A stretch of 64,000 bases of DNA. Origin: Methylobacterium sp. Leaf117. GTDB lineage: Bacteria; Pseudomonadota; Alphaproteobacteria; Rhizobiales; Beijerinckiaceae. The stretch covers positions 271,603 to 335,602 of the forward strand of contig NZ_LMNL01000034.1 in assembly GCF_001422985.1 (NCBI RefSeq), in the 5' to 3' direction. Positions 1 through 64,000 of this stretch are shown here, in pieces. Each line of letters opens with the position of its first letter. Position 1 is the first letter of the stretch. The notes under the pieces are model-generated. The model was given only the letters and a program-made list of their open reading frames with translations, was not told the origin of the DNA and did no database searches. The translations under genes and the position numbers were made by a program.

Positions 1-242
1 TCCCCCGTCGCATTCGGCACCGGCCGAGTTGTGACGACGAGGTTGCCATCCGCAATGCTCACCGGATCAAACTGACGGTTCAGCCAATGACCCGACGTCA
101 TGTCACCGTTGGCGAAAGCCGTTCCAGAGTTGTTGGGATGGAACCAGATCATGTCGCCCTGGTCCACCGTTCCATAGGCGGCACCTTTGGTGAGGACCGA
201 GGATGACGAGAACGTTTCGTTGAGTATCACGACGTAGGACAT
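1..242 (-). CDS. N-terminal fragment of a possible secreted/lectin-like protein (runs off the left edge)
   Basis: An open frame starts with ATG at 242 on the minus strand and stays open for 80 codons to the window edge. It begins MSYVVILNETF and contains a W-rich stretch ending in DGNLVVTTRP. That pattern resembles the start of concanavalin A-like/GH16 beta-sandwich domains, where a strand reading 'dGnLvi..' follows an early Trp. This is a motif impression only. No signal peptide is visible, as is common for type I-secreted proteins. The sequence upstream of the start is unusually AT-rich. Product uncertain; the reading frame itself is well supported by codon usage. Confidence 0.5.
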   Translation of the reverse strand, partial: MSYVVILNETFSSSSVLTKGAAYGTVDQGDMIWFHPNNSGTAFANGDMTSGHWLNRQFDPVSIADGNLVVTTRPVPNATG

Positions 243-758
243 GTTTTCCTCGGCGCAACGAGATTGGCGAGACCTCGCTACTTTTCTAAAGCCTCAGCGG
301 ATACACTGTAATTTCATTGAACTACGAAGTTACCGATATCTCCCAAATCGGATTGAGTCAATCAATTCGATTCATTAACATGCGTCAATTAAGCAACCCG
401 CCATACGATCAAACCCTCTTATGGTCAAGCTTCCATTTTTATAATTTGACAGCCCATGAAATGTCGAGCATTAATCTCAAATAATTACACAACATTGGTC
501 AAATATACATAGATCGACGCAGCTAATCAGTAGATTTTACTTCGGAGTGCAGGCGAGATGATTGTTCTGACGGGCCGTGGCGCCATCGACCCATCACCGC
601 CCTTCGAGAACTGGCGAGGCGTCGAAATGCGTCTCGACTTGAAACCTTCCCGCAAGCGGTCGAATGCGGTCCCGATCGCACACCGTTTCACGTCGCCTGC
701 GGCGGGAAAGCCAACACCATCCACAATGCGAACTCAGGGGCAGGCCTTCAGCAGGCTT
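243..758. other. AT-rich intergenic stretch
   Basis: About 500 bases without a convincing gene lie between the truncated left-edge gene and the LysR gene. Positions roughly 290-540 are much richer in A/T than the rest of the window and contain many poly-A/T runs, so promoters for the leftward gene probably lie here. The short frames at 527-794 look non-coding or remnant. Confidence 0.6.
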
Positions 759-1658
759 TCAAACATCATTTCTGATGTTCGCGATCGTTGTTGATCGAAC
801 AATATCCAGAAAGTTCCTGATCAATGGCCCCGATTTCTCTCTTGACCATAGGGCGTAGACGTCGGCGCGGATCGGTTGTCCCGTGAAAGGTCTGTATACG
901 ACGTCCGCGTGCGCCAGTCGGGCGACGAATTCCGGGATGATGGCGATGCCGAGCCCTGCCGCAACGAGACTCGTCAACGACGCAGCCTCGACGACTTGGT
1001 GCGTGATGTTCGGGACGAACCCGGCGTTGACGCAGCATTGCCAGAGGTGCTTGGCGAACAGCGAGTCCGAGAGCCGCAAGAACACGAACGCCTCCCGATC
1101 CAGGCCGGCAAGGTCGATGGCCCCTCTCCGCGCCAGTCGGTGGCCTCGCGGCAGGACAAGGGTGACGGTTTCGCACCAGGCTCGTTCGCTGACGAGGTCG
1201 ACGTCTGGGGGTGGACTGCGCAGGAAACTGACATCGGTCTGCCCGGCCTTCAGCATCGAGATCTGTCGGTCCGGCGACATCTCGTGAATGCGCAGATCCA
1301 CGTCGGGATAGATCATCGCGAAGTCGCGGATGGCGCGTCCGAGCGGGCCGGCCAGCATCGATCCCGTCAGACCGACATTGACGATGCCAGCGACACCGGC
1401 ACCGATGGCCCGCGCTCGTTCCATGGCCTCACCGGACCTTTCCAGAATGTCGAGCGCCTGTGCGTGGAAATCGACGCCCGCCCTCGTCAACGACACCCGC
1501 CGCGTCGTCCGTTCGAACAACGCGGTGCCGACCTCGGCTTCGAGATCCCGGATCTGCTGGCTCAACGGCGGTTGGGCGACGCCGAGGCTCTCGGCGGCAG
1601 CGGTGAAGCTCAGGTGCCGAGCAACGGCGACGAAATAGCGGAGGTGCCGAAGTTCCAT
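759..1658 (-). CDS. LysR-family transcriptional regulator
   Basis: A 299-residue protein of the usual LysR length. The winged helix-turn-helix occupies about residues 1-60 (MELRHLRYFVAV start, QPPLSQQIRDLE recognition region). The effector-binding domain follows from about 90 to 295 and is of the BenM/CatM-like type-2 periplasmic-binding fold. It is transcribed away from the DctA-like symporter and the ureide genes, with about 200 bases between the two starts. This is the classic layout for a LysR activator of the divergent operon. The inducer is unknown; a ureide or dicarboxylate is a guess from the neighbours. Confidence 0.9.
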   Translation of the reverse strand: MELRHLRYFVAVARHLSFTAAAESLGVAQPPLSQQIRDLEAEVGTALFERTTRRVSLTRAGVDFHAQALDILERSGEAMERARAIGAGVAGIVNVGLTGSMLAGPLGRAIRDFAMIYPDVDLRIHEMSPDRQISMLKAGQTDVSFLRSPPPDVDLVSERAWCETVTLVLPRGHRLARRGAIDLAGLDREAFVFLRLSDSLFAKHLWQCCVNAGFVPNITHQVVEAASLTSLVAAGLGIAIIPEFVARLAHADVVYRPFTGQPIRADVYALWSREKSGPLIRNFLDIVRSTTIANIRNDV

Positions 1659-1680
1659 CGCCCTATTGATATCTCATAAA

Positions 1681-1692
1681 TCTCAATCGAGA
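1681..1692. promoter_or_regulatory. Candidate LysR operator (TCTC-N4-GAGA)
   Basis: An inverted repeat TCTCAATCGAGA lies 22 bases upstream of the LysR start codon, in the divergent interval and in an AT-rich context, with another ATCTCA just before it. Its position fits an autoregulatory LysR site. It is seen in the sequence only; no binding evidence. Confidence 0.35.
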
Positions 1693-1863
1693 CATACGAA
1701 ATATTTGACGTCTAGATGTCCTGGCAACATGGTGCCACCGTGCAAGACGAGCGTTCGGAGTCCTGCAGGCTCAGGTCGACCGACCAAAGCGCCTGCGGCG
1801 TGGATCGTGCTTGAACAAAACCGGCTGCGCCCGGCATGGAACGGCTCGACCACGGACTGGGGT

Positions 1864-3177
1864 ATGATGATGCGGTTCTTCCGTTCGTTGTTCGGGCAGG
1901 TGATCGCCGCCCTCGTCCTCGGCATCGTCTTGGGCATAGCTTGCCCGAACTTTGCAGTGACTCTTAAGCCCCTCGGCGACGGGTTCATCAAGCTGATCAA
2001 GATGGCCATCGCGCCGCTCGTCTTCGGCGTGGTCGTCCAGGGCATCGTCGGGGCCGGCGATCTGAGAAAGGTCGGACGCGTCGGGCTCAAATCCCTGATC
2101 TACTTCGAGGCCGTAACGACGCTCGCCCTCGTGCTCGGTCTCCTTCTGGCCTACGCGTTTGCACCGGGCCAGGGCATGAACGTCGACGTGACGGCCTTGG
2201 ACGCGAAGTCGATCGCCGGCTACACCGATCGCGTCGGTCAGGTCACCGGGACGGTCGACTTCCTGATGAAGCTAATCCCGACCACGTTGGTCGATGCCTT
2301 CGCCAAGGGCGATATCCTTCAGGTTCTCATCATCGCGATTCTGTTCGGGGCCGGTCTCTCCCTCCTGGGCGAGCGGGGCAAGCCCTTGGCCGACAGTCTG
2401 GAGCGCATCACCGAGGTCCTGTTCAAGATCATCGGCTTCATCGTCAGGCTCGCGCCGCTCGGCGTGCTCGGTGCCGTCGCCTTTACCGTGGGCAAGTACG
2501 GCGTCGGCTCGCTCAAGCAGCTTGGAATGCTGGTGGTGCTGTTCTACGCGGGCGTGGCATTCTTCGTCTTCGTGGTGCTCGGCAGCATCCTGCGCGTAGC
2601 CGGATTCAGCATCCTCAAGCTCCTCGCCTACCTGCGCGAAGAACTGACGGTCGTCGCCGGCACGGCCTCCTCGGACTGTGTCTTGCCGCAGGTCATGCGC
2701 AAACTGGAGCGCCTCGGCATCAAGGATTCGACCGTCGGCCTCGTGATCCCGACCGGATACTCGTTCAATCTCGATGCCTTCTCGCTGTACCTGACCCTGG
2801 CCACGGTCTTCATCGCCCAGGCCACCAACACGGATCTCTCCTTCGGTCATCTGATGCTGATCCTCGGCATTGCACTTCTGACCTCGAAGGGAGCACACGG
2901 CGTTCCGGGCTCGGCCATCGTCGTGCTGGCCGCCACCCTATCGGCGGTGCCGGAAATTCCCGTGATCGGATTGGTGCTCGTGCTGTCGATCGACTGGTTC
3001 GTCGGCATCGCACGCGCCCTTGGCAACCTGATCGGCAACTGCGTGGCGACGGTTGTGATCGCCGTGTGGGAGGGCGACATCGACCATGCGCAGGCTCGGC
3101 GCGTTCTCAATGGCCAAGCTCCGACCGATACGGCCGTGATCCTCGACGCACCGGTCGCGGAACTGCACTCGGCCTGA
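1864..3177 (+). CDS. DctA-like dicarboxylate:cation symporter (DAACS/SDF family)
   Basis: Inner-membrane secondary transporter of 437 residues. It starts at the first of three consecutive ATGs (1864, 1867, 1870); an upstream in-frame extension to 1666 has no family similarity. Family hallmarks are the HP1 serine-rich tip (GTASSDCVLP), the TM7 unwound segment PTGYSFNLDAFSLYL, HP2 (SKGAHGVPGS), and TM8 with the conserved ARALGN and GNCVATVV. The usual NLDGT/NMDGT motif reads NLDAF here, and the HP1 tip has Ala and Asp at variable places, so the substrate may not be a classical C4-dicarboxylate. Two ureide-degrading enzymes lie immediately downstream, and import of a ureide-related anion is my inference. 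Confidence 0.85.
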   Translation: MMMRFFRSLFGQVIAALVLGIVLGIACPNFAVTLKPLGDGFIKLIKMAIAPLVFGVVVQGIVGAGDLRKVGRVGLKSLIYFEAVTTLALVLGLLLAYAFAPGQGMNVDVTALDAKSIAGYTDRVGQVTGTVDFLMKLIPTTLVDAFAKGDILQVLIIAILFGAGLSLLGERGKPLADSLERITEVLFKIIGFIVRLAPLGVLGAVAFTVGKYGVGSLKQLGMLVVLFYAGVAFFVFVVLGSILRVAGFSILKLLAYLREELTVVAGTASSDCVLPQVMRKLERLGIKDSTVGLVIPTGYSFNLDAFSLYLTLATVFIAQATNTDLSFGHLMLILGIALLTSKGAHGVPGSAIVVLAATLSAVPEIPVIGLVLVLSIDWFVGIARALGNLIGNCVATVVIAVWEGDIDHAQARRVLNGQAPTDTAVILDAPVAELHSA

Positions 3178-3263
3178 CGGCGACGCCGCGACACCTGCCA
3201 AAAGCGGTTGCGCGGCTGCTTGGCCGACTCCCGACGTTCCAATCGGATCACCGGAGACCCCTG

Positions 3264-4103
3264 ATGACTAGATCGCCCTACAACCCGCCGTGCGGCGGCC
3301 TCCCGCCTCAGACTGCGCTGATGACCGGCCGGGCGGTGTTCACGGAAGCCTACGCGGTCATCCCTCGGGGGGTGATGAGCGACATCGTCACGTCCGTGCT
3401 GCCGTTCTGGGAGGGTACACAGGCCTGGATGCTATCGCGGCCGCTCTCGGGCTTCTCCGAGACTTTCGCACAATACCTCATGGCGGTCGCACCCGGCGGT
3501 GGCAGTTCGCAGCCTGAGCCTGATCCGGACGCCGAGGGCGTGCTGTTCGTGGTGGAGGGACAGGCCGACCTGATCGTCGGCGCTCAGGCGCATGACCTCG
3601 TGCCCGGCAGCTACGCCTACCTGCCACCCGGCGCTTCCTGGAGCCTGCGCAACGCCGGGGCCGCGACCACTCGCTTCCATTGGATCCGAAAAGCCTACGT
3701 GCGGGTGCCCGGCATCGAGGTTCCGCCAGCCTTCGTCACCCACGAATCCGCCGTTCCGCCGGCACCGATGCCTGGCACCGACGGGGCTTGGGCCACGACC
3801 CGCTTCGTCGCCTCCGACGACGTGCGCCACGACATGCACGTCAACATCGTCGCCATGCGCCCGGGCGCATCGATTCCGTTCGAGGAGACGCACGTGATGG
3901 AACACGGGCTGTTCGTGCTGGAGGGGAAAGCGGTCTACCGGCTTAACCGCGACTGGATCGAGGTGGAGGCAGGCGATTTCATGTGGCTGCGCGCCTACTG
4001 CCCGCAGGCCTGCTACGCTGGCGGCCCTGGCCCGTTCCGCTACCTGCTCTACAAGGACGTCAACCGCCACGCCGCCCTTGCGCCATTCCGGACGGCCCGA
4101 TGA
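3264..4103 (+). CDS. allE: (S)-ureidoglycine aminohydrolase (bicupin)
   Basis: A 279-residue bicupin that converts (S)-ureidoglycine to (S)-ureidoglycolate and ammonia in allantoin degradation. The metal-binding set expected from E. coli YlbA/AllE (E235, H237, H241, Q275) appears with identical spacing as E208, H210, H214 and Q248. The start at 3264 is preceded by GGAGA at a good distance; longer in-frame extensions overlap the symporter gene. The stop overlaps the next start (ATGA), so it is translationally coupled to the ureidoglycolate lyase. No allantoinase or allantoate amidohydrolase is visible nearby. Confidence 0.92.
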   Translation: MTRSPYNPPCGGLPPQTALMTGRAVFTEAYAVIPRGVMSDIVTSVLPFWEGTQAWMLSRPLSGFSETFAQYLMAVAPGGGSSQPEPDPDAEGVLFVVEGQADLIVGAQAHDLVPGSYAYLPPGASWSLRNAGAATTRFHWIRKAYVRVPGIEVPPAFVTHESAVPPAPMPGTDGAWATTRFVASDDVRHDMHVNIVAMRPGASIPFEETHVMEHGLFVLEGKAVYRLNRDWIEVEAGDFMWLRAYCPQACYAGGPGPFRYLLYKDVNRHAALAPFRTAR

Positions 4104-4618
4104 GTAATCACCGAATCGTCGCCGAGCCGTTGACGCAGAAGGCCTTCGCCCCGTTCGGCACCGTGATCGACAAGAGCGCCGTCGCACCGCGCTCCATGAA
4201 CGCCGGCAGGGCCCGCCGCTTCCACGATCTCGCCCAGGTGGGGGTGGTGGGCGAGGACGGGCACGTGGTGATCGGCTACGTCGAAGCCGAACCCTACGAT
4301 TTGCCCCTCGCGGTCAGCCTCGTCGAGCGCCATCCCCTCGGAGCGCAGGCCTTCCTGCCCCTGAACGCCGCGCCGTTTCTCGTCGTGGTCTGTCCCGACG
4401 CGGGCGGGCGCCCCGGCAGGCCACGTGCTTTCGTCACCGCGCCCGGCCAGGGCGTCTGCTACGCCATGGGCACGTGGCATGGTGTGCTGACCCCGTTCGG
4501 TGCCCCTCAAGACTTCATCGTGATCGACCGGGCCGGGCCGGGCGTGAACTTGGAAGAGTTCACGTTTGAGGTGCCCTGGGCGATACAGATCCAGGACGGT
4601 CGAGCGCTCGATTTCTGA
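4100..4618 (+). CDS. allA: Ureidoglycolate lyase
   Basis: A 172-residue AllA-family protein that splits ureidoglycolate into glyoxylate and urea. Typical features are the N-terminal LTQKAFAPFGTVID segment and the C-terminal core with YAMGTWHGVLTPFG, whose His is the expected metal/active-site region. It starts inside the stop codon of the ureidoglycine aminohydrolase gene (ATGA overlap), so the two sequential enzymes are co-translated. Together with the symporter upstream it forms a three-gene ureide module likely controlled by the divergent LysR regulator. Confidence 0.92.
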   Translation: MSNHRIVAEPLTQKAFAPFGTVIDKSAVAPRSMNAGRARRFHDLAQVGVVGEDGHVVIGYVEAEPYDLPLAVSLVERHPLGAQAFLPLNAAPFLVVVCPDAGGRPGRPRAFVTAPGQGVCYAMGTWHGVLTPFGAPQDFIVIDRAGPGVNLEEFTFEVPWAIQIQDGRALDF

Positions 4619-5435
4619 TGCTGGACGAAGCGAGCCAGAGCGGAGGCCCCGTGGCGCGCTGGATCAATCCCGGTGGCTTTCGGAGTTGCGATGCCTCGTG
4701 CGTGCGGCTTCCGGCAGGGTGACGATCGGTCGGCCATTTCGGGATTCACCAGATGCCGAGAAAACTTAGTTTACGATCAAGATCAGTCGTCTTACACCAA
4801 TTTTTCGCCTCTGCTTAAGTATTTACTAGTCCGCAGCAATATCATGCCGAGCGAATCGAAGGTGGGCCGGATAAGATTCGGTAGCCTTGTCGTCGCACCC
4901 GCGCTCTTCGACTTCGTTGCGACCGACGCGCAGCCCGGCACCGGCATTTCGCCAAAAGCATCCTGGGGCCGAGGCTCCAGGAAGGCGTGAAAGCAGCAAA
5001 TCCTGCGCAAGCGGAGACTGCGCAACTCGACTGCACCAGCCGGGGTTTGCGGGTCCTCCCTGTCAGGCGCATCCGTCCGACCGTCCGCCTCCAATTCTAT
5101 CAAACGCTCGGCCGCGAGGCGGGCAGCGCCTTGGATCAGCTCGAACGCCGCGCGAATGCACCGGACGGCGCAGCTGCGTCGAACCGTTCGGCCGTATGAC
5201 GAGTGGCCTCCCGAGCGCTCCCGAAAGCCCTTCCTCAACGCGCGGTGGGGAAAAGAACGTCACAGCCAGTTTCTGCTTGAGCGCCAACGCATTGACGCTG
5301 GGCGGCTCAAATTTGCTTCAAAGGCCGAAGGTTGCGGCCATGATTAATTAGGCTACGGCTTTCTAAAGCAGTGGAAAGGACAATCAAGATCAAATCCAGG
5401 CGACTCATTCGGCCGGCGACGCGGGAGCTTAAGCT
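4619..5435. other. Intergenic region without a convincing gene
   Basis: About 800 bases between the ureide operon and the DUF2336 gene. Several open frames exist on both strands, for example 4792-5238 minus, but none has a good ribosome site or recognisable protein features. Positions about 4760-4850 are AT-rich and could hold a promoter. The stretch has the look of decayed or spacer DNA. Confidence 0.5.
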
Positions 5436-6569
5436 TTGCCCTATCAATTCATGGAGGACGCAAGATTAATGCGTCTTCTTGAAAGCTTTGTTGCGAATGC
5501 GCCAAGTTCGTCTGCACTGAAGATCGCGGACCATTTCGACAATCCGCTGTCCGACAATGAAGTTCGTGTCTTCGATGAAATTCTTCTACGAATGTCTAGA
5601 ATTGAGACACTCAGTGTTCGTGCAAAGCTCGCCCGCAGCCTATCTCATCTCAGTCGTGGCCCGTCACAAACAGTGAAAGAGCTATCCTATGATCTGCACA
5701 GCGAAGTCGCCAGCCCGCTCCTATCCGGTTCGGTGCTGGCGCTCGACGAGGATCTGATCGCGATTGCTCATGTCCGGAGCCAGGAACACCTGGACGCCAT
5801 CGCCAAGCGGCCTCACGTCAGCATACCCGTCACGGATGTCGTGGTCTGGCGCGGAACCTGGCCGATTCTCCGAACGCTGTCGGCCAACCGGACGGCTCGG
5901 TTGTCGCACGGGGGATTGCTCCGCCTTGTCGCGATCTCGCAAGGTGACGGCCACATCACCGTGGCCCTGACGAAACGCCAGGATGTCCCGCCGGAAACCA
6001 GGAAGGTGCTTCTCACGCAGTTCAGGCAGATGGTCGAAACGCGGCAGCCTCCCTTCTGCGGTGAGAATTCCGGCCTCAGCCTCGAAAGCAGCCGCATGCC
6101 CGCCATCCTGGCTCCGCAGGTCTCGGCGGGCGATGCGCTCTCCGACCGCCGCCTGCGCGCGGCGGTAGCGCGCGTTCGAAGCCTGGAAGCGCAACGTCCG
6201 CTCGCACCCGTCGACATCGCCGACGCCCTGACGCGGGAGAACCTCGCCGAAGCGCTGGCCGTGATTGCCTACCTCGCGGAGACCGAGATCGATGTCCTCG
6301 CGCGATCCGTGACAGGGACCGGACCCACGCGGCATCATGCGCTTCTGATCATGAAAGCCGCAGACCTGCCCTGGACCCTGGTCGAACGCGTCCTGCTGGA
6401 CGTGGTGCGAGTGGTGACTCCGGGTGCCGATCCGGCGCCGAGCCAAATCTCGGCCCAGCGGCAGACCTACGCGAAACTCCTGCGCCGGACCGCCCAGCGC
6501 GCCCTCAAGGCGATTCATCTGCGGTCTCGGATCCGCGTCATCGAGGGCGGGATGACCGGGGGCCTTTGA
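5436..6569 (+). CDS. DUF2336 domain protein
   Basis: A 377-residue cytoplasmic protein. Residues about 40-230 match the alphaproteobacterial DUF2336 pattern of HEAT-like helical repeats: 'R..LA..LS', 'LL.GSV.L.DEDLI.IA..RS.EHL.AIA.RP..S..VTD', 'ARLS..GL.RL'. Function is unknown in this family. I prefer the TTG start at 5436 because GGGAG lies 8 bases upstream; the ATG at 5451 has no good ribosome site. It is flanked by non-coding DNA on both sides and stands alone. The first 200 bases of the gene are lower in GC than its middle. Confidence 0.75.
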   Translation: MPYQFMEDARLMRLLESFVANAPSSSALKIADHFDNPLSDNEVRVFDEILLRMSRIETLSVRAKLARSLSHLSRGPSQTVKELSYDLHSEVASPLLSGSVLALDEDLIAIAHVRSQEHLDAIAKRPHVSIPVTDVVVWRGTWPILRTLSANRTARLSHGGLLRLVAISQGDGHITVALTKRQDVPPETRKVLLTQFRQMVETRQPPFCGENSGLSLESSRMPAILAPQVSAGDALSDRRLRAAVARVRSLEAQRPLAPVDIADALTRENLAEALAVIAYLAETEIDVLARSVTGTGPTRHHALLIMKAADLPWTLVERVLLDVVRVVTPGADPAPSQISAQRQTYAKLLRRTAQRALKAIHLRSRIRVIEGGMTGGL

Positions 6570-7075
6570 CGATTTCGATGCGGACTTCCGCATTGGACCG
6601 AGAGGCACCTACGCCCCGGACCATGCGGGCCCGAGCGGATCAGAACCCTGGACCAGCGTGCGTTCCCGGGACCTCGATAAGGAATCAGGCGCCGCCCCCG
6701 GGACATCACATCATTGGTATAAACTCGTCCCTGCACCGGATCTACGCCGCGCGTTTTGCATCGATAAAGTGACAGCACGATATTCCGCCAATTTCGACCG
6801 ACAAAACGACGATTCCATCAACATCGTTACAGCACCATGACGTGTGGAACTGGGCTAAACCGAGTTTGCTTTTGCAATTGATCCGATTATATCTCGCCGG
6901 TCAGATCGGTAGTTCGCCCATAGATCACACCGAAAGCCCCACATAAAAGATTCATTAAATGCAGCATTCAGAACGCTTTAAGGAATAAATGTCGTTCCGC
7001 TGACGGTTGCGCGTGGAGCCATGGAGCCGGGCTGGATCTGTTCTGCTAGAAATGATCACCCCCATTCCGCTCTCT
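6570..7075. other. AT-rich spacer before the VCBS pseudogene
   Basis: No gene is supported. Positions 6830-6990 are AT-rich. An AAGGA followed 3 bases later by ATG at 6989 could be the original start of the decayed adhesin gene downstream, but that frame stops after four codons. Confidence 0.45.
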
Positions 7076-8597
7076 GACTCAGAATTGCCGTCCGATATAC
7101 TTATACTGACGAGCCGAATTCTGGCATCCTGCAGGACAGTGCGAGCGCCTCAGATGATACGGGCGCGAGCTCTCGCATACTTTCTTCTGAATTCAGGGAT
7201 GTGAGCTTCGCAAGCTACAGCACCACCGGCGGCACCGTATCCGGCGCAAACATGATGTCGCTGGACTGACAGGGCGACGCGACCGCGGTTATCTCGCTCA
7301 ATCAAGCTTGGAATTCGAGCCGCGGCATCGAGATCGCCGAGCTTAGCGGAACGAGGCTGGTGCTCGAGAACTGGGTCGACGCCTGGGTTCATCTCTCAGA
7401 CAACCTCGACCATGCCATCACGCTGGACGGGCCCAAGCGCGGCGAAGTGGTTCTCGGCAACGGCAACAACACCGTCCTTATCGGCGCCGAAAACACGGGA
7501 CATCGATCCGCGTGATGCCGAGTACCACGACGGCAGGATCTCGGTCGCGTCCGATACCGTGACGTCGGAGCTGTCGACGCTCCTTCTCGCCAATGACCGG
7601 GTGATGGACGAGTGCGACACCCTCCACATCACCAGCGTCGAGACCGGGAGCGTCCAAGGGCAGCGTTGCCTTCGATGCAGCGAATGGTCTTCTGTCCTAC
7701 GCCGCATCGAACCAGGCCGCCTTTGCTGGAGGCGAGCACGGCACGGATCGGTTCACCTACTCGATCAGCGACGAGCATGGCGGCATCAGCACCGCGACCG
7801 TCACCCTGGACATTGTCGGCACCAACGATGCGGTGGTGCTGGACGCCGATGCCTCGGGTCCTCACCGCCTGAGCGAGACCGCAAAAGTCACTGGAAGTCT
7901 CGCGGCGCAGGCCGCCAGCGGCGACTTGCGCTTCCACGATGCCGACCTGTCTGAAACGCACGTCACCACGGCCGGCCCCGCGTGCTTCTCATGGTCCGGC
8001 GGCCAACTCACCATGGATCAAGTCACGTTGCTGACGGCGGCGAGCACATTCAGCCTGCAAGTGACCGACAGCACCGGCACCGGCGCGGGTCGTGTTCAGT
8101 TCGCGTACGGCACGGTCGACAAGACCCTCGATTTCCTGGCCTGGGACGAGACCTTGACCGTCATCTACGACGTTCAGGTGGCGGGCGGCCTTGGCTCATC
8201 GTCTCTGCAGGCCGTCGAAATCATGGTGACGGGCGCCAACGATGCGCCGACGATCGCCCAGGCTCAGAGCCTGGCCAGCGAAACGGTGCGCGAGCGGTCA
8301 AGCACGACCGGCAATGCCGCTCTCGACCAGACCTCCGGACGCATCGCCTTCAGCGACGCGGACCTGACCGATCGTCCGGACGCGACGTTGGTGGGTCAGA
8401 CCACCGTGTACAAGGGCGCGAGGGGTGCAGAATACACTCTCGACGCAGCACAATCGGCCACCATCAGGAATGGCTTCGCTCTGACGGCCGATACACCCAA
8501 TACCAATTCCGGGGCCGTAAACTGGAACTTCGCCCTCAAAGACAGCACCGTAGTCGGCAAGCAGGCGGGTGCCTTGGTGGTCAGCCACTTCGCCTGA
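7076..8597 (+). pseudogene. Decayed VCBS/cadherin-like repeat protein (RTX-type adhesin remnant)
   Basis: Protein similarity to VCBS-repeat surface proteins continues through three reading frames. The first (about 7076-7513) has an internal TGA at about 7268 and ends with an LGNGNNTVLIG RTX-like stretch. The second (about 7500-7655) reads 'STLLLANDRVMDECDTLHITSVETG'-like repeat sequence. The third (about 7655-8597) reads GSVAFDAANG, then DRFTYSISDEHGG, VGTNDA and two further repeats with GANDAP, ending at a normal stop. At least one nonsense codon and two frameshifts separate the parts. The last 254 codons could still be read from 7833, but the N-terminus is lost. Such proteins are normally exported by type I secretion and mediate adhesion; no secretion genes are nearby. 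Confidence 0.8.
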
Positions 8598-8615
8598 TTG
8601 CCGGCCAGTGGGCCT

Positions 8616-9536
8616 TCACGGGTCCCCGTCCGGCTCCCCATCGGTCGAGCGCCGTTTCAGGCGCTCAATCATCCAGCGCCCAGCCGGTCCGGGCGGCGCG
8701 GCGGTTCGGTAAACCGCCGAGATCGGCAGGGACAGCCCTCCCGGCGGAACGTCTTCGATCGCCAGTTCGACGAGGCGGCCCTCGGCGACATCCTGGCAGA
8801 CCGTATGCAGCGGCATGCCGCCCCAGCCGAGCCCGCTGACCAGGAAGGCGTGCTTGGCGAACAGATCGGCTAGGCGCCACGTCGTCGGTGACATCACACC
8901 GAACTCGCGTCCGGCCGAGAGTTCGGAGCGATCCGTGAGGACGAGCTGGATGTGCTGCGCCAGGACGCCTCTGGGAATCGTGCCGCGATGTGCCGCCAGC
9001 GGGTGATCGGACGCCGCGACCATGACGAATTCGACGGTCCCGATCCGCTCGACCGTCAAGCCAGCGGGCAGGGTCGGAAGCGAGCCCACCAGGCCGAAGC
9101 TCGCCCGCTGATCGAGGACGGGTTGAATCACCGCCCCAAGCGCCTCCACGTAGAGACGCAGCGGCGTCGCCGGGAACTGCGCGCGGAACTCGCGGGCGGT
9201 GTCGGCCAGAACCCGGATCGGGAAGAACACGTCGATCACGGCGGTCAATTCCGCCTCGAGCCCGCCGGCCATCCCCTTGGCCCGCGCCTTCATGCCGTCG
9301 ACCCCGGCGACGATCGCGCGGGCATCGGCGAGAAGCAGGACGCCCTCGGTCGTCAGGCGGGGATAGCGCCCGCTCCGATCGAACAGCGTGACGCCGAGTT
9401 GCGCTTCGAGGTTGGCGATTGTTTCGCTGACGGCCGATTGCGTCCGCCGGACACGACGAGCTGCCGCGGAGAAGCTGCCCTCATCGGCCGCCGCCTGGAA
9501 GATCCGCAGTTGGTCCAGCGAGACTCCGTCGAGCAT
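8616..9536 (-). CDS. LysR-family transcriptional regulator
   Basis: A 306-residue LysR protein. The N-terminal helix-turn-helix (LDQLRIFQAAADEGSFSAAA, then TQSAVSETI) is followed by a substrate-binding domain from about residue 95. The start is supported by GGAGG about 9 bases upstream. It is divergent from the luciferase-like oxidoreductase gene at 9782, so that gene is its probable target. Related LysR proteins regulate stress or electrophile-responsive oxidoreductases, but the signal cannot be told from the sequence. Confidence 0.9.
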   Translation of the reverse strand: MLDGVSLDQLRIFQAAADEGSFSAAARRVRRTQSAVSETIANLEAQLGVTLFDRSGRYPRLTTEGVLLLADARAIVAGVDGMKARAKGMAGGLEAELTAVIDVFFPIRVLADTAREFRAQFPATPLRLYVEALGAVIQPVLDQRASFGLVGSLPTLPAGLTVERIGTVEFVMVAASDHPLAAHRGTIPRGVLAQHIQLVLTDRSELSAGREFGVMSPTTWRLADLFAKHAFLVSGLGWGGMPLHTVCQDVAEGRLVELAIEDVPPGGLSLPISAVYRTAAPPGPAGRWMIERLKRRSTDGEPDGDP

Positions 9537-9781
9537 GGTCAGACACCTCCATCGGCCAGCCCGATGGGTAAAATCAAAACTAGCCCGATGTCATCGCCTG
9601 GCACTGGAAACATGACGGGTTATCTCAGGCCGAAGACGTCCGTCGCCATCAACGGACCGGCTTGGCAACCATCGTCGCTGACGATGGATCGCATCGCAAG
9701 AGACCGGCTGGTCTGAAACTGGCCGCCTGTCATGTAGGGGAAACAGTCCAGGACGCCGACAACCACCACGAGGGCATGACG

Positions 9782-10828
9782 ATGGAAATCGGGATCGACA
9801 GCTTCGCCGCTACCATGCCGGATCTGGAGACGGGCCGAACAGTCTCGCCGGCGGACCGGATGGAGGCGCTGCTGGCCGAGGTGGAGACCGCTGACCGGGT
9901 GGGCCTCGACGTCTTCGGCATCGGCGAGCACCATCGCACGGAGTTCCTCGATTCGGCCCCCACCGTCATCCTGGCCGCGGCCGCAGCGCGAACCCGGCGT
10001 ATCCGCCTCGCCAGCGCCGTTACGGTGCTCAGCGCCGCCGATCCGGTACGGGTCTTCCAGGAATTCGCAACCGTGGATCTCATCGCCAGAGGTCGCGCGG
10101 AGATCGTCGTCGGTCGCGGCTCGTTCGGGGAAGCCTATCCGTTGTTCGGGTTCGCCCGGGAGGATTACGACGCCCTGTTCGCGGAAAAGCTCGACCTGCT
10201 CCTGACGCTGCGCAACGAGGTCCATGTGACCTGGAGCGGACGCTTCCGTCCCCCGCTCAGCGGTCAAGGCGTCTATCCGCGTCCCCATCAGGCCCAGATT
10301 CCGATATGGCTCGGGGTCGGAGGTACCCCGCAATCCTTCGCGCGCGCGGGTACGCTCGGCCTGCCCCTGATGGTGGCGATCATCGGCGGCAGCTTCCAGC
10401 GCTTCCGTCCCCTCGTCGATCTCTACCGCGAGGCGGGCCGCAGGGCTGGACATGCGCCGGACACGCTCCGCGTCGGAGTCCACGCCATGGGCTTCGTCGG
10501 CGACACCGATCAGGCCGCGCGCGATGCGTTCTTCCCCGGTTGGGCACACATGTTCACCGAGATCGGGCGCGAGCGCGGCTGGGCCCGAGCCAACCGTGTC
10601 CAATTCGACGCGATGTGCGGGCCGGACGGCGCCTTCCTGATCGGTTCGCCCGAAACGGTCGGCGCCAAGATCCTGGCTGCGAACGAGACCTTGGGCGGCC
10701 TATCCCGCGTCACCTTCCAGATGAGTTCGGCCATGCTGGAGACCGACGCAATGCAGCGTTCGATCACGCTGCTCGGCACGCGGGTCGCCCCCGCCGTCAA
10801 AGCTGCCCTGGCCGGCACCCGGCCATGA
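9782..10828 (+). CDS. LLM-class flavin-dependent oxidoreductase
   Basis: A 348-residue bacterial-luciferase-fold (TIM barrel) protein, probably FMN-dependent and acting as a monooxygenase or oxidoreductase on an unknown small molecule. Typical family segments are MEIGIDSFAA, VGLDVFGIGEHH (residues about 40-50), RIRLASAVTVLS, VDLIARGRAEIVVGRGSF and PIWLGVGG. GAGG about 8 bases before 9782 supports this start; ATG at 9776 is an alternative two codons earlier. Likely controlled by the divergent LysR gene. The substrate cannot be assigned. Confidence 0.88.
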   Translation: MEIGIDSFAATMPDLETGRTVSPADRMEALLAEVETADRVGLDVFGIGEHHRTEFLDSAPTVILAAAAARTRRIRLASAVTVLSAADPVRVFQEFATVDLIARGRAEIVVGRGSFGEAYPLFGFAREDYDALFAEKLDLLLTLRNEVHVTWSGRFRPPLSGQGVYPRPHQAQIPIWLGVGGTPQSFARAGTLGLPLMVAIIGGSFQRFRPLVDLYREAGRRAGHAPDTLRVGVHAMGFVGDTDQAARDAFFPGWAHMFTEIGRERGWARANRVQFDAMCGPDGAFLIGSPETVGAKILAANETLGGLSRVTFQMSSAMLETDAMQRSITLLGTRVAPAVKAALAGTRP

Positions 10829-11018
10829 TGGCGGGGATGCCGCCCGGCGCGTGCCGGACGGCGCTCACGGCCGGCATTGGGCGGGACGCCGTTCATGCAT
10901 GCGTCGGACGGTTGAGTTTGGCCGAATGATCGAAACCCTGGCGCGAGTTAAACAATAATTCACCGCATGATGCTTTCTTGCCGCGATCCCCACCTGTGTT
11001 TTGAGAGGAGGTTCAGAG

Positions 11019-11375
11019 ATGGAGGCCGAGAGGAAGCTTGCGAGCCAAGCCACCGTCAATGAAGAGGCCGATCGCATCCGGGAGATTTTCAAAGAATCCT
11101 TCCAACAGACGGACGGAAGCCTGGAGCGCCTTCTCCCAAGCAATTTTACCGAGACCATCGCTCAGAGAGCAGAGACCGGCAAACCGGCGGATGATGACTT
11201 TGATTGGTCGGTAACACTGGCCAACGTCGAAGCGATCGTCGACGCCAGCAATGCAAGCCGATCCGCCATCGTACAGGCGGAGATGCGTGCGGAAATCGCG
11301 GAGGCCAAGGCCAAGGAAGCGCTTCATTGGCTTCGGACCCTACACAACGCCGTTCTCAAGGGACTTCCCCGTTAA
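11019..11375 (+). CDS. Hypothetical protein, helical
   Basis: A 118-residue acidic, alanine- and glutamate-rich protein with no recognised domain. Residues about 80-105 (AEMRAEIAEAKAKEALHWL) look like an amphipathic helix or short coiled coil. The start at 11019 has an excellent GAGGAGG ribosome site 6-7 bases upstream, better than the TTG at 11001. It is isolated; the next gene on the same strand begins about 115 bases later. Confidence 0.6.
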   Translation: MEAERKLASQATVNEEADRIREIFKESFQQTDGSLERLLPSNFTETIAQRAETGKPADDDFDWSVTLANVEAIVDASNASRSAIVQAEMRAEIAEAKAKEALHWLRTLHNAVLKGLPR

Positions 11376-11490
11376 GGTTCACGAGGCAATTGGCTCGGGC
11401 TCCGGCGGGGCCCGCTCATCGGCTGTGACATCGCTTCATCGTTGCGCCTTGCCGGATCGTGTAAAGTGATGTGGCATAGGGGCAGTGGAC

Positions 11491-11646
11491 ATGGTCAGGT
11501 TTCTTTTAAAGTGGCTCGTGCTCTCAATTCCCCTGGGGATCTCTCTCGGGAAATTCATTAAGGCCGCTAAAGAACCGGGCCGGGGGATGCCCCAGCCACA
11601 GACCGCGAAGCGCGGCGACGTAGTACGGCGCTCCGACCCGGCATAA
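11491..11646 (+). CDS. Small putative membrane protein (51 aa)
   Basis: A short frame with AGGGG 8 bases before the ATG. It encodes a single hydrophobic helix (residues about 4-24, FLLKWLVLSIPLGISLGKFI) followed by a basic, proline-rich tail ending at TAA. Start context and helix argue for a real gene, but the size and lack of recognised relatives keep this tentative. It lies between the hypothetical gene at 11019 and the large helicase-nuclease gene; no functional link can be shown. Confidence 0.45.
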   Translation: MVRFLLKWLVLSIPLGISLGKFIKAAKEPGRGMPQPQTAKRGDVVRRSDPA

Positions 11647-11912
11647 CGGTGCCCCGGACTCGCCTCGGTCTGCTTCTCCCGACCGGGCTTTCCACCGCTG
11701 ACGCATCCGACGAACCGATCGAATTCGATCGTGCTTAGGCATCGGGCCTCCAAGCTCTTACCCCTACCCCAGTTCACAACCTGTGGTTTTTTCTTGCGCG
11801 CGACCTCGCGTACAACCAAGCCATGGCTCGCCCGAGAGCGTTGACCTGCAGACAGGATGATCTGCGGGAATCCTGATCGGCAGGAATCTTCGGGCTGCCG
11901 GGAGGAAGCGCA

Positions 11913-14900
11913 ATGGCGGTTGCGGTGCGGGCGGATGTGTCGAGCAGGATTGGTCTCGCCTCGCACCAGAACGCCCGTCGGGTTCTCAACGAACTGGAGA
12001 TCGTCGGCGACGACGAAGTCCACGCGGATCTCGCCGTGACGCTGACGGCCGACCCGTCCTTTCTGAAGCCGCGCTCCTGGACGATCGATCGCATCCGTCC
12101 AGGCGGGTCCGTCCGGTTGGCTGACCGCGACGTTTCGCTCGCCGCAGGCTTCCTGGCGGACCTGAACGAAACGGTCACCGGCACGGTCATGCTGCGTGTG
12201 TCTCATGCGGACCGGACGCTGGCCGTCAGCGAGCATCCGGTTACGCTTCTCAAGCCATCCGAATGGGGCGGGGCGGCGTCGATGGGCGAGTTGCTCGCCG
12301 CCTTCGTGACGCCGACCGATCCGGCGGTCGATGGCATTCTGCTGGAAACCTCGGGAATCCTCCGGCGTGCGGGTAAACCGGATGGCTTCGATGGCTATGC
12401 GGACCGCTCGCGGAGCCGCGCCTGGGATGTCACCTCGGCGATCTGGTCCGCCATCTGCGGGTTGCGCCTCGTCGGAGAGCGATCGCCTGCCGGCTTTGCG
12501 ACCGAGGGTCAGGCAGTGCGTTCTCCGACCGACATCCTGAAGGATGGAAGGGCGACGGACCTGGATCTGGCGCTCCTGTTCGCCGCCGTGGTCGAACAAG
12601 CCGGCCTCAACCCACTCGTGGTGCTGACCGGGGAACAGGCCCTTGCGGGAGCCTGGCTGCAGCCACAGGAATTTGCGAACCTCGTTACGGACGAGGCGGC
12701 CTCCCTCCGGAAGCGGGCCGATCTCCAGGATCTCGTGTTGCTCGAAACGGCTCTGACAGGGCAGGCTCATCCGCCCGGCTTCGGCAGCGCCCTGGCAGGA
12801 GCGCGCCGGCGGATCGCGGAGGATGCCGACTCCACCTTCACCATGGCGTTGGACATCCGCCGCGCGCGCCTGCGCCGCATCCACCCGCTCGACACCCCGC
12901 GACACAGCCCCCCGAACAACTCGTCGGACGATTCAGCCGTGCGGGTCGGAACGCTCGCGTCCTTCGAAGCGGCCCCGCCCCTTCCCGCCTTCGACGTCGA
13001 GGGGGCGGCGGAGCCGAGCACGCCGGCCGGCCGGATCGCGCTCTGGCAGCGCCGCCTGCTGGACCTCACAACGCGCAACCGGCTGCTCAACCTGCCCGAA
13101 GGTGCGAAGGCCGTCCGGCTCGCCTGCCCGGAACCGGCGAGGCTGGAGGACCGCCTGTCGGCGGGCAAACGAATTCGCGTCGTCGCCGAACCCGACTTCG
13201 GGAACGGCGGACCCGGCAAGACCTCCGGTCCGCTCCCGGACGGCGAGGACCAGCGAGCGGCTTATGCCCGCGCCGCCCTCGAACGCGATCAGGTCGTCGC
13301 CGTCGGCGACGCGAAGCATCGCGATGTAAAACACCTCGATCCGATGCTGATCGACCTCTACCGGAAGGCGAGGTCCGATCTGGAGGAAGGCGGAGCCAAC
13401 ACGCTCTACCTCGCTCTCGGCTTCCTGAAGTGGCGCCGCTCGGGCGCCGACACGCGGGTCTACCGGGCGCCCCTCATCCTCCTGCCGGTGAAACTGGAGC
13501 GGATGAGCGCCCTGTCCGGAGTCGCCCTGCTGCGCCATGACGACGAGGCACGCTTCAATCTCACGCTTCTGGAAATGCTGCGCCAGGATTTCGCGCTGCC
13601 GATCCCGGGACTGGACGGCTCCCTGCCGATGGATGCGAGCGGCGTCGATGTGGCTGGGATCTGGAACCTCGTGCGGCGGGCGGTGCGGGACGTGCCGGGC
13701 TTCGAGGTCACCGAGGATGTGGTGATCAGCACCTTCTCCTTCGCCAAATATCTGATGTGGAAGGACTTGGCGGACCGAAGTGGTCAATTGGCTGCGAGCC
13801 CTGTCGTGCGGCATCTGATCGAGCGGGCGCGTGAGCGCTTTCCCGAGGGGCCGCCCTTTCCGAGACCAGAGCACCTCGACGACGCGATCGACCCGTCGGA
13901 ACTCTTTGTCCCACTTCCGGCGGATTCCTCGCAGATCGCGGCGGTCGTCGCCTCCGCGCGGGGCTGCGACTTCGTCCTCGACGGACCGCCCGGTACGGGC
14001 AAGTCACAGACCATCGCCAACATGATCGCGCATAATCTCGCCCTCGGACGGCGCATTCTGTTCGTGGCGGAGAAGCGCGCCGCCCTCGACGTGGTCCATC
14101 GGCGGCTCACGGAGAAAGGTCTCGGCACGTTCTGCCTGGAACTTCATTCGAACAGGGCATCGAAGCTCGAGGTCCTGAAGAGCCTTGAACGCGCCTGGGA
14201 GACTCGGGATGCCTTGTCCCCCGAGGAATGGGCCCGCGAAGCCGCTCAGGTCCGAAGGCTGCGGGATCGTCTCAACGCGGTCGTCCGACTGCTGCACGAG
14301 AGGCATGGGAACGGCTTGACGCTGCACGGCGCCATCGGGCGCGTGGTGCGGGACTGGTCGCCCGAACTGCCGGACCTCGGCTGGACCGAAGACGTCGCGC
14401 ACGACAAAGCGTCCCTTGATGCCCTGCGGGAGACCGTCCACCGGCTGGACCTGCATCACAGCGCCATTCCTGTCATCCCCGACGCCTTCGCGCCCATTCG
14501 GCACCAGGCCTGGTCGAATGGCTGGCAGGCGCGGACCCTGGCTGCCGCACGGGCAATCGCACCAGCGCGCAGCGCTCTTGACGAGGCGCGGGAAAGGATC
14601 TTGGCCGCCACGCGCCTTCGCTATCCGGCGACCGACCTCGATACGATCGCCAAGCTCCATCGGCTGGCCACGGCACTGCTCGCGGCATCGGGCCAGGATC
14701 TGCGCTTTGCCTTCGCGCCCGACGCCACCGCCCGCATCGCACGTGTCCGAACCGTCGCCGATGCGATCGACGGATTCCGAGCGGCGGAGAGGAGCCTATC
14801 GACATCCTATTCAGCGGACGGGCTGCGGCGCCTGGACCTCGACCGGCTGGATGCCGCGTGGGCCGAAGCAGCGCGGAGCGTTTGGCCCTTCAACGTTCTC

Positions 14901-17174
14901 GCGCGCCGCCGTGTCACCGCGCGACTTCGGAGGGAAGGCCACGCGATTGCGCGGCCCGACCCTGCACGTGACCTGCCGGTGCTGCGCCGGATGGCAGGCT
15001 TCCAGAGCTTCGTCGCCTCCGCCGCGCCGGACCTCGCCGGTCCGCCCGGGTGCGAGGCCGGCCACGACACCGTTGCGATGCGGCGCACGGCCGAGATCGC
15101 CGAGGCGCTGCGATCGGCACTCTCCGCAACCGCCGCCGATGCCGACACGCTCGCTGCGCTTGCGCGGGTAACCGCCACCCTGGTGATCGAAGCCAACGAT
15201 CTGCTGAGCCCGGATGGCCGGATCGCCGGGGCGGCCGCCGACCTCGGACTTCGCCTCGCTGCGTGGGAGGACACAGCGGGCCATCTCGCGGTCCTGCTGG
15301 CCCTCGGCCCTTCGGCGAGCCGGGACCTCGACGGGATATCGGCCCTGGGGGCCGCCATTACGACGGCGCCCGCCGGGCTCAAACCATGGTGCGACTGGCA
15401 GCGGGTTCGGCAGACTGCCCTCGACGCGGGTTTGCGGGCGGTCGTTCTGGCCCTGGAGGCCGGAACCGTGGCGGAGAGCGGCGCGCTCGCCCTGTTCGAG
15501 ACGATCCATGCCCGCTGGTTCGCGGCGCGCGGCATCGATGCCGAGCCCGACCTGCGGGATCTGGTCATGGCCGAGCACGGCGATGCGATCGACGCCTTTC
15601 GCCGCCTGGACGAACGCCTCGACGCGCTCGCGATCCGCATGATCCGGGCACGCATCTGCGGGTTGATCCCCGACAAGGACACGGTCGGGCGCAAGGGTGG
15701 ATACGGCGTCCTGAAGCATGAACTGCGCAAGCAGCGCGCGCACAAACCCATCCGCCAACTCGCCGCCGAAATGGGCGAGGCCTTTACCCGCCTCGCGCCG
15801 TGCATGCTCATGAGTCCCTTGTCGATCGCGCAGTACCTACCGCCGGATCAGGCTCTTTTCGACCTCGTCATCTTCGATGAAGCGTCGCAGATCGCCCCCT
15901 GGGACGCGATCGGCTCGATCGCCCGCGGACGGCAGGTCGTCGTCGCCGGCGATCCGCGACAGATGCCGCCGACCAGCTTCTTCACGCGATCCGCGAATGC
16001 CGACGAGGCAGACGAGGTCGAGGCCGACATGGCCAGCATTCTCGACGAATGCCTCGCGGCCGGCGTCCCGAGCCATGGGCTGAGCTGGCACTATCGCAGC
16101 CGGCACGAAAGCCTGATCGCCTTCTCCAACCACCGCTATTACGACGGCGCCCTCATCACCTTTCCGGCTGCGGAGACCCGGGCCAGCGCGGTCGAATGGC
16201 GGCGCGTTTCGGGCGTCTACGCAAAGGGGAAGGGCCGGACGAACCAGATCGAGGCCCAGGCGATCGTTGCCGAGATCGTCCGGCGCCTGACCGACCCCGA
16301 TTGTGTGGATCACGCCCATACCCTGGCCGTCATCACGCTGAACACCGAGCAGCAGGCGCTGATCGAGAACCTTCTCGACCTCGAGCGGAAACGGCGTCCC
16401 GAGATCGAGTACGCCTTCGGCGAGGACGTTCCGGAACCCGTGGTGGTCAAGAACTTGGAGACCGTGCAGGGCGACGAACGGGACGTGATCCTGCTCGGCA
16501 TCGGCTACGGGCCGACAGAGGCCGAGGCCGGCACGATGTCCATGAACTTCGGTCCGCTCAACCGGGATGGCGGATGGCGACGCCTGAACGTCGCCCTCAC
16601 ACGCGCCCGTCGCGAAATGGTGGTGTTCACCTCCTTCGAACCAGGAATGATCGACCTCAATCGGACCAGCGCACCGGCGGTCAGGGACCTGAAGCACTTC
16701 CTCGAATTCGCCGAGCGCGGACCTCGCGCCCTGGCCGAGGCCGTCCAGGGCTCGCTCGGCGGCGCTGAATCTCCTTTCGAAGAGGCGGTCGCTGCGGCCT
16801 TGTCGGGTCGGGGGTGGGTCGTGGTTCCGCAGATCGGGGTATCGCGCTTCCGCATCGATCTCGGCGTGGTGCATCCCGACAGGCCGGGCGACTATCTCGC
16901 GGGTGTCGAGTGCGATGGGGCAACCTACCACGCTGCTGCCACGGCGCGCGATCGCGATAGGGTCAGGGCGACGATCCTGGAAGGCCTCGGCTGGTCGCTG
17001 GTCCGCGTCTGGTCGACGGATTGGTGGGTCGACCGGGCGGGTGCCCTCGACCGCCTCGACACCGCGCTGCGATCACGTCTGGCCGAGTCACGCTTGCAGC
17101 TGACGGCGGCAGGCGGCGCGTTCGATCCCCCCGCCGATCCCGAAAGCCCGGACGGCGAAACCTCGCTCCGCTGA
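11913..17174 (+). CDS. DUF4011-SF1 helicase-Vsr/MTES_1575-like nuclease (defence candidate)
   Basis: A 1753-residue multidomain protein. Residues about 370-500 carry the DUF4011 signature (RIALWQRRLLDLTTRNRLLNL), preceded by a long N-terminal region with an early beta-rich part. A superfamily 1 helicase follows: Walker A GPPGTGKS at 691-698, a long helical insertion, motif II DEAS at 1322-1325 followed by VVAGDPRQMPP, and motif VI NVALTRARREM. The C-terminus (about 1600-1735) is a very-short-patch-repair/MTES_1575-type PD-(D/E)xK nuclease with D1649, E1666-C-D-G and a YH...RDRDR...GLGW...RVWSTDWW tail. GGGAGG before the ATG supports the start. As I recall, single proteins of this architecture have been reported as antiphage (name hhe); I cannot verify the match. 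All catalytic motifs look intact. Confidence 0.85.
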   Translation: MAVAVRADVSSRIGLASHQNARRVLNELEIVGDDEVHADLAVTLTADPSFLKPRSWTIDRIRPGGSVRLADRDVSLAAGFLADLNETVTGTVMLRVSHADRTLAVSEHPVTLLKPSEWGGAASMGELLAAFVTPTDPAVDGILLETSGILRRAGKPDGFDGYADRSRSRAWDVTSAIWSAICGLRLVGERSPAGFATEGQAVRSPTDILKDGRATDLDLALLFAAVVEQAGLNPLVVLTGEQALAGAWLQPQEFANLVTDEAASLRKRADLQDLVLLETALTGQAHPPGFGSALAGARRRIAEDADSTFTMALDIRRARLRRIHPLDTPRHSPPNNSSDDSAVRVGTLASFEAAPPLPAFDVEGAAEPSTPAGRIALWQRRLLDLTTRNRLLNLPEGAKAVRLACPEPARLEDRLSAGKRIRVVAEPDFGNGGPGKTSGPLPDGEDQRAAYARAALERDQVVAVGDAKHRDVKHLDPMLIDLYRKARSDLEEGGANTLYLALGFLKWRRSGADTRVYRAPLILLPVKLERMSALSGVALLRHDDEARFNLTLLEMLRQDFALPIPGLDGSLPMDASGVDVAGIWNLVRRAVRDVPGFEVTEDVVISTFSFAKYLMWKDLADRSGQLAASPVVRHLIERARERFPEGPPFPRPEHLDDAIDPSELFVPLPADSSQIAAVVASARGCDFVLDGPPGTGKSQTIANMIAHNLALGRRILFVAEKRAALDVVHRRLTEKGLGTFCLELHSNRASKLEVLKSLERAWETRDALSPEEWAREAAQVRRLRDRLNAVVRLLHERHGNGLTLHGAIGRVVRDWSPELPDLGWTEDVAHDKASLDALRETVHRLDLHHSAIPVIPDAFAPIRHQAWSNGWQARTLAAARAIAPARSALDEARERILAATRLRYPATDLDTIAKLHRLATALLAASGQDLRFAFAPDATARIARVRTVADAIDGFRAAERSLSTSYSADGLRRLDLDRLDAAWAEAARSVWPFNVLARRRVTARLRREGHAIARPDPARDLPVLRRMAGFQSFVASAAPDLAGPPGCEAGHDTVAMRRTAEIAEALRSALSATAADADTLAALARVTATLVIEANDLLSPDGRIAGAAADLGLRLAAWEDTAGHLAVLLALGPSASRDLDGISALGAAITTAPAGLKPWCDWQRVRQTALDAGLRAVVLALEAGTVAESGALALFETIHARWFAARGIDAEPDLRDLVMAEHGDAIDAFRRLDERLDALAIRMIRARICGLIPDKDTVGRKGGYGVLKHELRKQRAHKPIRQLAAEMGEAFTRLAPCMLMSPLSIAQYLPPDQALFDLVIFDEASQIAPWDAIGSIARGRQVVVAGDPRQMPPTSFFTRSANADEADEVEADMASILDECLAAGVPSHGLSWHYRSRHESLIAFSNHRYYDGALITFPAAETRASAVEWRRVSGVYAKGKGRTNQIEAQAIVAEIVRRLTDPDCVDHAHTLAVITLNTEQQALIENLLDLERKRRPEIEYAFGEDVPEPVVVKNLETVQGDERDVILLGIGYGPTEAEAGTMSMNFGPLNRDGGWRRLNVALTRARREMVVFTSFEPGMIDLNRTSAPAVRDLKHFLEFAERGPRALAEAVQGSLGGAESPFEEAVAAALSGRGWVVVPQIGVSRFRIDLGVVHPDRPGDYLAGVECDGATYHAAATARDRDRVRATILEGLGWSLVRVWSTDWWVDRAGALDRLDTALRSRLAESRLQLTAAGGAFDPPADPESPDGETSLR

Positions 17175-17264
17175 CGGCCCGCGGACCGGTCGTGGTGCAG
17201 CTGAACCAGCCCGCGCACGACGAGGTTGGTCACCATACCAGACCTCGTCCCTTAAGCACCCGCC

Positions 17265-17642
17265 ATGAACCCCGATGAACACCGCGCCCTCGTCATCCTG
17301 GTCGAGGAGGAACCTGACCAGCGCCGCGCCATCGCCGACATGCTCGATCGGGCGGGCTTTGCGGTCGTGGGGGCGGAGACGACGGACCAGGGCCTGCGCC
17401 TGCTGGACGCGACACCGGACGCCCGAGGGCTGGTGACCGACGCGCATGTGCCGGGCGCGATCGATGGCTGGGAATTGGCGCAGCGTGCCCGCGCGCTAAG
17501 GCCGGATCTCGCGGTGGTTCTGATGTCGGGCCATTCCGATCCCACCTCCGGATTCTTGCCGGAGGGAGCGGCCTTCCTGCTGAAACCGAACGTTCCAGCG
17601 AACCTCGCCACGACGCTGGGGGCGATGCTCGCGCAAGCCTGA
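17265..17642 (+). CDS. Single-domain response regulator receiver protein
   Basis: A 125-residue CheY-like receiver domain without an output domain. The phosphoacceptor is D59 (GLVTDAHVPG), with S88 and K107 (LLKP) as the conserved switch residues. The usual acidic pair that binds Mg is Glu-Glu-Glu (E14-E16) rather than Asp-Asp, a departure from most receivers. No histidine kinase is adjacent. It lies 90 bases after the helicase-nuclease gene and 45 bases before ndh on the same strand. Partner unknown. Confidence 0.85.
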   Translation: MNPDEHRALVILVEEEPDQRRAIADMLDRAGFAVVGAETTDQGLRLLDATPDARGLVTDAHVPGAIDGWELAQRARALRPDLAVVLMSGHSDPTSGFLPEGAAFLLKPNVPANLATTLGAMLAQA

Positions 17643-17687
17643 GCGATCCTCGGGGATACATTCCGGCCCGGCTCCGGTTCTGCCAGC

Positions 17688-18971
17688 ATGAGTCAGGAAC
17701 AATCGTCATCCGGAGCAGTCACCGCTCGCGTCGTCATCGTAGGCGCCGGCTTCGGCGGCCTCGCGACCGCCAAGGCCCTTGCGGGGTCGGAAGTCGCGGT
17801 CACGCTGATCGACCAGCACAACTACCACCTGTTCGTACCGTTGCTGTACCAGGTGGCGACGGCAGCGCTCTCCCCCGCCGACATCGCCGAGCCGATCCGG
17901 CACATCCTGTCGGGAGCCGCTAACGTCAACGTGGTGATGGGGCGGGTCACGGGCATCGACCAGGGAGCCCGGCAGGTGCTGCTCGCGGATGGGAGCGGAA
18001 TCGCCTACGATCGCCTCGTCATCGCCACGGGCTCGACGAGCACCTATTTCGGACATGACGCCTGGGCGCCGTACGCCCCGTCGCTGAAGAGCCTTGAGGA
18101 GGCGCGGACCATCCGCACGCGGGTGCTGCAGGCCTTCGAACGGGCGGAGCGAACCCAGGACCCGGCCGAGCGCGCGCGCCTGATGACGATCGTCGTCGTC
18201 GGCGGCGGTCCGACCGGCGTCGAGATGGCCGGCTCCATCGCCGAACTCGCCCACCACGCCCTCGCCCGCGATTTCCGCCACATCGATCCGACCACCGCGC
18301 GGGTGATCCTGGTCGAAGCCGGCCCGCGCCTGCTGACGGCCTTCCCGGAGGCGCTGGCGGCCTATGCGCTCGGCTCTCTGGAGCGCCTCGGGGTGAGCGT
18401 GATGACGGGCCAGGCGGTGCAGGACATCGATGCGGAGGGCGTGACGCTCGCCGGGCGGGTCGTCCCGGCCGCCACCGTGATCTGGGGGGCCGGGGTGCGC
18501 GCGTCGCCGGCGGCCGGGTGGCTCGGGGTGACGCCGGACCGGAACGGGCGCATCCCCGTCGAGCCCGACCTTTCGGTGACCGGGTGTCCGGACGTGTTCG
18601 CCCTGGGCGATACGGCGTTGATCCGCGATGCGGCGGGAGAGCCCCTGCCGGGTCTGGCCCAGGTCGCCCAGCAGCAGGGAAGCCATCTCGGTCGCGCCCT
18701 GCGCGAGGCCCTGACCCAGGGTAAACCATTACCGCCGTTCACGTTTCGGAATCGCGGCAACGCCGCCATCGTGGGGCGGCATGCGGCCATCTTCGATTTC
18801 GGGCACGGACGCCGGCTCAAGGGTTTCCCGGCCTGGCTGCTCTGGGCGGCCGTGCACGTGGTGCTGCTGGTGGATTTCGCCCAGCGGACCCGGGTCTCGC
18901 TGCAATGGCTGTGGCGCTACCTGACCTATCGCCGGGGGGCGCGCCTGATCACCGCGCCGCCGGCCCGTTGA
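17688..18971 (+). CDS. ndh: Type II NADH dehydrogenase (NAD(P)/FAD-dependent oxidoreductase)
   Basis: A 427-residue monotopic membrane flavoprotein that passes electrons from NADH to quinone without pumping protons. The FAD-binding Rossmann motif GAGFGGLATAKAL lies at about residues 18-30 and the NADH-binding motif VVGGGPTGVEMAGS at about 169-182. The C-terminal FAD contact is DVFALGDTA. A C-terminal hydrophobic helix (LLWAAVHVVLLVDFAQR) fits membrane attachment. The gene follows the receiver-domain gene closely, so they may share a transcript. Confidence 0.9.
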   Translation: MSQEQSSSGAVTARVVIVGAGFGGLATAKALAGSEVAVTLIDQHNYHLFVPLLYQVATAALSPADIAEPIRHILSGAANVNVVMGRVTGIDQGARQVLLADGSGIAYDRLVIATGSTSTYFGHDAWAPYAPSLKSLEEARTIRTRVLQAFERAERTQDPAERARLMTIVVVGGGPTGVEMAGSIAELAHHALARDFRHIDPTTARVILVEAGPRLLTAFPEALAAYALGSLERLGVSVMTGQAVQDIDAEGVTLAGRVVPAATVIWGAGVRASPAAGWLGVTPDRNGRIPVEPDLSVTGCPDVFALGDTALIRDAAGEPLPGLAQVAQQQGSHLGRALREALTQGKPLPPFTFRNRGNAAIVGRHAAIFDFGHGRRLKGFPAWLLWAAVHVVLLVDFAQRTRVSLQWLWRYLTYRRGARLITAPPAR

Positions 18972-19109
18972 GCGCCGGAGCTTACCCTGCGGCGAAGAGG
19001 TCGGCGCGGTTCAACGAAGTGGTGAGGAACGTGCGATAGAGTTCGTGGAATACACGCGAGCGTTCGTCGCGGTCGCGCCAGTTTTGAACCAAACCGAGGG
19101 AGAGTGCGG

Positions 19110-19481
19110 GTGAGTGCCGCTCCAGCAATATCGATCGGGGCCACGACGCCGGCCGACCGCCTGCCCGAGCTGTCGCGGCTCGCAGCCCGCTTCGCCGCGA
19201 CGGTGCTGGACGCCCAGATCGCGGGCCGCCCGGTCCCGGACGACCAGATCCGCTACCTGCTCGACGCGGCCCTTCTGCTGAACGAGTACGGCGCGGAACT
19301 GCCGTCGCCCCTCGACCAGATCATGCAGGATGCCAGTACGCCGAAGGCCCCCGAGGCGCAGCCGGAGGATGCGGAGTCCGGAAACGCGGGGCCGGCGGAT
19401 GCCGCACCGGCCGAGGTCCAGGACGACGATGCCGGCCGGCTGGCCTGGCTCCTGCGCCCCTTCCAGGGCGCGAAGCGCTGA
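19110..19481 (+). CDS. Hypothetical protein with acidic linker
   Basis: A 123-residue protein of unknown function. Residues about 15-70 are helical and leucine/alanine-rich. Residues about 75-110 form a proline/alanine/glutamate-rich, probably disordered linker, and the C-terminus is short and basic. The GTG at 19110 is preferred because GAGGGAGA lies about 7 bases upstream; a GTG two codons earlier is too close to that site. It is convergent with the tautomerase gene, whose stop is only 8 bases away. Confidence 0.6.
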   Translation: MSAAPAISIGATTPADRLPELSRLAARFAATVLDAQIAGRPVPDDQIRYLLDAALLLNEYGAELPSPLDQIMQDASTPKAPEAQPEDAESGNAGPADAAPAEVQDDDAGRLAWLLRPFQGAKR

Positions 19482-19488
19482 GCGGGGC

Positions 19489-19719
19489 TCAGGGCAGAGT
19501 GTAACCCGGCTTCCGGACCAGAACGTCCGGCTGGCCGACGATCTCGGGGTGATAGACCGTCGCCGCCCAGTCCGCCTCGGGCACGTCGACGATCGCCACC
19601 GAGAGCGCCGCCTCGGGCACCCCGGCGCTCGCCATTACGGCGGCCACGATCGCGTCGGCGATCTGCGTCTTCTGCTCGTCCGTCTTGCCGGGGTAGAGCT
19701 TCACGGTCACGTGCGGCAT
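19489..19719 (-). CDS. 4-oxalocrotonate tautomerase-family protein
   Basis: A 76-residue small tautomerase. The initiator Met is followed by Pro (MPHVTVKLYPGKT), and Pro-1 after Met removal is the catalytic base of the family. The short beta-alpha-beta length matches 4-OT subunits, which assemble into oligomers. It is monocistronic, and the substrate is not evident from the context. Confidence 0.85.
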   Translation of the reverse strand: MPHVTVKLYPGKTDEQKTQIADAIVAAVMASAGVPEAALSVAIVDVPEADWAATVYHPEIVGQPDVLVRKPGYTLP

Positions 19720-20027
19720 AGGTCGAATCCTTTGGCCCGGGGATCAAGGCGTGCGGGGCGAGGCCCCCCGGTCCATTGCCAGGAGCGCACGGGCTGGGCA
19801 AGCGCGTCGGCCCTCGGCGAGAGGGAAACGCTGCGGGTCCGCGAGGCGGTTCGCCGGCACGCGTAACGGCCCCTCCGCCGATGTGTGACGCCGGGTCGGT
19901 CGCCGGATTCCGCTGCTGAGGGATGAGGAACTTCCCCAGCCCCTTTGCATTCCCACCGCGGCCGGGCGCCATGCCCGCGCCGATCCCGGAGGCAAGCCGG
20001 GATCGTGGATTGCCGGGGGAAACGCAG
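19720..20027. other. Intergenic region
   Basis: About 300 bases of GC-rich DNA between the divergent tautomerase and Cys-rich protein genes. No gene or strong hairpin is apparent; it presumably holds promoters for both. Confidence 0.5.
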
Positions 20028-20285
20028 ATGTTCGGCCGACTCGCTTTCGCGACCCTGCTCGCGCTTCCGGCCCTGACTTCGGGCGCCGCCTTCGCGGGCG
20101 AGGAGGAGCAGGCCGCCCTGTGCCGCGGCGACGTCATGCGCCTGTGCCTGAGCGCCGTGCCGAACCGCGACCAGATCGTCTCCTGCATGCGTGTGAACCG
20201 GGCGAGCCTCAGCCCCGGCTGCCGCACGGTGTTCGATGCGGGTTCCCGCGACCGGGCGGGGACGCGCTCGGCCAACCTGCGCTGA
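20028..20285 (+). CDS. Periplasmic Cys-rich repeat protein
   Basis: An 85-residue exported protein. A clear signal peptide (residues 1-23, LAFATLLALPALTSGAAFA) precedes a single cysteine-rich unit of the form C...LC...PN...VSCM...LSPGC. This resembles one Cys_rich_FGFR/GLG1-type repeat as seen in many alphaproteobacterial periplasmic proteins of unknown role. It probably forms two disulphides. Start chosen at the ATG that gives the signal peptide; nhaA follows 57 bases downstream on the same strand. Confidence 0.7.
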   Translation: MFGRLAFATLLALPALTSGAAFAGEEEQAALCRGDVMRLCLSAVPNRDQIVSCMRVNRASLSPGCRTVFDAGSRDRAGTRSANLR

Positions 20286-20342
20286 CGGGGTTTCGCCGGC
20301 GGGACGGTTGAACCCCCGCCCGATCCCTGTAAGCCGGAGGGC

Positions 20343-21545
20343 ATGCACGCCCCGTCCCCGCTCCGGCGGCCGTTCTCGGCCCTCCGTTCGACGCTCACCA
20401 GCGAGGCCGGTGGCGGCCTCGTCCTGATAGCGAGCGCCGCCCTCGCCCTCGGGGTGGCCAATTCCGCCCTGGCCGGCGCCTACGTCTCGGCGCTCCAGGC
20501 GAAGCTCGGCGGCCTGACTGTGCTGCATTGGGTCAACGACGCCCTGATGGCGCTGTTCTTCCTGCTGGTCGGCCTCGAGATCAAGCGCGAGATGCTGGAC
20601 GGGCGGCTGCGGACCTGGCCGGACCGCATCCTGCCGGGGCTTGCCGCCCTCGGCGGAATGGCTGCGCCGGCCCTGGTCTACCTGGCGGTGAACCGGCACT
20701 CGCCCGAGACAATGCGAGGCTGGGCGATCCCGGCCGCCACCGACATCGCCTTCGCCCTCGGGGTGCTGGCGCTGCTGGGGTCCCGGGTGCCGGTCTCGCT
20801 CAAGATCTTCCTGACCGCCCTGGCGATCATCGACGACCTCGGCGCCGTCATCATCATCGCGCTGTTCTACACCGCCGACCTGTCGGTGCCGATGCTCGGC
20901 GGAGCGGCCGTGACGCTGGCCCTGCTCTACGGCCTGAACCGGGCCGGGATCAGCCGCCTGTCGCCCTACCTGCTGCTCGGGCTGGTGCTCTGGGTCTTCG
21001 TTCTCAAATCCGGCATTCACGCCACGGTCGCGGGCGTGCTCCTGGCGCTGACGATCCCGCTGCGCCTCAGCACCGGCCGGCCGGACGACCCGACCTCGCC
21101 GCTGCACCGACTCGAACACGCGATCCAGCCCTGGTCGGCCTACCTGATCCTGCCGATCTTCGGCTTCGCCAATGCGGGCGTGTCCCTCGCGGGCTTCACG
21201 CCCGGGATGCTGCTCGATCCGGTGACCCTGGGCGTGGCCCTCGGCCTCGTCGTCGGCAAGCAGGCCGGGGTGTTCGGTCTCGTCGTCCTGGCGGTGAAAC
21301 TTGGCCTCGCCCAGCGGCCGGCGGGGGCCGGGTGGCTGCAGATCTACGGGGTCTCGCTCCTGTGCGGCATCGGCTTCACCATGAGCCTGTTCATCGGACT
21401 CCTGGCCTTCGCCGGCGCGCCGGAGCTGGAATCCGAGACCAAGGTCGGCGTCCTGGCCGGATCGATCGTCTGCATGCTGGCCGGCGCGCTGGTGCTGGTG
21501 GTCGCACCCCGCCGCGAGCTGGGGGCGCCCGAACGCGGCCGCTGA
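20343..21545 (+). CDS. nhaA: Na+/H+ antiporter NhaA
   Basis: A 400-residue polytopic inner-membrane protein that exports Na+ in exchange for protons. The ion-binding aspartates are visible as D164-D165 ([10 protein letters not shown]) and D134 ([10 protein letters not shown]), corresponding to D163/D164/D133 of E. coli NhaA. The typical N-terminal [10 protein letters not shown] and [20 protein letters not shown] segments are present. The length is close to that of the E. coli protein. Function in pH and salt homeostasis is well established for the family. Confidence 0.95.
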
Positions 21546-21639
21546 GGGGGCTGGCCGGGACGAGCGGGGGCGCCTGCCTGCCTGCGCGCTGTCGGGCGCG
21601 CCCATCCTGGTGCCGTCCGCGTGCTGTACGTCACCCCGT

Positions 21640-21830
21640 TAAGGGAGAAAGTGCCTGAGGAGCAGGCGGGAGAGGAGTGTACTGGAGGTCATCTGCGGAT
21701 GGGCTTCAAGCCCCACGAGGCTCCCTCTCCCGGAAGGAGAGGCCTGGGGTGAGGTGTGTGACCGCTCCGGACACTCCCCACACCAGCCCGCAGAGGGGGA
21801 GAGAAGAGCCCGCGCCTCGACAACACTGTT
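21640..21830. repeat. Dispersed CTCTCCC/GGGAGAG palindromic repeats
   Basis: The 425-base gap between nhaA and the YdcZ-type gene has no gene but holds palindromic repeat elements. One is around 21718-21752 (CCCTCTCCC, short loop, GGAGAGG, then GGGGTGAGG), with an inverted-looking partner around 21775-21805 (CAGAGGGGGAGAG). The same theme recurs at 24411-24560 and 30308-30350. This looks like a multicopy intergenic repeat family. Confidence 0.55.
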
Positions 21831-21971
21831 CCGGACACCGTCTCCCCGACTGCGCAGGAACGTCGCAGGTCTGAAAGCTCGGGCCGGCGCAGCGGTTGTC
21901 GCGAGTGGCAGCAACGCCAGACCGGCACGCCTCCGCGTCCGGTCGGATGCCGGGACCGAGACGGACACGCC

Positions 21972-22415
21972 ATGCCCCTCCTCATCGCCTTCATCGCGGC
22001 CGCCGCGGGCGTGTTGAACACGGTCCAGGCGGGGGCGAACACCACCCTTTCGCGGGCACTCGGCCAGCCGATCCTCGCCGCCTTCGTGGTGACGGGGGCC
22101 AATGCGGCGGTTTATCTGCTGGCCGTGCCGTTCGTCGGCCTCGCCTGGCCCGGCACCGCCCGGGTCGCGGGCGTGCCCTGGTGGGCCTGGGCCGGCGGCG
22201 CCATGGGCGGGGTCTACGTGCTGGCGATGATCTTCCGGGCGGAGCGCCTCGGCGCGGCGGTCTTCACCGGCATCACCGTGACGGCGGCGATCCTGACCTC
22301 GACCTTGCTCGACCATCACGGATGGCTCGGCTTCGCCCAGCAAGCGGCGGGGACGGGGCGCATCCTCGGCTGCCTGCTGATGGTCGGCGGCCTGGTGCTG
22401 GTGTCGATCTTCTGA
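21972..22415 (+). CDS. DMT-superfamily YdcZ/DUF606 membrane protein
   Basis: A 147-residue protein with four to five hydrophobic segments and little else. The pattern matches the small YdcZ (DUF606) members of the drug/metabolite transporter superfamily, with an early GVLNTVQAGANTTLSR segment and GAVFTGITVTAAILTS in the penultimate helix. It may act as a dimer. Substrate unknown. It is convergent with the tRNA-Val gene. Confidence 0.8.
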   Translation: MPLLIAFIAAAAGVLNTVQAGANTTLSRALGQPILAAFVVTGANAAVYLLAVPFVGLAWPGTARVAGVPWWAWAGGAMGGVYVLAMIFRAERLGAAVFTGITVTAAILTSTLLDHHGWLGFAQQAAGTGRILGCLLMVGGLVLVSIF

Positions 22416-22423
22416 AGGGATCG

Positions 22424-22446
22424 TCGAAGCGTCGGGGCGGCTTCGA
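22424..22446. terminator. Hairpin between converging transcripts
   Basis: TCGAAGC and GCTTCGA form a 7-bp stem with a 9-base loop. It lies between the YdcZ-type gene and the oppositely oriented tRNA-Val. No T-run follows on either strand, so it is only a possible bidirectional terminator. Confidence 0.35.
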
Positions 22447-22452
22447 AGGGAA

Positions 22453-22527
22453 TGGTGGGCGCGACAGGGATCGAACCTGTGACCCTTCGCGTGTGAAGCG
22501 AATGCTCTCCCGCTGAGCTACGCACCC
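22453..22527 (-). tRNA. tRNA-Val (anticodon CAC)
   Basis: The minus strand folds as a complete cloverleaf. The acceptor is GGGTGCG/CGCGCCC with one G-T pair, the D-arm contains AGCTCAGCGGGAGAGC, the anticodon stem TTCGC/GCGAA encloses loop TTCACAC (anticodon CAC), and the T-arm contains GGTTCGATCC. Discriminator A and an encoded CCA end the gene. It reads GUG codons. It lies 20 bases beyond the stop codon of the fbpB-like gene on the same strand, so co-transcription is possible. Confidence 0.97.
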
Positions 22528-22547
22528 GGACCGAGGGCCTTCTAGGG

Positions 22548-24317
22548 CTATGGGCGCAGCGGCGTCAAGCGCTGATCGGCAGGTTCTGTCGCGGGCCCGG
22601 CGGGTTTGACCCCGGCTCCGGCGCGTTCCGGCCCGGCCTCGGGGCGCGGGGTCCCGAGCCGGAGAAGGATCACCACCGGCACGAGCCCGACGGCGACGAT
22701 GAGCAGGGCCGCCACGGTGCCGTCCTCGTAGGTGCCGCGTGCCGCCTCGCCGTAGAGGTGGGTCGCGAGGGTCTCGACGTTGAGAGGGCGCAGCAGCAGG
22801 GTGGCGGGCAATTCCTTGACGCAATCGACGAAGACCAGGAGGGCCCCGCTGAGCACGGCCGGCCAGGCCAGGGGGAACTGCACCCGCCACAGGGTGGCGC
22901 CGGGGCCGCGCCCGAGCATCCGCCCGGCATCGGGCAGGCTGCGGGGCACGCGGGCCAGCCCGGCCTCGCAGGTGCCGATGCTGACCGCGAGGAAGCGTAC
23001 GAGGTAGGCCGTGACCAGGGCGCCGCCGGTGCCGAGGCCGATCAGCGCCGGGGCGATGCCGAAGAGCTGCGTGGTGCCGGCCGAGAGGGCCGTGTCGGCG
23101 AGCGCCAGGGGGCCGAGCAGGCCGATGGCCAGGATCGCGCCCGGCAGGGCATAGCCGAGGCTCGCCACCCGGATCAGCGCCTCGCCCCAGCGGCGCGCCA
23201 CGAGGCGCGGGCCGGCCGCCACCACGAAGCCGAGGGCGGCCGCCAGGAGCGTGGCGATTCCCGCATACAGCAGGGTGTAGCCGATCTCGGGCAGGATCGT
23301 CTCGGGCAGGCCGCTGCGCAGCACCCGCCGGAGGGCGGCATGGGCGAGGTAGCTCGCGGGAATCGCGAAGCCGATCGCCACGGGCACGAGCCCGAGGGCC
23401 AGGGCGGCCCAGGCGCGTGGCCCCGACAGCCGCTGCCGGGCGAGCCGGCGCGGGCGCTGGGCGGTGCCGGCGAAGCCCCGGCCCGACCGGGCCCAGCGCT
23501 CCACCGCCACCAGGGCCACCACCGCCACCAGCATGACCAGGGCGATCTGGGCCGCGCCGGCGAGATCCGAGCGGTTGACCCAGGTGGCATAGACCTGGAC
23601 CGTGAGGGTGCGGACGCCGAGGAATTCCGCCGCCCCGATGTCGTTGAGGGCCTCCATCAGGGCGAGGCTCGCCCCGAGCGCGATGGCCGGGCGCGCCATC
23701 GGCAGGGCGACGCGCAGGAAGGTCCCGGAAGGCGAGCGCCCGAGCATCCGCGCCGCCTCGATGAGGTTGGCGGCCTGCATCAGGAACAGCGCCCGGGTCG
23801 GCAGGTAGACGTAGGGGTAGAGCACGAAGCCGAGGAGCAGGATGCAGCCGGGCAGCGAGCGGATCTCCGGCAGCACGAGGTCGCGCGGGCGGGCATAGCC
23901 CAGGAGATCGCGCAGGGTGGTCTGGACCGGTCCGATCGGGTGCAGCAGGTCGAGATACGCGAAGGCGACGATGTAGGTCGGCACCGCCATCGGCAGCAGC
24001 AATCCGGCCTCGAGCAGGCGCCGCCCGGGGAAGTCGTAGGCCGCCACCAGCCAGGCCGATCCGGCCCCGAGGGCGATCACCAGCACGCCGACCCCGGCGA
24101 GCAGCAGGGCGGTGTCGCGCAGCGCCTGCGGCAGCACGTGGGCGACGAGATGGGGCCACAGGGCCCCGCCCGCCGCGTCACCGGCGCCCTCTCCGGCCGC
24201 CACCATGAGGGCGACGACCGGACTCAGCACCAACACGCATAACGCCAGCCCGGCGGCGCCCCAGGCGAGGCCGCGTGCGTTGCGGGTGAACGAGAGGGCG
24301 GGGGCGGCCCCGGTCAT
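22548..24317 (-). CDS. fbpB: Ferric iron ABC transporter permease (FbpB/SfuB type)
   Basis: A 589-residue fused permease with two copies of the six-helix binding-protein-dependent transport module (about residues 60-270 and 340-570). Each half has an EAA-type loop, e.g. EAARMLGRSPSGTFLRVALP in the first and DAGRMLGRGPGATLWRVQFP in the second. Such duplicated permeases serve Fe3+ importers of the Fbp/Sfu group. The start at 24317 gives a natural N-terminus; the upstream extension runs into repeat DNA. It works with the binding protein and ATPase encoded just upstream on the same strand. Confidence 0.9.
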   Translation of the reverse strand: MTGAAPALSFTRNARGLAWGAAGLALCVLVLSPVVALMVAAGEGAGDAAGGALWPHLVAHVLPQALRDTALLLAGVGVLVIALGAGSAWLVAAYDFPGRRLLEAGLLLPMAVPTYIVAFAYLDLLHPIGPVQTTLRDLLGYARPRDLVLPEIRSLPGCILLLGFVLYPYVYLPTRALFLMQAANLIEAARMLGRSPSGTFLRVALPMARPAIALGASLALMEALNDIGAAEFLGVRTLTVQVYATWVNRSDLAGAAQIALVMLVAVVALVAVERWARSGRGFAGTAQRPRRLARQRLSGPRAWAALALGLVPVAIGFAIPASYLAHAALRRVLRSGLPETILPEIGYTLLYAGIATLLAAALGFVVAAGPRLVARRWGEALIRVASLGYALPGAILAIGLLGPLALADTALSAGTTQLFGIAPALIGLGTGGALVTAYLVRFLAVSIGTCEAGLARVPRSLPDAGRMLGRGPGATLWRVQFPLAWPAVLSGALLVFVDCVKELPATLLLRPLNVETLATHLYGEAARGTYEDGTVAALLIVAVGLVPVVILLRLGTPRPEAGPERAGAGVKPAGPATEPADQRLTPLRP

Positions 24318-24410
24318 GCGGGTCTCGAATGCGTCTGCGATGGATCGGCCAAACGTGTGGGCGCTTCTCCCGCAGGGACCGGCCTGCTCGCACGCCGTGA
24401 AGGCGTTGCG

Positions 24411-24560
24411 CCCGTCCCTCTCCCCTCTGCGGGAGAGGGTGGCCCGCGTCAGCGGGTCGGGTGAGGGGCGCGACATGCCCGGAGAGGGCTTCCCCTCTGG
24501 CGGGACTTCGTCTCGGCCCGCCTGCTGCGCAGGCCCCCTCCCCCGCGGAAGGGGGAGGGT
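24411..24560. repeat. Dispersed palindromic repeats between fbpA and fbpB
   Basis: Two repeat elements lie in the 250-base gap. The first (about 24411-24475) reads CCCTCTCCC, then GGGAGAGGGTGGCCCGCG and GTCGGGTGAGGGG. The second (about 24515-24560) has CCCCCTCCC and GGGGGAGGG arms. They belong to the same theme as the elements near 21.7 kb and 30.3 kb and may form mRNA hairpins within the transporter transcript. Confidence 0.6.
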
Positions 24561-24570
24561 TGGAGCGCCC

Positions 24571-25593
24571 TCAATTGTCGAAGCCGACCTTGTCGAGGAG
24601 GAGGCTCGCCGCCTTGCGGTTGCGGGCGATCTCCACCAGGGGCACGGAATCGATGGTCAGCGGGCCGAGCGCCGTGAGCAGCGGGTCGATCGGGGCGCCG
24701 GCCTTCACCGGGTACTCGTAATCGGCCTTGGCGTAGAGGCCCTGGGCCTCGTCGGAGACGAGGTATTCGAGGAGCTTGACCGCCTCGTCACGGTTGGGCG
24801 CGGTCTTGGACACCACCGCGCCCGAGATGTTCACGTGGGTGCCGCCGCCCGCGAAGGTGGGCATCACCACCTTGATGCCGTCGCCCCATTTCTGCTGCTC
24901 GGGTCCGCCGCGGCCGGAGCGCATCAGGCCGACATAGTAGGAATTGCCGAGGCCGATCTGGCAGGTGTCGGCGAGGATGTCGCGGGCGACGTCGCGGTCG
25001 CCTCCGGCCGGCTTGCGGGCGAGGTTGGCCTTGAGGGCGCGCAGCCACGCCTCGGTCTTCTCGGGCCCGTGCTTGACGAGGTAATGGGCGATCAGCGCCG
25101 TGTTGTAGGGGTGCTGGCCCGAGCGCAGGCACAGGCTGCCCTTCCAGTTCGGATCGGCCAGTCCCTCGTAGGTCATGGCCGTGAGATCGGAGAGGTCCTT
25201 GTCGGCGTAGAGCACGCGGGCGCGCATCGACAGGGCGAACCAGCGCCCCTCGGCGTCGCGCAGGGTGGCGGGCACCGCCGCCTCCAGCACGCCGGAGCGC
25301 ACCGGCTGGGCGAGGTCGCGGTCGACGAGGTCGATGAGGTTGCCGACATCGACGGTCATCAGCACGTCGGCCTTGGCGCGGGCGCCCTCGGCGGCCACGC
25401 GCTCGGCGAGCCCCTTCTCGACGAAGACGGTGTTGACGGTGATGCCGCTCTTGGCCGTGAAGGCGTCGAGCAGGGGCCGGATCAGACCGGGCTCGCGGGT
25501 GGTGTAGAGGTTCACCTCCGCGGCCGAGGCCGTGCCCATCACGGTCGCCAGCATCAGCCCCGCGAACCCGATCACCCGCATCCCGCCCGCCAT
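24571..25593 (-). CDS. fbpA: Ferric iron ABC transporter substrate-binding protein
   Basis: A 341-residue periplasmic binding protein. A signal peptide ends near residue 24 (TASAA). The mature protein starts with the typical EVNLYTTREPGLI strand, and the tandem Fe3+-binding tyrosines are Y219-Y220 (GNSYYVGL). An ATG at 25593 is chosen because AGAGGG lies about 8 bases upstream; a second ATG four codons later is possible. Upstream of it, about 25640-25720, is AT-rich and probably holds an iron-responsive promoter, though no clear Irr or Fur box could be matched. Confidence 0.92.
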   Translation of the reverse strand: MAGGMRVIGFAGLMLATVMGTASAAEVNLYTTREPGLIRPLLDAFTAKSGITVNTVFVEKGLAERVAAEGARAKADVLMTVDVGNLIDLVDRDLAQPVRSGVLEAAVPATLRDAEGRWFALSMRARVLYADKDLSDLTAMTYEGLADPNWKGSLCLRSGQHPYNTALIAHYLVKHGPEKTEAWLRALKANLARKPAGGDRDVARDILADTCQIGLGNSYYVGLMRSGRGGPEQQKWGDGIKVVMPTFAGGGTHVNISGAVVSKTAPNRDEAVKLLEYLVSDEAQGLYAKADYEYPVKAGAPIDPLLTALGPLTIDSVPLVEIARNRKAASLLLDKVGFDN

Positions 25594-25729
25594 CGCCGAT
25601 ACCCTCTCCGCTGAACCCGACGGGTGTTCAGAAGCATCGCGGCGAAAAAAGCAAGGATGATGTCTTAGACTTAAACCAATTCCAAACAACAGGCGCAGAC
25701 TAGGCGCCGGGACAGGCGCGGATCGTCTT

Positions 25730-26806
25730 TTAATCCCGTTCGTCGCCAAAAATAAAACCGCTCTCCGGCGCGACGGTGAGGCCGACCCGGTCGCCGGGCT
25801 GCCGGGAATCCGCGTCGGGCACGGGCAGCCGCAGGGGCTCGGCGAAGCCCTCGACAGCCAGAGTCAGGAGCGCATGCGCTCCGAGGAAGCGGCGCCCGGT
25901 CACCATCGCGTCGAGGCCCGCCCCCGCTGCGCCGAGGCGCAGGGCTTCCGGGCGCAGGCAGTAGCGCAGGGCCGTCCCCTCGGCCCGTCCCGGCGCCGGC
26001 ACCGGCCCGAACGGCGTCGCCAGGGCGCCCGCGCGGCAGGGGCCCGCCCAGGCGATCAGGTCGCCGAAGAAGCGCGCGGCGAAGTGGCTCCCGGGGCGCT
26101 CGTAGAGGTCGCGCCCGGTGCCGACCTGCACGATGCGGCCCCGGCGCATCAGGGCGATGCGGTCGGAAAATCCCAGGGCCTCCTCGGGATCGTGGGTGAC
26201 CAGGAGCGTGGTGGTGCCGCTGGCGCGCAGCACCGCGAGGGTGTCGTCGCGGACCCGGTCGCGGGTGCGCCGGTCGAGATTCGAGAACGGCTCGTCGAGG
26301 AGGAGGATGCGCGGTCCCGGCGCCAGCGCGCGGGCGAGCGCGACGCGCTGGCTCTCGCCCCCCGACAGGGTGCCCGGATAGCTGTTGGACCGGTCGGCGA
26401 GGCCGACCTGCTCCAGGCGCGCCGCCGCGAAGACGCGGGCCTCGGCGGCGGACCGGGCATGCAGGCCGAAGCGGACGTTCTCGGCCACCGTCAGGTGGGG
26501 GAACAGCGCATAGTCCTGGAACATCAGCCCGACGCCGCGCGCCTCCGGCGGAACGCCGCGGCCGCCCTCGCTGACCACCGTGCCGTCGAGGCGGATGGTG
26601 CCGGTGTCCGGCTGCTCCAGCCCCACGATGGCCCGCAGGAGCGTGCTCTTGCCGCAGCCGGAATCGCCCAGCAGCGCCAGGATCTCGCCGGGCTGCACCT
26701 GGAGCGAGACGTCGGCGAGCGCCCGCACCGCGCCGAAGCGCAGGCCGATGCCGTGCAGATCGAGGCGCGGCGGCGTGGGGGCGGGCTGGGGCGCATCGAA
26801 GCTCAT
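25730..26806 (-). CDS. fbpC: Ferric iron ABC transporter ATP-binding protein
   Basis: A 358-residue ABC ATPase. Walker A is GDSGCGKST (residues 47-55), the Q-loop is FQDYALFPH, the signature is LSGGESQRVALARAL, and Walker B is ILLLDEPFSNLD, followed by the switch His in VTHDPEEAL. The C-terminal TOBE-like domain (about 280-355) is typical of Fe3+/spermidine-type ATPases. Its start overlaps the stop of the upstream alpha/beta hydrolase (ATGA), so it is translationally coupled to that gene rather than to fbpA, which begins 137 bases downstream. Confidence 0.92.
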   Translation of the reverse strand: MSFDAPQPAPTPPRLDLHGIGLRFGAVRALADVSLQVQPGEILALLGDSGCGKSTLLRAIVGLEQPDTGTIRLDGTVVSEGGRGVPPEARGVGLMFQDYALFPHLTVAENVRFGLHARSAAEARVFAAARLEQVGLADRSNSYPGTLSGGESQRVALARALAPGPRILLLDEPFSNLDRRTRDRVRDDTLAVLRASGTTTLLVTHDPEEALGFSDRIALMRRGRIVQVGTGRDLYERPGSHFAARFFGDLIAWAGPCRAGALATPFGPVPAPGRAEGTALRYCLRPEALRLGAAGAGLDAMVTGRRFLGAHALLTLAVEGFAEPLRLPVPDADSRQPGDRVGLTVAPESGFIFGDERD

Positions 26807-27510
26807 GCGAGCCTTGTGTCACCGCGGGCCGACGGCGAAAACCCTCCGGTCCGCAGGAAGCGGAGGGTCTCGGCGATGACCGCGGGGTTGCGCATCATCA
26901 GGCCGTGGCTGGCATGCAACGTGATGTGGTCGGCCATGCCCGCGACCCGCGTGCGCTGGACGGTGACCCGGCCGTCATTGGCAGCCCGCAGCATCAGCCA
27001 CGATTCCACGGGATAGAGCGTGCGGTCGCCCGCGATGACTCCCAATGGATAGTCGATGGCGCCGAGGAGGTCGCGGAGGCGATCGTCCGGCCGGGTCGTC
27101 AACTGGGCTCCGGCCGGACCGAAGAAGCGCCGGTAGGCGCGAAAGCCGTGGAGCCGGTCGGCGACCTCGCTCCCGCCGTTCGGCGGCCCCAGCATCACCA
27201 CTCGTCCGAGATTGGCCGGCCGCTGCGTGCGGAGCCACGCCCGGGCGAGGAGGCCACCCATCGAGTGGGTGACCACGTGCAGGGTCCGCACCCGGGCGGC
27301 GAAGGCGGCTGCGGGTGGTCCGATGACCGTCACGAGATCGCCGAGACCGGCTGTGCGGGAGGGATAGTCGAGGTTCAGCGTCGCGAACCCGGCCGCGCGA
27401 AACGTACCCTCCAGCCGGGTCATGGAGGCGGCCCGCCGGGCGAGGCCGTGTAGAAGCAGCACCCCCTCGAGGTCCGCATCGCCGGGCGCCGATCGTCCGG
27501 GTTCGTCCAT
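26803..27510 (-). CDS. Alpha/beta-hydrolase (lipase/esterase-like)
   Basis: A 235-residue alpha/beta-hydrolase. The oxyanion-hole region is GVLLLHGLAR, the nucleophile elbow is THSMGG, and a likely catalytic His sits in ITLHASHGLMM near the C-terminus. A PPNGGSEVAD stretch after strand 6 is common in bacterial triacylglycerol-lipase-like proteins. GGAGG 8 bases upstream supports the ATG at 27510. No signal peptide. Coupling to fbpC raises the idea that it acts on an iron ligand such as a siderophore ester, but this is inference. Confidence 0.8.
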   Translation of the reverse strand: MDEPGRSAPGDADLEGVLLLHGLARRAASMTRLEGTFRAAGFATLNLDYPSRTAGLGDLVTVIGPPAAAFAARVRTLHVVTHSMGGLLARAWLRTQRPANLGRVVMLGPPNGGSEVADRLHGFRAYRRFFGPAGAQLTTRPDDRLRDLLGAIDYPLGVIAGDRTLYPVESWLMLRAANDGRVTVQRTRVAGMADHITLHASHGLMMRNPAVIAETLRFLRTGGFSPSARGDTRLA

Positions 27511-27606
27511 CCTGGTGCACCTCCTCGCCACGATCGGCTGCGCAACGGTCGCGCATTGCCACCAGGATGCTTATATTCCGGTTATGTTCCATCAAAGCCC
27601 CGCCCG

Positions 27607-29853
27607 ATGCCCTGCATCGCCGAGATCCTGATCCCGCTGGCGCTCGACAGCGCCTACAGCTACGCCGTTCCGGCCGGGCTCGATCTGGCGGTCGGCGAGG
27701 TCGTGCAGATTCCCCTCGGCCCCCGCGAGACCGTGGGCGTCGTCTGGGGCGTGCGCCAGAGCCCAGGCGGCTCGAACCTGCGCCCCGTGACCGGCCGGCT
27801 CGACGTGCCGGCCTTGCCGGACGCCCTGCGCGAACTGGTCGACTGGCTCGCCCGCTACACCCTGGCGCCGAAGGGCTCGGCCCTGGCCATGGCCCTGCGC
27901 CTGCCCGACGAATCGGCCCTGACCGAGACCGTGCGGGTCGGGGTGCGGGCCTCCGGCAAGGCCCCGGCGCGGCCGACCGCCGCCCGCACCAAGGTGCTCG
28001 CCGTGGCGGCGGACGGGACGCTGCGCGGCAAGAGCGCGCTCGCCAAGGAGGCGGGCGTCTCGTTGAGCGTGATCGACGGCCTGATCGATGACGGCGCCCT
28101 GGAGGCGCTCGCCCTGGCCCCCGAGCCGGTCGCCCTGCCGCCGGACCCGGACCATGCCCGGGTGCCGCTCTCCGAGGCGCAGGAGGCGGCGGTGCGCCAC
28201 CTCGTGGCGCTGATGAACCCCGCTCCGGCCGAGCCGGCGGCGACGGACGCGATCGGCGATCCCCTGCCGGCGGACGGCAAGGTCGCGCCCCCCGGCGTGG
28301 AGCACAAGGCGCCGACCGTGCTGCTGGAGGGCGTCACCGGCTCGGGCAAGACCGAGGTGTATTTCGAGGCGGTGGCCGATTGCGTCCGGCGCGGCCATCA
28401 GGCGCTGATCCTGATGCCCGAGATCGCCTTGACGGCGCAGTTCCTCGACCGCTTCGCCGAGCGCTTCGGCGTACGCCCGGCGACCTGGCATTCGGGCGTC
28501 GGGGGCAAGCGCCGCGAGCGCATCCGCGCCGGGGTCACGGCGGGCGAGATCGCCGTGGTGGTGGGCGCCCGCTCGGCCCTGTTCCTGCCCTTCGCCGATC
28601 TCGGCCTGATCGTGGTCGATGAGGAGCACGAGGCCGCCTACAAGCAGGAGGACGGGGTGCATTACCACGCCCGCGACATGGCGGTGGTGCGCGGGCGCAT
28701 CGAGAACTGCCCGGTGGTGCTGGCCTCCGCCACCCCGTCGATCGAGACCCGGGTCAATGCCGAGCGCGGGCGCTACCTCCGGGTCGCCCTGCCCGAGCGC
28801 TTCGGCGGCCGGCGCCTGCCCGACATCGCCGCCATCGACATGCGCGCCGACAAGCCCGAGCGCGGCCGCTTCATCGCCCCGGCCCTGGTGGCGGCGGTGC
28901 GCGAGACCGTGGATTCGGGCGACCAGGCCCTGCTGTTCCTCAACCGGCGCGGCTACGCGCCCCTCACCCTGTGCCGGGCCTGCGGCCACCGCTACCAGTG
29001 CCGCAACTGCTCGACCTGGCTGGTGGAGCACCGCTTCCGCCGGGCCCTGGTCTGCCACCAGTGCGGCTATGCCGAGCGGCGCCCGGATTCCTGCTCGGAA
29101 TGCGGCACCTTCGACAATCTCACCCCCTGCGGCCCCGGCGTGGAGCGCATCGCTGAGGAGGTCGCCGAGCTCTTTCCCGACAAGCGCGTCATCGTGCTGT
29201 CGAGCGACTTTCCCGGCGGGGCCGAGCGCCTGCGGGCCGAACTCCAGACCGTGGCGGAGGGCGGCTGCGACATCGTCATCGGCACGCAGCTCGTGGCCAA
29301 GGGCCACAACTTCCCGCACCTGACCCTGGTGGGCGTCCTCGACGCCGATATCGGGCTGACCTCCGGCGACCCGCGCGCGGCCGAGCGCACCTTCCAGCTG
29401 CTGCAGCAGGTCACCGGCCGGGCCGGGCGCGGTGAGAAGCCGGGCCGCGCCCTGTTGCAGACCTACCAGCCCGACCACCCGGTGATCGCCGCGCTGCTGT
29501 CGGGGGATTCGGAGCGCTTCTACGAGGAGGAGATCGGCGCCCGCGAAGCCGCGGGGCTGCCGCCCTTCGGCCGGCTGGCCGCCCTGATCGTCTCGGCCAA
29601 CGAGCGCGACGTGGCCGAGGCGCACGGGCAGGCGCTGGCCCGCGCCGCCGAGCCGCCGGAGGGCGTGATGGTGCTGGGGCCGGCCGAGGCGCCCCTGGCG
29701 CTGATCCGCGGGCGCTACCGCTTCCGGCTGCTGGTGAAGACCGAGCGCGCCGTCGATTTGCAGACCTACCTGCGCGAATGGCTGGCGCGCGGTCCGAAGA
29801 TTCGCGGCAACGTGAAGGTCGCCATCGACGTGGACCCGCAGAGTTTCCTATAA
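27607..29853 (+). CDS. priA: Primosomal protein N' (PriA) replication-restart helicase
   Basis: A 748-residue PriA. The N-terminal DNA-binding domain (about 1-110) starts MPCIAEILIPLALDSAYSY. The helicase has Walker A GVTGSGKTE and DEEH as motif II. The zinc-binding insertion carries eight cysteines in the CRACG...CRNC...CHQCG...CSECG pattern. Motifs V-VI include GTQLVAKGHNFP and QVTGRAGR. It recognises stalled forks and reloads the replisome. Start chosen at 27607 where family similarity begins; it lies about 97 bases from the divergent hydrolase start. Confidence 0.95.
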   Translation: MPCIAEILIPLALDSAYSYAVPAGLDLAVGEVVQIPLGPRETVGVVWGVRQSPGGSNLRPVTGRLDVPALPDALRELVDWLARYTLAPKGSALAMALRLPDESALTETVRVGVRASGKAPARPTAARTKVLAVAADGTLRGKSALAKEAGVSLSVIDGLIDDGALEALALAPEPVALPPDPDHARVPLSEAQEAAVRHLVALMNPAPAEPAATDAIGDPLPADGKVAPPGVEHKAPTVLLEGVTGSGKTEVYFEAVADCVRRGHQALILMPEIALTAQFLDRFAERFGVRPATWHSGVGGKRRERIRAGVTAGEIAVVVGARSALFLPFADLGLIVVDEEHEAAYKQEDGVHYHARDMAVVRGRIENCPVVLASATPSIETRVNAERGRYLRVALPERFGGRRLPDIAAIDMRADKPERGRFIAPALVAAVRETVDSGDQALLFLNRRGYAPLTLCRACGHRYQCRNCSTWLVEHRFRRALVCHQCGYAERRPDSCSECGTFDNLTPCGPGVERIAEEVAELFPDKRVIVLSSDFPGGAERLRAELQTVAEGGCDIVIGTQLVAKGHNFPHLTLVGVLDADIGLTSGDPRAAERTFQLLQQVTGRAGRGEKPGRALLQTYQPDHPVIAALLSGDSERFYEEEIGAREAAGLPPFGRLAALIVSANERDVAEAHGQALARAAEPPEGVMVLGPAEAPLALIRGRYRFRLLVKTERAVDLQTYLREWLARGPKIRGNVKVAIDVDPQSFL

Positions 29854-29906
29854 CGCTGGCGCGACGTTCGCTTGGGTAGCGTTCGATCCCCTGAGGAGTG
29901 CCCCAC

Positions 29907-30266
29907 GTGCTGACCTACACCAAGAAGCCGGATTCGAGCGTCGCCGAGATCGTGGTCGACGGACAGATCACCGATGCGGACATGAACACCGTCATCACCG
30001 CCATGCAGGCCGACCTCGACAAGGGCGGCAAGATCAAGCTCCTGGAAGACGTCCGTGAGTTCAAGGGCATGGAGCCGGCCGCGTTCTTCAAGGACCCGCG
30101 TTTCGGCCTCGCCATGATGAAGGGCGTCAGCCACGTCGCCCTGGTGACCGACGCCTCCTGGCTGCGGATGATCGCCGACACCTTCGGCAAGGTTTCCCCG
30201 GCCCAGATCAAGACCTTCGACCGCGCGCATATCGAAGAAGCGCGCCAGTGGCTCGCCGCCGCCTGA
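29907..30266 (+). CDS. SpoIIAA-like (STAS-fold) protein
   Basis: A 119-residue protein of the SpoIIAA-like/DUF3478 group. These fold like STAS domains and are widespread in proteobacteria without a settled role. The first half reads as strand-helix (IVVDGQITDADMNTVI, then GKIKLLEDVREFKG) and the second carries HVALVTDASWLRMIADTFG. GAGGAG 8 bases upstream supports the GTG at 29907 over one three codons earlier. It follows priA by about 50 bases and may be read from the same transcript. Confidence 0.75.
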   Translation: MLTYTKKPDSSVAEIVVDGQITDADMNTVITAMQADLDKGGKIKLLEDVREFKGMEPAAFFKDPRFGLAMMKGVSHVALVTDASWLRMIADTFGKVSPAQIKTFDRAHIEEARQWLAAA

Positions 30267-30307
30267 GGGGCTGAATCGATTTCTGGGACCAAATCCAGAG
30301 CGCCCGT

Positions 30308-30350
30308 CCCTCTCCCCCTTTGTGGGGAGAGGTCCCCTTTGTGGGGAGAG
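30308..30350. repeat. Tandem direct repeat with GGGGAGAGG
   Basis: Two near-identical copies of CCCCTTTGTGGGGAGAGG stand side by side in the 276-base gap after the SpoIIAA-like gene, where no gene is seen. Each copy is itself palindromic (CCCC...GGGG). It is a member of the dispersed CTCTCCC/GGGAGAG repeat theme, here duplicated in tandem. Confidence 0.65.
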
Positions 30351-30542
30351 GCTCGGGATGGTGGTGGTTGAGTGACCCTCAGCCGGCGGAGGCTGGCAGA
30401 GCCACCTCCAACCTCCAACGCTTCCTCACCCGTCCGACGGAACTCGGGCAGGCCCGAGAGTCACTGGGGAAGAGGCCCACGTCGCGTTTCGAGATGCGCG
30501 AATCTGCTGTCACGGGCGCGGCGCGGCGGATCGCCCGCGCGC

Positions 30543-30938
30543 TCAGTCCGCCTGCGCGGTCCGCGTCGTCTGGCGGCGGGCGGTCCAGCGGCCCGAGCAG
30601 AGGGAGGAGACCTTCCAGGTGCCACCGCCGCTCTGCGACTGGAGGCGGCCCGAGATGGCGCCCGAGGCGGTGCCGTTGGAGACGTTGAGGCCGACCGTGC
30701 CGTCGGGGCCGACGCGGCCGCTCACGCTGGCCGAACCGGAGGCCGACGCGAGGCGCACGGCCCCCTCCTGCACCGACACGGCGTAGGTATAGCGGCTGTC
30801 GCAGACCATGCCGGTCTCGGTCACGAGTTCGACCGACCACGCCCCGTTGAAGTTTCCGCCGTCACGCGCGGCGGCCGGGATCATCGCGGGCGAGGACAGG
30901 CCGGCTCCGAGCGCCAGAACCACCACGAATTTGGTCAT
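30543..30938 (-). CDS. Exported hypothetical protein
   Basis: A 131-residue protein with a signal peptide of about 24 residues (VVVLALGAGLSSPAMIPAAA). The mature part reads as beta strands: FNGAWSVELVTE, then YTYAVSVQEGAVRL, then GRVGPDGTVGLNVSNGTASG. It has two cysteines that could pair. The shape resembles small periplasmic beta-sheet proteins found in methylobacteria and rhizobia, with unknown function. It is monocistronic. Confidence 0.7.
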   Translation of the reverse strand: MTKFVVVLALGAGLSSPAMIPAAARDGGNFNGAWSVELVTETGMVCDSRYTYAVSVQEGAVRLASASGSASVSGRVGPDGTVGLNVSNGTASGAISGRLQSQSGGGTWKVSSLCSGRWTARRQTTRTAQAD

Positions 30939-31081
30939 GCATCATCCTTCGGCAAACAGCGCCCGTGCGTGGCGCGGCCGCAAGGCGGCACGCCGACGTT
31001 CCAAGCAGACGATCGATTGAGAGTGCGTCGAGCATACCCGCCGAAGCGGCAAGATTGTGACAGACGCCGCAATCCCATGAC

Positions 31082-31095
31082 GAGACGTATGTCTC
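31082..31095. promoter_or_regulatory. Inverted repeat GAGAC-N4-GTCTC
   Basis: A perfect 5-bp inverted repeat with a 4-base spacer lies about 145 bases upstream of the start of the exported hypothetical gene on the minus strand. It is also just past the end of the asparaginase gene. It could be an operator for the former; evidence is the symmetry alone. Confidence 0.25.
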
Positions 31096-31136
31096 AAACT
31101 GCCTGAACAGGGCACAACAGGCCGAAAGCCTGGCCT

Positions 31137-32138
31137 TTATCGATCGTAATACAGCTGCAAAGCTTCGCGATCGCGGGTGATCGGGAGGGAGAGCAGCGCC
31201 AACACGCGGGCCTTGTCCGGCGAGAGGTCGTCGGCGAAGACGGCGCCGGCCGCCCGAAGCGTGCTGCCGCCGCCCTTGAAGCCATAGACCGGGAGCGCCC
31301 GGCCATGAGGCACCTGGCTCGCCACCACGATCGTGACCCCGGCGGCGATCGCCTCCACCACCGCGTCGTGGAGGGCCTCGTTGACGTTGCCGAAGCCGTA
31401 GGCGGCGATCACCACGCCCTCGGCGCCATCCGCCACCGCGTGGCGGAGCTGGCGCCCGTCGCTGCCCGCCGCCATGGCCACCAGCTCGACCCGCGCGAGC
31501 CGGTCCGGCAGCGGCAGGGTCTGGCGGCGCAGGGACTGGCGGGTGAACACCACCCGGTCCGGATCGACATGGCCGAGGAAGCCGGCCTCGCCGGAGTTGA
31601 AGGTCTCGACGTTGTGGGTGTGGGTCTTCCGCACGTCGCGGGCGGCGTTGATGTTTTGGTTCAGCGTGACCGTGACGCCCATGCGACCTGCGCCCGGGGC
31701 CAGGATCTGGCGCACGGCGCTGAGGAGGTTGCGCGCGCCGTCGGCATCGGCATCCGACGCGTTGCGCTGGGCGCCGACCATCACCACCGGCTTGTCGCTC
31801 TTGAGCGTCAGGTCGAGGAAGTACGCGGTCTGGTCGAGGGTGTCGGTGCCGTGCAGGACGATGGCGCCGGCGATCTCCGGCCGGTCGAGCAGCCCCGCCA
31901 CCGCGCGGCTGAGGTCCGGCCACAGGGCCGGGCCCATATAGGCGCTCGGCACGTTGGCGAACTCCACCACCTCGATCGCGGCCCAATCGGCGAGGCCCGG
32001 CACCGCGGCGGCGAGATCGGCCCCGGTCAGGGCCGGGACCGGCGCCCCCGTGACGGGATCGTTCCGCATCGCGATGGTGCCGCCGGTGGCGACGATGGCG
32101 ATGGTGGGTCGCCCTGCCCTGACGGAGCGCTCGGCCAC
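31137..32138 (-). CDS. L-asparaginase (type I/II asparaginase family)
   Basis: A 333-residue asparaginase that hydrolyses asparagine to aspartate and ammonia. The first catalytic Thr is T21 in ATGGTIA and the second triad element is T98-D99 in LHGTDT. The GTG at 32138 is chosen because it lies 14 bases past the stop of the upstream Trm112-like gene and gives a natural N-terminus; a clear ribosome site is lacking. No signal peptide, so probably cytoplasmic. Confidence 0.88.
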   Translation of the reverse strand: MAERSVRAGRPTIAIVATGGTIAMRNDPVTGAPVPALTGADLAAAVPGLADWAAIEVVEFANVPSAYMGPALWPDLSRAVAGLLDRPEIAGAIVLHGTDTLDQTAYFLDLTLKSDKPVVMVGAQRNASDADADGARNLLSAVRQILAPGAGRMGVTVTLNQNINAARDVRKTHTHNVETFNSGEAGFLGHVDPDRVVFTRQSLRRQTLPLPDRLARVELVAMAAGSDGRQLRHAVADGAEGVVIAAYGFGNVNEALHDAVVEAIAAGVTIVVASQVPHGRALPVYGFKGGGSTLRAAGAVFADDLSPDKARVLALLSLPITRDREALQLYYDR

Positions 32139-32151
32139 GATACGGCGCCGG

Positions 32152-32358
32152 TCAGTCGGTGAGCGCGCGCGCCTCTTCCGGCAGCATGATCGGGATGCCG
32201 TCGCGGATCGGGTAGGCGAGGCGGGCAGAGCGGCTGACCAGCTCCTGCCGGGCGGCATCGTACTCCAGGGTGGTCTTCGTCAGCGGGCAGACGAGAAGCT
32301 CGAGGAGCTTGGGGTCGACGCGTGTGGCCTCGACGGGGCTCGGGGTGTCATCGGCCAT
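32152..32358 (-). CDS. Trm112-family (YcaR-like) small protein
   Basis: A 68-residue Trm112-like protein with the core [17 protein letters not shown] and [11 protein letters not shown]. In eukaryotes Trm112 activates methyltransferases; bacterial versions often have only one Cys (here C24) and an unclear role. It forms a tight minus-strand run with the Lon-substrate-domain gene upstream (27-base gap) and asparaginase downstream (13-base gap). Confidence 0.88.
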
Positions 32359-32385
32359 CTGGGGCGTATCCTTCGCGGGAGAAAA

Positions 32386-33054
32386 CTACTGGAGCGTGGG
32401 CTCGGAGCCCGACCCGCGCACCAACTCCATTTCGGTCACCGCGATCAAGACCTCGGCCCGGGTCTTGAGGTCGGCGGCCTCCAGCATGGCCTGCTTCTCG
32501 CGGGCGCCGAACGGGCTCATCATGCAGAGCGCGTTGACCAGCGCCTCGTTGGGCGCCTCCTCGATGCCGGCCCAGTCGACCTTGAGGTCGTTGACCTCGA
32601 CGAAATCGCGCAGGGCCTTCAGCACACCCTCGCGGTCCACCGCCTCCTCGCCGGCGCGCGGCTCGAAATCGGAGGCGAAGTCGTCATACGAGACCTGGCA
32701 GCGGCGGTAGCGCGTGGTGGTGGCCAGCTCGCTCTCCATCCGGAACCGGGCGATGCCGGTGAGCGAGATGAGATAGCGCCCGTCACCGGTCTCGGCGAAC
32801 TGGGTGATCCGCCCGGCACAGCCGACGCGGAACAGCTTTGGGGTCATGGGCGACGCGCCGGCCTCCACGTCCGGCTGGATCATGCCGATGATCCGGTCGG
32901 TGCGCAGGGCATCGTCGATCATCGCGAGGTAGCGCGGCTCGAAGATATTGAGCGGCATCTGTCCGCGCGGCAGCAGCAGCGCACCGGGCAGGGGAAAGAC
33001 CGGGATCAGTCCGGGGCAGTCGGCCGGTCCCTTGTAGCCCGCATGCGTGCTCAT
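32386..33054 (-). CDS. Lon N-terminal (substrate-binding) domain protein
   Basis: A 222-residue stand-alone LON_substr_bdg domain. Signatures are PVFPLPGALLLPRGQMPLNIFEPRY near the N-terminus and the later GCAGRITQFAETGDGRYLI. The C-terminus is helical. It has no ATPase or protease part, as is usual in this family, whose role in proteobacteria is not established. The gene follows the CnoX-type gene by 28 bases on the minus strand, so the run cnoX-lon-domain-Trm112-asparaginase is probably one operon. Confidence 0.88.
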   Translation of the reverse strand: MSTHAGYKGPADCPGLIPVFPLPGALLLPRGQMPLNIFEPRYLAMIDDALRTDRIIGMIQPDVEAGASPMTPKLFRVGCAGRITQFAETGDGRYLISLTGIARFRMESELATTTRYRRCQVSYDDFASDFEPRAGEEAVDREGVLKALRDFVEVNDLKVDWAGIEEAPNEALVNALCMMSPFGAREKQAMLEAADLKTRAEVLIAVTEMELVRGSGSEPTLQ

Positions 33055-33082
33055 CGCGTCCCCCCGCGGTTGCTTGGCTGCC

Positions 33083-34030
33083 TCACGCGAAGACCAGCGT
33101 CGACAAGCGCCGCCGCCCGCGAATCGAGGCCGTGTCCATGAGGCCCCAGGCCTCGAAGAACGTGAGCAGCTGCTTGCGCGCCGCGCCCTCGTTCCATGTC
33201 CGGTCCCGCCGCTCGATCTCGATCAGCTGGTCCACCGCCTCGTCGCGCATGTTGCGGCCGTTGAGGCCGAGCGCGAGGTCGAAGCGGGCCTGGAAATCGT
33301 TCGGATCGGCCTCGATCCGGGTCTGGAAGCTGCCGAGGTCGCCGAGCGCGGCGGCCTGCTCGGCCAGCTCGATCGCAGCGCGCACGCTGGCGAGCCCCGC
33401 ATGGGAGGCCTTGTCGGCCGGCGCCATCTCGACCAGCTGCTTGGCGTTCTCGATATCGCCGGCGTCGAGCTGGATCTTGGCGAGCGCCGCGATCGCGTCG
33501 ACGTTCTCGGGCTCCTCGGACAGAACGGCGGCGTAGAGCTGCGCGGCCTGGGCCACGTCGCCGGTGCCGAGAAGCGCCTCGGCCTCGGACATGGCCTGCT
33601 CGATCGGGCTCGGACCGGCAGGGCCGGCGAGGCGCGTGATGAACTCCTTGATCTGGGCTTCCGGCACGGCGCCCATGAAGCCGTCGACCGGCTGGCCCTT
33701 GTCGAAGGCGATCACGGCCGGGATCGACTGGATGCCGAGCTGGCCCGCGATCGAGGGATGCTCGTCGATGTTCATCTTGACGAGCTTCACCTGGCCTGCG
33801 GAGGCCGCCACCACCTTCTCCAGCACGGGCGCGAGCTGCTTGCACGGGCCGCACCACGGGGCCCAGAAATCGACCAGCACCGGCTGGTGCATCGATTCCG
33901 CGATGACGTCCTGGCGAAAGCTCGCCGTGGTCACATCCTTGGTGGGTTCGCCCGGCATCGGCGCATCGTTCAGCATCACGTCCTCGAGGCCTTGGTTTGG
34001 ATCGATGGAGGGCCGGGTCTGTCCACCCAT
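33083..34030 (-). CDS. cnoX: Thioredoxin-TPR protein (CnoX/YbbN family)
   Basis: A 315-residue protein. The thioredoxin domain (about residues 30-140) has the active site WCGPC at 59-63, so unlike E. coli YbbN, which has SQHC, both redox cysteines are present. Residues about 150-310 form TPR-like helical repeats (EALLGTGDVAQAAQLYAAVL and others). The family protects substrates as a holdase and hands them to GroEL/DnaK. Start at 34030 is likely; an ATG at about 33976 is an alternative with GAGG upstream. Confidence 0.88.
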   Translation of the reverse strand: MGGQTRPSIDPNQGLEDVMLNDAPMPGEPTKDVTTASFRQDVIAESMHQPVLVDFWAPWCGPCKQLAPVLEKVVAASAGQVKLVKMNIDEHPSIAGQLGIQSIPAVIAFDKGQPVDGFMGAVPEAQIKEFITRLAGPAGPSPIEQAMSEAEALLGTGDVAQAAQLYAAVLSEEPENVDAIAALAKIQLDAGDIENAKQLVEMAPADKASHAGLASVRAAIELAEQAAALGDLGSFQTRIEADPNDFQARFDLALGLNGRNMRDEAVDQLIEIERRDRTWNEGAARKQLLTFFEAWGLMDTASIRGRRRLSTLVFA

Positions 34031-34136
34031 CGCCTCCCGCGTCAAGAGCAAGAGATGGGAACTCCGCGCGTCTGGACCAGAGCGGCAGCCTGCAGGCCCT
34101 GCCCCCGCCCCGACGACGCGCCCGGAGGCCGGGCCC

Positions 34137-34625
34137 TTAACGCGCCGGCGCGCTTCCGGCCGCCGTCTCGTCCGGCGCCTTGGTATCCGTCACGAAGACG
34201 CCCTGGTAGGTGCCCTTGGCGGCGTTCGCCTCGCAGGTGATCGCGGTCTTGCCCGGCTGCGGCGTGCTGAAGGCGCAGGAGCCGACCGCCACCAGGGGTC
34301 CCTGGACCACGCCGTCCTTCGTGGTCTCGCTCGGGATCACGAGGTTGATCGGCTGAAGCGGATCGGTCTCCTCGGTGCGCTCCTGCTGGGCGCCGTTGCC
34401 GCTGAAGCTGAGGGACCGGCCCTCGGCCGCGAAGTCGAAGCTCGTGCGGTTGCGCGAGACCGTATTCATCAGCGTGTTCTTGCAGGTCGCCGACACGTCC
34501 TTGCCGGCGATCACGAGCTTCTCGCAGCGACCCTCGAGCTTGACGGCCGTCTGGGCGAAGGCGGGCGCGGCCGCGATCAGCGGCAGGGCGGCGAGGACGA
34601 GGCGGGCAGTCGAGAGCAGCATCAT
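34137..34625 (-). CDS. Exported hypothetical protein
   Basis: A 162-residue protein with a signal peptide ending near residue 24 (LPLIAAAPAFA). The mature part contains four cysteines (C34, C48 and two later) likely to form disulphides and is strand-rich. It has the look of methylobacterial periplasmic proteins of unknown function. It lies about 60 bases downstream of the quinone-reductase gene on the same strand. Confidence 0.7.
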   Translation of the reverse strand: MMLLSTARLVLAALPLIAAAPAFAQTAVKLEGRCEKLVIAGKDVSATCKNTLMNTVSRNRTSFDFAAEGRSLSFSGNGAQQERTEETDPLQPINLVIPSETTKDGVVQGPLVAVGSCAFSTPQPGKTAITCEANAAKGTYQGVFVTDTKAPDETAAGSAPAR

Positions 34626-34686
34626 GACTCCGATGTAAGGCTGGGTTGCGATTCGTCGAGGGTCTGCGGCGGCGCGCCAGGTGCGC

Positions 34687-35664
34687 TCAGGCCGGGAAGC
34701 GCCGGGCGCGGTCGTTCGGCGCGTCGAAGTCGAGAGCCGGCCCGAGGGGCACGATGCCGGTCGGGTTGATGGTCGGGTGGCTCTCGTAATAGTGGCGCTT
34801 GATGTGGGTGAGGTTCACCGTGCCGGCGACGCCCGGCAGCGCGTAGAGATCGCGCAGATAGTTCGACAGGTTGGGATAGTCGGCGATGCGCTGCCGGTTG
34901 CACTTGAAGTGCCCGACATAGACCGCATCGAACCGCACCAGGGTGGTGAAGAGGCGGATGTCGGCCTCCGTCAGCCGGCTGCCGCAGAGGTAGCGGGCGC
35001 CGTCGAGCCTTGCCTCCAGGGCGTCGAGTTCGGCGAACAGGGCGGTGAAGGCCTCGGCATAGGCATCCGGCTCGGTGGCGAAGCCCGCCTTGTAGACCCC
35101 GTTGTTGACGGCATCGTAGACGCGGGCGTTGACGGCATCGATCGCCTCGGCGAGGTCGGTCGGGTAGAGGTCCGGCCCCGCCCCCCCGAAGGCGCCGTTC
35201 AGCATGCGGATGATCTCGGCCGATTCGTTCGACACGATGGTGGCGCGCCGCTTGTCCCACAGCACCGGCACGGTGACGCGGCCGGTGAAGCCGGGATCGT
35301 TCCGGAGGTAGACCTCGTAGAGACGGGCCGCACCGTTGACGGTGTCGGGGGTGGCGCCGGGCGAGTCGCCGAAGACCCAGCCCTCCGCCCCCATATGCGG
35401 GTCGACCACCGAGACCGAGATCGCGTCCTCCAGGCCCTTGAGGGCGCGCACGATCAGGGTGCGGTGGGCCCAGGGGCAGGCGAGGGAGACGTAGAGGTGG
35501 TAGCGCCCGGCCTCGGCCGGAAAGCCGCCCGCCCCGGTCGGTCCGGGGGCGCCGTCCGCCGTCACCCAGTTGCGGAACTTGGCGTCGGTGCGCTTGAAGC
35601 GCCCCCCGGTACCCTTGGTGTCATACCAGGTGTCCTGCCAGACCCCGTCGACGAGCAGCCCCAT
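34687..35664 (-). CDS. yqjG: Glutathionyl-hydroquinone reductase (YqjG/xi-class GST)
   Basis: A 325-residue xi-class glutathione transferase that reduces glutathionyl-hydroquinones. The catalytic Cys is C63 in LACPWAHRTLI, the same position as in E. coli YqjG. The N-terminal GRFKRTDAKFRNWVT and the all-alpha C-terminal half with TNLTHIKRHYYESHP-like sequence (VNLTHIKRHYYESHPTIN here) are diagnostic. It is cytoplasmic and probably serves quinone detoxification. Confidence 0.95.
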   Translation of the reverse strand: MGLLVDGVWQDTWYDTKGTGGRFKRTDAKFRNWVTADGAPGPTGAGGFPAEAGRYHLYVSLACPWAHRTLIVRALKGLEDAISVSVVDPHMGAEGWVFGDSPGATPDTVNGAARLYEVYLRNDPGFTGRVTVPVLWDKRRATIVSNESAEIIRMLNGAFGGAGPDLYPTDLAEAIDAVNARVYDAVNNGVYKAGFATEPDAYAEAFTALFAELDALEARLDGARYLCGSRLTEADIRLFTTLVRFDAVYVGHFKCNRQRIADYPNLSNYLRDLYALPGVAGTVNLTHIKRHYYESHPTINPTGIVPLGPALDFDAPNDRARRFPA

Positions 35665-35705
35665 GATCCTGTCCCTTCGTCACGCCTGAGGCCCAACATG
35701 GGCGT

Positions 35706-36689
35706 TCAGGCCTGGACGGGAAGTCCCTCAGGCGTCTCGCCCTCTGGTGCCTGGACCGGCGGCGCCACCGGATCGGCGGCGGCCAGGTGCTCGCCCCTCT
35801 GATAGGTGGCGATGTCGAAGGTGTCGTCCGGCAGCCGGGTGACGAAGCGCTCCGCCATCTCGAACAGCAGCAGATCGGGCTTCACCCGCTCGACATAGGC
35901 CCAGTCGATGCTCGACGACCACACGAAGTGAACCTCGCGAAAACTCTCGGCGAGGATGCCGGTCAGCATGATCGGCGCGAAATGCGCGTAGGAATCGCCG
36001 AACAGCACGAGGGTGCGGGGATCGATGTCGGGACGGTCGTTGCGGAAGCACACATGGGCGCCGACATGCAGGTCGGGGGCGCGGCCGGCAGCCTCGTAGG
36101 CGGCGACCAGGGGGCTGGCGTAGACGCGCTGCGCGTCGCGGTCGAGGACGGCGTGGCTCGCGGTCTCGACCGGCTTGTCCGGCAGCTTCTCGCCCAGGTC
36201 GCGCACCCGCGTGGTCTCGTAGCGCTGGCGCGCGTCGAGATCGGCCGGGGGCACGGCCCCGCAGGCCCGCATCAATTCGCGGTAGGCGAAGCGGCAGCCC
36301 TCGTAGTTCCAGTGCGTGTCGGTGCGGTAGTACAGCGGCACCGGCCCGTCGCGGGCCGCCCGCATCGGCGACAGCAGGTCGACATAGGCGGGGTTGTTGA
36401 TGAGACGCCGCCCCAGCACCCGGGCGGGGGATTGGCGCGGATCGTAGCGCAGATCCACGGTGCGGTCGTCGTAGACCGACAGCTTCTCCGGCACGACCAC
36501 GTGCAGGTAGCGGATGCCGAGCGCCTGGGCGCGGGCGGCCCGCGTCTCGATGAGCTTGACCCAGCCGCGCAGGCGCCACCAGCGGGACAGGGTGGCGCGA
36601 TACTGCTCGAGGACCCCGTTGGTGCCTCCGATCAAGAAGAGCCAGCCATCCCGCCCCACATGTACGATCTCCCGGTGTCTGCGCCGCAT
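35706..36689 (-). CDS. AlgX/AlgJ-like SGNH acetyltransferase-domain protein
   Basis: A 327-residue protein with the SGNH-hydrolase-like fold used by alginate O-acetyltransferases. The Asp-His pair appears in the TDTHWNYEG motif and the nucleophile Ser in LFGDSYAHF. The early HVGRDGWLFLIGG strand is also typical. No signal peptide is clear. No other polysaccharide genes lie beside it, so the acceptor glycan is unknown. It is divergent from the 2H-phosphoesterase gene. Confidence 0.85.
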   Translation of the reverse strand: MRRRHREIVHVGRDGWLFLIGGTNGVLEQYRATLSRWWRLRGWVKLIETRAARAQALGIRYLHVVVPEKLSVYDDRTVDLRYDPRQSPARVLGRRLINNPAYVDLLSPMRAARDGPVPLYYRTDTHWNYEGCRFAYRELMRACGAVPPADLDARQRYETTRVRDLGEKLPDKPVETASHAVLDRDAQRVYASPLVAAYEAAGRAPDLHVGAHVCFRNDRPDIDPRTLVLFGDSYAHFAPIMLTGILAESFREVHFVWSSSIDWAYVERVKPDLLLFEMAERFVTRLPDDTFDIATYQRGEHLAAADPVAPPVQAPEGETPEGLPVQA

Positions 36690-36836
36690 GGGGGCTGTCT
36701 ACCCGGCCCGGGCGCCTCTGAACAGGTCGGACGCTCGGGCCGGGACGATGGCGCCCCACGCGAAACCTGGCCCGGCCGAGCCTTGGCCCGTCCAAACCCT
36801 GGAATGCGGCCGCGCCCGCGCCATCTCGAACGGATC

Positions 36837-37367
36837 ATGACAGACCGCAGCCCGACGCCCGACCCGCTGATCCTCACCCTGGCAATGGAGCCCGACGCCT
36901 TCGCGCGCTTCGACGGCCTGCGGCGCCGGCACTTCCCCAAGGCGCTGAACCACATCCCCGCCCACGCGACCCTGTTCCATCACCTGCCGGGCCTGAGCGA
37001 GCCGGGCATCGTCGAGACCCTGGCGGCACTCATGCGCAGCCAGACGCCGCCGGAGGTGGCGGTGACCGGCCTGCGCTTCACCGGGCGAGGGGTGGCCTAC
37101 GTGCTGGCCTCGGACGCCCTCTCGGCCTTCCGGGCTCGCCTCGCCGAGCAGTTCGAGTCCCTGGAGGACGGCTTGACCGCGCAGGACCGGCAGGGCTGGC
37201 GCCCGCACGTCACGGTGCAGAACAAGGTCGACCCGGCCACCGCGCGGGCCCTGCACGCCGAACTCGAGGCGGAATTCACGCCGTTCCGATTCACGGCGCC
37301 CGGCCTGCTGCTGTGGCGTTATCTCGGCGGCCCCTGGGAGCGCCGGGCCAGCGTTTCGTTCGGGTAG
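36837..37367 (+). CDS. 2'-5' RNA ligase-family (2H phosphoesterase) protein
   Basis: A 176-residue 2H phosphoesterase. The two catalytic HxT motifs are visible as HATLFH and HVTVQN. It probably acts on cyclic phosphates or 2'-5' linkages in RNA or small nucleotides; the true substrate is unknown. Start at 36837 is the first ATG in the open frame that respects the divergent neighbour. Confidence 0.88.
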   Translation: MTDRSPTPDPLILTLAMEPDAFARFDGLRRRHFPKALNHIPAHATLFHHLPGLSEPGIVETLAALMRSQTPPEVAVTGLRFTGRGVAYVLASDALSAFRARLAEQFESLEDGLTAQDRQGWRPHVTVQNKVDPATARALHAELEAEFTPFRFTAPGLLLWRYLGGPWERRASVSFG

Positions 37368-37576
37368 GCCCATCAGGCTTCGAGGGGCGAGCGACCGATG
37401 AGAGACGTCGCGCGCACAGAAACCGTGTCGGGATGGAGCCTTGTCCGCCGTTCGTCTATGCCGAACGGCTCCGTGAGCGGGGCGTTGGTGTCTCGGGGAG
37501 CTTTCGCGCCGCCGGAGGCCTCCCGCGCCGGCACGCTCCGGCCCCGACCGACGCACGATCCATAGAAGTCGCCCGC

Positions 37577-38350
37577 ATGAACGTCCTGCCCTCCGGCTAC
37601 CGGAACAACCCGCTCGTCACGCGGGTGAACGCCCTGCGGTTGGCCCTTCGCCTCAACGAGGTCGGCCCCGTCATCGCCCTGCTGGCGGTCAGCCTGCTCG
37701 GCTACGGCTTCTTCGCCCTGGCCAACGAGGTGGGCGAGGGCTCCACCGCCGCCCTCGACCGCAAGGTCCTGCTGGCCCTGCGCAACCCGGCCGATCTCTC
37801 GGACCCGATCGGACCGCGCTGGCTGGAAGAGACCATGCGCGACATCACCGGGCTCGGCAGCGTCTTCACCATCGTGTTCGTGACGGCGGCGGCCTGCGCC
37901 TACCTGGCGATGACGGGGCGCCGGCGCATCGCCGTCTTCGTGGTCGCGGCGATCGGTGGGGGCGAACTCGCCTCGACGGTGCTGAAGCTGTTCTACCACC
38001 GGCCGCGGCCGGACCTCGTGCCCCACGGCATGGAGGTGTTCACCGCGAGCTTCCCGAGCGGGCACGCCATGATGTCGGCCATCGCCTACCTGACCCTGGC
38101 CAGCCTGATCGCCCGCGTCGACCGCCAGCGCGCCGTCAAGCTGCTGGTGCTGATCATCGGCGTCTCCACCACCCTGCTGGTCGGCATCAGCCGGATCTAT
38201 CTCGGGGTGCATTGGCCGAGCGACGTGGTGGCGGGCTGGTGCGTCGGCGCCGCCTGGGCCGCCCTGTGCTGGTTCGTCGCCCTGGTCCTGCAGGAGCGCG
38301 GCGAGGTGGAGGCCCCGACCGGCTCCGGCGACCCGTCCCGGGACGCTTGA
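37577..38350 (+). CDS. PAP2-family membrane phosphatase
   Basis: A 257-residue integral membrane phosphatase with about six helices. The three catalytic motifs are KLFYHRPRPD (KX6RP type), FPSGHAMMS (PSGH) and SRIYLGVHWPSDV (SRX5HX3D). Substrates of this family include phosphatidic acid, undecaprenyl diphosphate and other lipid phosphates. Its ATG at 37577 opens directly before the first polar segment and helix. Confidence 0.9.
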   Translation: MNVLPSGYRNNPLVTRVNALRLALRLNEVGPVIALLAVSLLGYGFFALANEVGEGSTAALDRKVLLALRNPADLSDPIGPRWLEETMRDITGLGSVFTIVFVTAAACAYLAMTGRRRIAVFVVAAIGGGELASTVLKLFYHRPRPDLVPHGMEVFTASFPSGHAMMSAIAYLTLASLIARVDRQRAVKLLVLIIGVSTTLLVGISRIYLGVHWPSDVVAGWCVGAAWAALCWFVALVLQERGEVEAPTGSGDPSRDA

Positions 38351-38353
38351 ACG

Positions 38354-38371
38354 CCCGCCCGGCCGGGCGGG
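38354..38371 (+). terminator. Perfect palindrome after PAP2 gene
   Basis: CCCGCCCGG followed at once by CCGGGCGGG forms an 18-base perfect palindrome 4 bases after the stop codon. It lacks a T-run, so termination (possibly Rho-assisted) or mRNA 3'-end protection is only a suggestion. Confidence 0.4.
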
Positions 38372-38510
38372 GCACCCGGCAAGGAGGTCGGCAAGGGGGG
38401 GCGGAACTCGCCCCGCCGGGCTGACGTTCCCGGGGGACAGGCGACCTGCGGCCCCCGCGCTTTCGGGGCTCCCGGACGCCGCTCCCTCCCCGGAACCCGC
38501 AGCGAGTTTC

Positions 38511-39821
38511 ATGACGGATGACCTCCCGCTCTCCCGCCGCAACGTCCTTCGGGCCGGCAGCGCCACGCTGACCGGCCTCGCCCTCGGGGCGACGAGCGCG
38601 GCCGCGCAATCCGGACCGCCCGGTCCCTCGGTTCCGGCCGATACCGGCGCGGTTCAGGGCGGCAAGGTGCTGTTCCCGAACTGGCGCGGCCCGGGAGACC
38701 GGGCGCCTCCGCCGCCGCCGGCTCCGATGCCACCGGGCAAGCGGGTGGGCTTCGCCATCGTGGGCCTCGGCCGGCTCAGCCTGGAGGAGATCCTGCCGGC
38801 CTTCGGCGAGACCAAGCGCGCACGCGTGGTGGCGCTGATGTCGGGCACGCCGGCCAAGGCCAAGCTCGTCGCCGAGCAATACGGGATCGCGCCGGAGGCG
38901 GTCTACGGCTACGACGAGTGGGACCGGCTGGCGAAGGATCCGGCGATCCAGGCCGTCTACGTGGTGACGCCGAACGCCATCCATCGGGGCGATGTGCTGG
39001 CCGCCGCCAAGGCCGGCAAGCACGTGCTGTGCGAGAAGCCGATGGCGAATTCCTCGGCCGAGGCGCGCGACATGATCGCGGCCTGCGCGGCGGCCAAGGT
39101 CAAGCTGATGATCGCCTATCGCTGCCAGTACGAGCCCTATAACCGCGAGGTGGTGCGGCTCGCCCGCTCGGGCGAATTCGGCAAGCCGCGCCTGATCCAG
39201 GCCTTCAACGGCCAGACCACCGGTCTGCCGCAGCAATGGCGCCTCAAGAAGGCGTTGGCGGGCGGGGGCGCCCTGCCGGATATCGGGCTGTACTGCCTCA
39301 ACGGCGTGCGGGCGCTGACCGGCGAGGAGCCGGTCTCGATCGACGCGCAGGTCCACTCGCCTCCGGGCGACGCGAAATTCGCCGAGGTCGAGGAATCCGT
39401 CTCCTTCACCCTGCGCTTCCCGTCCGGCCTCATCGCCCAGTGCATGACGAGCTACGGCGTGCACGAGTCGCGTCGGCTCCAGCTCCACACCGAACGGGCC
39501 GACATCGATCTCCAGAACGCCTTCGCGTATCGGGGCCAGCGCCTCGTGGTGGCACGGCCGGACGGAGCGGTGGAATCGCAGGACACCCGCATCCTGCCCC
39601 AGAAGAACCAGTTCGCCCTCGAAATCGACCACATGGCCCGCTGCATCCAGGAGGACCGGCGCCCCCGGACCCCCGGTGAGGAGGGCCTTCAGGACCATGT
39701 TCTGATGGAGGCGATCTACGAGGCGGCGCGCACGGGACGGCCGGTCACCGTCGGCCCGCCGGCCGGCGCGTCGGGCGGTCTCGATGTCACACGCGGGCCG
39801 GAACTCGACGACGCGGGCTGA
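38511..39821 (+). CDS. Tat-exported Gfo/Idh/MocA oxidoreductase (GFOR-like)
   Basis: A 436-residue NAD(P)-dependent sugar oxidoreductase. A twin-arginine signal (SRRNVLR, residues 8-14, then a hydrophobic stretch and AAAQS) directs it to the periplasm folded with its cofactor. The Rossmann part has GFAIVGLGRLSLEEILPAF and the conserved CEKPM, and the C-terminal domain follows from about residue 180. This layout matches Zymomonas glucose-fructose oxidoreductase and related enzymes. The OprB porin gene lies 128 bases downstream on the same strand, which suggests use of an external sugar. Confidence 0.88.
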   Translation: MTDDLPLSRRNVLRAGSATLTGLALGATSAAAQSGPPGPSVPADTGAVQGGKVLFPNWRGPGDRAPPPPPAPMPPGKRVGFAIVGLGRLSLEEILPAFGETKRARVVALMSGTPAKAKLVAEQYGIAPEAVYGYDEWDRLAKDPAIQAVYVVTPNAIHRGDVLAAAKAGKHVLCEKPMANSSAEARDMIAACAAAKVKLMIAYRCQYEPYNREVVRLARSGEFGKPRLIQAFNGQTTGLPQQWRLKKALAGGGALPDIGLYCLNGVRALTGEEPVSIDAQVHSPPGDAKFAEVEESVSFTLRFPSGLIAQCMTSYGVHESRRLQLHTERADIDLQNAFAYRGQRLVVARPDGAVESQDTRILPQKNQFALEIDHMARCIQEDRRPRTPGEEGLQDHVLMEAIYEAARTGRPVTVGPPAGASGGLDVTRGPELDDAG

Positions 39822-39949
39822 TCCGGCCGCCAGACGGTTGCCAGTCCGTCATTTGAAACGAATAGGCTCAGATCGCGGCGGCACCCCAGCGCCCCGGGAT
39901 CACGAAACGCTTGGCCCCCCATCACCTCCCTTTCCTCCGGCAACGGCCG

Positions 39950-41440
39950 ATGACGGCCTTCGCCGGAGGGATTCTCCTGCTCTGCCTCCTGGCGGGGCTC
40001 GCGCGGGCCGAGACGCCGGCCGAGACGGCCGTGCGCCTGGCGCTCGAAGGCCGCGCCATCGGCTCGCCCCGGGGCGCCGGCGGCGATCCGCAGACTTCGG
40101 TCGCCCAGTCGGTCACCTCGTCGCGCCCCTCGGCCAACCTCGATACCTCGATCGCCGACCAGCTCGGTCCCTATGCCGACCCGTTCGGATTCCGGGCCTA
40201 CCTCAAGGATCGCGGCGTCACCTACAGTCTGACCTACATCGCCGAGAGCCTCGGCAACGTCTCGGGCGGCCTGCGCCGGCGCGGCATCACCGAAGGCCTG
40301 CTCGATCTCGAGATCGACGTCGATCTCGGACCCCTGATCGGCTGGCAGGGGGGTGCGCTCCACACCAACCTGTTCCAGATCCACGGTGCCGGCCTCTCGC
40401 GCAGCGCGATCGGCAACCTCATCACGGTGAGCGGCATCGAAGCGCTGCCGTCCTCGCGGGTCTACGAATTGTGGTTCGAGCAGAAGGTCTTCGGAGACCA
40501 ATTCGGCCTGAAGATCGGGCAGATCGCCGCCGACACCGAGTTCGCCGTGACCCAGACCGGCACGGTGTTCGTGAATTCCACTTTCGGCTGGCCTAACAAC
40601 ATGGCGGTGGTGATCCCGAGCGGCGGGCCGATCTACCCCCTCGCGGTGCCGGGCGTGCGGGCCAAATACGTGCCCAATGCCAATCTGTCGTTCCAGGTCG
40701 GGGTGTTCGACGGCGATCCGGCCGGGCCGGCGCGCGGAACCCGTGATCCCGACCCGCAAAGGCGCAACCGCACCGGCACCAACTTCCGCACCACCGATCC
40801 CGCCCTGGTGATCGCGGAGGCCTCCTACGCCTACAACATCGCGCCCGGCAGTGCCGGAGAGGCCGGGACGGTGACGCTGGGCGGCTGGTACCATTTCGGC
40901 CGCTTCGACCACCTGCGCTTCGACGGGGACGGCGTGTCGCTCGCCGATCCGGCCAGCTCCGGGATCGCCCGGCGCTTCCGGGGCCAGGCCGGCCTCTACG
41001 GCCTGATCGACCAGACCGTCTATCGCGAGCCCGACGATCCGAACGACGGCGCCAGCGTGTTCGTGCGCGTCTCGGGCTCCCAGGCCGATCGCAGCCTCGT
41101 GGATGTCTACGCCGATATCGGCATCGCCTATAAGGGGCTGCTCCCCGGCCGCTCGGACGACACGGTCGGCCTCGCCTTCGGCCTGTCGCGGATCTCGCCC
41201 CAGGCCCGGGGCCTCGACACCGACACCGTCCTGGCGACCGGGGTCGCCAGGACGCGCCGAAGCAGCGAGGCGGTGCTGGAGGCGACCTACCAGGCCGTGC
41301 TCGGCCCCGGCGTCACCCTGCAGCCGGATTTCCAGTACGTCTTCCGCCCCGGCGGCGGCCTCCCGAATCCGCGCGACGCCAACGGCGCCCGCATCCGCAA
41401 CGCGGCGGTGTTCGGGCTGCGGGGGACGATCCGGTACTGA
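39950..41440 (+). CDS. oprB: OprB-family carbohydrate porin
   Basis: A 496-residue outer-membrane beta-barrel. A signal peptide ends at about residue 20 (LLLCLLAGLARA, then ETP). The OprB pattern is clear: YSLTYIAESLGNVSGG, WQGGALHTNLFQIHG, GLKIGQIAADTEF, and a C-terminal strand ending in Phe/Tyr-type LRGTIRY. It allows sugar diffusion. Start taken at ATG 39950; a TTG 13 codons earlier is less likely. Probably works with the periplasmic GFOR-like enzyme upstream. The stop is 3 bases from the convergent TAXI gene. Confidence 0.9.
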   Translation: MTAFAGGILLLCLLAGLARAETPAETAVRLALEGRAIGSPRGAGGDPQTSVAQSVTSSRPSANLDTSIADQLGPYADPFGFRAYLKDRGVTYSLTYIAESLGNVSGGLRRRGITEGLLDLEIDVDLGPLIGWQGGALHTNLFQIHGAGLSRSAIGNLITVSGIEALPSSRVYELWFEQKVFGDQFGLKIGQIAADTEFAVTQTGTVFVNSTFGWPNNMAVVIPSGGPIYPLAVPGVRAKYVPNANLSFQVGVFDGDPAGPARGTRDPDPQRRNRTGTNFRTTDPALVIAEASYAYNIAPGSAGEAGTVTLGGWYHFGRFDHLRFDGDGVSLADPASSGIARRFRGQAGLYGLIDQTVYREPDDPNDGASVFVRVSGSQADRSLVDVYADIGIAYKGLLPGRSDDTVGLAFGLSRISPQARGLDTDTVLATGVARTRRSSEAVLEATYQAVLGPGVTLQPDFQYVFRPGGGLPNPRDANGARIRNAAVFGLRGTIRY

Positions 41441-41443
41441 AGC

Positions 41444-42874
41444 CTATTCGGCCGCCGGCGTGTGCAGGGACAGGAGCCGGGCCGTGCGGGCATGGTCCAC
41501 GGCGCGGCCGGTCTCGGGGCCGGCATCCCCGAGGGTGCGACGCTCGTCGTTGATCGCCGCATGGACCGCGTCGATGGCGAGGATGAGGGCGCTCACCGTG
41601 CGGTTGTCGATGTTGCGCTCACGGGCATGCTGTACGACGTCGGCCACGAGGTCGTCGGTCTCGCGCACCAGTCCGTCGAGATCGGCCTTGCAGGTCGAGG
41701 CCCGGACCTCGCGCAGGATGTCGAGCAGCCGGTCGAGGACGACGTCGATGCGCTCCCGGCGCTTGCGGGCGAGGCGCTGGGCGAGCCAGGCCACGCCCGA
41801 GCCGACGGTGCCGCCGAAGAAGGCGAGCAGGTAGATGTAATCCTCGTAGCGCTCGAAGACCGTCTGCTGCTCGCGCTCGAAGTAATCCACCGCGCCGGGG
41901 TGGTTCGGCAGGCGGGCGCTGGTGGCCGCCACCGTCGAGTCGAAATCGGGCGCCTTCATCAGGTTGGCGATCGGCGCCCGCGGCGCCAGCTTCGAGCGCC
42001 ACTCGAACAGGTGCTGGGTCACCGACGCCACGGTGAAGCGGCTGACGCCGCCCCGCGCCATCAGGCGGTAGGAGGCGCCCACGGTCTTCACGTCCTCGTC
42101 GGGGCGCTTGGGGCGTCCCCCGAAGGTCCCGGCGGGAATCGTCACCGACTGCAATTCCGGCATCCGCTGGATGATCGCCTCGCCGTCGGGGACCGAGACG
42201 AAGTTGATCTTCTTGTCGACCGAGGCCGCCTCCACCGCCCGCACCGTCGTGATCGCCGCCTTCGAGGCCGGGGCGGCGATGACCGCCACCGCATCGACGC
42301 GGCCCTCGGCGATGGCGCTCGTCACCTCCTGGGGCGTGAGCGGGACCAGCGCCACGCGGGCCGGCCCGACGCTCCCCTCGGGGACCGTCTCGGCCGCCGG
42401 CTGAGAGACGAAATCGTAGAAGGCGAGGAGATTGGTCAGGAACGGCAGGTCGGCGGCGTGGCGCTCGACCACGCCGAGGCGCTTGCGCGCGAGATCCGGG
42501 AAGTTTTCGAGGCCGGCCGCTTCCGGCGCGGCGATCAGCAGGGCCTCGTCGTGCAGGATCGCCAGGGTCAGCCCGTTCTCGGGCAGGAGCACGTCCGGAC
42601 GCACCACGGCGAGATCGGCCTTGTTGCGCTGAAGCGCCTCGGCGCTGTCGCGGACGTCGTCGTAGAAATCGAGTTTGAGGCGGACATCCTCGCGGCCGCG
42701 GGCCAGCGCCTGGGCGTAGGTCTGGAGCAGCGTCGCCTCGGCGCCGTCACGGGGGCCGACCGCCACCGTGAGGGTGGTCGGACGCGAGAGATAGACCAGC
42801 ATGCCCGCCACCAGGGCGAAGCCCAGGGCCAGGAGAACGAGGAGCCACTCGCGTCTCACGACGATTGCCGGCAT
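41444..42874 (-). CDS. TAXI-family solute-binding protein, membrane-tethered
   Basis: A 476-residue TAXI (TRAP-associated extracytoplasmic immunogenic) protein. Residues about 8-28 form an uncleaved N-terminal helix (LLVLLALGFALVAGMLVYL). The binding domain runs from about 33 to 320, including AVVRPDVLLPENG and GVVERHAADLP. A second transmembrane segment at about 343-363 (YLLAFFGGTVGSGVAWLAQRLA region) is followed by a basic, coiled-coil-like cytoplasmic tail of about 100 residues. No TRAP permease gene is near, so a sensory or orphan role is possible. Confidence 0.85.
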   Translation of the reverse strand: MPAIVVRREWLLVLLALGFALVAGMLVYLSRPTTLTVAVGPRDGAEATLLQTYAQALARGREDVRLKLDFYDDVRDSAEALQRNKADLAVVRPDVLLPENGLTLAILHDEALLIAAPEAAGLENFPDLARKRLGVVERHAADLPFLTNLLAFYDFVSQPAAETVPEGSVGPARVALVPLTPQEVTSAIAEGRVDAVAVIAAPASKAAITTVRAVEAASVDKKINFVSVPDGEAIIQRMPELQSVTIPAGTFGGRPKRPDEDVKTVGASYRLMARGGVSRFTVASVTQHLFEWRSKLAPRAPIANLMKAPDFDSTVAATSARLPNHPGAVDYFEREQQTVFERYEDYIYLLAFFGGTVGSGVAWLAQRLARKRRERIDVVLDRLLDILREVRASTCKADLDGLVRETDDLVADVVQHARERNIDNRTVSALILAIDAVHAAINDERRTLGDAGPETGRAVDHARTARLLSLHTPAAE

Positions 42875-42955
42875 GGCAGGATCGAGCCTTTATCCAGCGT
42901 GATCACCATATCTGCCGAGCCCACTTCCGCAACCCGTCCGGATCGTGAAGAACCG

Positions 42956-43555
42956 ATGACACCGCGAAACGTTGCGCCCCGCCGGTCCGCCCCGGATGGA
43001 TCGACCGAGGCGAAGCCGCCGCCCCCCGTCACGCCCGCCTATCTCGAGCGGGCCGCCCTGCATTATCTCGAACGCTACAGCGCCTCCGTGGCGATGCTGC
43101 GGCAGACCCTGAAGCGGCGCGTCGACAAGCGCTGCCGCCTGCGCGGCGAGGAGGCGGGCGCCTTCGCCGAGGCGATCGAGGCCACGGTCGCCCGCGCCGT
43201 CAGCGCCGGCCTGGTCGACGATGCCCGCTTCACTGCCGGCCGCCTCGCGGCCCTGCGCCGGCGCGGCGCCTCCGCCCGCGCCCTGTCGGCCAAGCTCGCC
43301 GCCAAGGGCGTGTCGCGCGAGCAGGTGGCGAGCGCGATGGAGCACGAGCGCGAGACGGCGGACGAGGGCGTCGACCTCGAGGAGGCGGCCGCGCAGGCCT
43401 ATGCCAAGCGCCGCCGGCTCGGCCCCTGGCGGCGGCCCGGGACCCGCGAGGCCCATCGCGACCGGGACCTCGCCGCGATGGCGCGGGCCGGCTTCGGCTA
43501 CGCCCTGGGACGGCGGGTGATCGAGGCCGAGGATGGCGGCGAGGCGGACGTCTGA
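42956..43555 (+). CDS. recX: RecX-family regulatory protein
   Basis: A 199-residue RecX-like protein, which in other bacteria inhibits or modulates RecA filaments. It has the helical-repeat pattern: ALHYLERYSASVAMLRQTLKRRV near the N-terminus, then GLVDDARFTAGRLAALRRRG, then a helix-rich C-terminus. The N-terminal 25 residues are proline-rich and probably disordered. recA is not in the window. The gene begins about 80 bases from the divergent TAXI gene and is followed on the same strand by two DNA-repair-type genes. Confidence 0.85.
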   Translation: MTPRNVAPRRSAPDGSTEAKPPPPVTPAYLERAALHYLERYSASVAMLRQTLKRRVDKRCRLRGEEAGAFAEAIEATVARAVSAGLVDDARFTAGRLAALRRRGASARALSAKLAAKGVSREQVASAMEHERETADEGVDLEEAAAQAYAKRRRLGPWRRPGTREAHRDRDLAAMARAGFGYALGRRVIEAEDGGEADV

Positions 43556-43633
43556 GGCTGCGACATCGCGCCAGCGGACGAGGCGGGAATTCGCGCGCGA
43601 AAACTTGAACGAAAGGCGAACGAGGCGCATTTC

Positions 43634-44854
43634 GTGTCGATGGACGAACTCCTCGCGAAGAAGCTGCGCATCCTCGCCGATGCCGCCAAGTACGACGCCT
43701 CGTGCTCGTCGTCCGGGGCGCCCAAGCGCACGGCCGGCAAGGGTGAGCTCGGCTCGACCACCGGCGCCGGCATCTGCCACGCCTATACGCCGGACGGGCG
43801 CTGCATCTCGCTTCTGAAGATCCTGCTGACGAATTACTGCCTGTTCGACTGCGCCTACTGCGTCAACCGGCGCTCCTCCAACGTGCAGCGGGCGAAATTC
43901 ACCGTCGAGGAGGTCGTGACCCTCACGGTGGAGTTCTACAAGCGCAACTACATCGAGGGCCTGTTCCTTTCGTCGGGCATCATCAAGTCGCCCGACCACA
44001 CCATGGAACTGCTGACGCGGGTGGCCAAATCCCTGCGGCGCGACCACGGTTTTCGCGGCTACATCCACCTGAAGTCGATCCCGGAGGCGAGCCCCTGGCT
44101 GATCGAGGAGGCGGGCCTCTATGCCGACCGGCTGTCGATCAACGTCGAACTGCCCACCGAGGCGAGCCTGGAGCGCTTGGCCCCCGAGAAGGACGGCGCC
44201 GTCATCCAGAACGCCATCGCGCAGATCGGCGAGCGCATCGCCGAGGCGAAATCCGAGAAGCGCCGGTTCTCACCGGCCGGACAGTCGACGCAGGTCATCG
44301 TCGGGGCCGACGCCACCACCGACGAGGCGCTGATCCGCAAGAGCGCGCTGCTCTATGGCTCGTACAACCTCAAGCGGGTCTATTACTCGGCCTTCAGTCC
44401 GATTCCCGACGGCTCCACCATCCTGCCGCTGGCCGCGCCCCCGCTCCAGCGCGAACACCGTCTGTACCAGGGCGACTGGCTGCTGCGGTACTACGCCTTC
44501 ACGCCCGACGACGTGGCCGACGCCACCGAGAACGGCATGCTCTCCCTCGACATCGACCCGAAGCTGGCCTGGGCTCTGAAGCACCGGGCGCGCTTTCCCG
44601 TCGACGTGAACGCCGCCGACCGCGAGATGCTGCTGCGGGTGCCGGGTCTCGGGGCGCGCGCCGTCGACAAGATCATCCGCGCCCGGCGCCATACGCGCCT
44701 GCGTCTCGACGACGTCGCCCGCCTGACCTCGGCCCTCAAGCGGGCAAGGCCCTTTCTCATCGCCGCCGACTATCACCCGGCGGGCGGGCTCACCGACCGG
44801 CTCGATCTTCGGGCACGGTTGGCCGACCCTCCGAAGCAGCTGAGCCTGTTCTGA
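43634..44854 (+). CDS. Putative DNA modification/repair radical SAM protein
   Basis: A 406-residue radical SAM enzyme. The iron-sulphur cluster motif CLFDCAYC at residues 69-76 has the CxxxCxxC spacing. The barrel continues with GLFLSSGI and SINVELPTE, and the C-terminus has a helix-hairpin-helix-like region (NAADREMLLRVPGLGARAVDKII) that could bind DNA. This matches the family annotated as 'putative DNA modification/repair radical SAM protein', usually next to a UdgX/DUF4130 gene, as here (2-base gap). GTG 43634 has GAGG about 8 bases upstream; ATG 43640 is an alternative. The chemistry is undescribed as far as I know. Confidence 0.88.
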   Translation: MSMDELLAKKLRILADAAKYDASCSSSGAPKRTAGKGELGSTTGAGICHAYTPDGRCISLLKILLTNYCLFDCAYCVNRRSSNVQRAKFTVEEVVTLTVEFYKRNYIEGLFLSSGIIKSPDHTMELLTRVAKSLRRDHGFRGYIHLKSIPEASPWLIEEAGLYADRLSINVELPTEASLERLAPEKDGAVIQNAIAQIGERIAEAKSEKRRFSPAGQSTQVIVGADATTDEALIRKSALLYGSYNLKRVYYSAFSPIPDGSTILPLAAPPLQREHRLYQGDWLLRYYAFTPDDVADATENGMLSLDIDPKLAWALKHRARFPVDVNAADREMLLRVPGLGARAVDKIIRARRHTRLRLDDVARLTSALKRARPFLIAADYHPAGGLTDRLDLRARLADPPKQLSLF

Positions 44855-44856
44855 GG

Positions 44857-46413
44857 ATGAAGACGCGAGCGCCCTCCGATCCGACGGTGGAGGACGGCCA
44901 TACCCAGACAGCACGCGGGCAGCACGGTGCCCCTCTCCCGAAAGAAGAGGGCCCGGGCGACTCGCCTGCGGAGGGCGGCGGGTTCGGGACCTCGTCCCTC
45001 GACGCCGTTGATCTGCGACCGGGCGCCGATCTCGACGGCTTCCGCGCCGCAGCCCGCCGTCTCGCGGGTCGGGGCGTTCCGCCGGAGCGGGTGTTGTGGT
45101 CCATCGGAGAGACGCCTGGGCTGTTCGGGGCGCAGGGTCCGGCCCTGGCCGACGAGCCCCCCTTGAGCCTGCCGCGCGGAGTCGGCGCGATGGTCGGCAG
45201 GGTGGTGCCGCACCGCGACCCGGAGCGCTATGCCCTGCTCTACGGGCTGATCTGGCGCATCCTGCACGGGGAGCGCCGGCTCCTGGAGGTGTCGAGCGAT
45301 CCCCTGGTCCATCGGCTCGAGCGGATGGGCAAGGCCATCGCCCGCGACCTGCACAAGATGCACGCCTTCCTGCGCTTCCGCCGGGTCGAGGGTGACGGTC
45401 CGGAGCGCTTCGTGGCGTGGTTCGAGCCCGACCATCACATCCTGGGCGCGGCGGCCCCGTTCTTCGTCGAGCGCTTCCGCTCCCTGAACTGGACCATCCT
45501 GACGCCGGAGGGCTCGGCCCGCTGGGACGGCACCAGCCTCGCCTTCGGTCCGCCGGGGCGACGCGAGGACGCACCGGAGGCGGACGGCTTCGAGGCGGGT
45601 TGGCGCGATTACTACGAGAGCACCTTCAATCCCGCCCGCACCAACCTCGCGGCGATGCGGGCGGAGATGCCGAAGAAGTATTGGCGCAACATGCCGGAGA
45701 CCGCCGCGATCCCGGGCCTCGTCCGGCAGGCGGCGGCCCGCACGGGCGCCATGATCGAGAGGGAGCCGCAAATGCCGGTCAAGCGCAATCCTGCCCGCGC
45801 CGTGGCGGCCATGGCCGATCAGGCCCCGGATTCGCTGGAGGCGCTCAACGCCATCATCCGGCGCTCGGAGCCGCTGGTGCCGGGCGCGACCCAAGCCGTT
45901 CTCGGCGAAGGCCCGGTCGGCGCCACCATCGCCTTCGTGGGCGAGCAGCCCGGCGACCAGGAGGACCGCCAGGGACGGCCCTTCGTGGGGCCGGCGGGGC
46001 AGTTGCTGGCCCGCGCGATGGGCGAGGCGGGAATCGTGCGCGGCGCGGCCTACCTCACCAATGCGGTCAAGCACTTCAAGTTCGAGGAGCGCGGCCAGCG
46101 CCGCATTCACCAGAAGCCCACCGCCGGCGAGGTCAGCCATTATCGCTGGTGGCTGGAGCGGGAACTCGACTTCGTGGCGCCCAAGCTCGTGGTGGCACTC
46201 GGCGCCACCGCCGTGCTGGCCCTGACCGGCAAGGCGATCCCGATCACCCGGGCGCGCGGCCCCGCCGACTTCGCCAAGCCGTTCCAGGGCTTCATCACGG
46301 TGCACCCGTCCTATCTGCTGCGCCTGCCGGACGCCGCGAAGGCCGAGGCCTACGCCGCCTTCGTCGACGACCTGCGCCGGGTCCACGATCTCGGGCAATC
46401 GCTGGCGGCCTGA
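44857..46413 (+). CDS. udgX: DUF4130-UdgX fusion (uracil-DNA glycosylase/crosslinking protein)
   Basis: A 518-residue two-domain protein. Residues about 55-320 are the DUF4130 'SAM-associated DNA metabolism' domain (RYALLYGLIWRILHGERR, HKMHAFLRFR, WFEPDHHILGAAAPFF). Residues about 325-518 are a UdgX uracil-DNA glycosylase with GEQPGDQEDRQGRPFVG (from 362), the R-loop RRIH ending at H418, and VHPSY (H483). In UdgX the R-loop His forms a covalent bond with the sugar after uracil removal; the residue before RRIH is Gln here instead of Lys. Residues about 20-48 coincide with a dispersed repeat-like element. Coupled to the radical SAM gene. Confidence 0.9.
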   Translation: MKTRAPSDPTVEDGHTQTARGQHGAPLPKEEGPGDSPAEGGGFGTSSLDAVDLRPGADLDGFRAAARRLAGRGVPPERVLWSIGETPGLFGAQGPALADEPPLSLPRGVGAMVGRVVPHRDPERYALLYGLIWRILHGERRLLEVSSDPLVHRLERMGKAIARDLHKMHAFLRFRRVEGDGPERFVAWFEPDHHILGAAAPFFVERFRSLNWTILTPEGSARWDGTSLAFGPPGRREDAPEADGFEAGWRDYYESTFNPARTNLAAMRAEMPKKYWRNMPETAAIPGLVRQAAARTGAMIEREPQMPVKRNPARAVAAMADQAPDSLEALNAIIRRSEPLVPGATQAVLGEGPVGATIAFVGEQPGDQEDRQGRPFVGPAGQLLARAMGEAGIVRGAAYLTNAVKHFKFEERGQRRIHQKPTAGEVSHYRWWLERELDFVAPKLVVALGATAVLALTGKAIPITRARGPADFAKPFQGFITVHPSYLLRLPDAAKAEAYAAFVDDLRRVHDLGQSLAA

Positions 46414-46555
46414 GGCCTCGTCCGAACTCTCATCGAGTCCTTCGGAGAGGCATCACCCGGAGAGGCATCACCGTCGCGATGGCGGAGTTCGATCCCGCTT
46501 ACGCGCTGCACGGGCTCGCCGACAGGCCGCCCGTGTCGAGCGAACGGACGCCCTG

Positions 46556-48370
46556 TCAGGCTCCCTCCTCCTTGTGCGGGCGCAGTTCCGGCGTGACCTG
46601 ATCGATGGCGGTCTCCACCGGCGCCGAACGGCTCTCGACGCGCGTGCTGTCGACGAAGATGCGGGCCTCGCCCTCCTTCAGGCCGAGGCTGCGCAGGGCG
46701 TAGAGGGTCATGCCGAAGGCCAGTTCGCGCTCGGCCATCAAGACGAGACCGACGCCCTGCTCCTCGAAGTGGCGGCGCTCGCCGTCGTTGTGGGTCCGCA
46801 CCAGCGTGTCGATGTCGGGCCGGGCCTCGCGGGCCAGCTCGACGATGCGCCGGGCCGTGTGCACCTCGGGGGTCGCCACCACGATGAGCCGGGCCTGGGC
46901 GATGTCGGCGGCCTGGAGGATACCCGGCGCGGTGGCGTCGCCGAACACCGCCTCGATCCCCTCCTGGCGCAGATCCAGCACCCGACGCCGGTCGCGGTCG
47001 AGGACGATGTAGGGCAGGTCCCAGGCCTTGAGGGCCTTGCCGATGGTGCTGCCGACCCGGCCGTAGCCGATGATGATCGCGTGGCCGCGATGGGGCTCGC
47101 CCTCGGTCGACACCGCCAGCGTCGCGACATCCTTGCGCTGGAAGCGGGCGGCGAGGTCGGGCCGCTCCGCGACCTTGCGCCCGACCCAGTCGGTGAGCGC
47201 GAAGAACAGCGGGTTGAGGGTGATCGACAGGATGGCGCCGCCGAGAATGAGGTCGCGCCCCTCCTCCGGCAGGAGCTTCAGCGACAGGCCGAGGCTCACG
47301 AGGATGAACGAGAACTCGCCGATCTGAGCCAGGCTCGCCGCGATGGTGAGGGCGGTGCCGAGCGGATGCTTGAAGGCCAGCACGATCGCCACCGCCGCCA
47401 GCGACTTGCCGACCAGGATGACGCCCAGCACGGCCAGCACCGAGAGCGGCTCGCGGATCAGGATGCCGGGATCGAACAGCATGCCCACCGAGACGAAGAA
47501 CAGCACCGCGAAGGCGTCCTGCAGCGGCAGCGAATCCGCCGCCGCCTGATGGCTGAGGTCGGATTCGGCGAGCACCATGCCGGCGAAGAAGGCGCCGAGC
47601 GCGAACGAGACGCCGAAGAGTTCGGCCGAGCCGAAGGCGATGCCGAGGGCGAGCGCCAGCACCGCCAGGGTGAAGAGCTCGCGCGAACCGGTGCGCGCCG
47701 CCTGGTCGAGGAGCCAGGGCACGAAGCGGCGGCCGCCCACCAGCATCACGGCGGCGAAGACCCCGACCTTGGCGAGGGTGAGCCCGAGGGTGAGCCACAG
47801 GTTGCCGTCGCCCGCATGGTGCGCGGCGCCCGCGCCGTCGCCCCCGAGGGACGGGGCGAGCGCTGGCAGCAGCACGAGGGCCAGGACCATCGCCAGATCC
47901 TCGACGATGAGCCAGCCGACCGCGATGCGGCCCTTGTCGCTGTCGAGAAGCCGGCGTTCCTCGAGCGCGCGCAGCAGCACCACCGTGCTCGCCACCGAGA
48001 GAGCGAGGCCGAAGACGAGGCCGGCCCCGAGGCCCCAGCCCCAGGCCAGTGCCAGGGCGCCCCCCATCGCAGTCGCCGCCACGATCTGCACGATGGCACC
48101 CGGCAACGCGATGCCGCGCACCGCCATCAGGTCCTTGATCGAGAAGTGCAGGCCGACGCCGAACATCAGCAGGATCACGCCGATCTCGGCGAGCTGGCCG
48201 GCGAGCTGGCTGTTGCCGACGAAGCCCGGCGTGTAGGGGCCGACCAGGACGCCGGCGAGGAGATACCCGACCAGGGGCGGCAACCGGAGGCGCTGTGCCG
48301 CCATTCCGCAGACGAAGGCCAGCACGAGGCCCAGGGCGATGATGGCGATCAGCTCGGTCGCGTGCGGCAC
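46556..48370 (-). CDS. ybaL: CPA2 cation:proton antiporter with RCK domain (KefB/YbaL type)
   Basis: A 604-residue membrane protein. About 12 helices of the Na+/H+ exchanger fold (residues about 5-385, with LRLPPLVGYLLAGVLVGP and SVGMLFDPGIL) are followed by a TrkA-N/RCK nucleotide-binding domain (about 410-540, IIGYGRVGSTIGKAL). YbaL- and KefB-type proteins exchange K+ or Na+ for protons under nucleotide or glutathione control. The GTG at 48370 is chosen since similarity begins there and GGAGA lies about 9 bases upstream; the frame is open further but the extension is Arg/Ala-rich non-coding type. Confidence 0.9.
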   Translation of the reverse strand: MPHATELIAIIALGLVLAFVCGMAAQRLRLPPLVGYLLAGVLVGPYTPGFVGNSQLAGQLAEIGVILLMFGVGLHFSIKDLMAVRGIALPGAIVQIVAATAMGGALALAWGWGLGAGLVFGLALSVASTVVLLRALEERRLLDSDKGRIAVGWLIVEDLAMVLALVLLPALAPSLGGDGAGAAHHAGDGNLWLTLGLTLAKVGVFAAVMLVGGRRFVPWLLDQAARTGSRELFTLAVLALALGIAFGSAELFGVSFALGAFFAGMVLAESDLSHQAAADSLPLQDAFAVLFFVSVGMLFDPGILIREPLSVLAVLGVILVGKSLAAVAIVLAFKHPLGTALTIAASLAQIGEFSFILVSLGLSLKLLPEEGRDLILGGAILSITLNPLFFALTDWVGRKVAERPDLAARFQRKDVATLAVSTEGEPHRGHAIIIGYGRVGSTIGKALKAWDLPYIVLDRDRRRVLDLRQEGIEAVFGDATAPGILQAADIAQARLIVVATPEVHTARRIVELAREARPDIDTLVRTHNDGERRHFEEQGVGLVLMAERELAFGMTLYALRSLGLKEGEARIFVDSTRVESRSAPVETAIDQVTPELRPHKEEGA

Positions 48371-48528
48371 GGGGCGGGAGTCTCCGGGTCGAGGGACAGG
48401 GGTCCAAGGGCCGTGCCGCCTGCCGCCCGCCGGGGCAAGCGGCCAACCGGCTTCACGTCCGAGATGCGCCCGAAATTCCGCAGCCCGCGGCGCCTCGGGT
48501 GCCGCGACGCACAACGCTCGGCGCGCGC

Positions 48529-48554
48529 GGCGGGTTTCGGGGAATAAACCCGCC
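48529..48554. promoter_or_regulatory. Hairpin between ybaL and the BrkB gene
   Basis: GGCGGGTTT and AAACCCGCC form a perfect 9-bp stem with an 8-base loop in the 320-base divergent interval. It may be an operator or an mRNA leader hairpin. The rest of the gap is GC-rich without a gene. Confidence 0.35.
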
Positions 48555-48693
48555 CCGCGCCGCCGCCTCGCGATTCCGTGAGGGCGGATGAAACTCTCAG
48601 CCGCCACGCTCCGTTGTCGAGGCAAGGTATGCGCGCGTGACGAATTCATGCGTCATCTTGCAAGTACGCTCCATCCGGCGGAACAGACGATCG

Positions 48694-49857
48694 ATGACAT
48701 TACCCGACGAGACATCGACCACCACGAATACAACCAGGGACATGCATTCGACGCTTTGGACCGTCGCGCTCGCCAGCGCATTGCTGGGCTTGGTCGCCCT
48801 GCCGCGCCGGACGGGGGGCACGGTCGCACGGCCTTCTCCAGCGACCCCGAACGACCCGTCCCGCCAAACTTCCCCGTCCCATGCCGGCCCCGAGGCACGG
48901 CAGGTGGCGGCGCGGGAGGCCGACCGCGGCCGGGGCGCCCGGACGCCCTCGGACATTCCCGCCAAGGGCTGGAAGGATATCGGCCTGCGGGTGTTCCACG
49001 ACGTCTCGGAGAACAACATCGTCTCGGTCGCCGCCGGAGTGACGTTCTACGTGCTGCTGGCGATCTTCCCCGCCATCGCGGCCCTGGTGTCCTGCTATGG
49101 ACTGGTGGCGGACGTGGTCACCATCAACGAGCATTTGCAGACCCTGCAGGGGGTGGTTCCCTCCGGCGCCCTCGACATCATCGGCGAGCAGGTGAAGCGC
49201 ATCGCCGCCAAGGGCGACACCACGCTGGGGCTGACCTTCTTCACCGGCATCGTGCTGTCGCTGTGGAGCGCCAACGGCGGCATGAAGGCGGTCTTCTCCG
49301 CGCTCAACATCGTCTACGAGGAGCGCGAAACGCGCAGCTTCATCTGGCTCAACCTGCGCTCCCTCGCCTTCACGGGCGGCGCGCTGCTGTTCATCATCCT
49401 GGCGCTGGTCGGTATCGTCGTGGTGCCGGCCGCGATCAACATCATCGGACTGAGCTCGGAGGCCTGGTACATCGCCCTGCTGCGCTGGCCGGTGCTGCTC
49501 GCCGGCGTGCTGGGCGGCCTCGCCCTGCTCTATCGCTACGGCCCGAGCCGCGACGCGCCGCGCTGGCGCTGGGTGACCTGGGGCAGCGCCGTCGCGGCGG
49601 TGGCCTGGCTGGTCACCTCGCTCGGCTTCTCCTGGTACGTCGCCAATTTCGGCAAGTACAACGAGACCTACGGCTCGCTGGGCGCCGTGATCGGCTTCAT
49701 GACCTGGATCTGGATCTCGACCACGATCGTGCTCGTCGGCGCCGAGATCAACGCCGAGATGGAGCACCAGACCGAGGCCGACACCACCCGCGGACCCGAG
49801 CAGCCTTTGGGCACCCGCGACGCCCAGATGGCCGATACGGTGGGGGCGGCGACCTGA
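48694..49857 (+). CDS. YihY/BrkB-family inner-membrane protein
   Basis: A 387-residue membrane protein with six predicted helices in the YihY/virulence factor BrkB core (about residues 110-350). It begins AAGVTFYVLLAIFPAIAAL and has WSANGGMKAVFSALNIVYEE, RSFIWLNLRSLAFTGGALL and GAVIGFMTWIWISTTIVLVGAEINAE. An extra N-terminal helix and a disordered Pro/Arg-rich linker precede it. Starts at 48637 (GTG), 48694 or 48742 are all possible; I chose the middle ATG without a decisive ribosome site. Function of the family is unsettled; it is not a ribonuclease despite old naming. Confidence 0.85.
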   Translation: MTLPDETSTTTNTTRDMHSTLWTVALASALLGLVALPRRTGGTVARPSPATPNDPSRQTSPSHAGPEARQVAAREADRGRGARTPSDIPAKGWKDIGLRVFHDVSENNIVSVAAGVTFYVLLAIFPAIAALVSCYGLVADVVTINEHLQTLQGVVPSGALDIIGEQVKRIAAKGDTTLGLTFFTGIVLSLWSANGGMKAVFSALNIVYEERETRSFIWLNLRSLAFTGGALLFIILALVGIVVVPAAINIIGLSSEAWYIALLRWPVLLAGVLGGLALLYRYGPSRDAPRWRWVTWGSAVAAVAWLVTSLGFSWYVANFGKYNETYGSLGAVIGFMTWIWISTTIVLVGAEINAEMEHQTEADTTRGPEQPLGTRDAQMADTVGAAT

Positions 49858-49899
49858 AGGGTCTTTCGGCGTCCCGAGGTATTGCGGTAGATTGCCGCC

Positions 49900-50196
49900 A
49901 TGGACCGCGACGCCGCCATCGCCATTCTGCGCGCTCACGCACCCGCCCTGCGGGAACGCGGGATCTCCCATGCCGCTTTGTTCGGCTCGACGGCCCGGGG
50001 CGAAGCACATGCGACCAGCGACGTCGATGTGGTGATCGACCTCGATGACACCCTGAAGCTCGACGTCTACGGCTATGTCGGACTCTGTCACCTGATCGCG
50101 GACTTGTTTCCCGTGGCCGTCGACGTCGTCGATCGGAAGACCTTGAAGGACCGGGTCAGGGCGAGAATCGAGCGCGATGCCATCCCTGTCTTCTGA
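49900..50196 (+). CDS. mntA: MntA-type nucleotidyltransferase antitoxin
   Basis: A 98-residue minimal nucleotidyltransferase. The active-site motif is GS at 29-30 (LFGSTARGE) with D41 and D43 (SDVDVVID). In MntA-HepT pairs this protein AMPylates the HEPN toxin at a Tyr and so silences it. Its stop overlaps the following HepT start by 20 bases, the usual arrangement. The gene is short but matches the family's length. Confidence 0.9.
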   Translation: MDRDAAIAILRAHAPALRERGISHAALFGSTARGEAHATSDVDVVIDLDDTLKLDVYGYVGLCHLIADLFPVAVDVVDRKTLKDRVRARIERDAIPVF

Positions 50197-50536
50197 GCGC
50201 ACGTTCGACGCTTGCGAGGACATCATCGCCAATGCCCAGGCGGCCCTCGACTTCACGGCCGACATGAGCTTTGCCGCATTCGAGGCCGATCAGAAAACAC
50301 AATACGCCGTCGTTCGCTGCCTTGAGATCATCTCGGAAGCGAGCCGTCGGATCGACTCCGAGACCAAGGCGCGCCATCCGGACATCCCCTGGCGCGACAT
50401 CGCGGATGCGGGAAATTTATACCGGCACGCCTATCATCGGGTGGCGCTGGACATCGTCTGGAAGACCGTCCACGACCTGCTGACTCCGATCGTCGCGGCC
50501 TGCCACGCCGAACTGCGCGGGCCGCCGACGCCCTGA
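50177..50536 (+). CDS. hepT: HepT-like HEPN (DUF86) toxin with variant active site
   Basis: A 119-residue all-alpha HEPN protein, expected to be an RNase toxin paired with the upstream MntA. The segment expected to read RX4HXY is GNLYRHAY (residues 79-86). H84 and Y86 (the Tyr that MntA modifies) are present, but the canonical Arg is Gly79, with an Arg displaced to position 83. This GN.YRH variant occurs in a subgroup of DUF86 proteins as I recall. It overlaps mntA by 20 bases and ends 43 bases before polA. Confidence 0.85.
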   Translation: MPSLSSERTFDACEDIIANAQAALDFTADMSFAAFEADQKTQYAVVRCLEIISEASRRIDSETKARHPDIPWRDIADAGNLYRHAYHRVALDIVWKTVHDLLTPIVAACHAELRGPPTP

Positions 50537-50579
50537 GGGCGGGCGCCCCGACATTACCGATGCGAGACCGTACCGCCCG

Positions 50580-53500
50580 ATGACCGCTCCCGCCTCCGCT
50601 CCCGTCGGCCCCGGCGATCAGATCATCCTGGTCGACGGCTCGTCATTCATCTTCCGGGCCTACTTCCAGTCGATCAACCAGGACCAGAAGTACAACACCC
50701 GGCCGTCGGACGGCCTGCCGACCGGGGCGGTGCGTCTGTTCTGCACCAAGATCGCCCAGTTCGTGCAGGAGGGGGCCGCCGGCGTGATGCCGACGCACCT
50801 CGCCATCGTGTTCGACAAGTCGGAAGGCTCGTTCCGCAAAGAGATGTTTCCCGACTACAAGGGCCACCGGCCGGATGCGCCGGACGACCTCAAGCGCCAG
50901 ATGCCGCTGATGCGCGACGCGGTGCGGGCCTTCGGCCTGCAGCCGATCGAGCTGATCCGCTACGAGGCCGACGACCTGATCGCCACCTATTCGCGTCAGG
51001 CCGAGGCGCGGGGCGCCGGCGTCATCATCGTGTCCTCCGACAAGGACCTGATGCAGCTCGTCGGCCCCCTCGTGCGGTTCTACGATTTCGAATCCGGCTC
51101 CAAGGGCAAGGCCGGCTACCGGCCCGAGCGCAATCTCGACCGCGACGCCATCATCGCCAAGTGGGAAGGCCTTCAGCCGGAGCAGATCGGCGATGCCCTG
51201 GCGCTGATCGGCGACACCTCGGACAACGTGCCGGGCGTGCCCGGTATCGGCCTGAAGACGGCCGCCGCCCTGATCAAGGAATACGGCAGCCTCGACGCGC
51301 TGCTGGAGCGCGCCGCCGAGATCAAGCAGCCCAAACGCCGCGAAACCCTGCTGGCCAGCATCGATCAGGCCCGGCTCTCGCGAAAGCTGGTGGCGCTCGA
51401 AGAGAACGTGCCGGTTCCGATCCCCCTCGACGACCTGCGGCTGCCCAAGCCCGATCCGCAGAAGCTCGTCGGCTTTCTCAAGGCGATGGAGTTCAACACC
51501 CTGACGCGGCGCATCGCCCAGATGCTCCATGTCGACCCGGAGGCGGTGCAGCCCGACCCGGCCCTGCTGCCGAACCGGGAGCCCGAGCCCGACGCACCGT
51601 TCTTCCCCGACGCTCACGGCGATCCCGTTCCGGTCGATCCCGAGACCGCGTCCGGCGCCGGGCAGGCCGAGATCGACCCCTTCGCCGATCTCGGCCTGCC
51701 CGACGTCGCCCCGAAGCCCCGCGGGTCGTCCGAGCCGACGCCCGCTAACCTCGTGGCGGCCCGGGCGGCGGAATCGGTCAAGCCGTTCGACACGGCGGCC
51801 TACGAGACGATCGGGTCGGTCGAACAACTCGATGCCTGGATCTCCGAGGCCGAGGAGGCCGGCGTGATCGCCGTCGACACCGAGACGGATTCCCTCGACG
51901 CCAACAGCGCCAACCTCGTCGGCATATCGCTCTGCGTCGCACCGGGCCGGGCGGCCTACATCCCGCTCCGGCACGTGGAGCCCGTGACGGGTGCGGAGGG
52001 CGACCTGTTCGGCGACGCCAAGGCGGCCACCGACGTGTTCCAGCCGCTGGCGGGCCAGATCGCCGTCAAGGTCGTGATCGAGCGCCTGAAGCCGTTGCTC
52101 GAAAATCCCGGCGTGCTCAAGGTCGGCCAGAACCTGAAATACGACTTCGCCGTGCTCGGCCGCTCCGGCATCCGGGTGGCGCCCTTCGACGACACCATGC
52201 TGATCTCCTACGTGCTCGATGCCGGCAAGGGCGGCCACGGCATGGACGAGCTCGCCCGCCGCCATCTCGGCCACCAGCCCATCACCTTCTCGGACGTGGC
52301 CGGCACCGGGCGGGCCAAGGTCACCTTCGACCGGGTGCCCCTCGACAAGGCCACCGCCTACGCGGCCGAGGATGCGGACGTCACCCTGCGCCTGTGGCGG
52401 ATGATGAAGCCCCGCCTCGTGGCCGAGAAGCGGGTCGCGGTCTACGAGACCCTGGAGCGTCCGCTGGTGCCGGTGATCGCCCGGATGGAGGCGGAGGGTA
52501 TCCGCATCGACCGCAACATGCTGAGCCGCCTGTCGGGCGATTTCTCGCAGATCCTGGTGCGCCTCGAGGAGGAGATCCAGGCGGATGCGGGCGAAACATT
52601 CCAGGTCTCGTCGCCGAAGCAGATCGGCGACATCCTGTTCGGCAAGATGGGACTGCCCGGTGCCAAGAAGACGCCGTCCGGACAGTGGGCCACACCCGCG
52701 ACCCTGCTGGAGGAGCTGGCCCAGGCCGGGCACGACCTTCCGAAGAAGATCCTCGAATGGCGCCAGCTCGCCAAGCTGAAATCCACCTACACGGATTCGC
52801 TGCAGGTCCACGCCAACCGCGAGACCGACCGGGTCCACACCTCGTTCTCGCTCGCCGCCACCACCACGGGCCGGCTCTCCTCCTCGGAGCCGAACCTGCA
52901 GAACATCCCGATCCGCACGGAGGAGGGGCGCCGCATCCGGCGCGCCTTCGTGGCCCAGGAGGGCAACCGCCTGATCTCGGCCGATTACAGCCAGATCGAG
53001 CTGCGCCTGCTCGCCCACATCGCCGATATCCCACAGCTGCGCCAAGCATTCGCGGACGGCATCGACATCCACGCGGCCACCGCCAGCGCGATGTTCGGGG
53101 TGCCCCTGTCGGAGATGACGCCGGACCTGCGGCGGCGCGCCAAGACCATCAACTTCGGCATCATCTACGGCATTTCGGCCTTCGGCCTCGCCGACCGCCT
53201 CGGCATCGGCCGCGAGGAGGCCGGCGCCTTCATCAAGCAGTATTTCGAGCGCTTCCCCGGCATCCGCGCCTATATCGACGACACCAAGCGCCGGTGCCGC
53301 GATCTCGGCTACGTCACCACCCTGTTCGGCCGCGTCTGCCACTATCCGCAGATCCGATCGAACAACCCGAACGAGCGGGCCAGCGTCGAGCGTCAGGCCA
53401 TCAACGCCCCGATCCAGGGCTCGGCCGCCGACATCATCCGCCGGGCGATGATCCGGATGGAGGATGCTCTGAAGGCCGAAAAGCTGAACCTGCGCATGCT

Positions 53501-53669
53501 GCTGCAGGTGCATGACGAGCTGGTGTTCGAGGCCCCCGAGGACGAGGTGGAGAAGGCGCTGCCCGTCATCACCCGCATCATGGTCGAGGCCCCGGCCCCG
53601 GCCCTGACCCTCAAGGTGCCGCTGGTGGTCGAGGCCCGGGCGGCGATGAACTGGGAGGAGGCGCACTGA
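50580..53669 (+). CDS. polA: DNA polymerase I
   Basis: A 1029-residue PolA with all three domains. The 5'-3' flap exonuclease covers about 1-310 (ILVDGSSFIFRAYF, then GDTSDNVPGVPGIG). After an alphaproteobacterial linker rich in Pro/Asp/Glu (about 325-410), the 3'-5' exonuclease runs from about 415-620 with D433 and E435 (VDTETDSLD), so proofreading looks active. The polymerase domain has motif A DYSQIELRLLAH (from 802), motif B with NFGIIYG (858-864) and motif C HDE (978-980). It acts in Okazaki-fragment processing and repair. Confidence 0.97.
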   Translation: MTAPASAPVGPGDQIILVDGSSFIFRAYFQSINQDQKYNTRPSDGLPTGAVRLFCTKIAQFVQEGAAGVMPTHLAIVFDKSEGSFRKEMFPDYKGHRPDAPDDLKRQMPLMRDAVRAFGLQPIELIRYEADDLIATYSRQAEARGAGVIIVSSDKDLMQLVGPLVRFYDFESGSKGKAGYRPERNLDRDAIIAKWEGLQPEQIGDALALIGDTSDNVPGVPGIGLKTAAALIKEYGSLDALLERAAEIKQPKRRETLLASIDQARLSRKLVALEENVPVPIPLDDLRLPKPDPQKLVGFLKAMEFNTLTRRIAQMLHVDPEAVQPDPALLPNREPEPDAPFFPDAHGDPVPVDPETASGAGQAEIDPFADLGLPDVAPKPRGSSEPTPANLVAARAAESVKPFDTAAYETIGSVEQLDAWISEAEEAGVIAVDTETDSLDANSANLVGISLCVAPGRAAYIPLRHVEPVTGAEGDLFGDAKAATDVFQPLAGQIAVKVVIERLKPLLENPGVLKVGQNLKYDFAVLGRSGIRVAPFDDTMLISYVLDAGKGGHGMDELARRHLGHQPITFSDVAGTGRAKVTFDRVPLDKATAYAAEDADVTLRLWRMMKPRLVAEKRVAVYETLERPLVPVIARMEAEGIRIDRNMLSRLSGDFSQILVRLEEEIQADAGETFQVSSPKQIGDILFGKMGLPGAKKTPSGQWATPATLLEELAQAGHDLPKKILEWRQLAKLKSTYTDSLQVHANRETDRVHTSFSLAATTTGRLSSSEPNLQNIPIRTEEGRRIRRAFVAQEGNRLISADYSQIELRLLAHIADIPQLRQAFADGIDIHAATASAMFGVPLSEMTPDLRRRAKTINFGIIYGISAFGLADRLGIGREEAGAFIKQYFERFPGIRAYIDDTKRRCRDLGYVTTLFGRVCHYPQIRSNNPNERASVERQAINAPIQGSAADIIRRAMIRMEDALKAEKLNLRMLLQVHDELVFEAPEDEVEKALPVITRIMVEAPAPALTLKVPLVVEARAAMNWEEAH

Positions 53670-53870
53670 CGCGCGGATGGCGCCGCGGGGCGACGTCGTT
53701 CCGCGCGACCGGACCTTAGGCTGGAGTGGCGGCCACGGCCTGACACCCCTCCCCACGCAATGCTCCAATGCGACGCAGGGTTGGAACGGCTCCGGACGTC
53801 GGGTGTTGCCGCACCGCAAACGATGTTCGCCAACGGCGCCACCAAGGGCGCCACGGAAAGAGAACCCGCC

Positions 53871-54587
53871 ATGACCAAAACCTTCCTTGCCGCCCTCGGC
53901 CTGTCGGTCGCTGCCCTCGCCACCCCGGCCCTGGCCCAGGAGCCCCTGTCGTTCCGCGTCGCCCCGCAGTTCGACGGCAACCAGCCGGCCGTGACCGACA
54001 CCTCCGACTTCCGCGCCGCAGCTCTTCGCTCGGACGCCGTCAGCATCGAGTCGAGCCGCATCGCCCTCGAGCGGTCTCGCAACCCGCGCGTGCGCCAGTA
54101 CGCTCACAACGTCCTCGTCGAGCGCAAGGCCACCACTCAGGCGCTGCTGCCCGAGGGCACCTCGCTGACCGCTGGCGGCACCGTGGTGTCGGATTCCCAG
54201 CCCTTCGAGACCCGCCTCGACAACCCGGTCGGCGTGATCCTCGCTCCCGTCACCATCTCGGCCGGCATCGCCCAGCGCGTGGTCGGTGGCGTCCTCGGCG
54301 GCGTCGGTCTCATCGACAACAGCCCCTCCGAGCCGGGTCGCCGCGTCGCCATCGGCACCGAAGGTCAGGGTCGTATCGATCGCCTGAAGTCGGCCCGCGC
54401 CGGACGCGACTTCGACCGCACCTACGTGGACCAGCAGGCTCGGTCGGACGCCCGCACCCTCGGCCTCTACGCCTCCTACGCCCGCAACGGCGACAACGCC
54501 CAGGGTCGTGAGTTCGCCAACCAAGCGCTGCCCTACATCGCCGGCGAGCACGCCCACTCGGCCAACCTGGCCGACCGCATCAACTGA
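53871..54587 (+). CDS. DUF4142-family exported protein
   Basis: A 238-residue protein with a signal peptide ending at about residue 23 (LAALGLSVAALATPALAQ). The body matches the helical DUF4142 pattern: DFRAAALRSDAVSIESSRIAL, then RVRQYAHNVLVERK, and a late DRTYVDQQARSD and HAHSANLADRI. A hydrophobic central insertion of about 30 residues (GVILAPVTISAGIAQRVVGG) divides it, unusual for the family and perhaps a membrane-associating helix. GGAAAGAGA upstream supports the start; a strong terminator follows. Confidence 0.85.
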   Translation: MTKTFLAALGLSVAALATPALAQEPLSFRVAPQFDGNQPAVTDTSDFRAAALRSDAVSIESSRIALERSRNPRVRQYAHNVLVERKATTQALLPEGTSLTAGGTVVSDSQPFETRLDNPVGVILAPVTISAGIAQRVVGGVLGGVGLIDNSPSEPGRRVAIGTEGQGRIDRLKSARAGRDFDRTYVDQQARSDARTLGLYASYARNGDNAQGREFANQALPYIAGEHAHSANLADRIN

Positions 54588-54616
54588 GCGCGTCGTCTCC
54601 ATTCTGAATGCCGAAG

Positions 54617-54642
54617 GGCCGCCCCATGGGGCGGCCTTTTTT
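54617..54642 (+). terminator. Rho-independent terminator
   Basis: GGCCGCCCC, a two-base gap, then GGGGCGGCC forms a 9-bp stem followed by TTTTTT, 30 bases after the stop of the DUF4142 gene. It also faces the convergent gph gene, but the T-run serves only the plus strand. Confidence 0.92.
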
Positions 54643-54687
54643 CGTTGCGCCGGGGACGCAGCCCGTCGCAGCGGCTTTGGCTCAGGT

Positions 54688-55422
54688 TCAGGCGGCTGGC
54701 ACCAGGGCCGCCACCGCCGCGCCGAGGTCGTCGAAATGGGCGATGACCCGGTCGGGGCCGAGTTCGGTGACCGGCCGGTCCGTGTAGCCGAACGGAACCG
54801 CCACCACCGGAATGCCGGCGGCCTTGGCCGCGTCGATGTCGGCACGGGAATCGCCCACCATCACGGCGCGGGCGGGATCGCCGCCGGCCTGCGCGATGGT
54901 CATCGTGATGTGGCGCGGGTCGGGCTTGAAATAGGGGAAGGTCTCGCGGCCGCAGATGGTGGCGAAGCGGTCGGCGATGCCGAGGAGTTGCAGCAGCCGG
55001 ATGGCCTGCCCCTCGTACTTGTTGGTGCAGACGGCCAGGAGGAAGCCGCGCGCGTCGAGCGCGTCGAGCGCCTCGACCACGCCGGGGAACAGGTGCGACT
55101 GCTCGCACAGGTGGTCGCCGTAATGGGCGATGAAGTCCGAGAACAACGCTTCCAGCCGCTCGGTCGTGAGGGGCTCGCCCGCCGTGGTGAAGCCGCGCTG
55201 GATCAGCGCCTTGGCACCGGCGCCGATCATGTCGCGGGCCTGCTCCAGGGGCAGCGCCTGAAGCCCCTCGCGCCGCAGGATGACGTTGAGCGTGCCGATG
55301 AGATCGCCGGCGGTCTCGGCCAGGGTTCCGTCGAGGTCGAAGACGGCGATGGGCGGCAGGGCGGTCATGGGCGGAGGGGCGGTCATGGACGGGGAGGCAG
55401 TCATGGGCGGAGGGGCGGTCAT
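54688..55422 (-). CDS. gph: Phosphoglycolate phosphatase (HAD family)
   Basis: A HAD-superfamily phosphatase that removes phosphoglycolate. Motif I is FDLDGTLAE, motif II is in VCTNKYEGQA, and motifs III-IV lie in YFKPDP and MVGDSRADIDAAKAAG. The N-terminus is ambiguous: four in-frame ATGs at 55422, 55404, 55386 and 55368 lie in four 18-base repeats, none with a good ribosome site. From 55368 the protein is 227 residues and starts close to motif I, the normal length; from 55422 it gains 18 residues of Met-Thr-Ala-Pro repeats. Confidence 0.88.
   Translation of the reverse strand: MTAPPPMTASPSMTAPPPMTALPPIAVFDLDGTLAETAGDLIGTLNVILRREGLQALPLEQARDMIGAGAKALIQRGFTTAGEPLTTERLEALFSDFIAHYGDHLCEQSHLFPGVVEALDALDARGFLLAVCTNKYEGQAIRLLQLLGIADRFATICGRETFPYFKPDPRHITMTIAQAGGDPARAVMVGDSRADIDAAKAAGIPVVAVPFGYTDRPVTELGPDRVIAHFDDLGAAVAALVPAA
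55351..55422 (-). repeat. Four 18-bp tandem repeats, each with an ATG
   Basis: Four consecutive 18-base units of the form ATGACYGCC... encode Met-Thr-Ala-x-Pro-x at the start of gph. Units 1 and 3 are identical and units 2 and 4 differ by a few bases. Copy number could vary by slippage without breaking the frame. Confidence 0.9.
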
Positions 55423-55572
55423 GGGCACTCGCAGAAGGGACGCGCGCGGGACGGGAGGCGCCGCGAGGCGGATCGGGACGGGGACCATCGCCGCAGGCGT
55501 GAGGGCGGGGGGATGCCGGGGCTGTACCCCATCCTGCCGCGCGCCGCGAGATGTGTGCTGCCGCGGGGGCTC

Positions 55573-55645
55573 CGAAGGGCTTGCCGCCGCCGGCCGCGAA
55601 AGGCTTGCTGCCGTTGGCCCCGAAAGGCTTGGCCTTTGGCGGTGG
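55573..55645. repeat. Three tandem 24-bp repeats upstream of gph
   Basis: Three successive units begin CGAAGGGCTTG or CGAAAGGCTTG at 55573, 55597 and 55621; the first two match over most of 24 bases and the third is diverged. Read on the minus strand they encode KPF(G/A)A-type repeats as seen in disordered tails of RNA-binding proteins. No convincing gene covers them. The remaining gap of about 420 bases between gph and gcrA holds no other gene. Confidence 0.7.
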
Positions 55646-55844
55646 ACAGGTGCGCCGGGCATGGAACCTCCGTCGCCGTCGCACTTGCCTCCGCGTCTCA
55701 GGCTCCTGTACGGTCCCCTCCATCGACGGCCGGGGGGCCGCTGCCCATCACCGAGAATCGCCCTTCTGCCCGTGCCATCGGCCGGGGTTCGGGGCGTTTT
55801 GCGAGTCGCTGGGGCAGATGCGGACGATTTCGGAGGGGGCGATG

Positions 55845-56363
55845 ATGGAAACGGTCCCGGGTTGGTCAGACGAGCGGGTCGAGCTGCTGCGTCGCCTGTG
55901 GGAAGACGGCCTGAGCGCCAGCCAGATCGCCACGCAGCTCGGCAGCGTCACCCGCAATGCGGTGATCGGCAAGGTGCACCGGCTCGGGCTCTCGGGCCGG
56001 GTCAAGTCGGCGGAGACGCCCGGCGTGGCGCCGCGCAAGATCGGTCGTGAGACGGAGCCGGAGGCGGAGATGCCCGTCGCGGTTGTCGCCGAGACGGACG
56101 GCGCGCCTGCCCGCTTCGAAGGCGCGCCCGCCGCACCGACGCTGGTGGCACCGGTGTCCCTGTCGATCACCCGTCGGGTGACTATCATGGACCTGCGGGA
56201 GTCGATGTGCCGCTGGCCGATCGGCGACCCGACCTCGCCCGACTTCCACTATTGCGGCGATCGCGCGATCACCGGCCTGCCCTATTGCACCGCCCACGCG
56301 CAGATCGCCTATCAGCCGGCGGCCGAGCGCAAGCGCGACCGGCGCGTCGGCGGCTTTCGCTGA
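55845..56363 (+). CDS. gcrA: GcrA cell-cycle regulator
   Basis: A 172-residue GcrA. The N-terminal DNA-binding domain (WSDERVELLRRLWEDGLSAS, then NAVIGKVHRLGLSGR) recognises promoters, in Caulobacter those methylated by CcrM at GANTC. The C-terminal part has the sigma-70-contacting CRWPIGDP and FHYCG...PYCTAHA cysteine cluster. The start is the second of two adjacent ATGs, with GGAGGGGG about 6 bases upstream. It activates cell-division and other S-phase genes with sigma-70. Confidence 0.95.
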   Translation: METVPGWSDERVELLRRLWEDGLSASQIATQLGSVTRNAVIGKVHRLGLSGRVKSAETPGVAPRKIGRETEPEAEMPVAVVAETDGAPARFEGAPAAPTLVAPVSLSITRRVTIMDLRESMCRWPIGDPTSPDFHYCGDRAITGLPYCTAHAQIAYQPAAERKRDRRVGGFR

Positions 56364-56496
56364 TCCGACACCTTGCGGGCCGAGGCAGAGGGGCCAAAAG
56401 CCCTGCCGGCAAAGTCCCGCGTGACGGCACGGTTTCGAGACTTCGTGCGTTGATCCCCGTCGCCGGTTCCCGATCGGCGCAAGAAGGTGACGCGCC

Positions 56497-56739
56497 GTGA
56501 CGGAGCCGACGAGCACGATCGATGCCGACGAAGCCGCTTTCCTCGACCTGCATGGACAGCGCGAGGAACTGGAGCGGCAATTGGCGCTGGTTCAGCTGAA
56601 GCGGCAGTTCGGCCCCGGTCAGGATGCGATCGATCAGGCCACGGCCGACGAGCAGTCGCTGCTGGTCAGCCTCGACCGGGTCATGACTCTGATCCGAGCC
56701 GCCGAATATAAGCGCCTGCCGAACGCGCGACGCTGGTAG
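56497..56739 (+). CDS. Small hypothetical protein, coiled-coil-like
   Basis: An 80-residue helical protein with Leu/Glu/Gln-rich segments (LHGQREELERQLALVQLKRQ). GTG start at 56497 with an AAGGTGA ribosome site. It has no recognised domain. It follows gcrA by about 130 bases on the same strand and is convergent with the NepR-like gene 6 bases away. Confidence 0.6.
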   Translation: MTEPTSTIDADEAAFLDLHGQREELERQLALVQLKRQFGPGQDAIDQATADEQSLLVSLDRVMTLIRAAEYKRLPNARRW

Positions 56740-56745
56740 ACGGGC

Positions 56746-56913
56746 TCAGTCGAAGCGACGCCGGTCGCGCTCCTTGTGCCGAAGGCGCAGGAGAAGGTCG
56801 ATCTGGCTGTCGGGGATCGGCTGCGTGTCGCAGGTCTCCTCGTAGATCGAACGGAGCGCGGTCCCGAGACGATGACGCGTGTCGTCGGTCAGGCTGGGCT
56901 GGCAGGCGTTCAT
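56746..56913 (-). CDS. NepR-like small protein (possible anti-sigma factor)
   Basis: A 55-residue protein. The core LGTALRSIYEETCDTQPIPD followed by QIDLLLRLRHKE fits the NepR anti-sigma-factor pattern (LR..Y....  ..PiPd...LL..L) that holds EcfG in the alphaproteobacterial general stress response. The ATG at 56913 has a strong GGGAGG upstream. The usual partners phyR and ecfG are not next to it, so it would be an orphan copy. The assignment rests on a short motif and is moderate. Confidence 0.5.
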   Translation of the reverse strand: MNACQPSLTDDTRHRLGTALRSIYEETCDTQPIPDSQIDLLLRLRHKERDRRRFD

Positions 56914-57101
56914 ACCGTCCTCCCGCATGTCGCCGTCGCTTACTCTCTGGTCCAACGTCTCAGTCCCTCGTTCGAGCGATCCAACGCCGGCGCCGAATCG
57001 GAGCGCACTTGTGGTTTAGCGAGTGTCACCGAACATGGTTAAGAAAACGTTAACTCTGGGTTGCCCAGCTGCGAGAGGCGTTGGCGGTCAGACGTTGGCC
57101 A

Positions 57102-58769
57102 TCAGGCTTCGGCTGCCTGAAGCAGGCGGGCTGCGGCGGCCCGGGCCTCGTCGGTGACGGTGGCGCCGGCGAGCATGCGGGCGATCTCCTCGCGGCGGGC
57201 CGGGGCTTCGAGGGACGAGACCTGCGTGGCGACCCGGTCGCTGCCCTTGACCGGGTCCTTGGCGATCAGGAAATGCGTTTCCGCCCGGGCGGCGACCTGC
57301 GGCGCATGCGTCACCGCCACCACCTGCACCTGCGTGGCGAGGCGCCCGAGCCGGGCGCCGATGGCATCGGCCACGGCGCCGCCGACGCCGGTGTCGATCT
57401 CGTCGAAGATCAGGGTCGGGGCCGAGCCCTTGTCGGCCAGCACCACCTTGAGGGCGAGCATGAAGCGCGAAAGCTCGCCACCCGAGGCGACCTTCATCAT
57501 CGGTCCCGGCCGGGTGCCCGGATTGGTCTGGGCCCAGAACTCCACGCGGTCATAGCCGGAGGGATCGCGCGAGTCCGGATCGGTGGCGATCTCGGTAATG
57601 AAGCGGGCGCGCTCCAGCTTGAGCGGGGGCAGCTCGGCCTTGACCGCCGCGTCGAGAGCCTTGGCGGCGCGCTTGCGCCCCTCGGTCAGCTTGGCGGCCG
57701 CCTTGGCGTAGGCCGCCTCGGCTGCCGCGAGGGTGCCCTCGAGTCCACCCAGGGCCTCGGCGCCGGCGTCGATCGCCGCCACATCGGCCGCGTAGCGCTC
57801 GCGCAGAGCCGCGAGGTCGTCCACCGGCACCTGGTACTTGCGCCCGGCGGCACGGAGCGCGAACAGGCGCTCCTCCACCCGTTCCAGCTCGCGCGGATCG
57901 AACTCCGCCTCGCGCAAAGCCGCGTCGAGAACCGTGTGGGCCTCGTCGAGGGCGGTCAAGGCCGCATCCAGGGCGGCGACGCAGGGCTCGACCAGGGCCG
58001 GCAGCTGCGACGCCCGCCGTTCCAGCTTGCGCAGGGCCGAGGACAGGTGGGAGACGATGCCGCCGCCCGAGGCTTCGATCGCCTCGTTCAGTTCGCGGGC
58101 GACCTTCTCGCTCTGTTGCATCACCGTGCGGCGCTCGGCCAGCGTCGTCTCCTCGCCCGGCTCAGGGGCCAGCGTCTCCAGTTCCGCCACGGCGTGACGC
58201 AGGAAGTCGGACTCCTTGGCGGCGGCCTCGACGCGGGCGCGGTGCTCGGCCAAAGCGCTGCGGGCGACCTTCACCCGCCGGGCCGCCTCGCCGACCTGGG
58301 TCAGAGGCCCCTGCAGGCCCCCGAACGCATCAAGGATGGCCCGGTGGGTGGTGGGATCGGCCAGGGCCCGGTCGTCGTGCTGTCCGTGGATCTCCACCAG
58401 GGCGGCGCCGATGGCCCGCAGGACCTGCACGCCCACCGCTTGGTCGTTGATGAAGGCCCGGGTTCGCCCATCGGCCATCTGCACGCGGCGCAGGATCAGG
58501 TCGCCCTCGGTGTCGATCTCGGCCTGCGCCGCGAGCGTGCGCGCCGGATGGTCGAGGGGCACGTCGAACACCGCGGTGACGGCGCCCTGCCCTTCCCCAT
58601 GACGCACGAGGCGGCCGTCGCCGCGGCCGCCGAGGGCCAGCGCGAAGGCATCGAGCAGGATTGACTTGCCCGCACCCGTTTCACCGGTGAGGACGCTGAG
58701 GCCCTCGCGGAAATTCAGGACGAGCTTGTCGATGAGAACGATGTCGCGGATCGCGAGCTGGCTCAGCAT
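57102..58769 (-). CDS. recN: DNA repair protein RecN
   Basis: A 555-residue SMC-like protein for double-strand-break repair. The N-terminal ATPase lobe has the Walker A GETGAGKS at 29-36. A coiled coil of about 200 residues follows, and the C-terminal lobe has the signature SGGELSRFMLALK and Walker B PTLIFDEIDTGVGG. Length and domains are normal. It is downstream of bamD on the same strand but a terminator lies between, so it probably has its own promoter in the 140-base gap. Confidence 0.96.
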   Translation of the reverse strand: MLSQLAIRDIVLIDKLVLNFREGLSVLTGETGAGKSILLDAFALALGGRGDGRLVRHGEGQGAVTAVFDVPLDHPARTLAAQAEIDTEGDLILRRVQMADGRTRAFINDQAVGVQVLRAIGAALVEIHGQHDDRALADPTTHRAILDAFGGLQGPLTQVGEAARRVKVARSALAEHRARVEAAAKESDFLRHAVAELETLAPEPGEETTLAERRTVMQQSEKVARELNEAIEASGGGIVSHLSSALRKLERRASQLPALVEPCVAALDAALTALDEAHTVLDAALREAEFDPRELERVEERLFALRAAGRKYQVPVDDLAALRERYAADVAAIDAGAEALGGLEGTLAAAEAAYAKAAAKLTEGRKRAAKALDAAVKAELPPLKLERARFITEIATDPDSRDPSGYDRVEFWAQTNPGTRPGPMMKVASGGELSRFMLALKVVLADKGSAPTLIFDEIDTGVGGAVADAIGARLGRLATQVQVVAVTHAPQVAARAETHFLIAKDPVKGSDRVATQVSSLEAPARREEIARMLAGATVTDEARAAAARLLQAAEA

Positions 58770-58835
58770 GCCGCGTCTGGGGTCCCGTTGTGAACGCTGG
58801 CGCTGTCTTTACGGCGAAGTGCCGCCGGCTTCACG

Positions 58836-58865
58836 CAAAAAGATGCCGCCCCCACGGGGAGCGGC
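58836..58865 (-). terminator. Rho-independent terminator after bamD
   Basis: On the minus strand a GC-rich hairpin (GCCGC, one bulged T, CCCC, short loop, GGGG, GCGGC) is followed by ATC and TTTTT. It lies about 46 bases past the bamD stop and separates bamD from recN. Confidence 0.85.
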
Positions 58866-58911
58866 AAAGCGGCACGCGGATCGCCGGACGGGCGCCGGAA
58901 CGGCGTCGGGC

Positions 58912-59790
58912 CTACTGGGCCTCGGCGGTGCGCCCGATGACGCCGCGATAGACCTTGCTGATCCACGAGGTCTTCTCCTCGCGCGGCTCCAGGCCCCCGT
59001 TCTGCAGGAGCGCGTGGGCGTCCTTGTACCAGGGGCTGTCGGGGAAGTTATGCCCGAGCACGGCGGCGGAGGTCTGAGCCTCCTGAGTCAGGCCGAGAGC
59101 CATGTAGGCCTCGGTCAGACGCTCGAGGGCTTCCTCGGCGTGCCGGGTCGTCTGGTACTTGCTGACCACGTCGCGAAACCGGTTGATCGCGGCCGGGAAG
59201 TTGCGGCGCTCCAGGTAGAAGCGACCGACCTCCATCTCCTTGCCGGCGAGCTGGTCGCGGGTGATCTGGATCTTGGCCTTGGCGTCGGCGGCGTATTCCG
59301 AAGTCGGATACTTCTGGACGAGCTCCTGCAGGCCTGCCAGCGCCTTCTCGGAGCGGTCCTGGTCGCGGGTCACGTCGGGGATCTGCTTGTAGTGCGACAT
59401 CGCCATCAGGTACTGGGCGTAGGCCGCGTCCTTGCTGGCCGGATGGCGCTGAAGGTAGCGCTTCGACGCGTTGATCGCGTCGTCGTACTTGGCGCCCTCG
59501 TAATTCGAGTAGGCGGTCATCAGCAGCGCTTTGCGCGACCAGTCCGAGTAGCTGTAGGCCTTGTCGAGTTCACCGAACTTCTTCGAGGCGCCCTCGTAGT
59601 CCTTGTCCTCCATCCGCGCCAAGCCCTCACTGTAGAGCTTGTCGGCGGGAACATCCGGGATGACTTCGGGCTTGTACTTTTCGGCAAAGGGATTGATCGA
59701 ATCGAGGGCATCGCAGCCGCCGAGCCCGAAGCCCATCACGGTCACCAGCACGGCCGCCATCGCACCGCGGTTGGGATGAGTAAGGCGCAT
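58912..59790 (-). CDS. bamD: Outer-membrane assembly lipoprotein BamD
   Basis: A 292-residue lipoprotein of the BAM complex that inserts beta-barrel proteins. The signal ends in the lipobox LGGC with the lipidated C26. About five TPR units follow: KLYSEGLARMEDKDYEGASK, AYAQYLMAMSHYKQIP, ELVQKYPTSEYAADAKAKI and others, in the YfiO/ComL pattern. Start chosen at 59790, which gives the normal signal peptide; an ATG 13 codons earlier is weaker. Confidence 0.95.
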   Translation of the reverse strand: MRLTHPNRGAMAAVLVTVMGFGLGGCDALDSINPFAEKYKPEVIPDVPADKLYSEGLARMEDKDYEGASKKFGELDKAYSYSDWSRKALLMTAYSNYEGAKYDDAINASKRYLQRHPASKDAAYAQYLMAMSHYKQIPDVTRDQDRSEKALAGLQELVQKYPTSEYAADAKAKIQITRDQLAGKEMEVGRFYLERRNFPAAINRFRDVVSKYQTTRHAEEALERLTEAYMALGLTQEAQTSAAVLGHNFPDSPWYKDAHALLQNGGLEPREEKTSWISKVYRGVIGRTAEAQ

Positions 59791-59927
59791 TCCGGTCTTC
59801 CCCCAACAGACGGGTCCGTTTTTGGACACGCGTCGTCACGCCATCACTAAAGGTCGGTCGCGTGGCTGACGGCCTCATGCCACGATCCGGGTGCGCTGCA
59901 CACCGGACGGACGTCCCGTTTCACGCT

Positions 59928-59944
59928 CGCTTCACCGTGAAGCG
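59928..59944. other. Inverted repeat between lpxC and bamD
   Basis: CGCTTCA, three bases, TGAAGCG gives a 7-bp hairpin about 67 bases past the lpxC stop and about 140 bases upstream of bamD. There is no T-run. It might be an operator of bamD or an attenuating hairpin. Confidence 0.3.
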
Positions 59945-60010
59945 CGATTTGGGCGTGAAAGCGGCGGGCGGGCTGAACCCTTAACAGAAACGACCGATGT
60001 GTCGGTGGCG

Positions 60011-60958
60011 CTACAGATCGCCGACGAAGGCGGCCATGCCGAGGCTGGCTCCGAATTCGGTCAGGCTGGTCTCGCGGCGGGCGCCGGGCGCCTCGACGAT
60101 GGCGTAGTTGGCGCGATCGCAGAACAGGGCGGTGAGGATGCCGACATTCATACGATGGCCGCCGCAATAGGAGCGGTAGCCGCCCTGGATCGGCAGGCCG
60201 GCCAGAGCCAGGTCGCCGACCGCATCGAGGAACTTGTGCCGGACGAACTCGTCGGCGTAGCGCAGGCCCTCGGGGTTGACCACGGCGGTCTCCCCGACCG
60301 CGACGGTGTTCTCCAGGGAAGCGCCGAGGGCGAAGCCCGCCTTCCAGTAGCGCTCCACATCCCGCATCATGCCGAAGGTCCGGGCGCCGGCGATCTCGCG
60401 GCGATAGGCGGCGGGGGTCAGGTCCATCGCCTTGCGGCTGCGGCCGATCACCGGGTTCTCGAAATCGATCTCGACATCGAGGCGGAAGCCCCGGTCGATG
60501 GGGCGGAGTTCGGCGAAGGCGCGGCCGACCTCGATGCGGACGGAGCGGAGAACCTTGATCCAGCGCCGGGGGGCGCCGCAGGTCCCGATGCCGACGGCGT
60601 CGATGGCCTCGACGTAGGGACGCGCGCTGCCGTCGAGAATGGGCATCTCGGGGCCGTCGATCTCGACCAGGACGTTGTCGATCCCGAGACCGTAGAGCGC
60701 CGACATCAGGTGCTCGATGGTGGCGACGGCGCCGCTCTCGACATCACCGATCACGGTGCAGAGCTCGGTGGCAGAGACGCAGGCGTGGTGGGCCTTGATG
60801 AGCCGGTCGTTGCCGGTGGCCATTCCGGTGCGGAGGAAGGCGATTCCGTGATTGGCGGGCGCTGGATGCAGCGTGATCTCGACCGGGTTCCCGGAGTGGA
60901 CGCCGATGCCGCTCAGGGTCGCGGGGGCTTTGAGAGTTGTCTGTTGGTTCGTTCGCAT
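60011..60958 (-). CDS. lpxC: UDP-3-O-acyl-N-acetylglucosamine deacetylase
   Basis: A 315-residue zinc deacetylase, the committed step of lipid A synthesis. The expected zinc ligands are H83 (ATIEHLMSALYG), H241 and D245 (RHKFLDAVGDL), with the catalytic-base His region at H268 (YCGGHRM). The start at 60958 has GAGGGCTATGGA upstream and fits the family; the frame is open further but without similarity. The gene follows ftsZ after a hairpin, as in other Hyphomicrobiales. Confidence 0.96.
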   Translation of the reverse strand: MRTNQQTTLKAPATLSGIGVHSGNPVEITLHPAPANHGIAFLRTGMATGNDRLIKAHHACVSATELCTVIGDVESGAVATIEHLMSALYGLGIDNVLVEIDGPEMPILDGSARPYVEAIDAVGIGTCGAPRRWIKVLRSVRIEVGRAFAELRPIDRGFRLDVEIDFENPVIGRSRKAMDLTPAAYRREIAGARTFGMMRDVERYWKAGFALGASLENTVAVGETAVVNPEGLRYADEFVRHKFLDAVGDLALAGLPIQGGYRSYCGGHRMNVGILTALFCDRANYAIVEAPGARRETSLTEFGASLGMAAFVGDL

Positions 60959-61210
60959 TCCATAGCCCTCGGCCGTGATCAGGCGCGCCCATCCCGTTGA
61001 GATGCGCTTTTCGCCCTTGTCGATCCGTCCGCTGCTTGAAGCCCCTGCCGGCGCTTGACGGCCGAAACCGCCGCGCCTTTTCGTTCCAAAATTCGTATAG
61101 CCGCGCCTCAAAGGCAGGCCAAATCACGGATTCTTACGCTCTGTTACAGTCCCGGTTTCCGCCAGCGAATCCGAAACCCATTTTGGCACAGTAGGTTAAC
61201 AACAAGCATA

Positions 61211-61234
61211 GCCCGGAGCCGTGAGGCTCCGGGC
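61211..61234 (-). terminator. Strong hairpin after ftsZ
   Basis: GCCCGGAGCC, four bases, GGCTCCGGGC forms a perfect 10-bp stem about 50 bases past the ftsZ stop. On the minus strand it is followed by a mixed T-rich stretch (TATGCTTGTTGTTAAC) rather than a pure T-run, so it may be a partial terminator before lpxC. The rest of the 326-base gap holds no gene. Confidence 0.6.
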
Positions 61235-61285
61235 CTGTGGCTGAAATATCTCAGCCGGCGGGTAGAGGGTCGATCGGCCCCCGTC

Positions 61286-63070
61286 TCAGTTGGCCTGACG
61301 GCGCAGGAAGGCCGGGATTTCGAGCTGATCGTCGTCCATCATCCGGGACTGGGGCGCGACGCGACCCTGCGGATCGAGGTTGCCCTGAGCCGGACGGTAG
61401 GCCGGCGGAGCCTGGACGGGGGCGCGCTTGGGATACTCGGCCGGAGCGGCCGCCTGGGGAGCCGGAGCGACGGGCGCCCGCATCTGCGGGGCCGGCGCGG
61501 CCTCGGTCTCCTCGCGGCGTCCACCGAAGCCGACCGTCGCGAGACGGCGCAGCAGGGTCATGCGCTTGGAGTCGCCGGCCGGCTCGGCCGCCGGCTGCTC
61601 CTCGCGGGCCCGCAGCTGGGCCTGGGCCGGCAGCGGCAGGTCCTGGATCTGCGGCATGCGCGGCGCACGGGCGACCGCCACCGCCGGGCGCGGCGGCACG
61701 AACGGGCCGGCGGCATGCTGCAGGACCGGCTCGGGCGCCGGCAGCGGCGCGGGCTCGTAGGCCATGGCGGCGCGGGGCTGTGTCTGAGTCAGCATCACCT
61801 CGTCACGCATCACCGGCGCCTGGGGCAGCTCCACCCGCATCGGCTCGGGGGCGAGGGCCGCCGGCTCGGGCGCACGGAGGGTCTGCTGCACCGGGGCCTG
61901 GGCCGGAATGGCCTGAACCGGAGCCGGAGCGGCCGACGGGGCGGACGGAGCCGCTACGGAACCGTCCTGTCCGGCGGGGCGAAAGGTCGGCGCGGGCTGT
62001 GCGGCCCGCGCCCTCGCTTCCGCACGCAGGCGCTCGGCGACTTCGGCGATGCGCTGCTCGGTCTGCACGATGTCGGGGTTGTTCTGGGAGTTGGCGGCGA
62101 TCAGCGCCGGCTCGATACCGGTGGCGACCACCGAGACCCGGATGATGCCGTCGAGGCTCTCGTCGAAGGTCGCGCCCAGGATGATGTTGGCGTCCGAATC
62201 CACTTCCTCGCGGATGCGGGTGGCAGCCTCGTCGAGCTCGTAGAGGGTGAGGTCGTTGCCGCCGGTGATCGAGATCAGCAGGCCGCGCGCGCCCTTCATC
62301 GAGACGTCGTCAAGGAGCGGGTTGGCGATTGCGGCTTCCGCGGCGCGATTGGCGCGGTTCTCGCCCGAGGCCTCGCCGGTGCCCATCATGGCCTTGCCCA
62401 TGCCGCGCATGATGGCGCGAACGTCGGCGAAGTCGAGGTTGATCAGGCCTTCCTTGACCATCAGGTCAGTGATGCAGGCGACGCCGGAATAGAGCACCTG
62501 GTCGGCCATCGCGAAGGCGTCGGCGAAGGTGGTCTTCTCGTTGGCGACCCGGAACAGATTCTGGTTCGGGATGACGATCAGGGTGTCGACGGCGGCCTGC
62601 AGCTCCTGGATGCCGGCCTCGGCAGTGCGCATGCGGCGCACGCCCTCGAACTGGAACGGCTTGGTCACGACACCGACGGTGAGGATGCCCATGTCGCGGG
62701 CGGCGCGGGCGATGACGGGGGCCGCACCGGTGCCGGTGCCGCCGCCCATCCCGGCGGTGATGAAGCACATGTGGGCGCCCGAGAGCTGGTCCCGGATCTC
62801 GTCGATGACCTCATCGGCCGCCGCCGAGCCGACCTCGGGGTGCGAACCGGCGCCGAGCCCCTGGGTGACGCCGAGACCCATCTGGATCACGCGCTCGGCC
62901 TTCGAGGAGGTGAGCGCCTGGGCGTCGGTGTTGGCGACCACGAACTCGCAGCCGAGAAGGCCGGATTCGATCATGTTGTTGACGGCGTTGCCGCCGGCTC
63001 CGCCGACACCGAAGACGGTGATGCGGGGCTTGAGTTCACGGATATCCGGCGCCTGCAGACTGATGGCCAT
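61286..63070 (-). CDS. ftsZ: Cell division protein FtsZ
   Basis: A 594-residue tubulin homologue that forms the Z ring. The GTP-binding signature is GGGTGTG at 109-115. The T7 catalytic loop is [11 protein letters not shown]. The GTPase/C-terminal core ends near residue 320. It is followed by an exceptionally long disordered linker of about 250 residues rich in Ala, Pro and Gln, ending in the conserved tail [10 protein letters not shown] that binds FtsA. Long linkers are normal in alphaproteobacteria. ATG at 63070 has GAGG about 9 bases upstream; an ATG at 63103 is less likely. Confidence 0.97.
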
Positions 63071-63194
63071 GGTGTCGAGCCTCTCGTGCCTTTCACGTTT
63101 CATTTGACGCCTCGGTTGAGGGAGGCGCCGATTCTCGTCTGGCCGTTCGCACCCACCCCGATACCCGGGGTTTGGGGCGCGACGGCGGTCGTTC

Positions 63195-64000
63195 TCAGAA
63201 ACTCTCGCGGATCCAGCGTCCGACGCGCGAGAGGTAGCCGTCCGTTCCCGTGCCGGCGAAGGCGCCATGGCCCCGCGGCTCGAAATGCTCCGCATGCGCC
63301 ACCTGCGGGTAGACCAGCAGGCCCACCGCCGCCGAGAAGGCGGGGCCCTTGGCGGCTTCCGGCAGGCCCCGGATGCCCAGGGGGCGGCCGATGCGGACCT
63401 GACCTTCCATGACCCGGCGGGCCACCTCGGGCAGACCCACGAGCTGACTGGCGCCGCCCGTCAGCACCACCCGGCGCCCGGCCTGGGCCGAGAAGCCGGC
63501 GGCCCGGAGGCGGTCGCGCACCAGCTCCACCACCTCCTCGACGCGCGGGCGGATGATCCGCACGAGCTGCGAGCGCGGCACATGGGTGGGGGCGTCGCCC
63601 TCGTCCTCGCCAACCCCGTGGACCGCGATCATGTCGCGCTCGTCGGAGGCGGTGGCGATGGCCGAGCCGTACAGGGTCTTGAGGCGCTCGGCCGCGGCGA
63701 CCCGGGTGGAGAGGCCGCGGGCGATGTCCATGGTGACGTGATGGCCGCCGACCGCGACCGCATCGACGTGGACGAGATGGCCACCGGAGAACACGCCGAC
63801 GCTGGTGGTGCCCCCGCCCATGTCGACCACGGCGACGCCCATTTCGGCCTCGTCGTCGACCAGGGCCGAGAGCCCGGCGGCGTAGGGGGTGGCGATCACC
63901 GCCTCGACGCCGAGGTGGCAATGCTCGACCGCGAGCATGAGATTGCGGGCGGCCGCCGCCTCGCCGGTGACCACGTGGAGGTCGACCCCGAGGGCATCGC
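63195..64000 (-). CDS. ftsA: Cell division protein FtsA (C-terminal part; continues past the right edge)
   Basis: The last 267 or so residues of FtsA, the actin-like protein that ties FtsZ to the membrane. The phosphate-binding loop [14 protein letters not shown] and the adenosine motif [16 protein letters not shown] are visible. The C-terminus ends in an amphipathic helix ([11 protein letters not shown]) expected for membrane attachment. The upstream part lies outside the window. It precedes ftsZ by about 125 bases on the same strand. Confidence 0.95.

Follow-up and report, generated by a model that had tools for sequence, protein, structure and literature searches.

A LexA-type box upstream of a radical SAM gene and a DUF4130-UdgX fusion gene in Methylobacterium sp. 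Leaf117: a candidate SOS-linked DNA repair pair

In the available excerpt of PMC3765255, DUF4130 is linked with radical SAM proteins to the SOS response, and spore photoproduct lyase (SplB), likewise a radical SAM enzyme, is tied to SOS and DNA repair. The excerpt of PMC8565304 links COG4277-COG1573 to the SOS response and describes a LexA-controlled two-gene operon as a putative repair system built on a UDG. The gene pair analyzed here is of a kind already known and named in databases, and all three NCBIfam families (TIGR03916, TIGR03915 and TIGR03914) match over their cut-offs in the usual order. COG4277 is taken here to be the TIGR03916 radical SAM protein, and the COG4277-COG1573 operon is probably the radical SAM/DUF4130-UdgX pair. 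No biochemistry of the pair was found in the literature, in agreement with the preliminary description of this DNA, which had proposed a pair of the DNA-repair type and regarded its reaction as not yet established.

The window, a 64,000-nucleotide stretch of the Methylobacterium sp. Leaf117 genome, contains the pair on its forward strand. ORF A (43634..44854, + strand, 406 aa) encodes the radical SAM protein TIGR03916 (rSAM_link_UDG) from a GTG start at 43634, with an in-frame ATG at 43640. ORF B (44857..46413, + strand, 518 aa as called) encodes the DUF4130-UdgX fusion protein and contains zero cysteines. Both ORFs were found where the preliminary description had placed them, separated by 2 bases as called. 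Because the first ∼45 residues of ORF B cannot be aligned with two Methylobacterium relatives (L033 and L034), the true start of ORF B and the 2-base gap are uncertain. A repeat-element origin of this odd N-terminal stretch was rejected, given that the 96-base stretch is present once in the genome. The LexA-type box, the UdgX cysteine loss, three extra invariant cysteines and the existing family names are additions to the preliminary description.

We read the pair as an SOS-induced DNA-lesion-processing module that acts beside translesion synthesis and in which UdgX would serve as an optional trap for uracil or AP sites, a reading to which we assign a probability of roughly 0.6. Its basis in the sequence consists of two genes in a row, a LexA-type box, a tail of the DNA-binding helix-hairpin-helix (HhH) type, a DUF4130 partner and an optional fused UdgX domain.

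ORF A matches TIGR03916 with 549.5 bits (curated cut-off 343.5) and Pfam Radical_SAM with 29.7 bits (cut-off 29.5). Its SAM-cluster motif, CX3CX2C, corresponds to C69-x3-C73-x2-C76 (CLFDCAYC), as previously noted, and these cysteines are invariant in 44/44 alignment rows. The N-terminal residues C24, C48, H49 and C57 are also invariant (13/13, 7/7 and 44/44 alignment rows), and C24, C48 and C57 would perhaps hold a second cluster. In lipoyl synthase, cysteines with an N-terminal CX4CX5C spacing are located just ahead of the SAM-cluster motif. ORF A similarly has cysteines shortly before its motif, but their spacing (C24, C48 and C57) differs from that of lipoyl synthase. A sister protein from Gemmatirosa (L117), which scores 303.4 bits to TIGR03916 and thus falls under the 343.5 cut-off, lacks the N-terminal cysteines as read from its sequence, and its 11 kb locus gave no DUF4130 match. 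This single case fits a link between the N-terminal cysteines and DUF4130.

The AlphaFold2 model of the radical SAM protein has a pLDDT of 84.7, with values below 50 at residues 19–30 and 42–57. Among the structural neighbors listed for it, HydE, lipoyl synthase, HydG and biotin synthase rank first. The model aligns with HydE over 216 residues (Z 16.2, rmsd 2.9) and with human LIAS from residue 1 over 231 residues (Z 15.9, rmsd 3.9). Unlike lipoyl synthase and HydE-type enzymes, ORF A has an HhH-like tail and a DUF4130 partner. The tail announced in the preliminary description is seen at C-terminal residues 307–364, but its HHH_3 and HHH_5 scores (22.4 and 22.2 bits) are below the Pfam cut-off of 27; a ComEA-related chain is a weak match to it (E 0.022). 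The SOS-type box and the designation of the protein as SplB-like in the PMC3765255 excerpt would suit a direct reversal of UV thymine photoproducts in the manner of spore photoproduct lyase. Against it, the structural matches listed for the model are headed by other radical SAM enzymes; the absence of the lyase from that listing says little by itself. We regard such a reaction as unlikely.

The DUF4130 (TIGR03915) domain of ORF B (45028..45702, + strand) spans residues 58–282 and scores 191 bits (cut-off 112.25); the Pfam DUF4130 match reaches 129.1 bits (cut-off 27). For an AlphaFold2 model of residues 56–285 (pLDDT 87.7), RecJ, Cdc45 and other DHH-type proteins make up most of the best structural matches; their Z of 6.7 (rmsd 4.1, 169 residues) falls short of 8, the value from which the tool regards a match as reliable. 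A Foldseek search of the PDB with this model gave no match at E 0.001, the best E being 0.055. The fold resemblance to DHH-type proteins hints weakly at a nucleic-acid-binding role for the modeled domain.

The UdgX (TIGR03914) domain (45709..46383, + strand) covers ORF B residues 285–509 with 294.4 bits (cut-off 189.95), and the Pfam UDG match also passes its cut-off. The residues whose roles are given in the excerpt of PMC10359453 for UdgX (E52, N91, H109 and H178) correspond to E363, N402, H418 and H483 of ORF B. According to the same excerpt, the UdgX signature comprises R107 and H109 in the R-loop together with Q53 in motif A, and this signature is present in ORF B as GEQPG and QRRIH. H418 is correctly assigned as the R-loop histidine, and the kept catalytic residues indicate a predicted active site that is intact. 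Columns E52, Q53, R107, H109, H178 and R184 are kept in 95–97 of 98 rows and N91 in 98/98, a count that includes the window's own copy (L001) and a family-4 UDG (L002). The GEQPG, R-loop RRIH and HPS motifs are common to ORF B and Mycobacterium smegmatis UdgX (MsmUdgX; PDB 6iod, 6ail and others; E 3e-40). ORF B differs from MsmUdgX in having Q at K105 and in the fusion of its UdgX domain to DUF4130, and only its R-loop signature places it among UdgX proteins, as a putative variant.

At 43607..43621 (+ strand), ending 12 nt before the GTG start of ORF A, is a LexA-type box in its alphaproteobacterial form, GAAC-N7-GAAC, which reads GTTC-N7-GTTC on the opposite strand. The motif type is as stated in the excerpt of PMC8565304, in which the COG4277-COG1573 operon likewise has a LexA-type box upstream. 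Within 300 nt upstream of the radical SAM gene, a LexA-type box was observed in 36/36 alphaproteobacterial genomes (kinship labels "same genus" to "same class"), compared with 1/36 for the reversed-pattern control. The box was also present upstream in 76 of 80 loci (reversed control 1/80) and missing from four; these loci are the 80 highest-ranking among 590 confirmed ones and hence close relatives. These two counts replace a mixed-group tally of 99/114 loci in which L007, L009, L011, L064, L085, L094, L001 and L117 were unscored with the motif unmatched. Among 17 other genomes, 12 have an exact CTGT-N8-ACAG upstream, which we take, like GAAC-N4-GTTC, to be a LexA motif, and three more have it with one mismatch; G074 and G094 have no box upstream of the radical SAM gene. 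None of the three motifs was found in the Parabacteroides, Fusobacterium, Subdoligranulum and Acinetobacter records or in a phage-labelled contig; GGA-N5-TCC occurs in two of these five records more than 200 nt away and was not counted.

The bare motif is fairly common: it occurs 149 times across the genome, against 80 occurrences of the reversed pattern, and three times in the window. The same motif is found up to ∼250 nt upstream of ImuA, UmuD-like, topoisomerase IV, DNA polymerase III alpha and PA0069-family frames, in hand-picked places where some frames are fragments or below cut-off. The 12 own-genome places, chosen from the 149 by their spacers, are illustrative only; in one case (L157) the box falls within a polymerase reading frame, and in another (L160) the scanned protein gave no match. 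A conserved LexA-type box in the promoter region, by which a LexA regulon member is recognized, is thus present as a predicted site, and the pair is probably switched on upon DNA damage.

The co-occurrence survey covered 299 genomes of the window's phylum (Pseudomonadota), some of them incomplete, with 239 passing a completeness filter; its co-occurrence P values are uncorrected for kinship. The radical SAM gene (TIGR03916) was detected in 53 genomes, all of which have DUF4130 (53/53), and in 51 the two genes are neighbors in a constant order. UdgX scores over its cut-off in 40 of the 53 and adjoins DUF4130 in 39. The preliminary description had asked whether the radical SAM gene often occurs without UdgX or DUF4130; this holds for UdgX (13/53) but not for DUF4130 (0/53), and UdgX was rejected as an obligate partner. 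The pair also occurs in records of three other phyla (Bacteroidota, Fusobacteriota and Bacillota). No UdgX match was obtained in the ∼9 kb examined of the Parabacteroides, Fusobacterium, Subdoligranulum and Acinetobacter records and of a faecal phage-labelled contig, and the control genome of Bacteroides ihuae matched TIGR03916 and TIGR03915 but not TIGR03914. Scans of viral contigs for more distant relatives returned the same two contigs or none.

LexA-type boxes also occur in genomes without UdgX (e.g. G023, G046, G190 and G298), whereas 12 of 13 solo UdgX genes (14 domains not adjoining DUF4130, minus the contig-edge piece G194) have none. The box thus appears to go with the radical SAM-DUF4130 pair and not with UdgX, and the constant parts, judged from these sequences, are the radical SAM protein, DUF4130 and the box, with UdgX as an option. 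The reading in the PMC8565304 excerpt, in contrast, centers on the glycosylase. Were UdgX the working part, removing uracil that error-prone polymerases leave behind, then the radical SAM protein would mainly be an accessory that binds DNA. The excerpt's view, in which the operon performs UDG-based excision repair, and the intact UdgX active site are in line with plain uracil removal, as are two genomes (G200 and G217) that keep an intact DUF4130-UdgX gene and the box with no radical SAM match, so that this half may work alone. However, the invariance of the SAM-cluster cysteines in every row examined argues for catalysis, and genomes lacking UdgX retain both the box and the gene order, leaving uracil removal as the main function improbable.

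The preliminary description had further suggested, as one option for the radical SAM enzyme, release of the UdgX crosslink, which would amount to undoing the covalent link (His-C1') between UdgX and DNA. Although operon and fusion link the proteins and the crosslinking residues are intact, the 13 radical SAM-DUF4130 genomes lacking UdgX over cut-off, the 12 of the 299 genomes with UdgX over cut-off but no radical SAM gene, the UdgX-less stretches from Bacteroidota, Fusobacteriota and Bacillota, and the association of the box with the pair all speak against this role. Because UdgX is over cut-off in only 40/53, crosslink release is not the general job of the radical SAM protein, and we consider the proposal very improbable.

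In 8 of 82 loci, imuA, imuB, the radical SAM gene, DUF4130-UdgX and dnaE2 follow one another on one strand, with a partial arrangement in three; in some Sphingomonadales the pair is located between imuA-imuB and dnaE2, and Henriciella (L067) has a divergent imuA-imuB/dnaE2 arrangement. The DnaE2 neighbor scores 1272 bits, and the names ImuA and ImuB derive from gene order and from matches of 23.6 and 23.7 bits, below the cut-offs. A DNA-modifying pair of epigenetic or anti-phage function, as the NCBIfam name "putative DNA modification/repair protein" would allow, deserves hardly any weight beside these adjoining error-prone polymerase genes, the LexA-type box and the negative PADLOC searches with both proteins at E 0.01, on which the anti-phage role was rejected. 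The ORF upstream of the pair, previously called recX, is RecX-like, but its scores are below curated cut-offs (62.6 of 258 bits; 24.8 of 26). A recX gene is present in 3/82 loci and adjoins the pair upstream on the same strand in two, both Methylobacterium; recX was set aside as a functional partner and regarded as local context.

For the SOS-induced lesion-processing module, the following course of events may be envisaged. Upon damage, LexA would be cleaved and the operon expressed together with translesion polymerases. The radical SAM-DUF4130 pair would bind damaged DNA, with DUF4130 as the nucleic-acid-binding partner, and the 5'-deoxyadenosyl radical would attack a replication-blocking base lesion or a damaged sugar, probably with participation of a second Fe-S cluster held by C24, C48 and C57. 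The fused UdgX could trap uracil or an abasic site exposed at the same forks, covalently via H418, and its attachment would shield the site until downstream repair. A more specific version is doubtful: the pair as an arm of SOS translesion synthesis that works by radical chemistry, in which a lipoyl-synthase-like auxiliary Fe-S cluster would support C-H activation (perhaps sulfur transfer) on damaged DNA, DUF4130 would dock to the ImuB/DnaE2 fork, and an Fe-S-free UdgX would act as a covalent abasic-site shield in this lineage. If true, this would make it a type of DNA repair chemistry of which we have seen no description. With 53/299 genomes in the phylum, records of three other phyla and an SOS-type box, the pair merits attention, and experiments should begin with the two-protein core and with UdgX-less species.

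MsmUdgX carries a 4Fe-4S cluster according to the PMC10359453 excerpt, whereas the ORF B UdgX domain is devoid of the conserved cysteines. Such a cluster is typical of UdgX, although the signature in that excerpt does not include it. The three conserved cysteine columns, presumed Fe-S ligands, read S, E and Y in ORF B, and the three cysteines are present in 74 of 93 relatives. The iron-sulfur cluster of the ORF B domain thus seems to have been lost. If active, such a cysteine-free UdgX would imply that uracil crosslinking does not need the cluster, and it could offer a sturdier reagent for locating uracil in DNA. Cysteine changes were counted on unrooted trees of 93 rows, from which L001, L002, L015, L053 and L076 had been dropped. 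Because solo UdgX proteins and the family-4 UDG have the cysteines, the changes were read as losses, and the ligand cysteines of UdgX were probably lost at least twice.

ORF A (43634-44854, + strand) and ORF B (44857-46413, + strand), previously assigned to a radical SAM protein and a DUF4130-UdgX fusion, are both present. ORF A matches the NCBIfam radical SAM model TIGR03916 with a score of 549.5 bits (cut-off 343.5). ORF B consists of an N-terminal part matching the DUF4130 model TIGR03915 (191 bits, cut-off 112.25) and a C-terminal part matching the UdgX model TIGR03914 (294.4 bits, cut-off 189.95). The Pfam Radical_SAM, DUF4130 and UDG matches agree with these assignments. The two ORFs are 2 bases apart as called, but this gap hangs on an uncertain start codon of ORF B because its first ~45 residues do not align with either Methylobacterium relative (L033 and L034). 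This start region (44857-44995), present in one copy in the genome, is unconserved and possibly untranslated. The upstream ORF, described as recX, is RecX-like, but its match lies under the cut-off. Judged by sequence, the two genes are a known, uncharacterised SOS-type repair pair, represented here by a variant with a cysteine-free UdgX. In the accessible text of PMC3765255, DUF4130 is predicted to be an enzyme related to mutagenesis and is linked to SplB-like radical SAM proteins and to UDGs. No paper giving the reaction of the pair was found in the accessible text of the literature on UdgX/radical SAM, the family names, COG4277 and ImuB/DnaE2.

The constant and optional parts of the system were surveyed by a profile search with the three models in 299 genomes of the same phylum, with counts that ignore kinship. 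Matches over the cut-offs were obtained for radical SAM in 53 genomes, for DUF4130 in 56 and for UdgX in 52. The co-occurrence expected from the preliminary description held for DUF4130, which accompanies the radical SAM protein in 53 of 53 genomes, but UdgX over its cut-off does so in only 40. In 51 of these genomes DUF4130 follows the radical SAM gene at no more than 1.5 kb on the same strand; in two it is ~3 kb off. Three genomes contain DUF4130 over the cut-off without radical SAM, as open DUF4130-UdgX fusions (G200 and G217) or a truncated DUF4130 frame (G287). Radical SAM and DUF4130 occur with no UdgX match beside them in stretches from Parabacteroides, Fusobacterium, Subdoligranulum, Acinetobacter and a faecal phage-labelled contig (stretches only). 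The Bacteroides ihuae control genome yielded TIGR03916 and TIGR03915 matches, and TIGR03914 was not found in it. In G155, where the UdgX part and DUF4130 are in different frames, another radical SAM frame (NAYRGCEHGCIYCFARPT; L015:350-1495) adjoins the operon on the opposite strand.

A GAAC-N7-GAAC motif is located directly upstream of ORF A (43607-43621); the alphaproteobacterial LexA motif is given as GTTC-N7-GTTC in the accessible text of PMC8565304. The motif occurs within 300 nt upstream of the radical SAM gene in all 36 Alphaproteobacteria among the 53 survey genomes, as assigned by kinship label (reversed-pattern control, 1/36). An exact CTGT-N8-ACAG box is found in 12 of the 17 other genomes (reversed control, 0/17) and a one-mismatch version in G237, G286 and G261; neither is present in G074 or G094. 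Among further loci, the best 80 of 590 confirmed, 76 contain the alphaproteobacterial box (control, 1/80), with a median distance of 39 nt from the box to the first modelled codon; it was not found in L075, L081, L084 and L090. Of 5120 random windows of the loci, 49 contained the motif. The bare motif is not rare in the genome, with 149 places vs 80 for the reversed pattern and 3 places in the window; the SOS argument rests on the conserved position of the box. No convincing box was found in five stretches from outside the phylum or from Acinetobacter, and the support for SOS control is therefore confined here to Pseudomonadota. COG4277 is presumably the radical SAM protein of the pair. The accessible text of PMC8565304 reports LexA control of a COG1573-COG4277 operon in Bacteroidetes and cites earlier reports from Verrucomicrobia and Alphaproteobacteria (Caulobacter).

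Of the thirteen UdgX genes that do not adjoin an over-cut-off DUF4130, 12 lack a box within the upstream stretch inspected (567-707 nt). The thirteenth (G071 C1:5486827-5487696; L169, L212) comes after a box and a short, stop-containing DUF4130 remnant, resembling the outcome of a deletion that removed radical SAM and the bulk of DUF4130 and spared the box and UdgX. The box is also present in G200 and G217, which lack radical SAM. Taken together, the box tracks the radical SAM-DUF4130 unit rather than UdgX. The earlier proposal that the radical SAM enzyme releases the UdgX-DNA crosslink is thus unlikely as a general function, given also that UdgX over the cut-off is missing from 13 of the 53 radical SAM genomes and that 12 of the 299 genomes have UdgX without radical SAM.

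The UdgX half of ORF B is related to M. smegmatis UdgX of known structure (E 3e-40), and its R-loop histidine is H418, as originally named. E363, N402 and H483 are equivalent to E52, N91 and H178, whose roles are described in the accessible text of PMC10359453. The catalytic residues are retained in the alignment of relatives. All three conserved cysteines are found in 74 of the 93 UdgX domains of the tree and none in 19; no domain has one or two. The UdgX of the window, whose row was left out of the tree, and those of its five congeners have none. We take these cysteines and the histidine of NAVKH to be cluster ligands, as in family-4 UDGs. On the tree built with the cysteine columns removed, the cysteine label requires two changes, and single-change trees make up 0% of 200 bootstrap trees. 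One cysteine-less group contains Methylobacteriaceae, a Xanthobacteraceae member, Hyphomicrobium, Azospirillum, Acidocella and others; the other consists of four Rhodobacteraceae-type rows, in all of which the NAVKH histidine is also replaced. The solo UdgX genes retain the three cysteines in 13 of 13 cases. The UdgX domain in the window seems to be an Fe-S-free variant. The same genome also encodes a family-4-type uracil-DNA glycosylase (L002; G000 C1:287888-288433) that has the cysteines and lacks the R-loop.

The AlphaFold2 model of the radical SAM protein (pLDDT 84.7) is closest to HydE (Z 16.2), tied within 1 with lipoyl synthase (Z 15.9), which aligns from residue 1. Three alignments (13, 7 and 44 rows) with Bacteroidota, Fusobacteriota and Bacillota members show C24, C48, H49 and C57 in every row; a Gemmatirosa sister protein (L117:4998-6236) lacks them. 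The three N-terminal cysteines may hold a second cluster; the model is unsure in this region. The Gemmatirosa protein, which scores below the curated cut-off, possibly represents a family of its own; no DUF4130 match was found in its 11 kb locus. For the DUF4130 model (pLDDT 87.7), a Foldseek search of the PDB gave no clear structural match. Most of its best rows belong to RecJ, Cdc45 and further proteins of the DHH type (Z 6.7 and lower), only a hint that DUF4130 might bind nucleic acid.

A search of 82 loci showed the order imuA-imuB-radical SAM-DUF4130-UdgX-dnaE2 on one strand in 8. DnaE2 is firmly identified (1272 bits), and the ImuA and ImuB matches are under the cut-off. By their titles, all eight loci belong to Erythrobacteraceae or other Sphingomonadales, so the full order represents few events. 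Partial versions occur in L053, L103 and L092, a divergent arrangement in L067 (Henriciella), and imuA/imuB ~7 kb from the pair in L081. No imuA, imuB or dnaE2 neighbours were identified in the flanks of the pair within the window. The pair most likely processes replication-blocking lesions beside translesion synthesis.

LexA-type boxes were also observed elsewhere in the genome. A GTTC-N7-GTTC box (L161; G000 C1:291224-291238) directly precedes a PA0069-family radical SAM frame, a candidate second SOS radical SAM protein. The Streptomyces LexA regulon includes an unidentified radical SAM protein, according to the accessible text of PMC9380542. Another box (L156; G000 C23:258014-258028) directly precedes a parC-like frame for topoisomerase IV subunit A, resembling the SOS control of parCE in Bacteroidetes described in the accessible text of PMC8565304.
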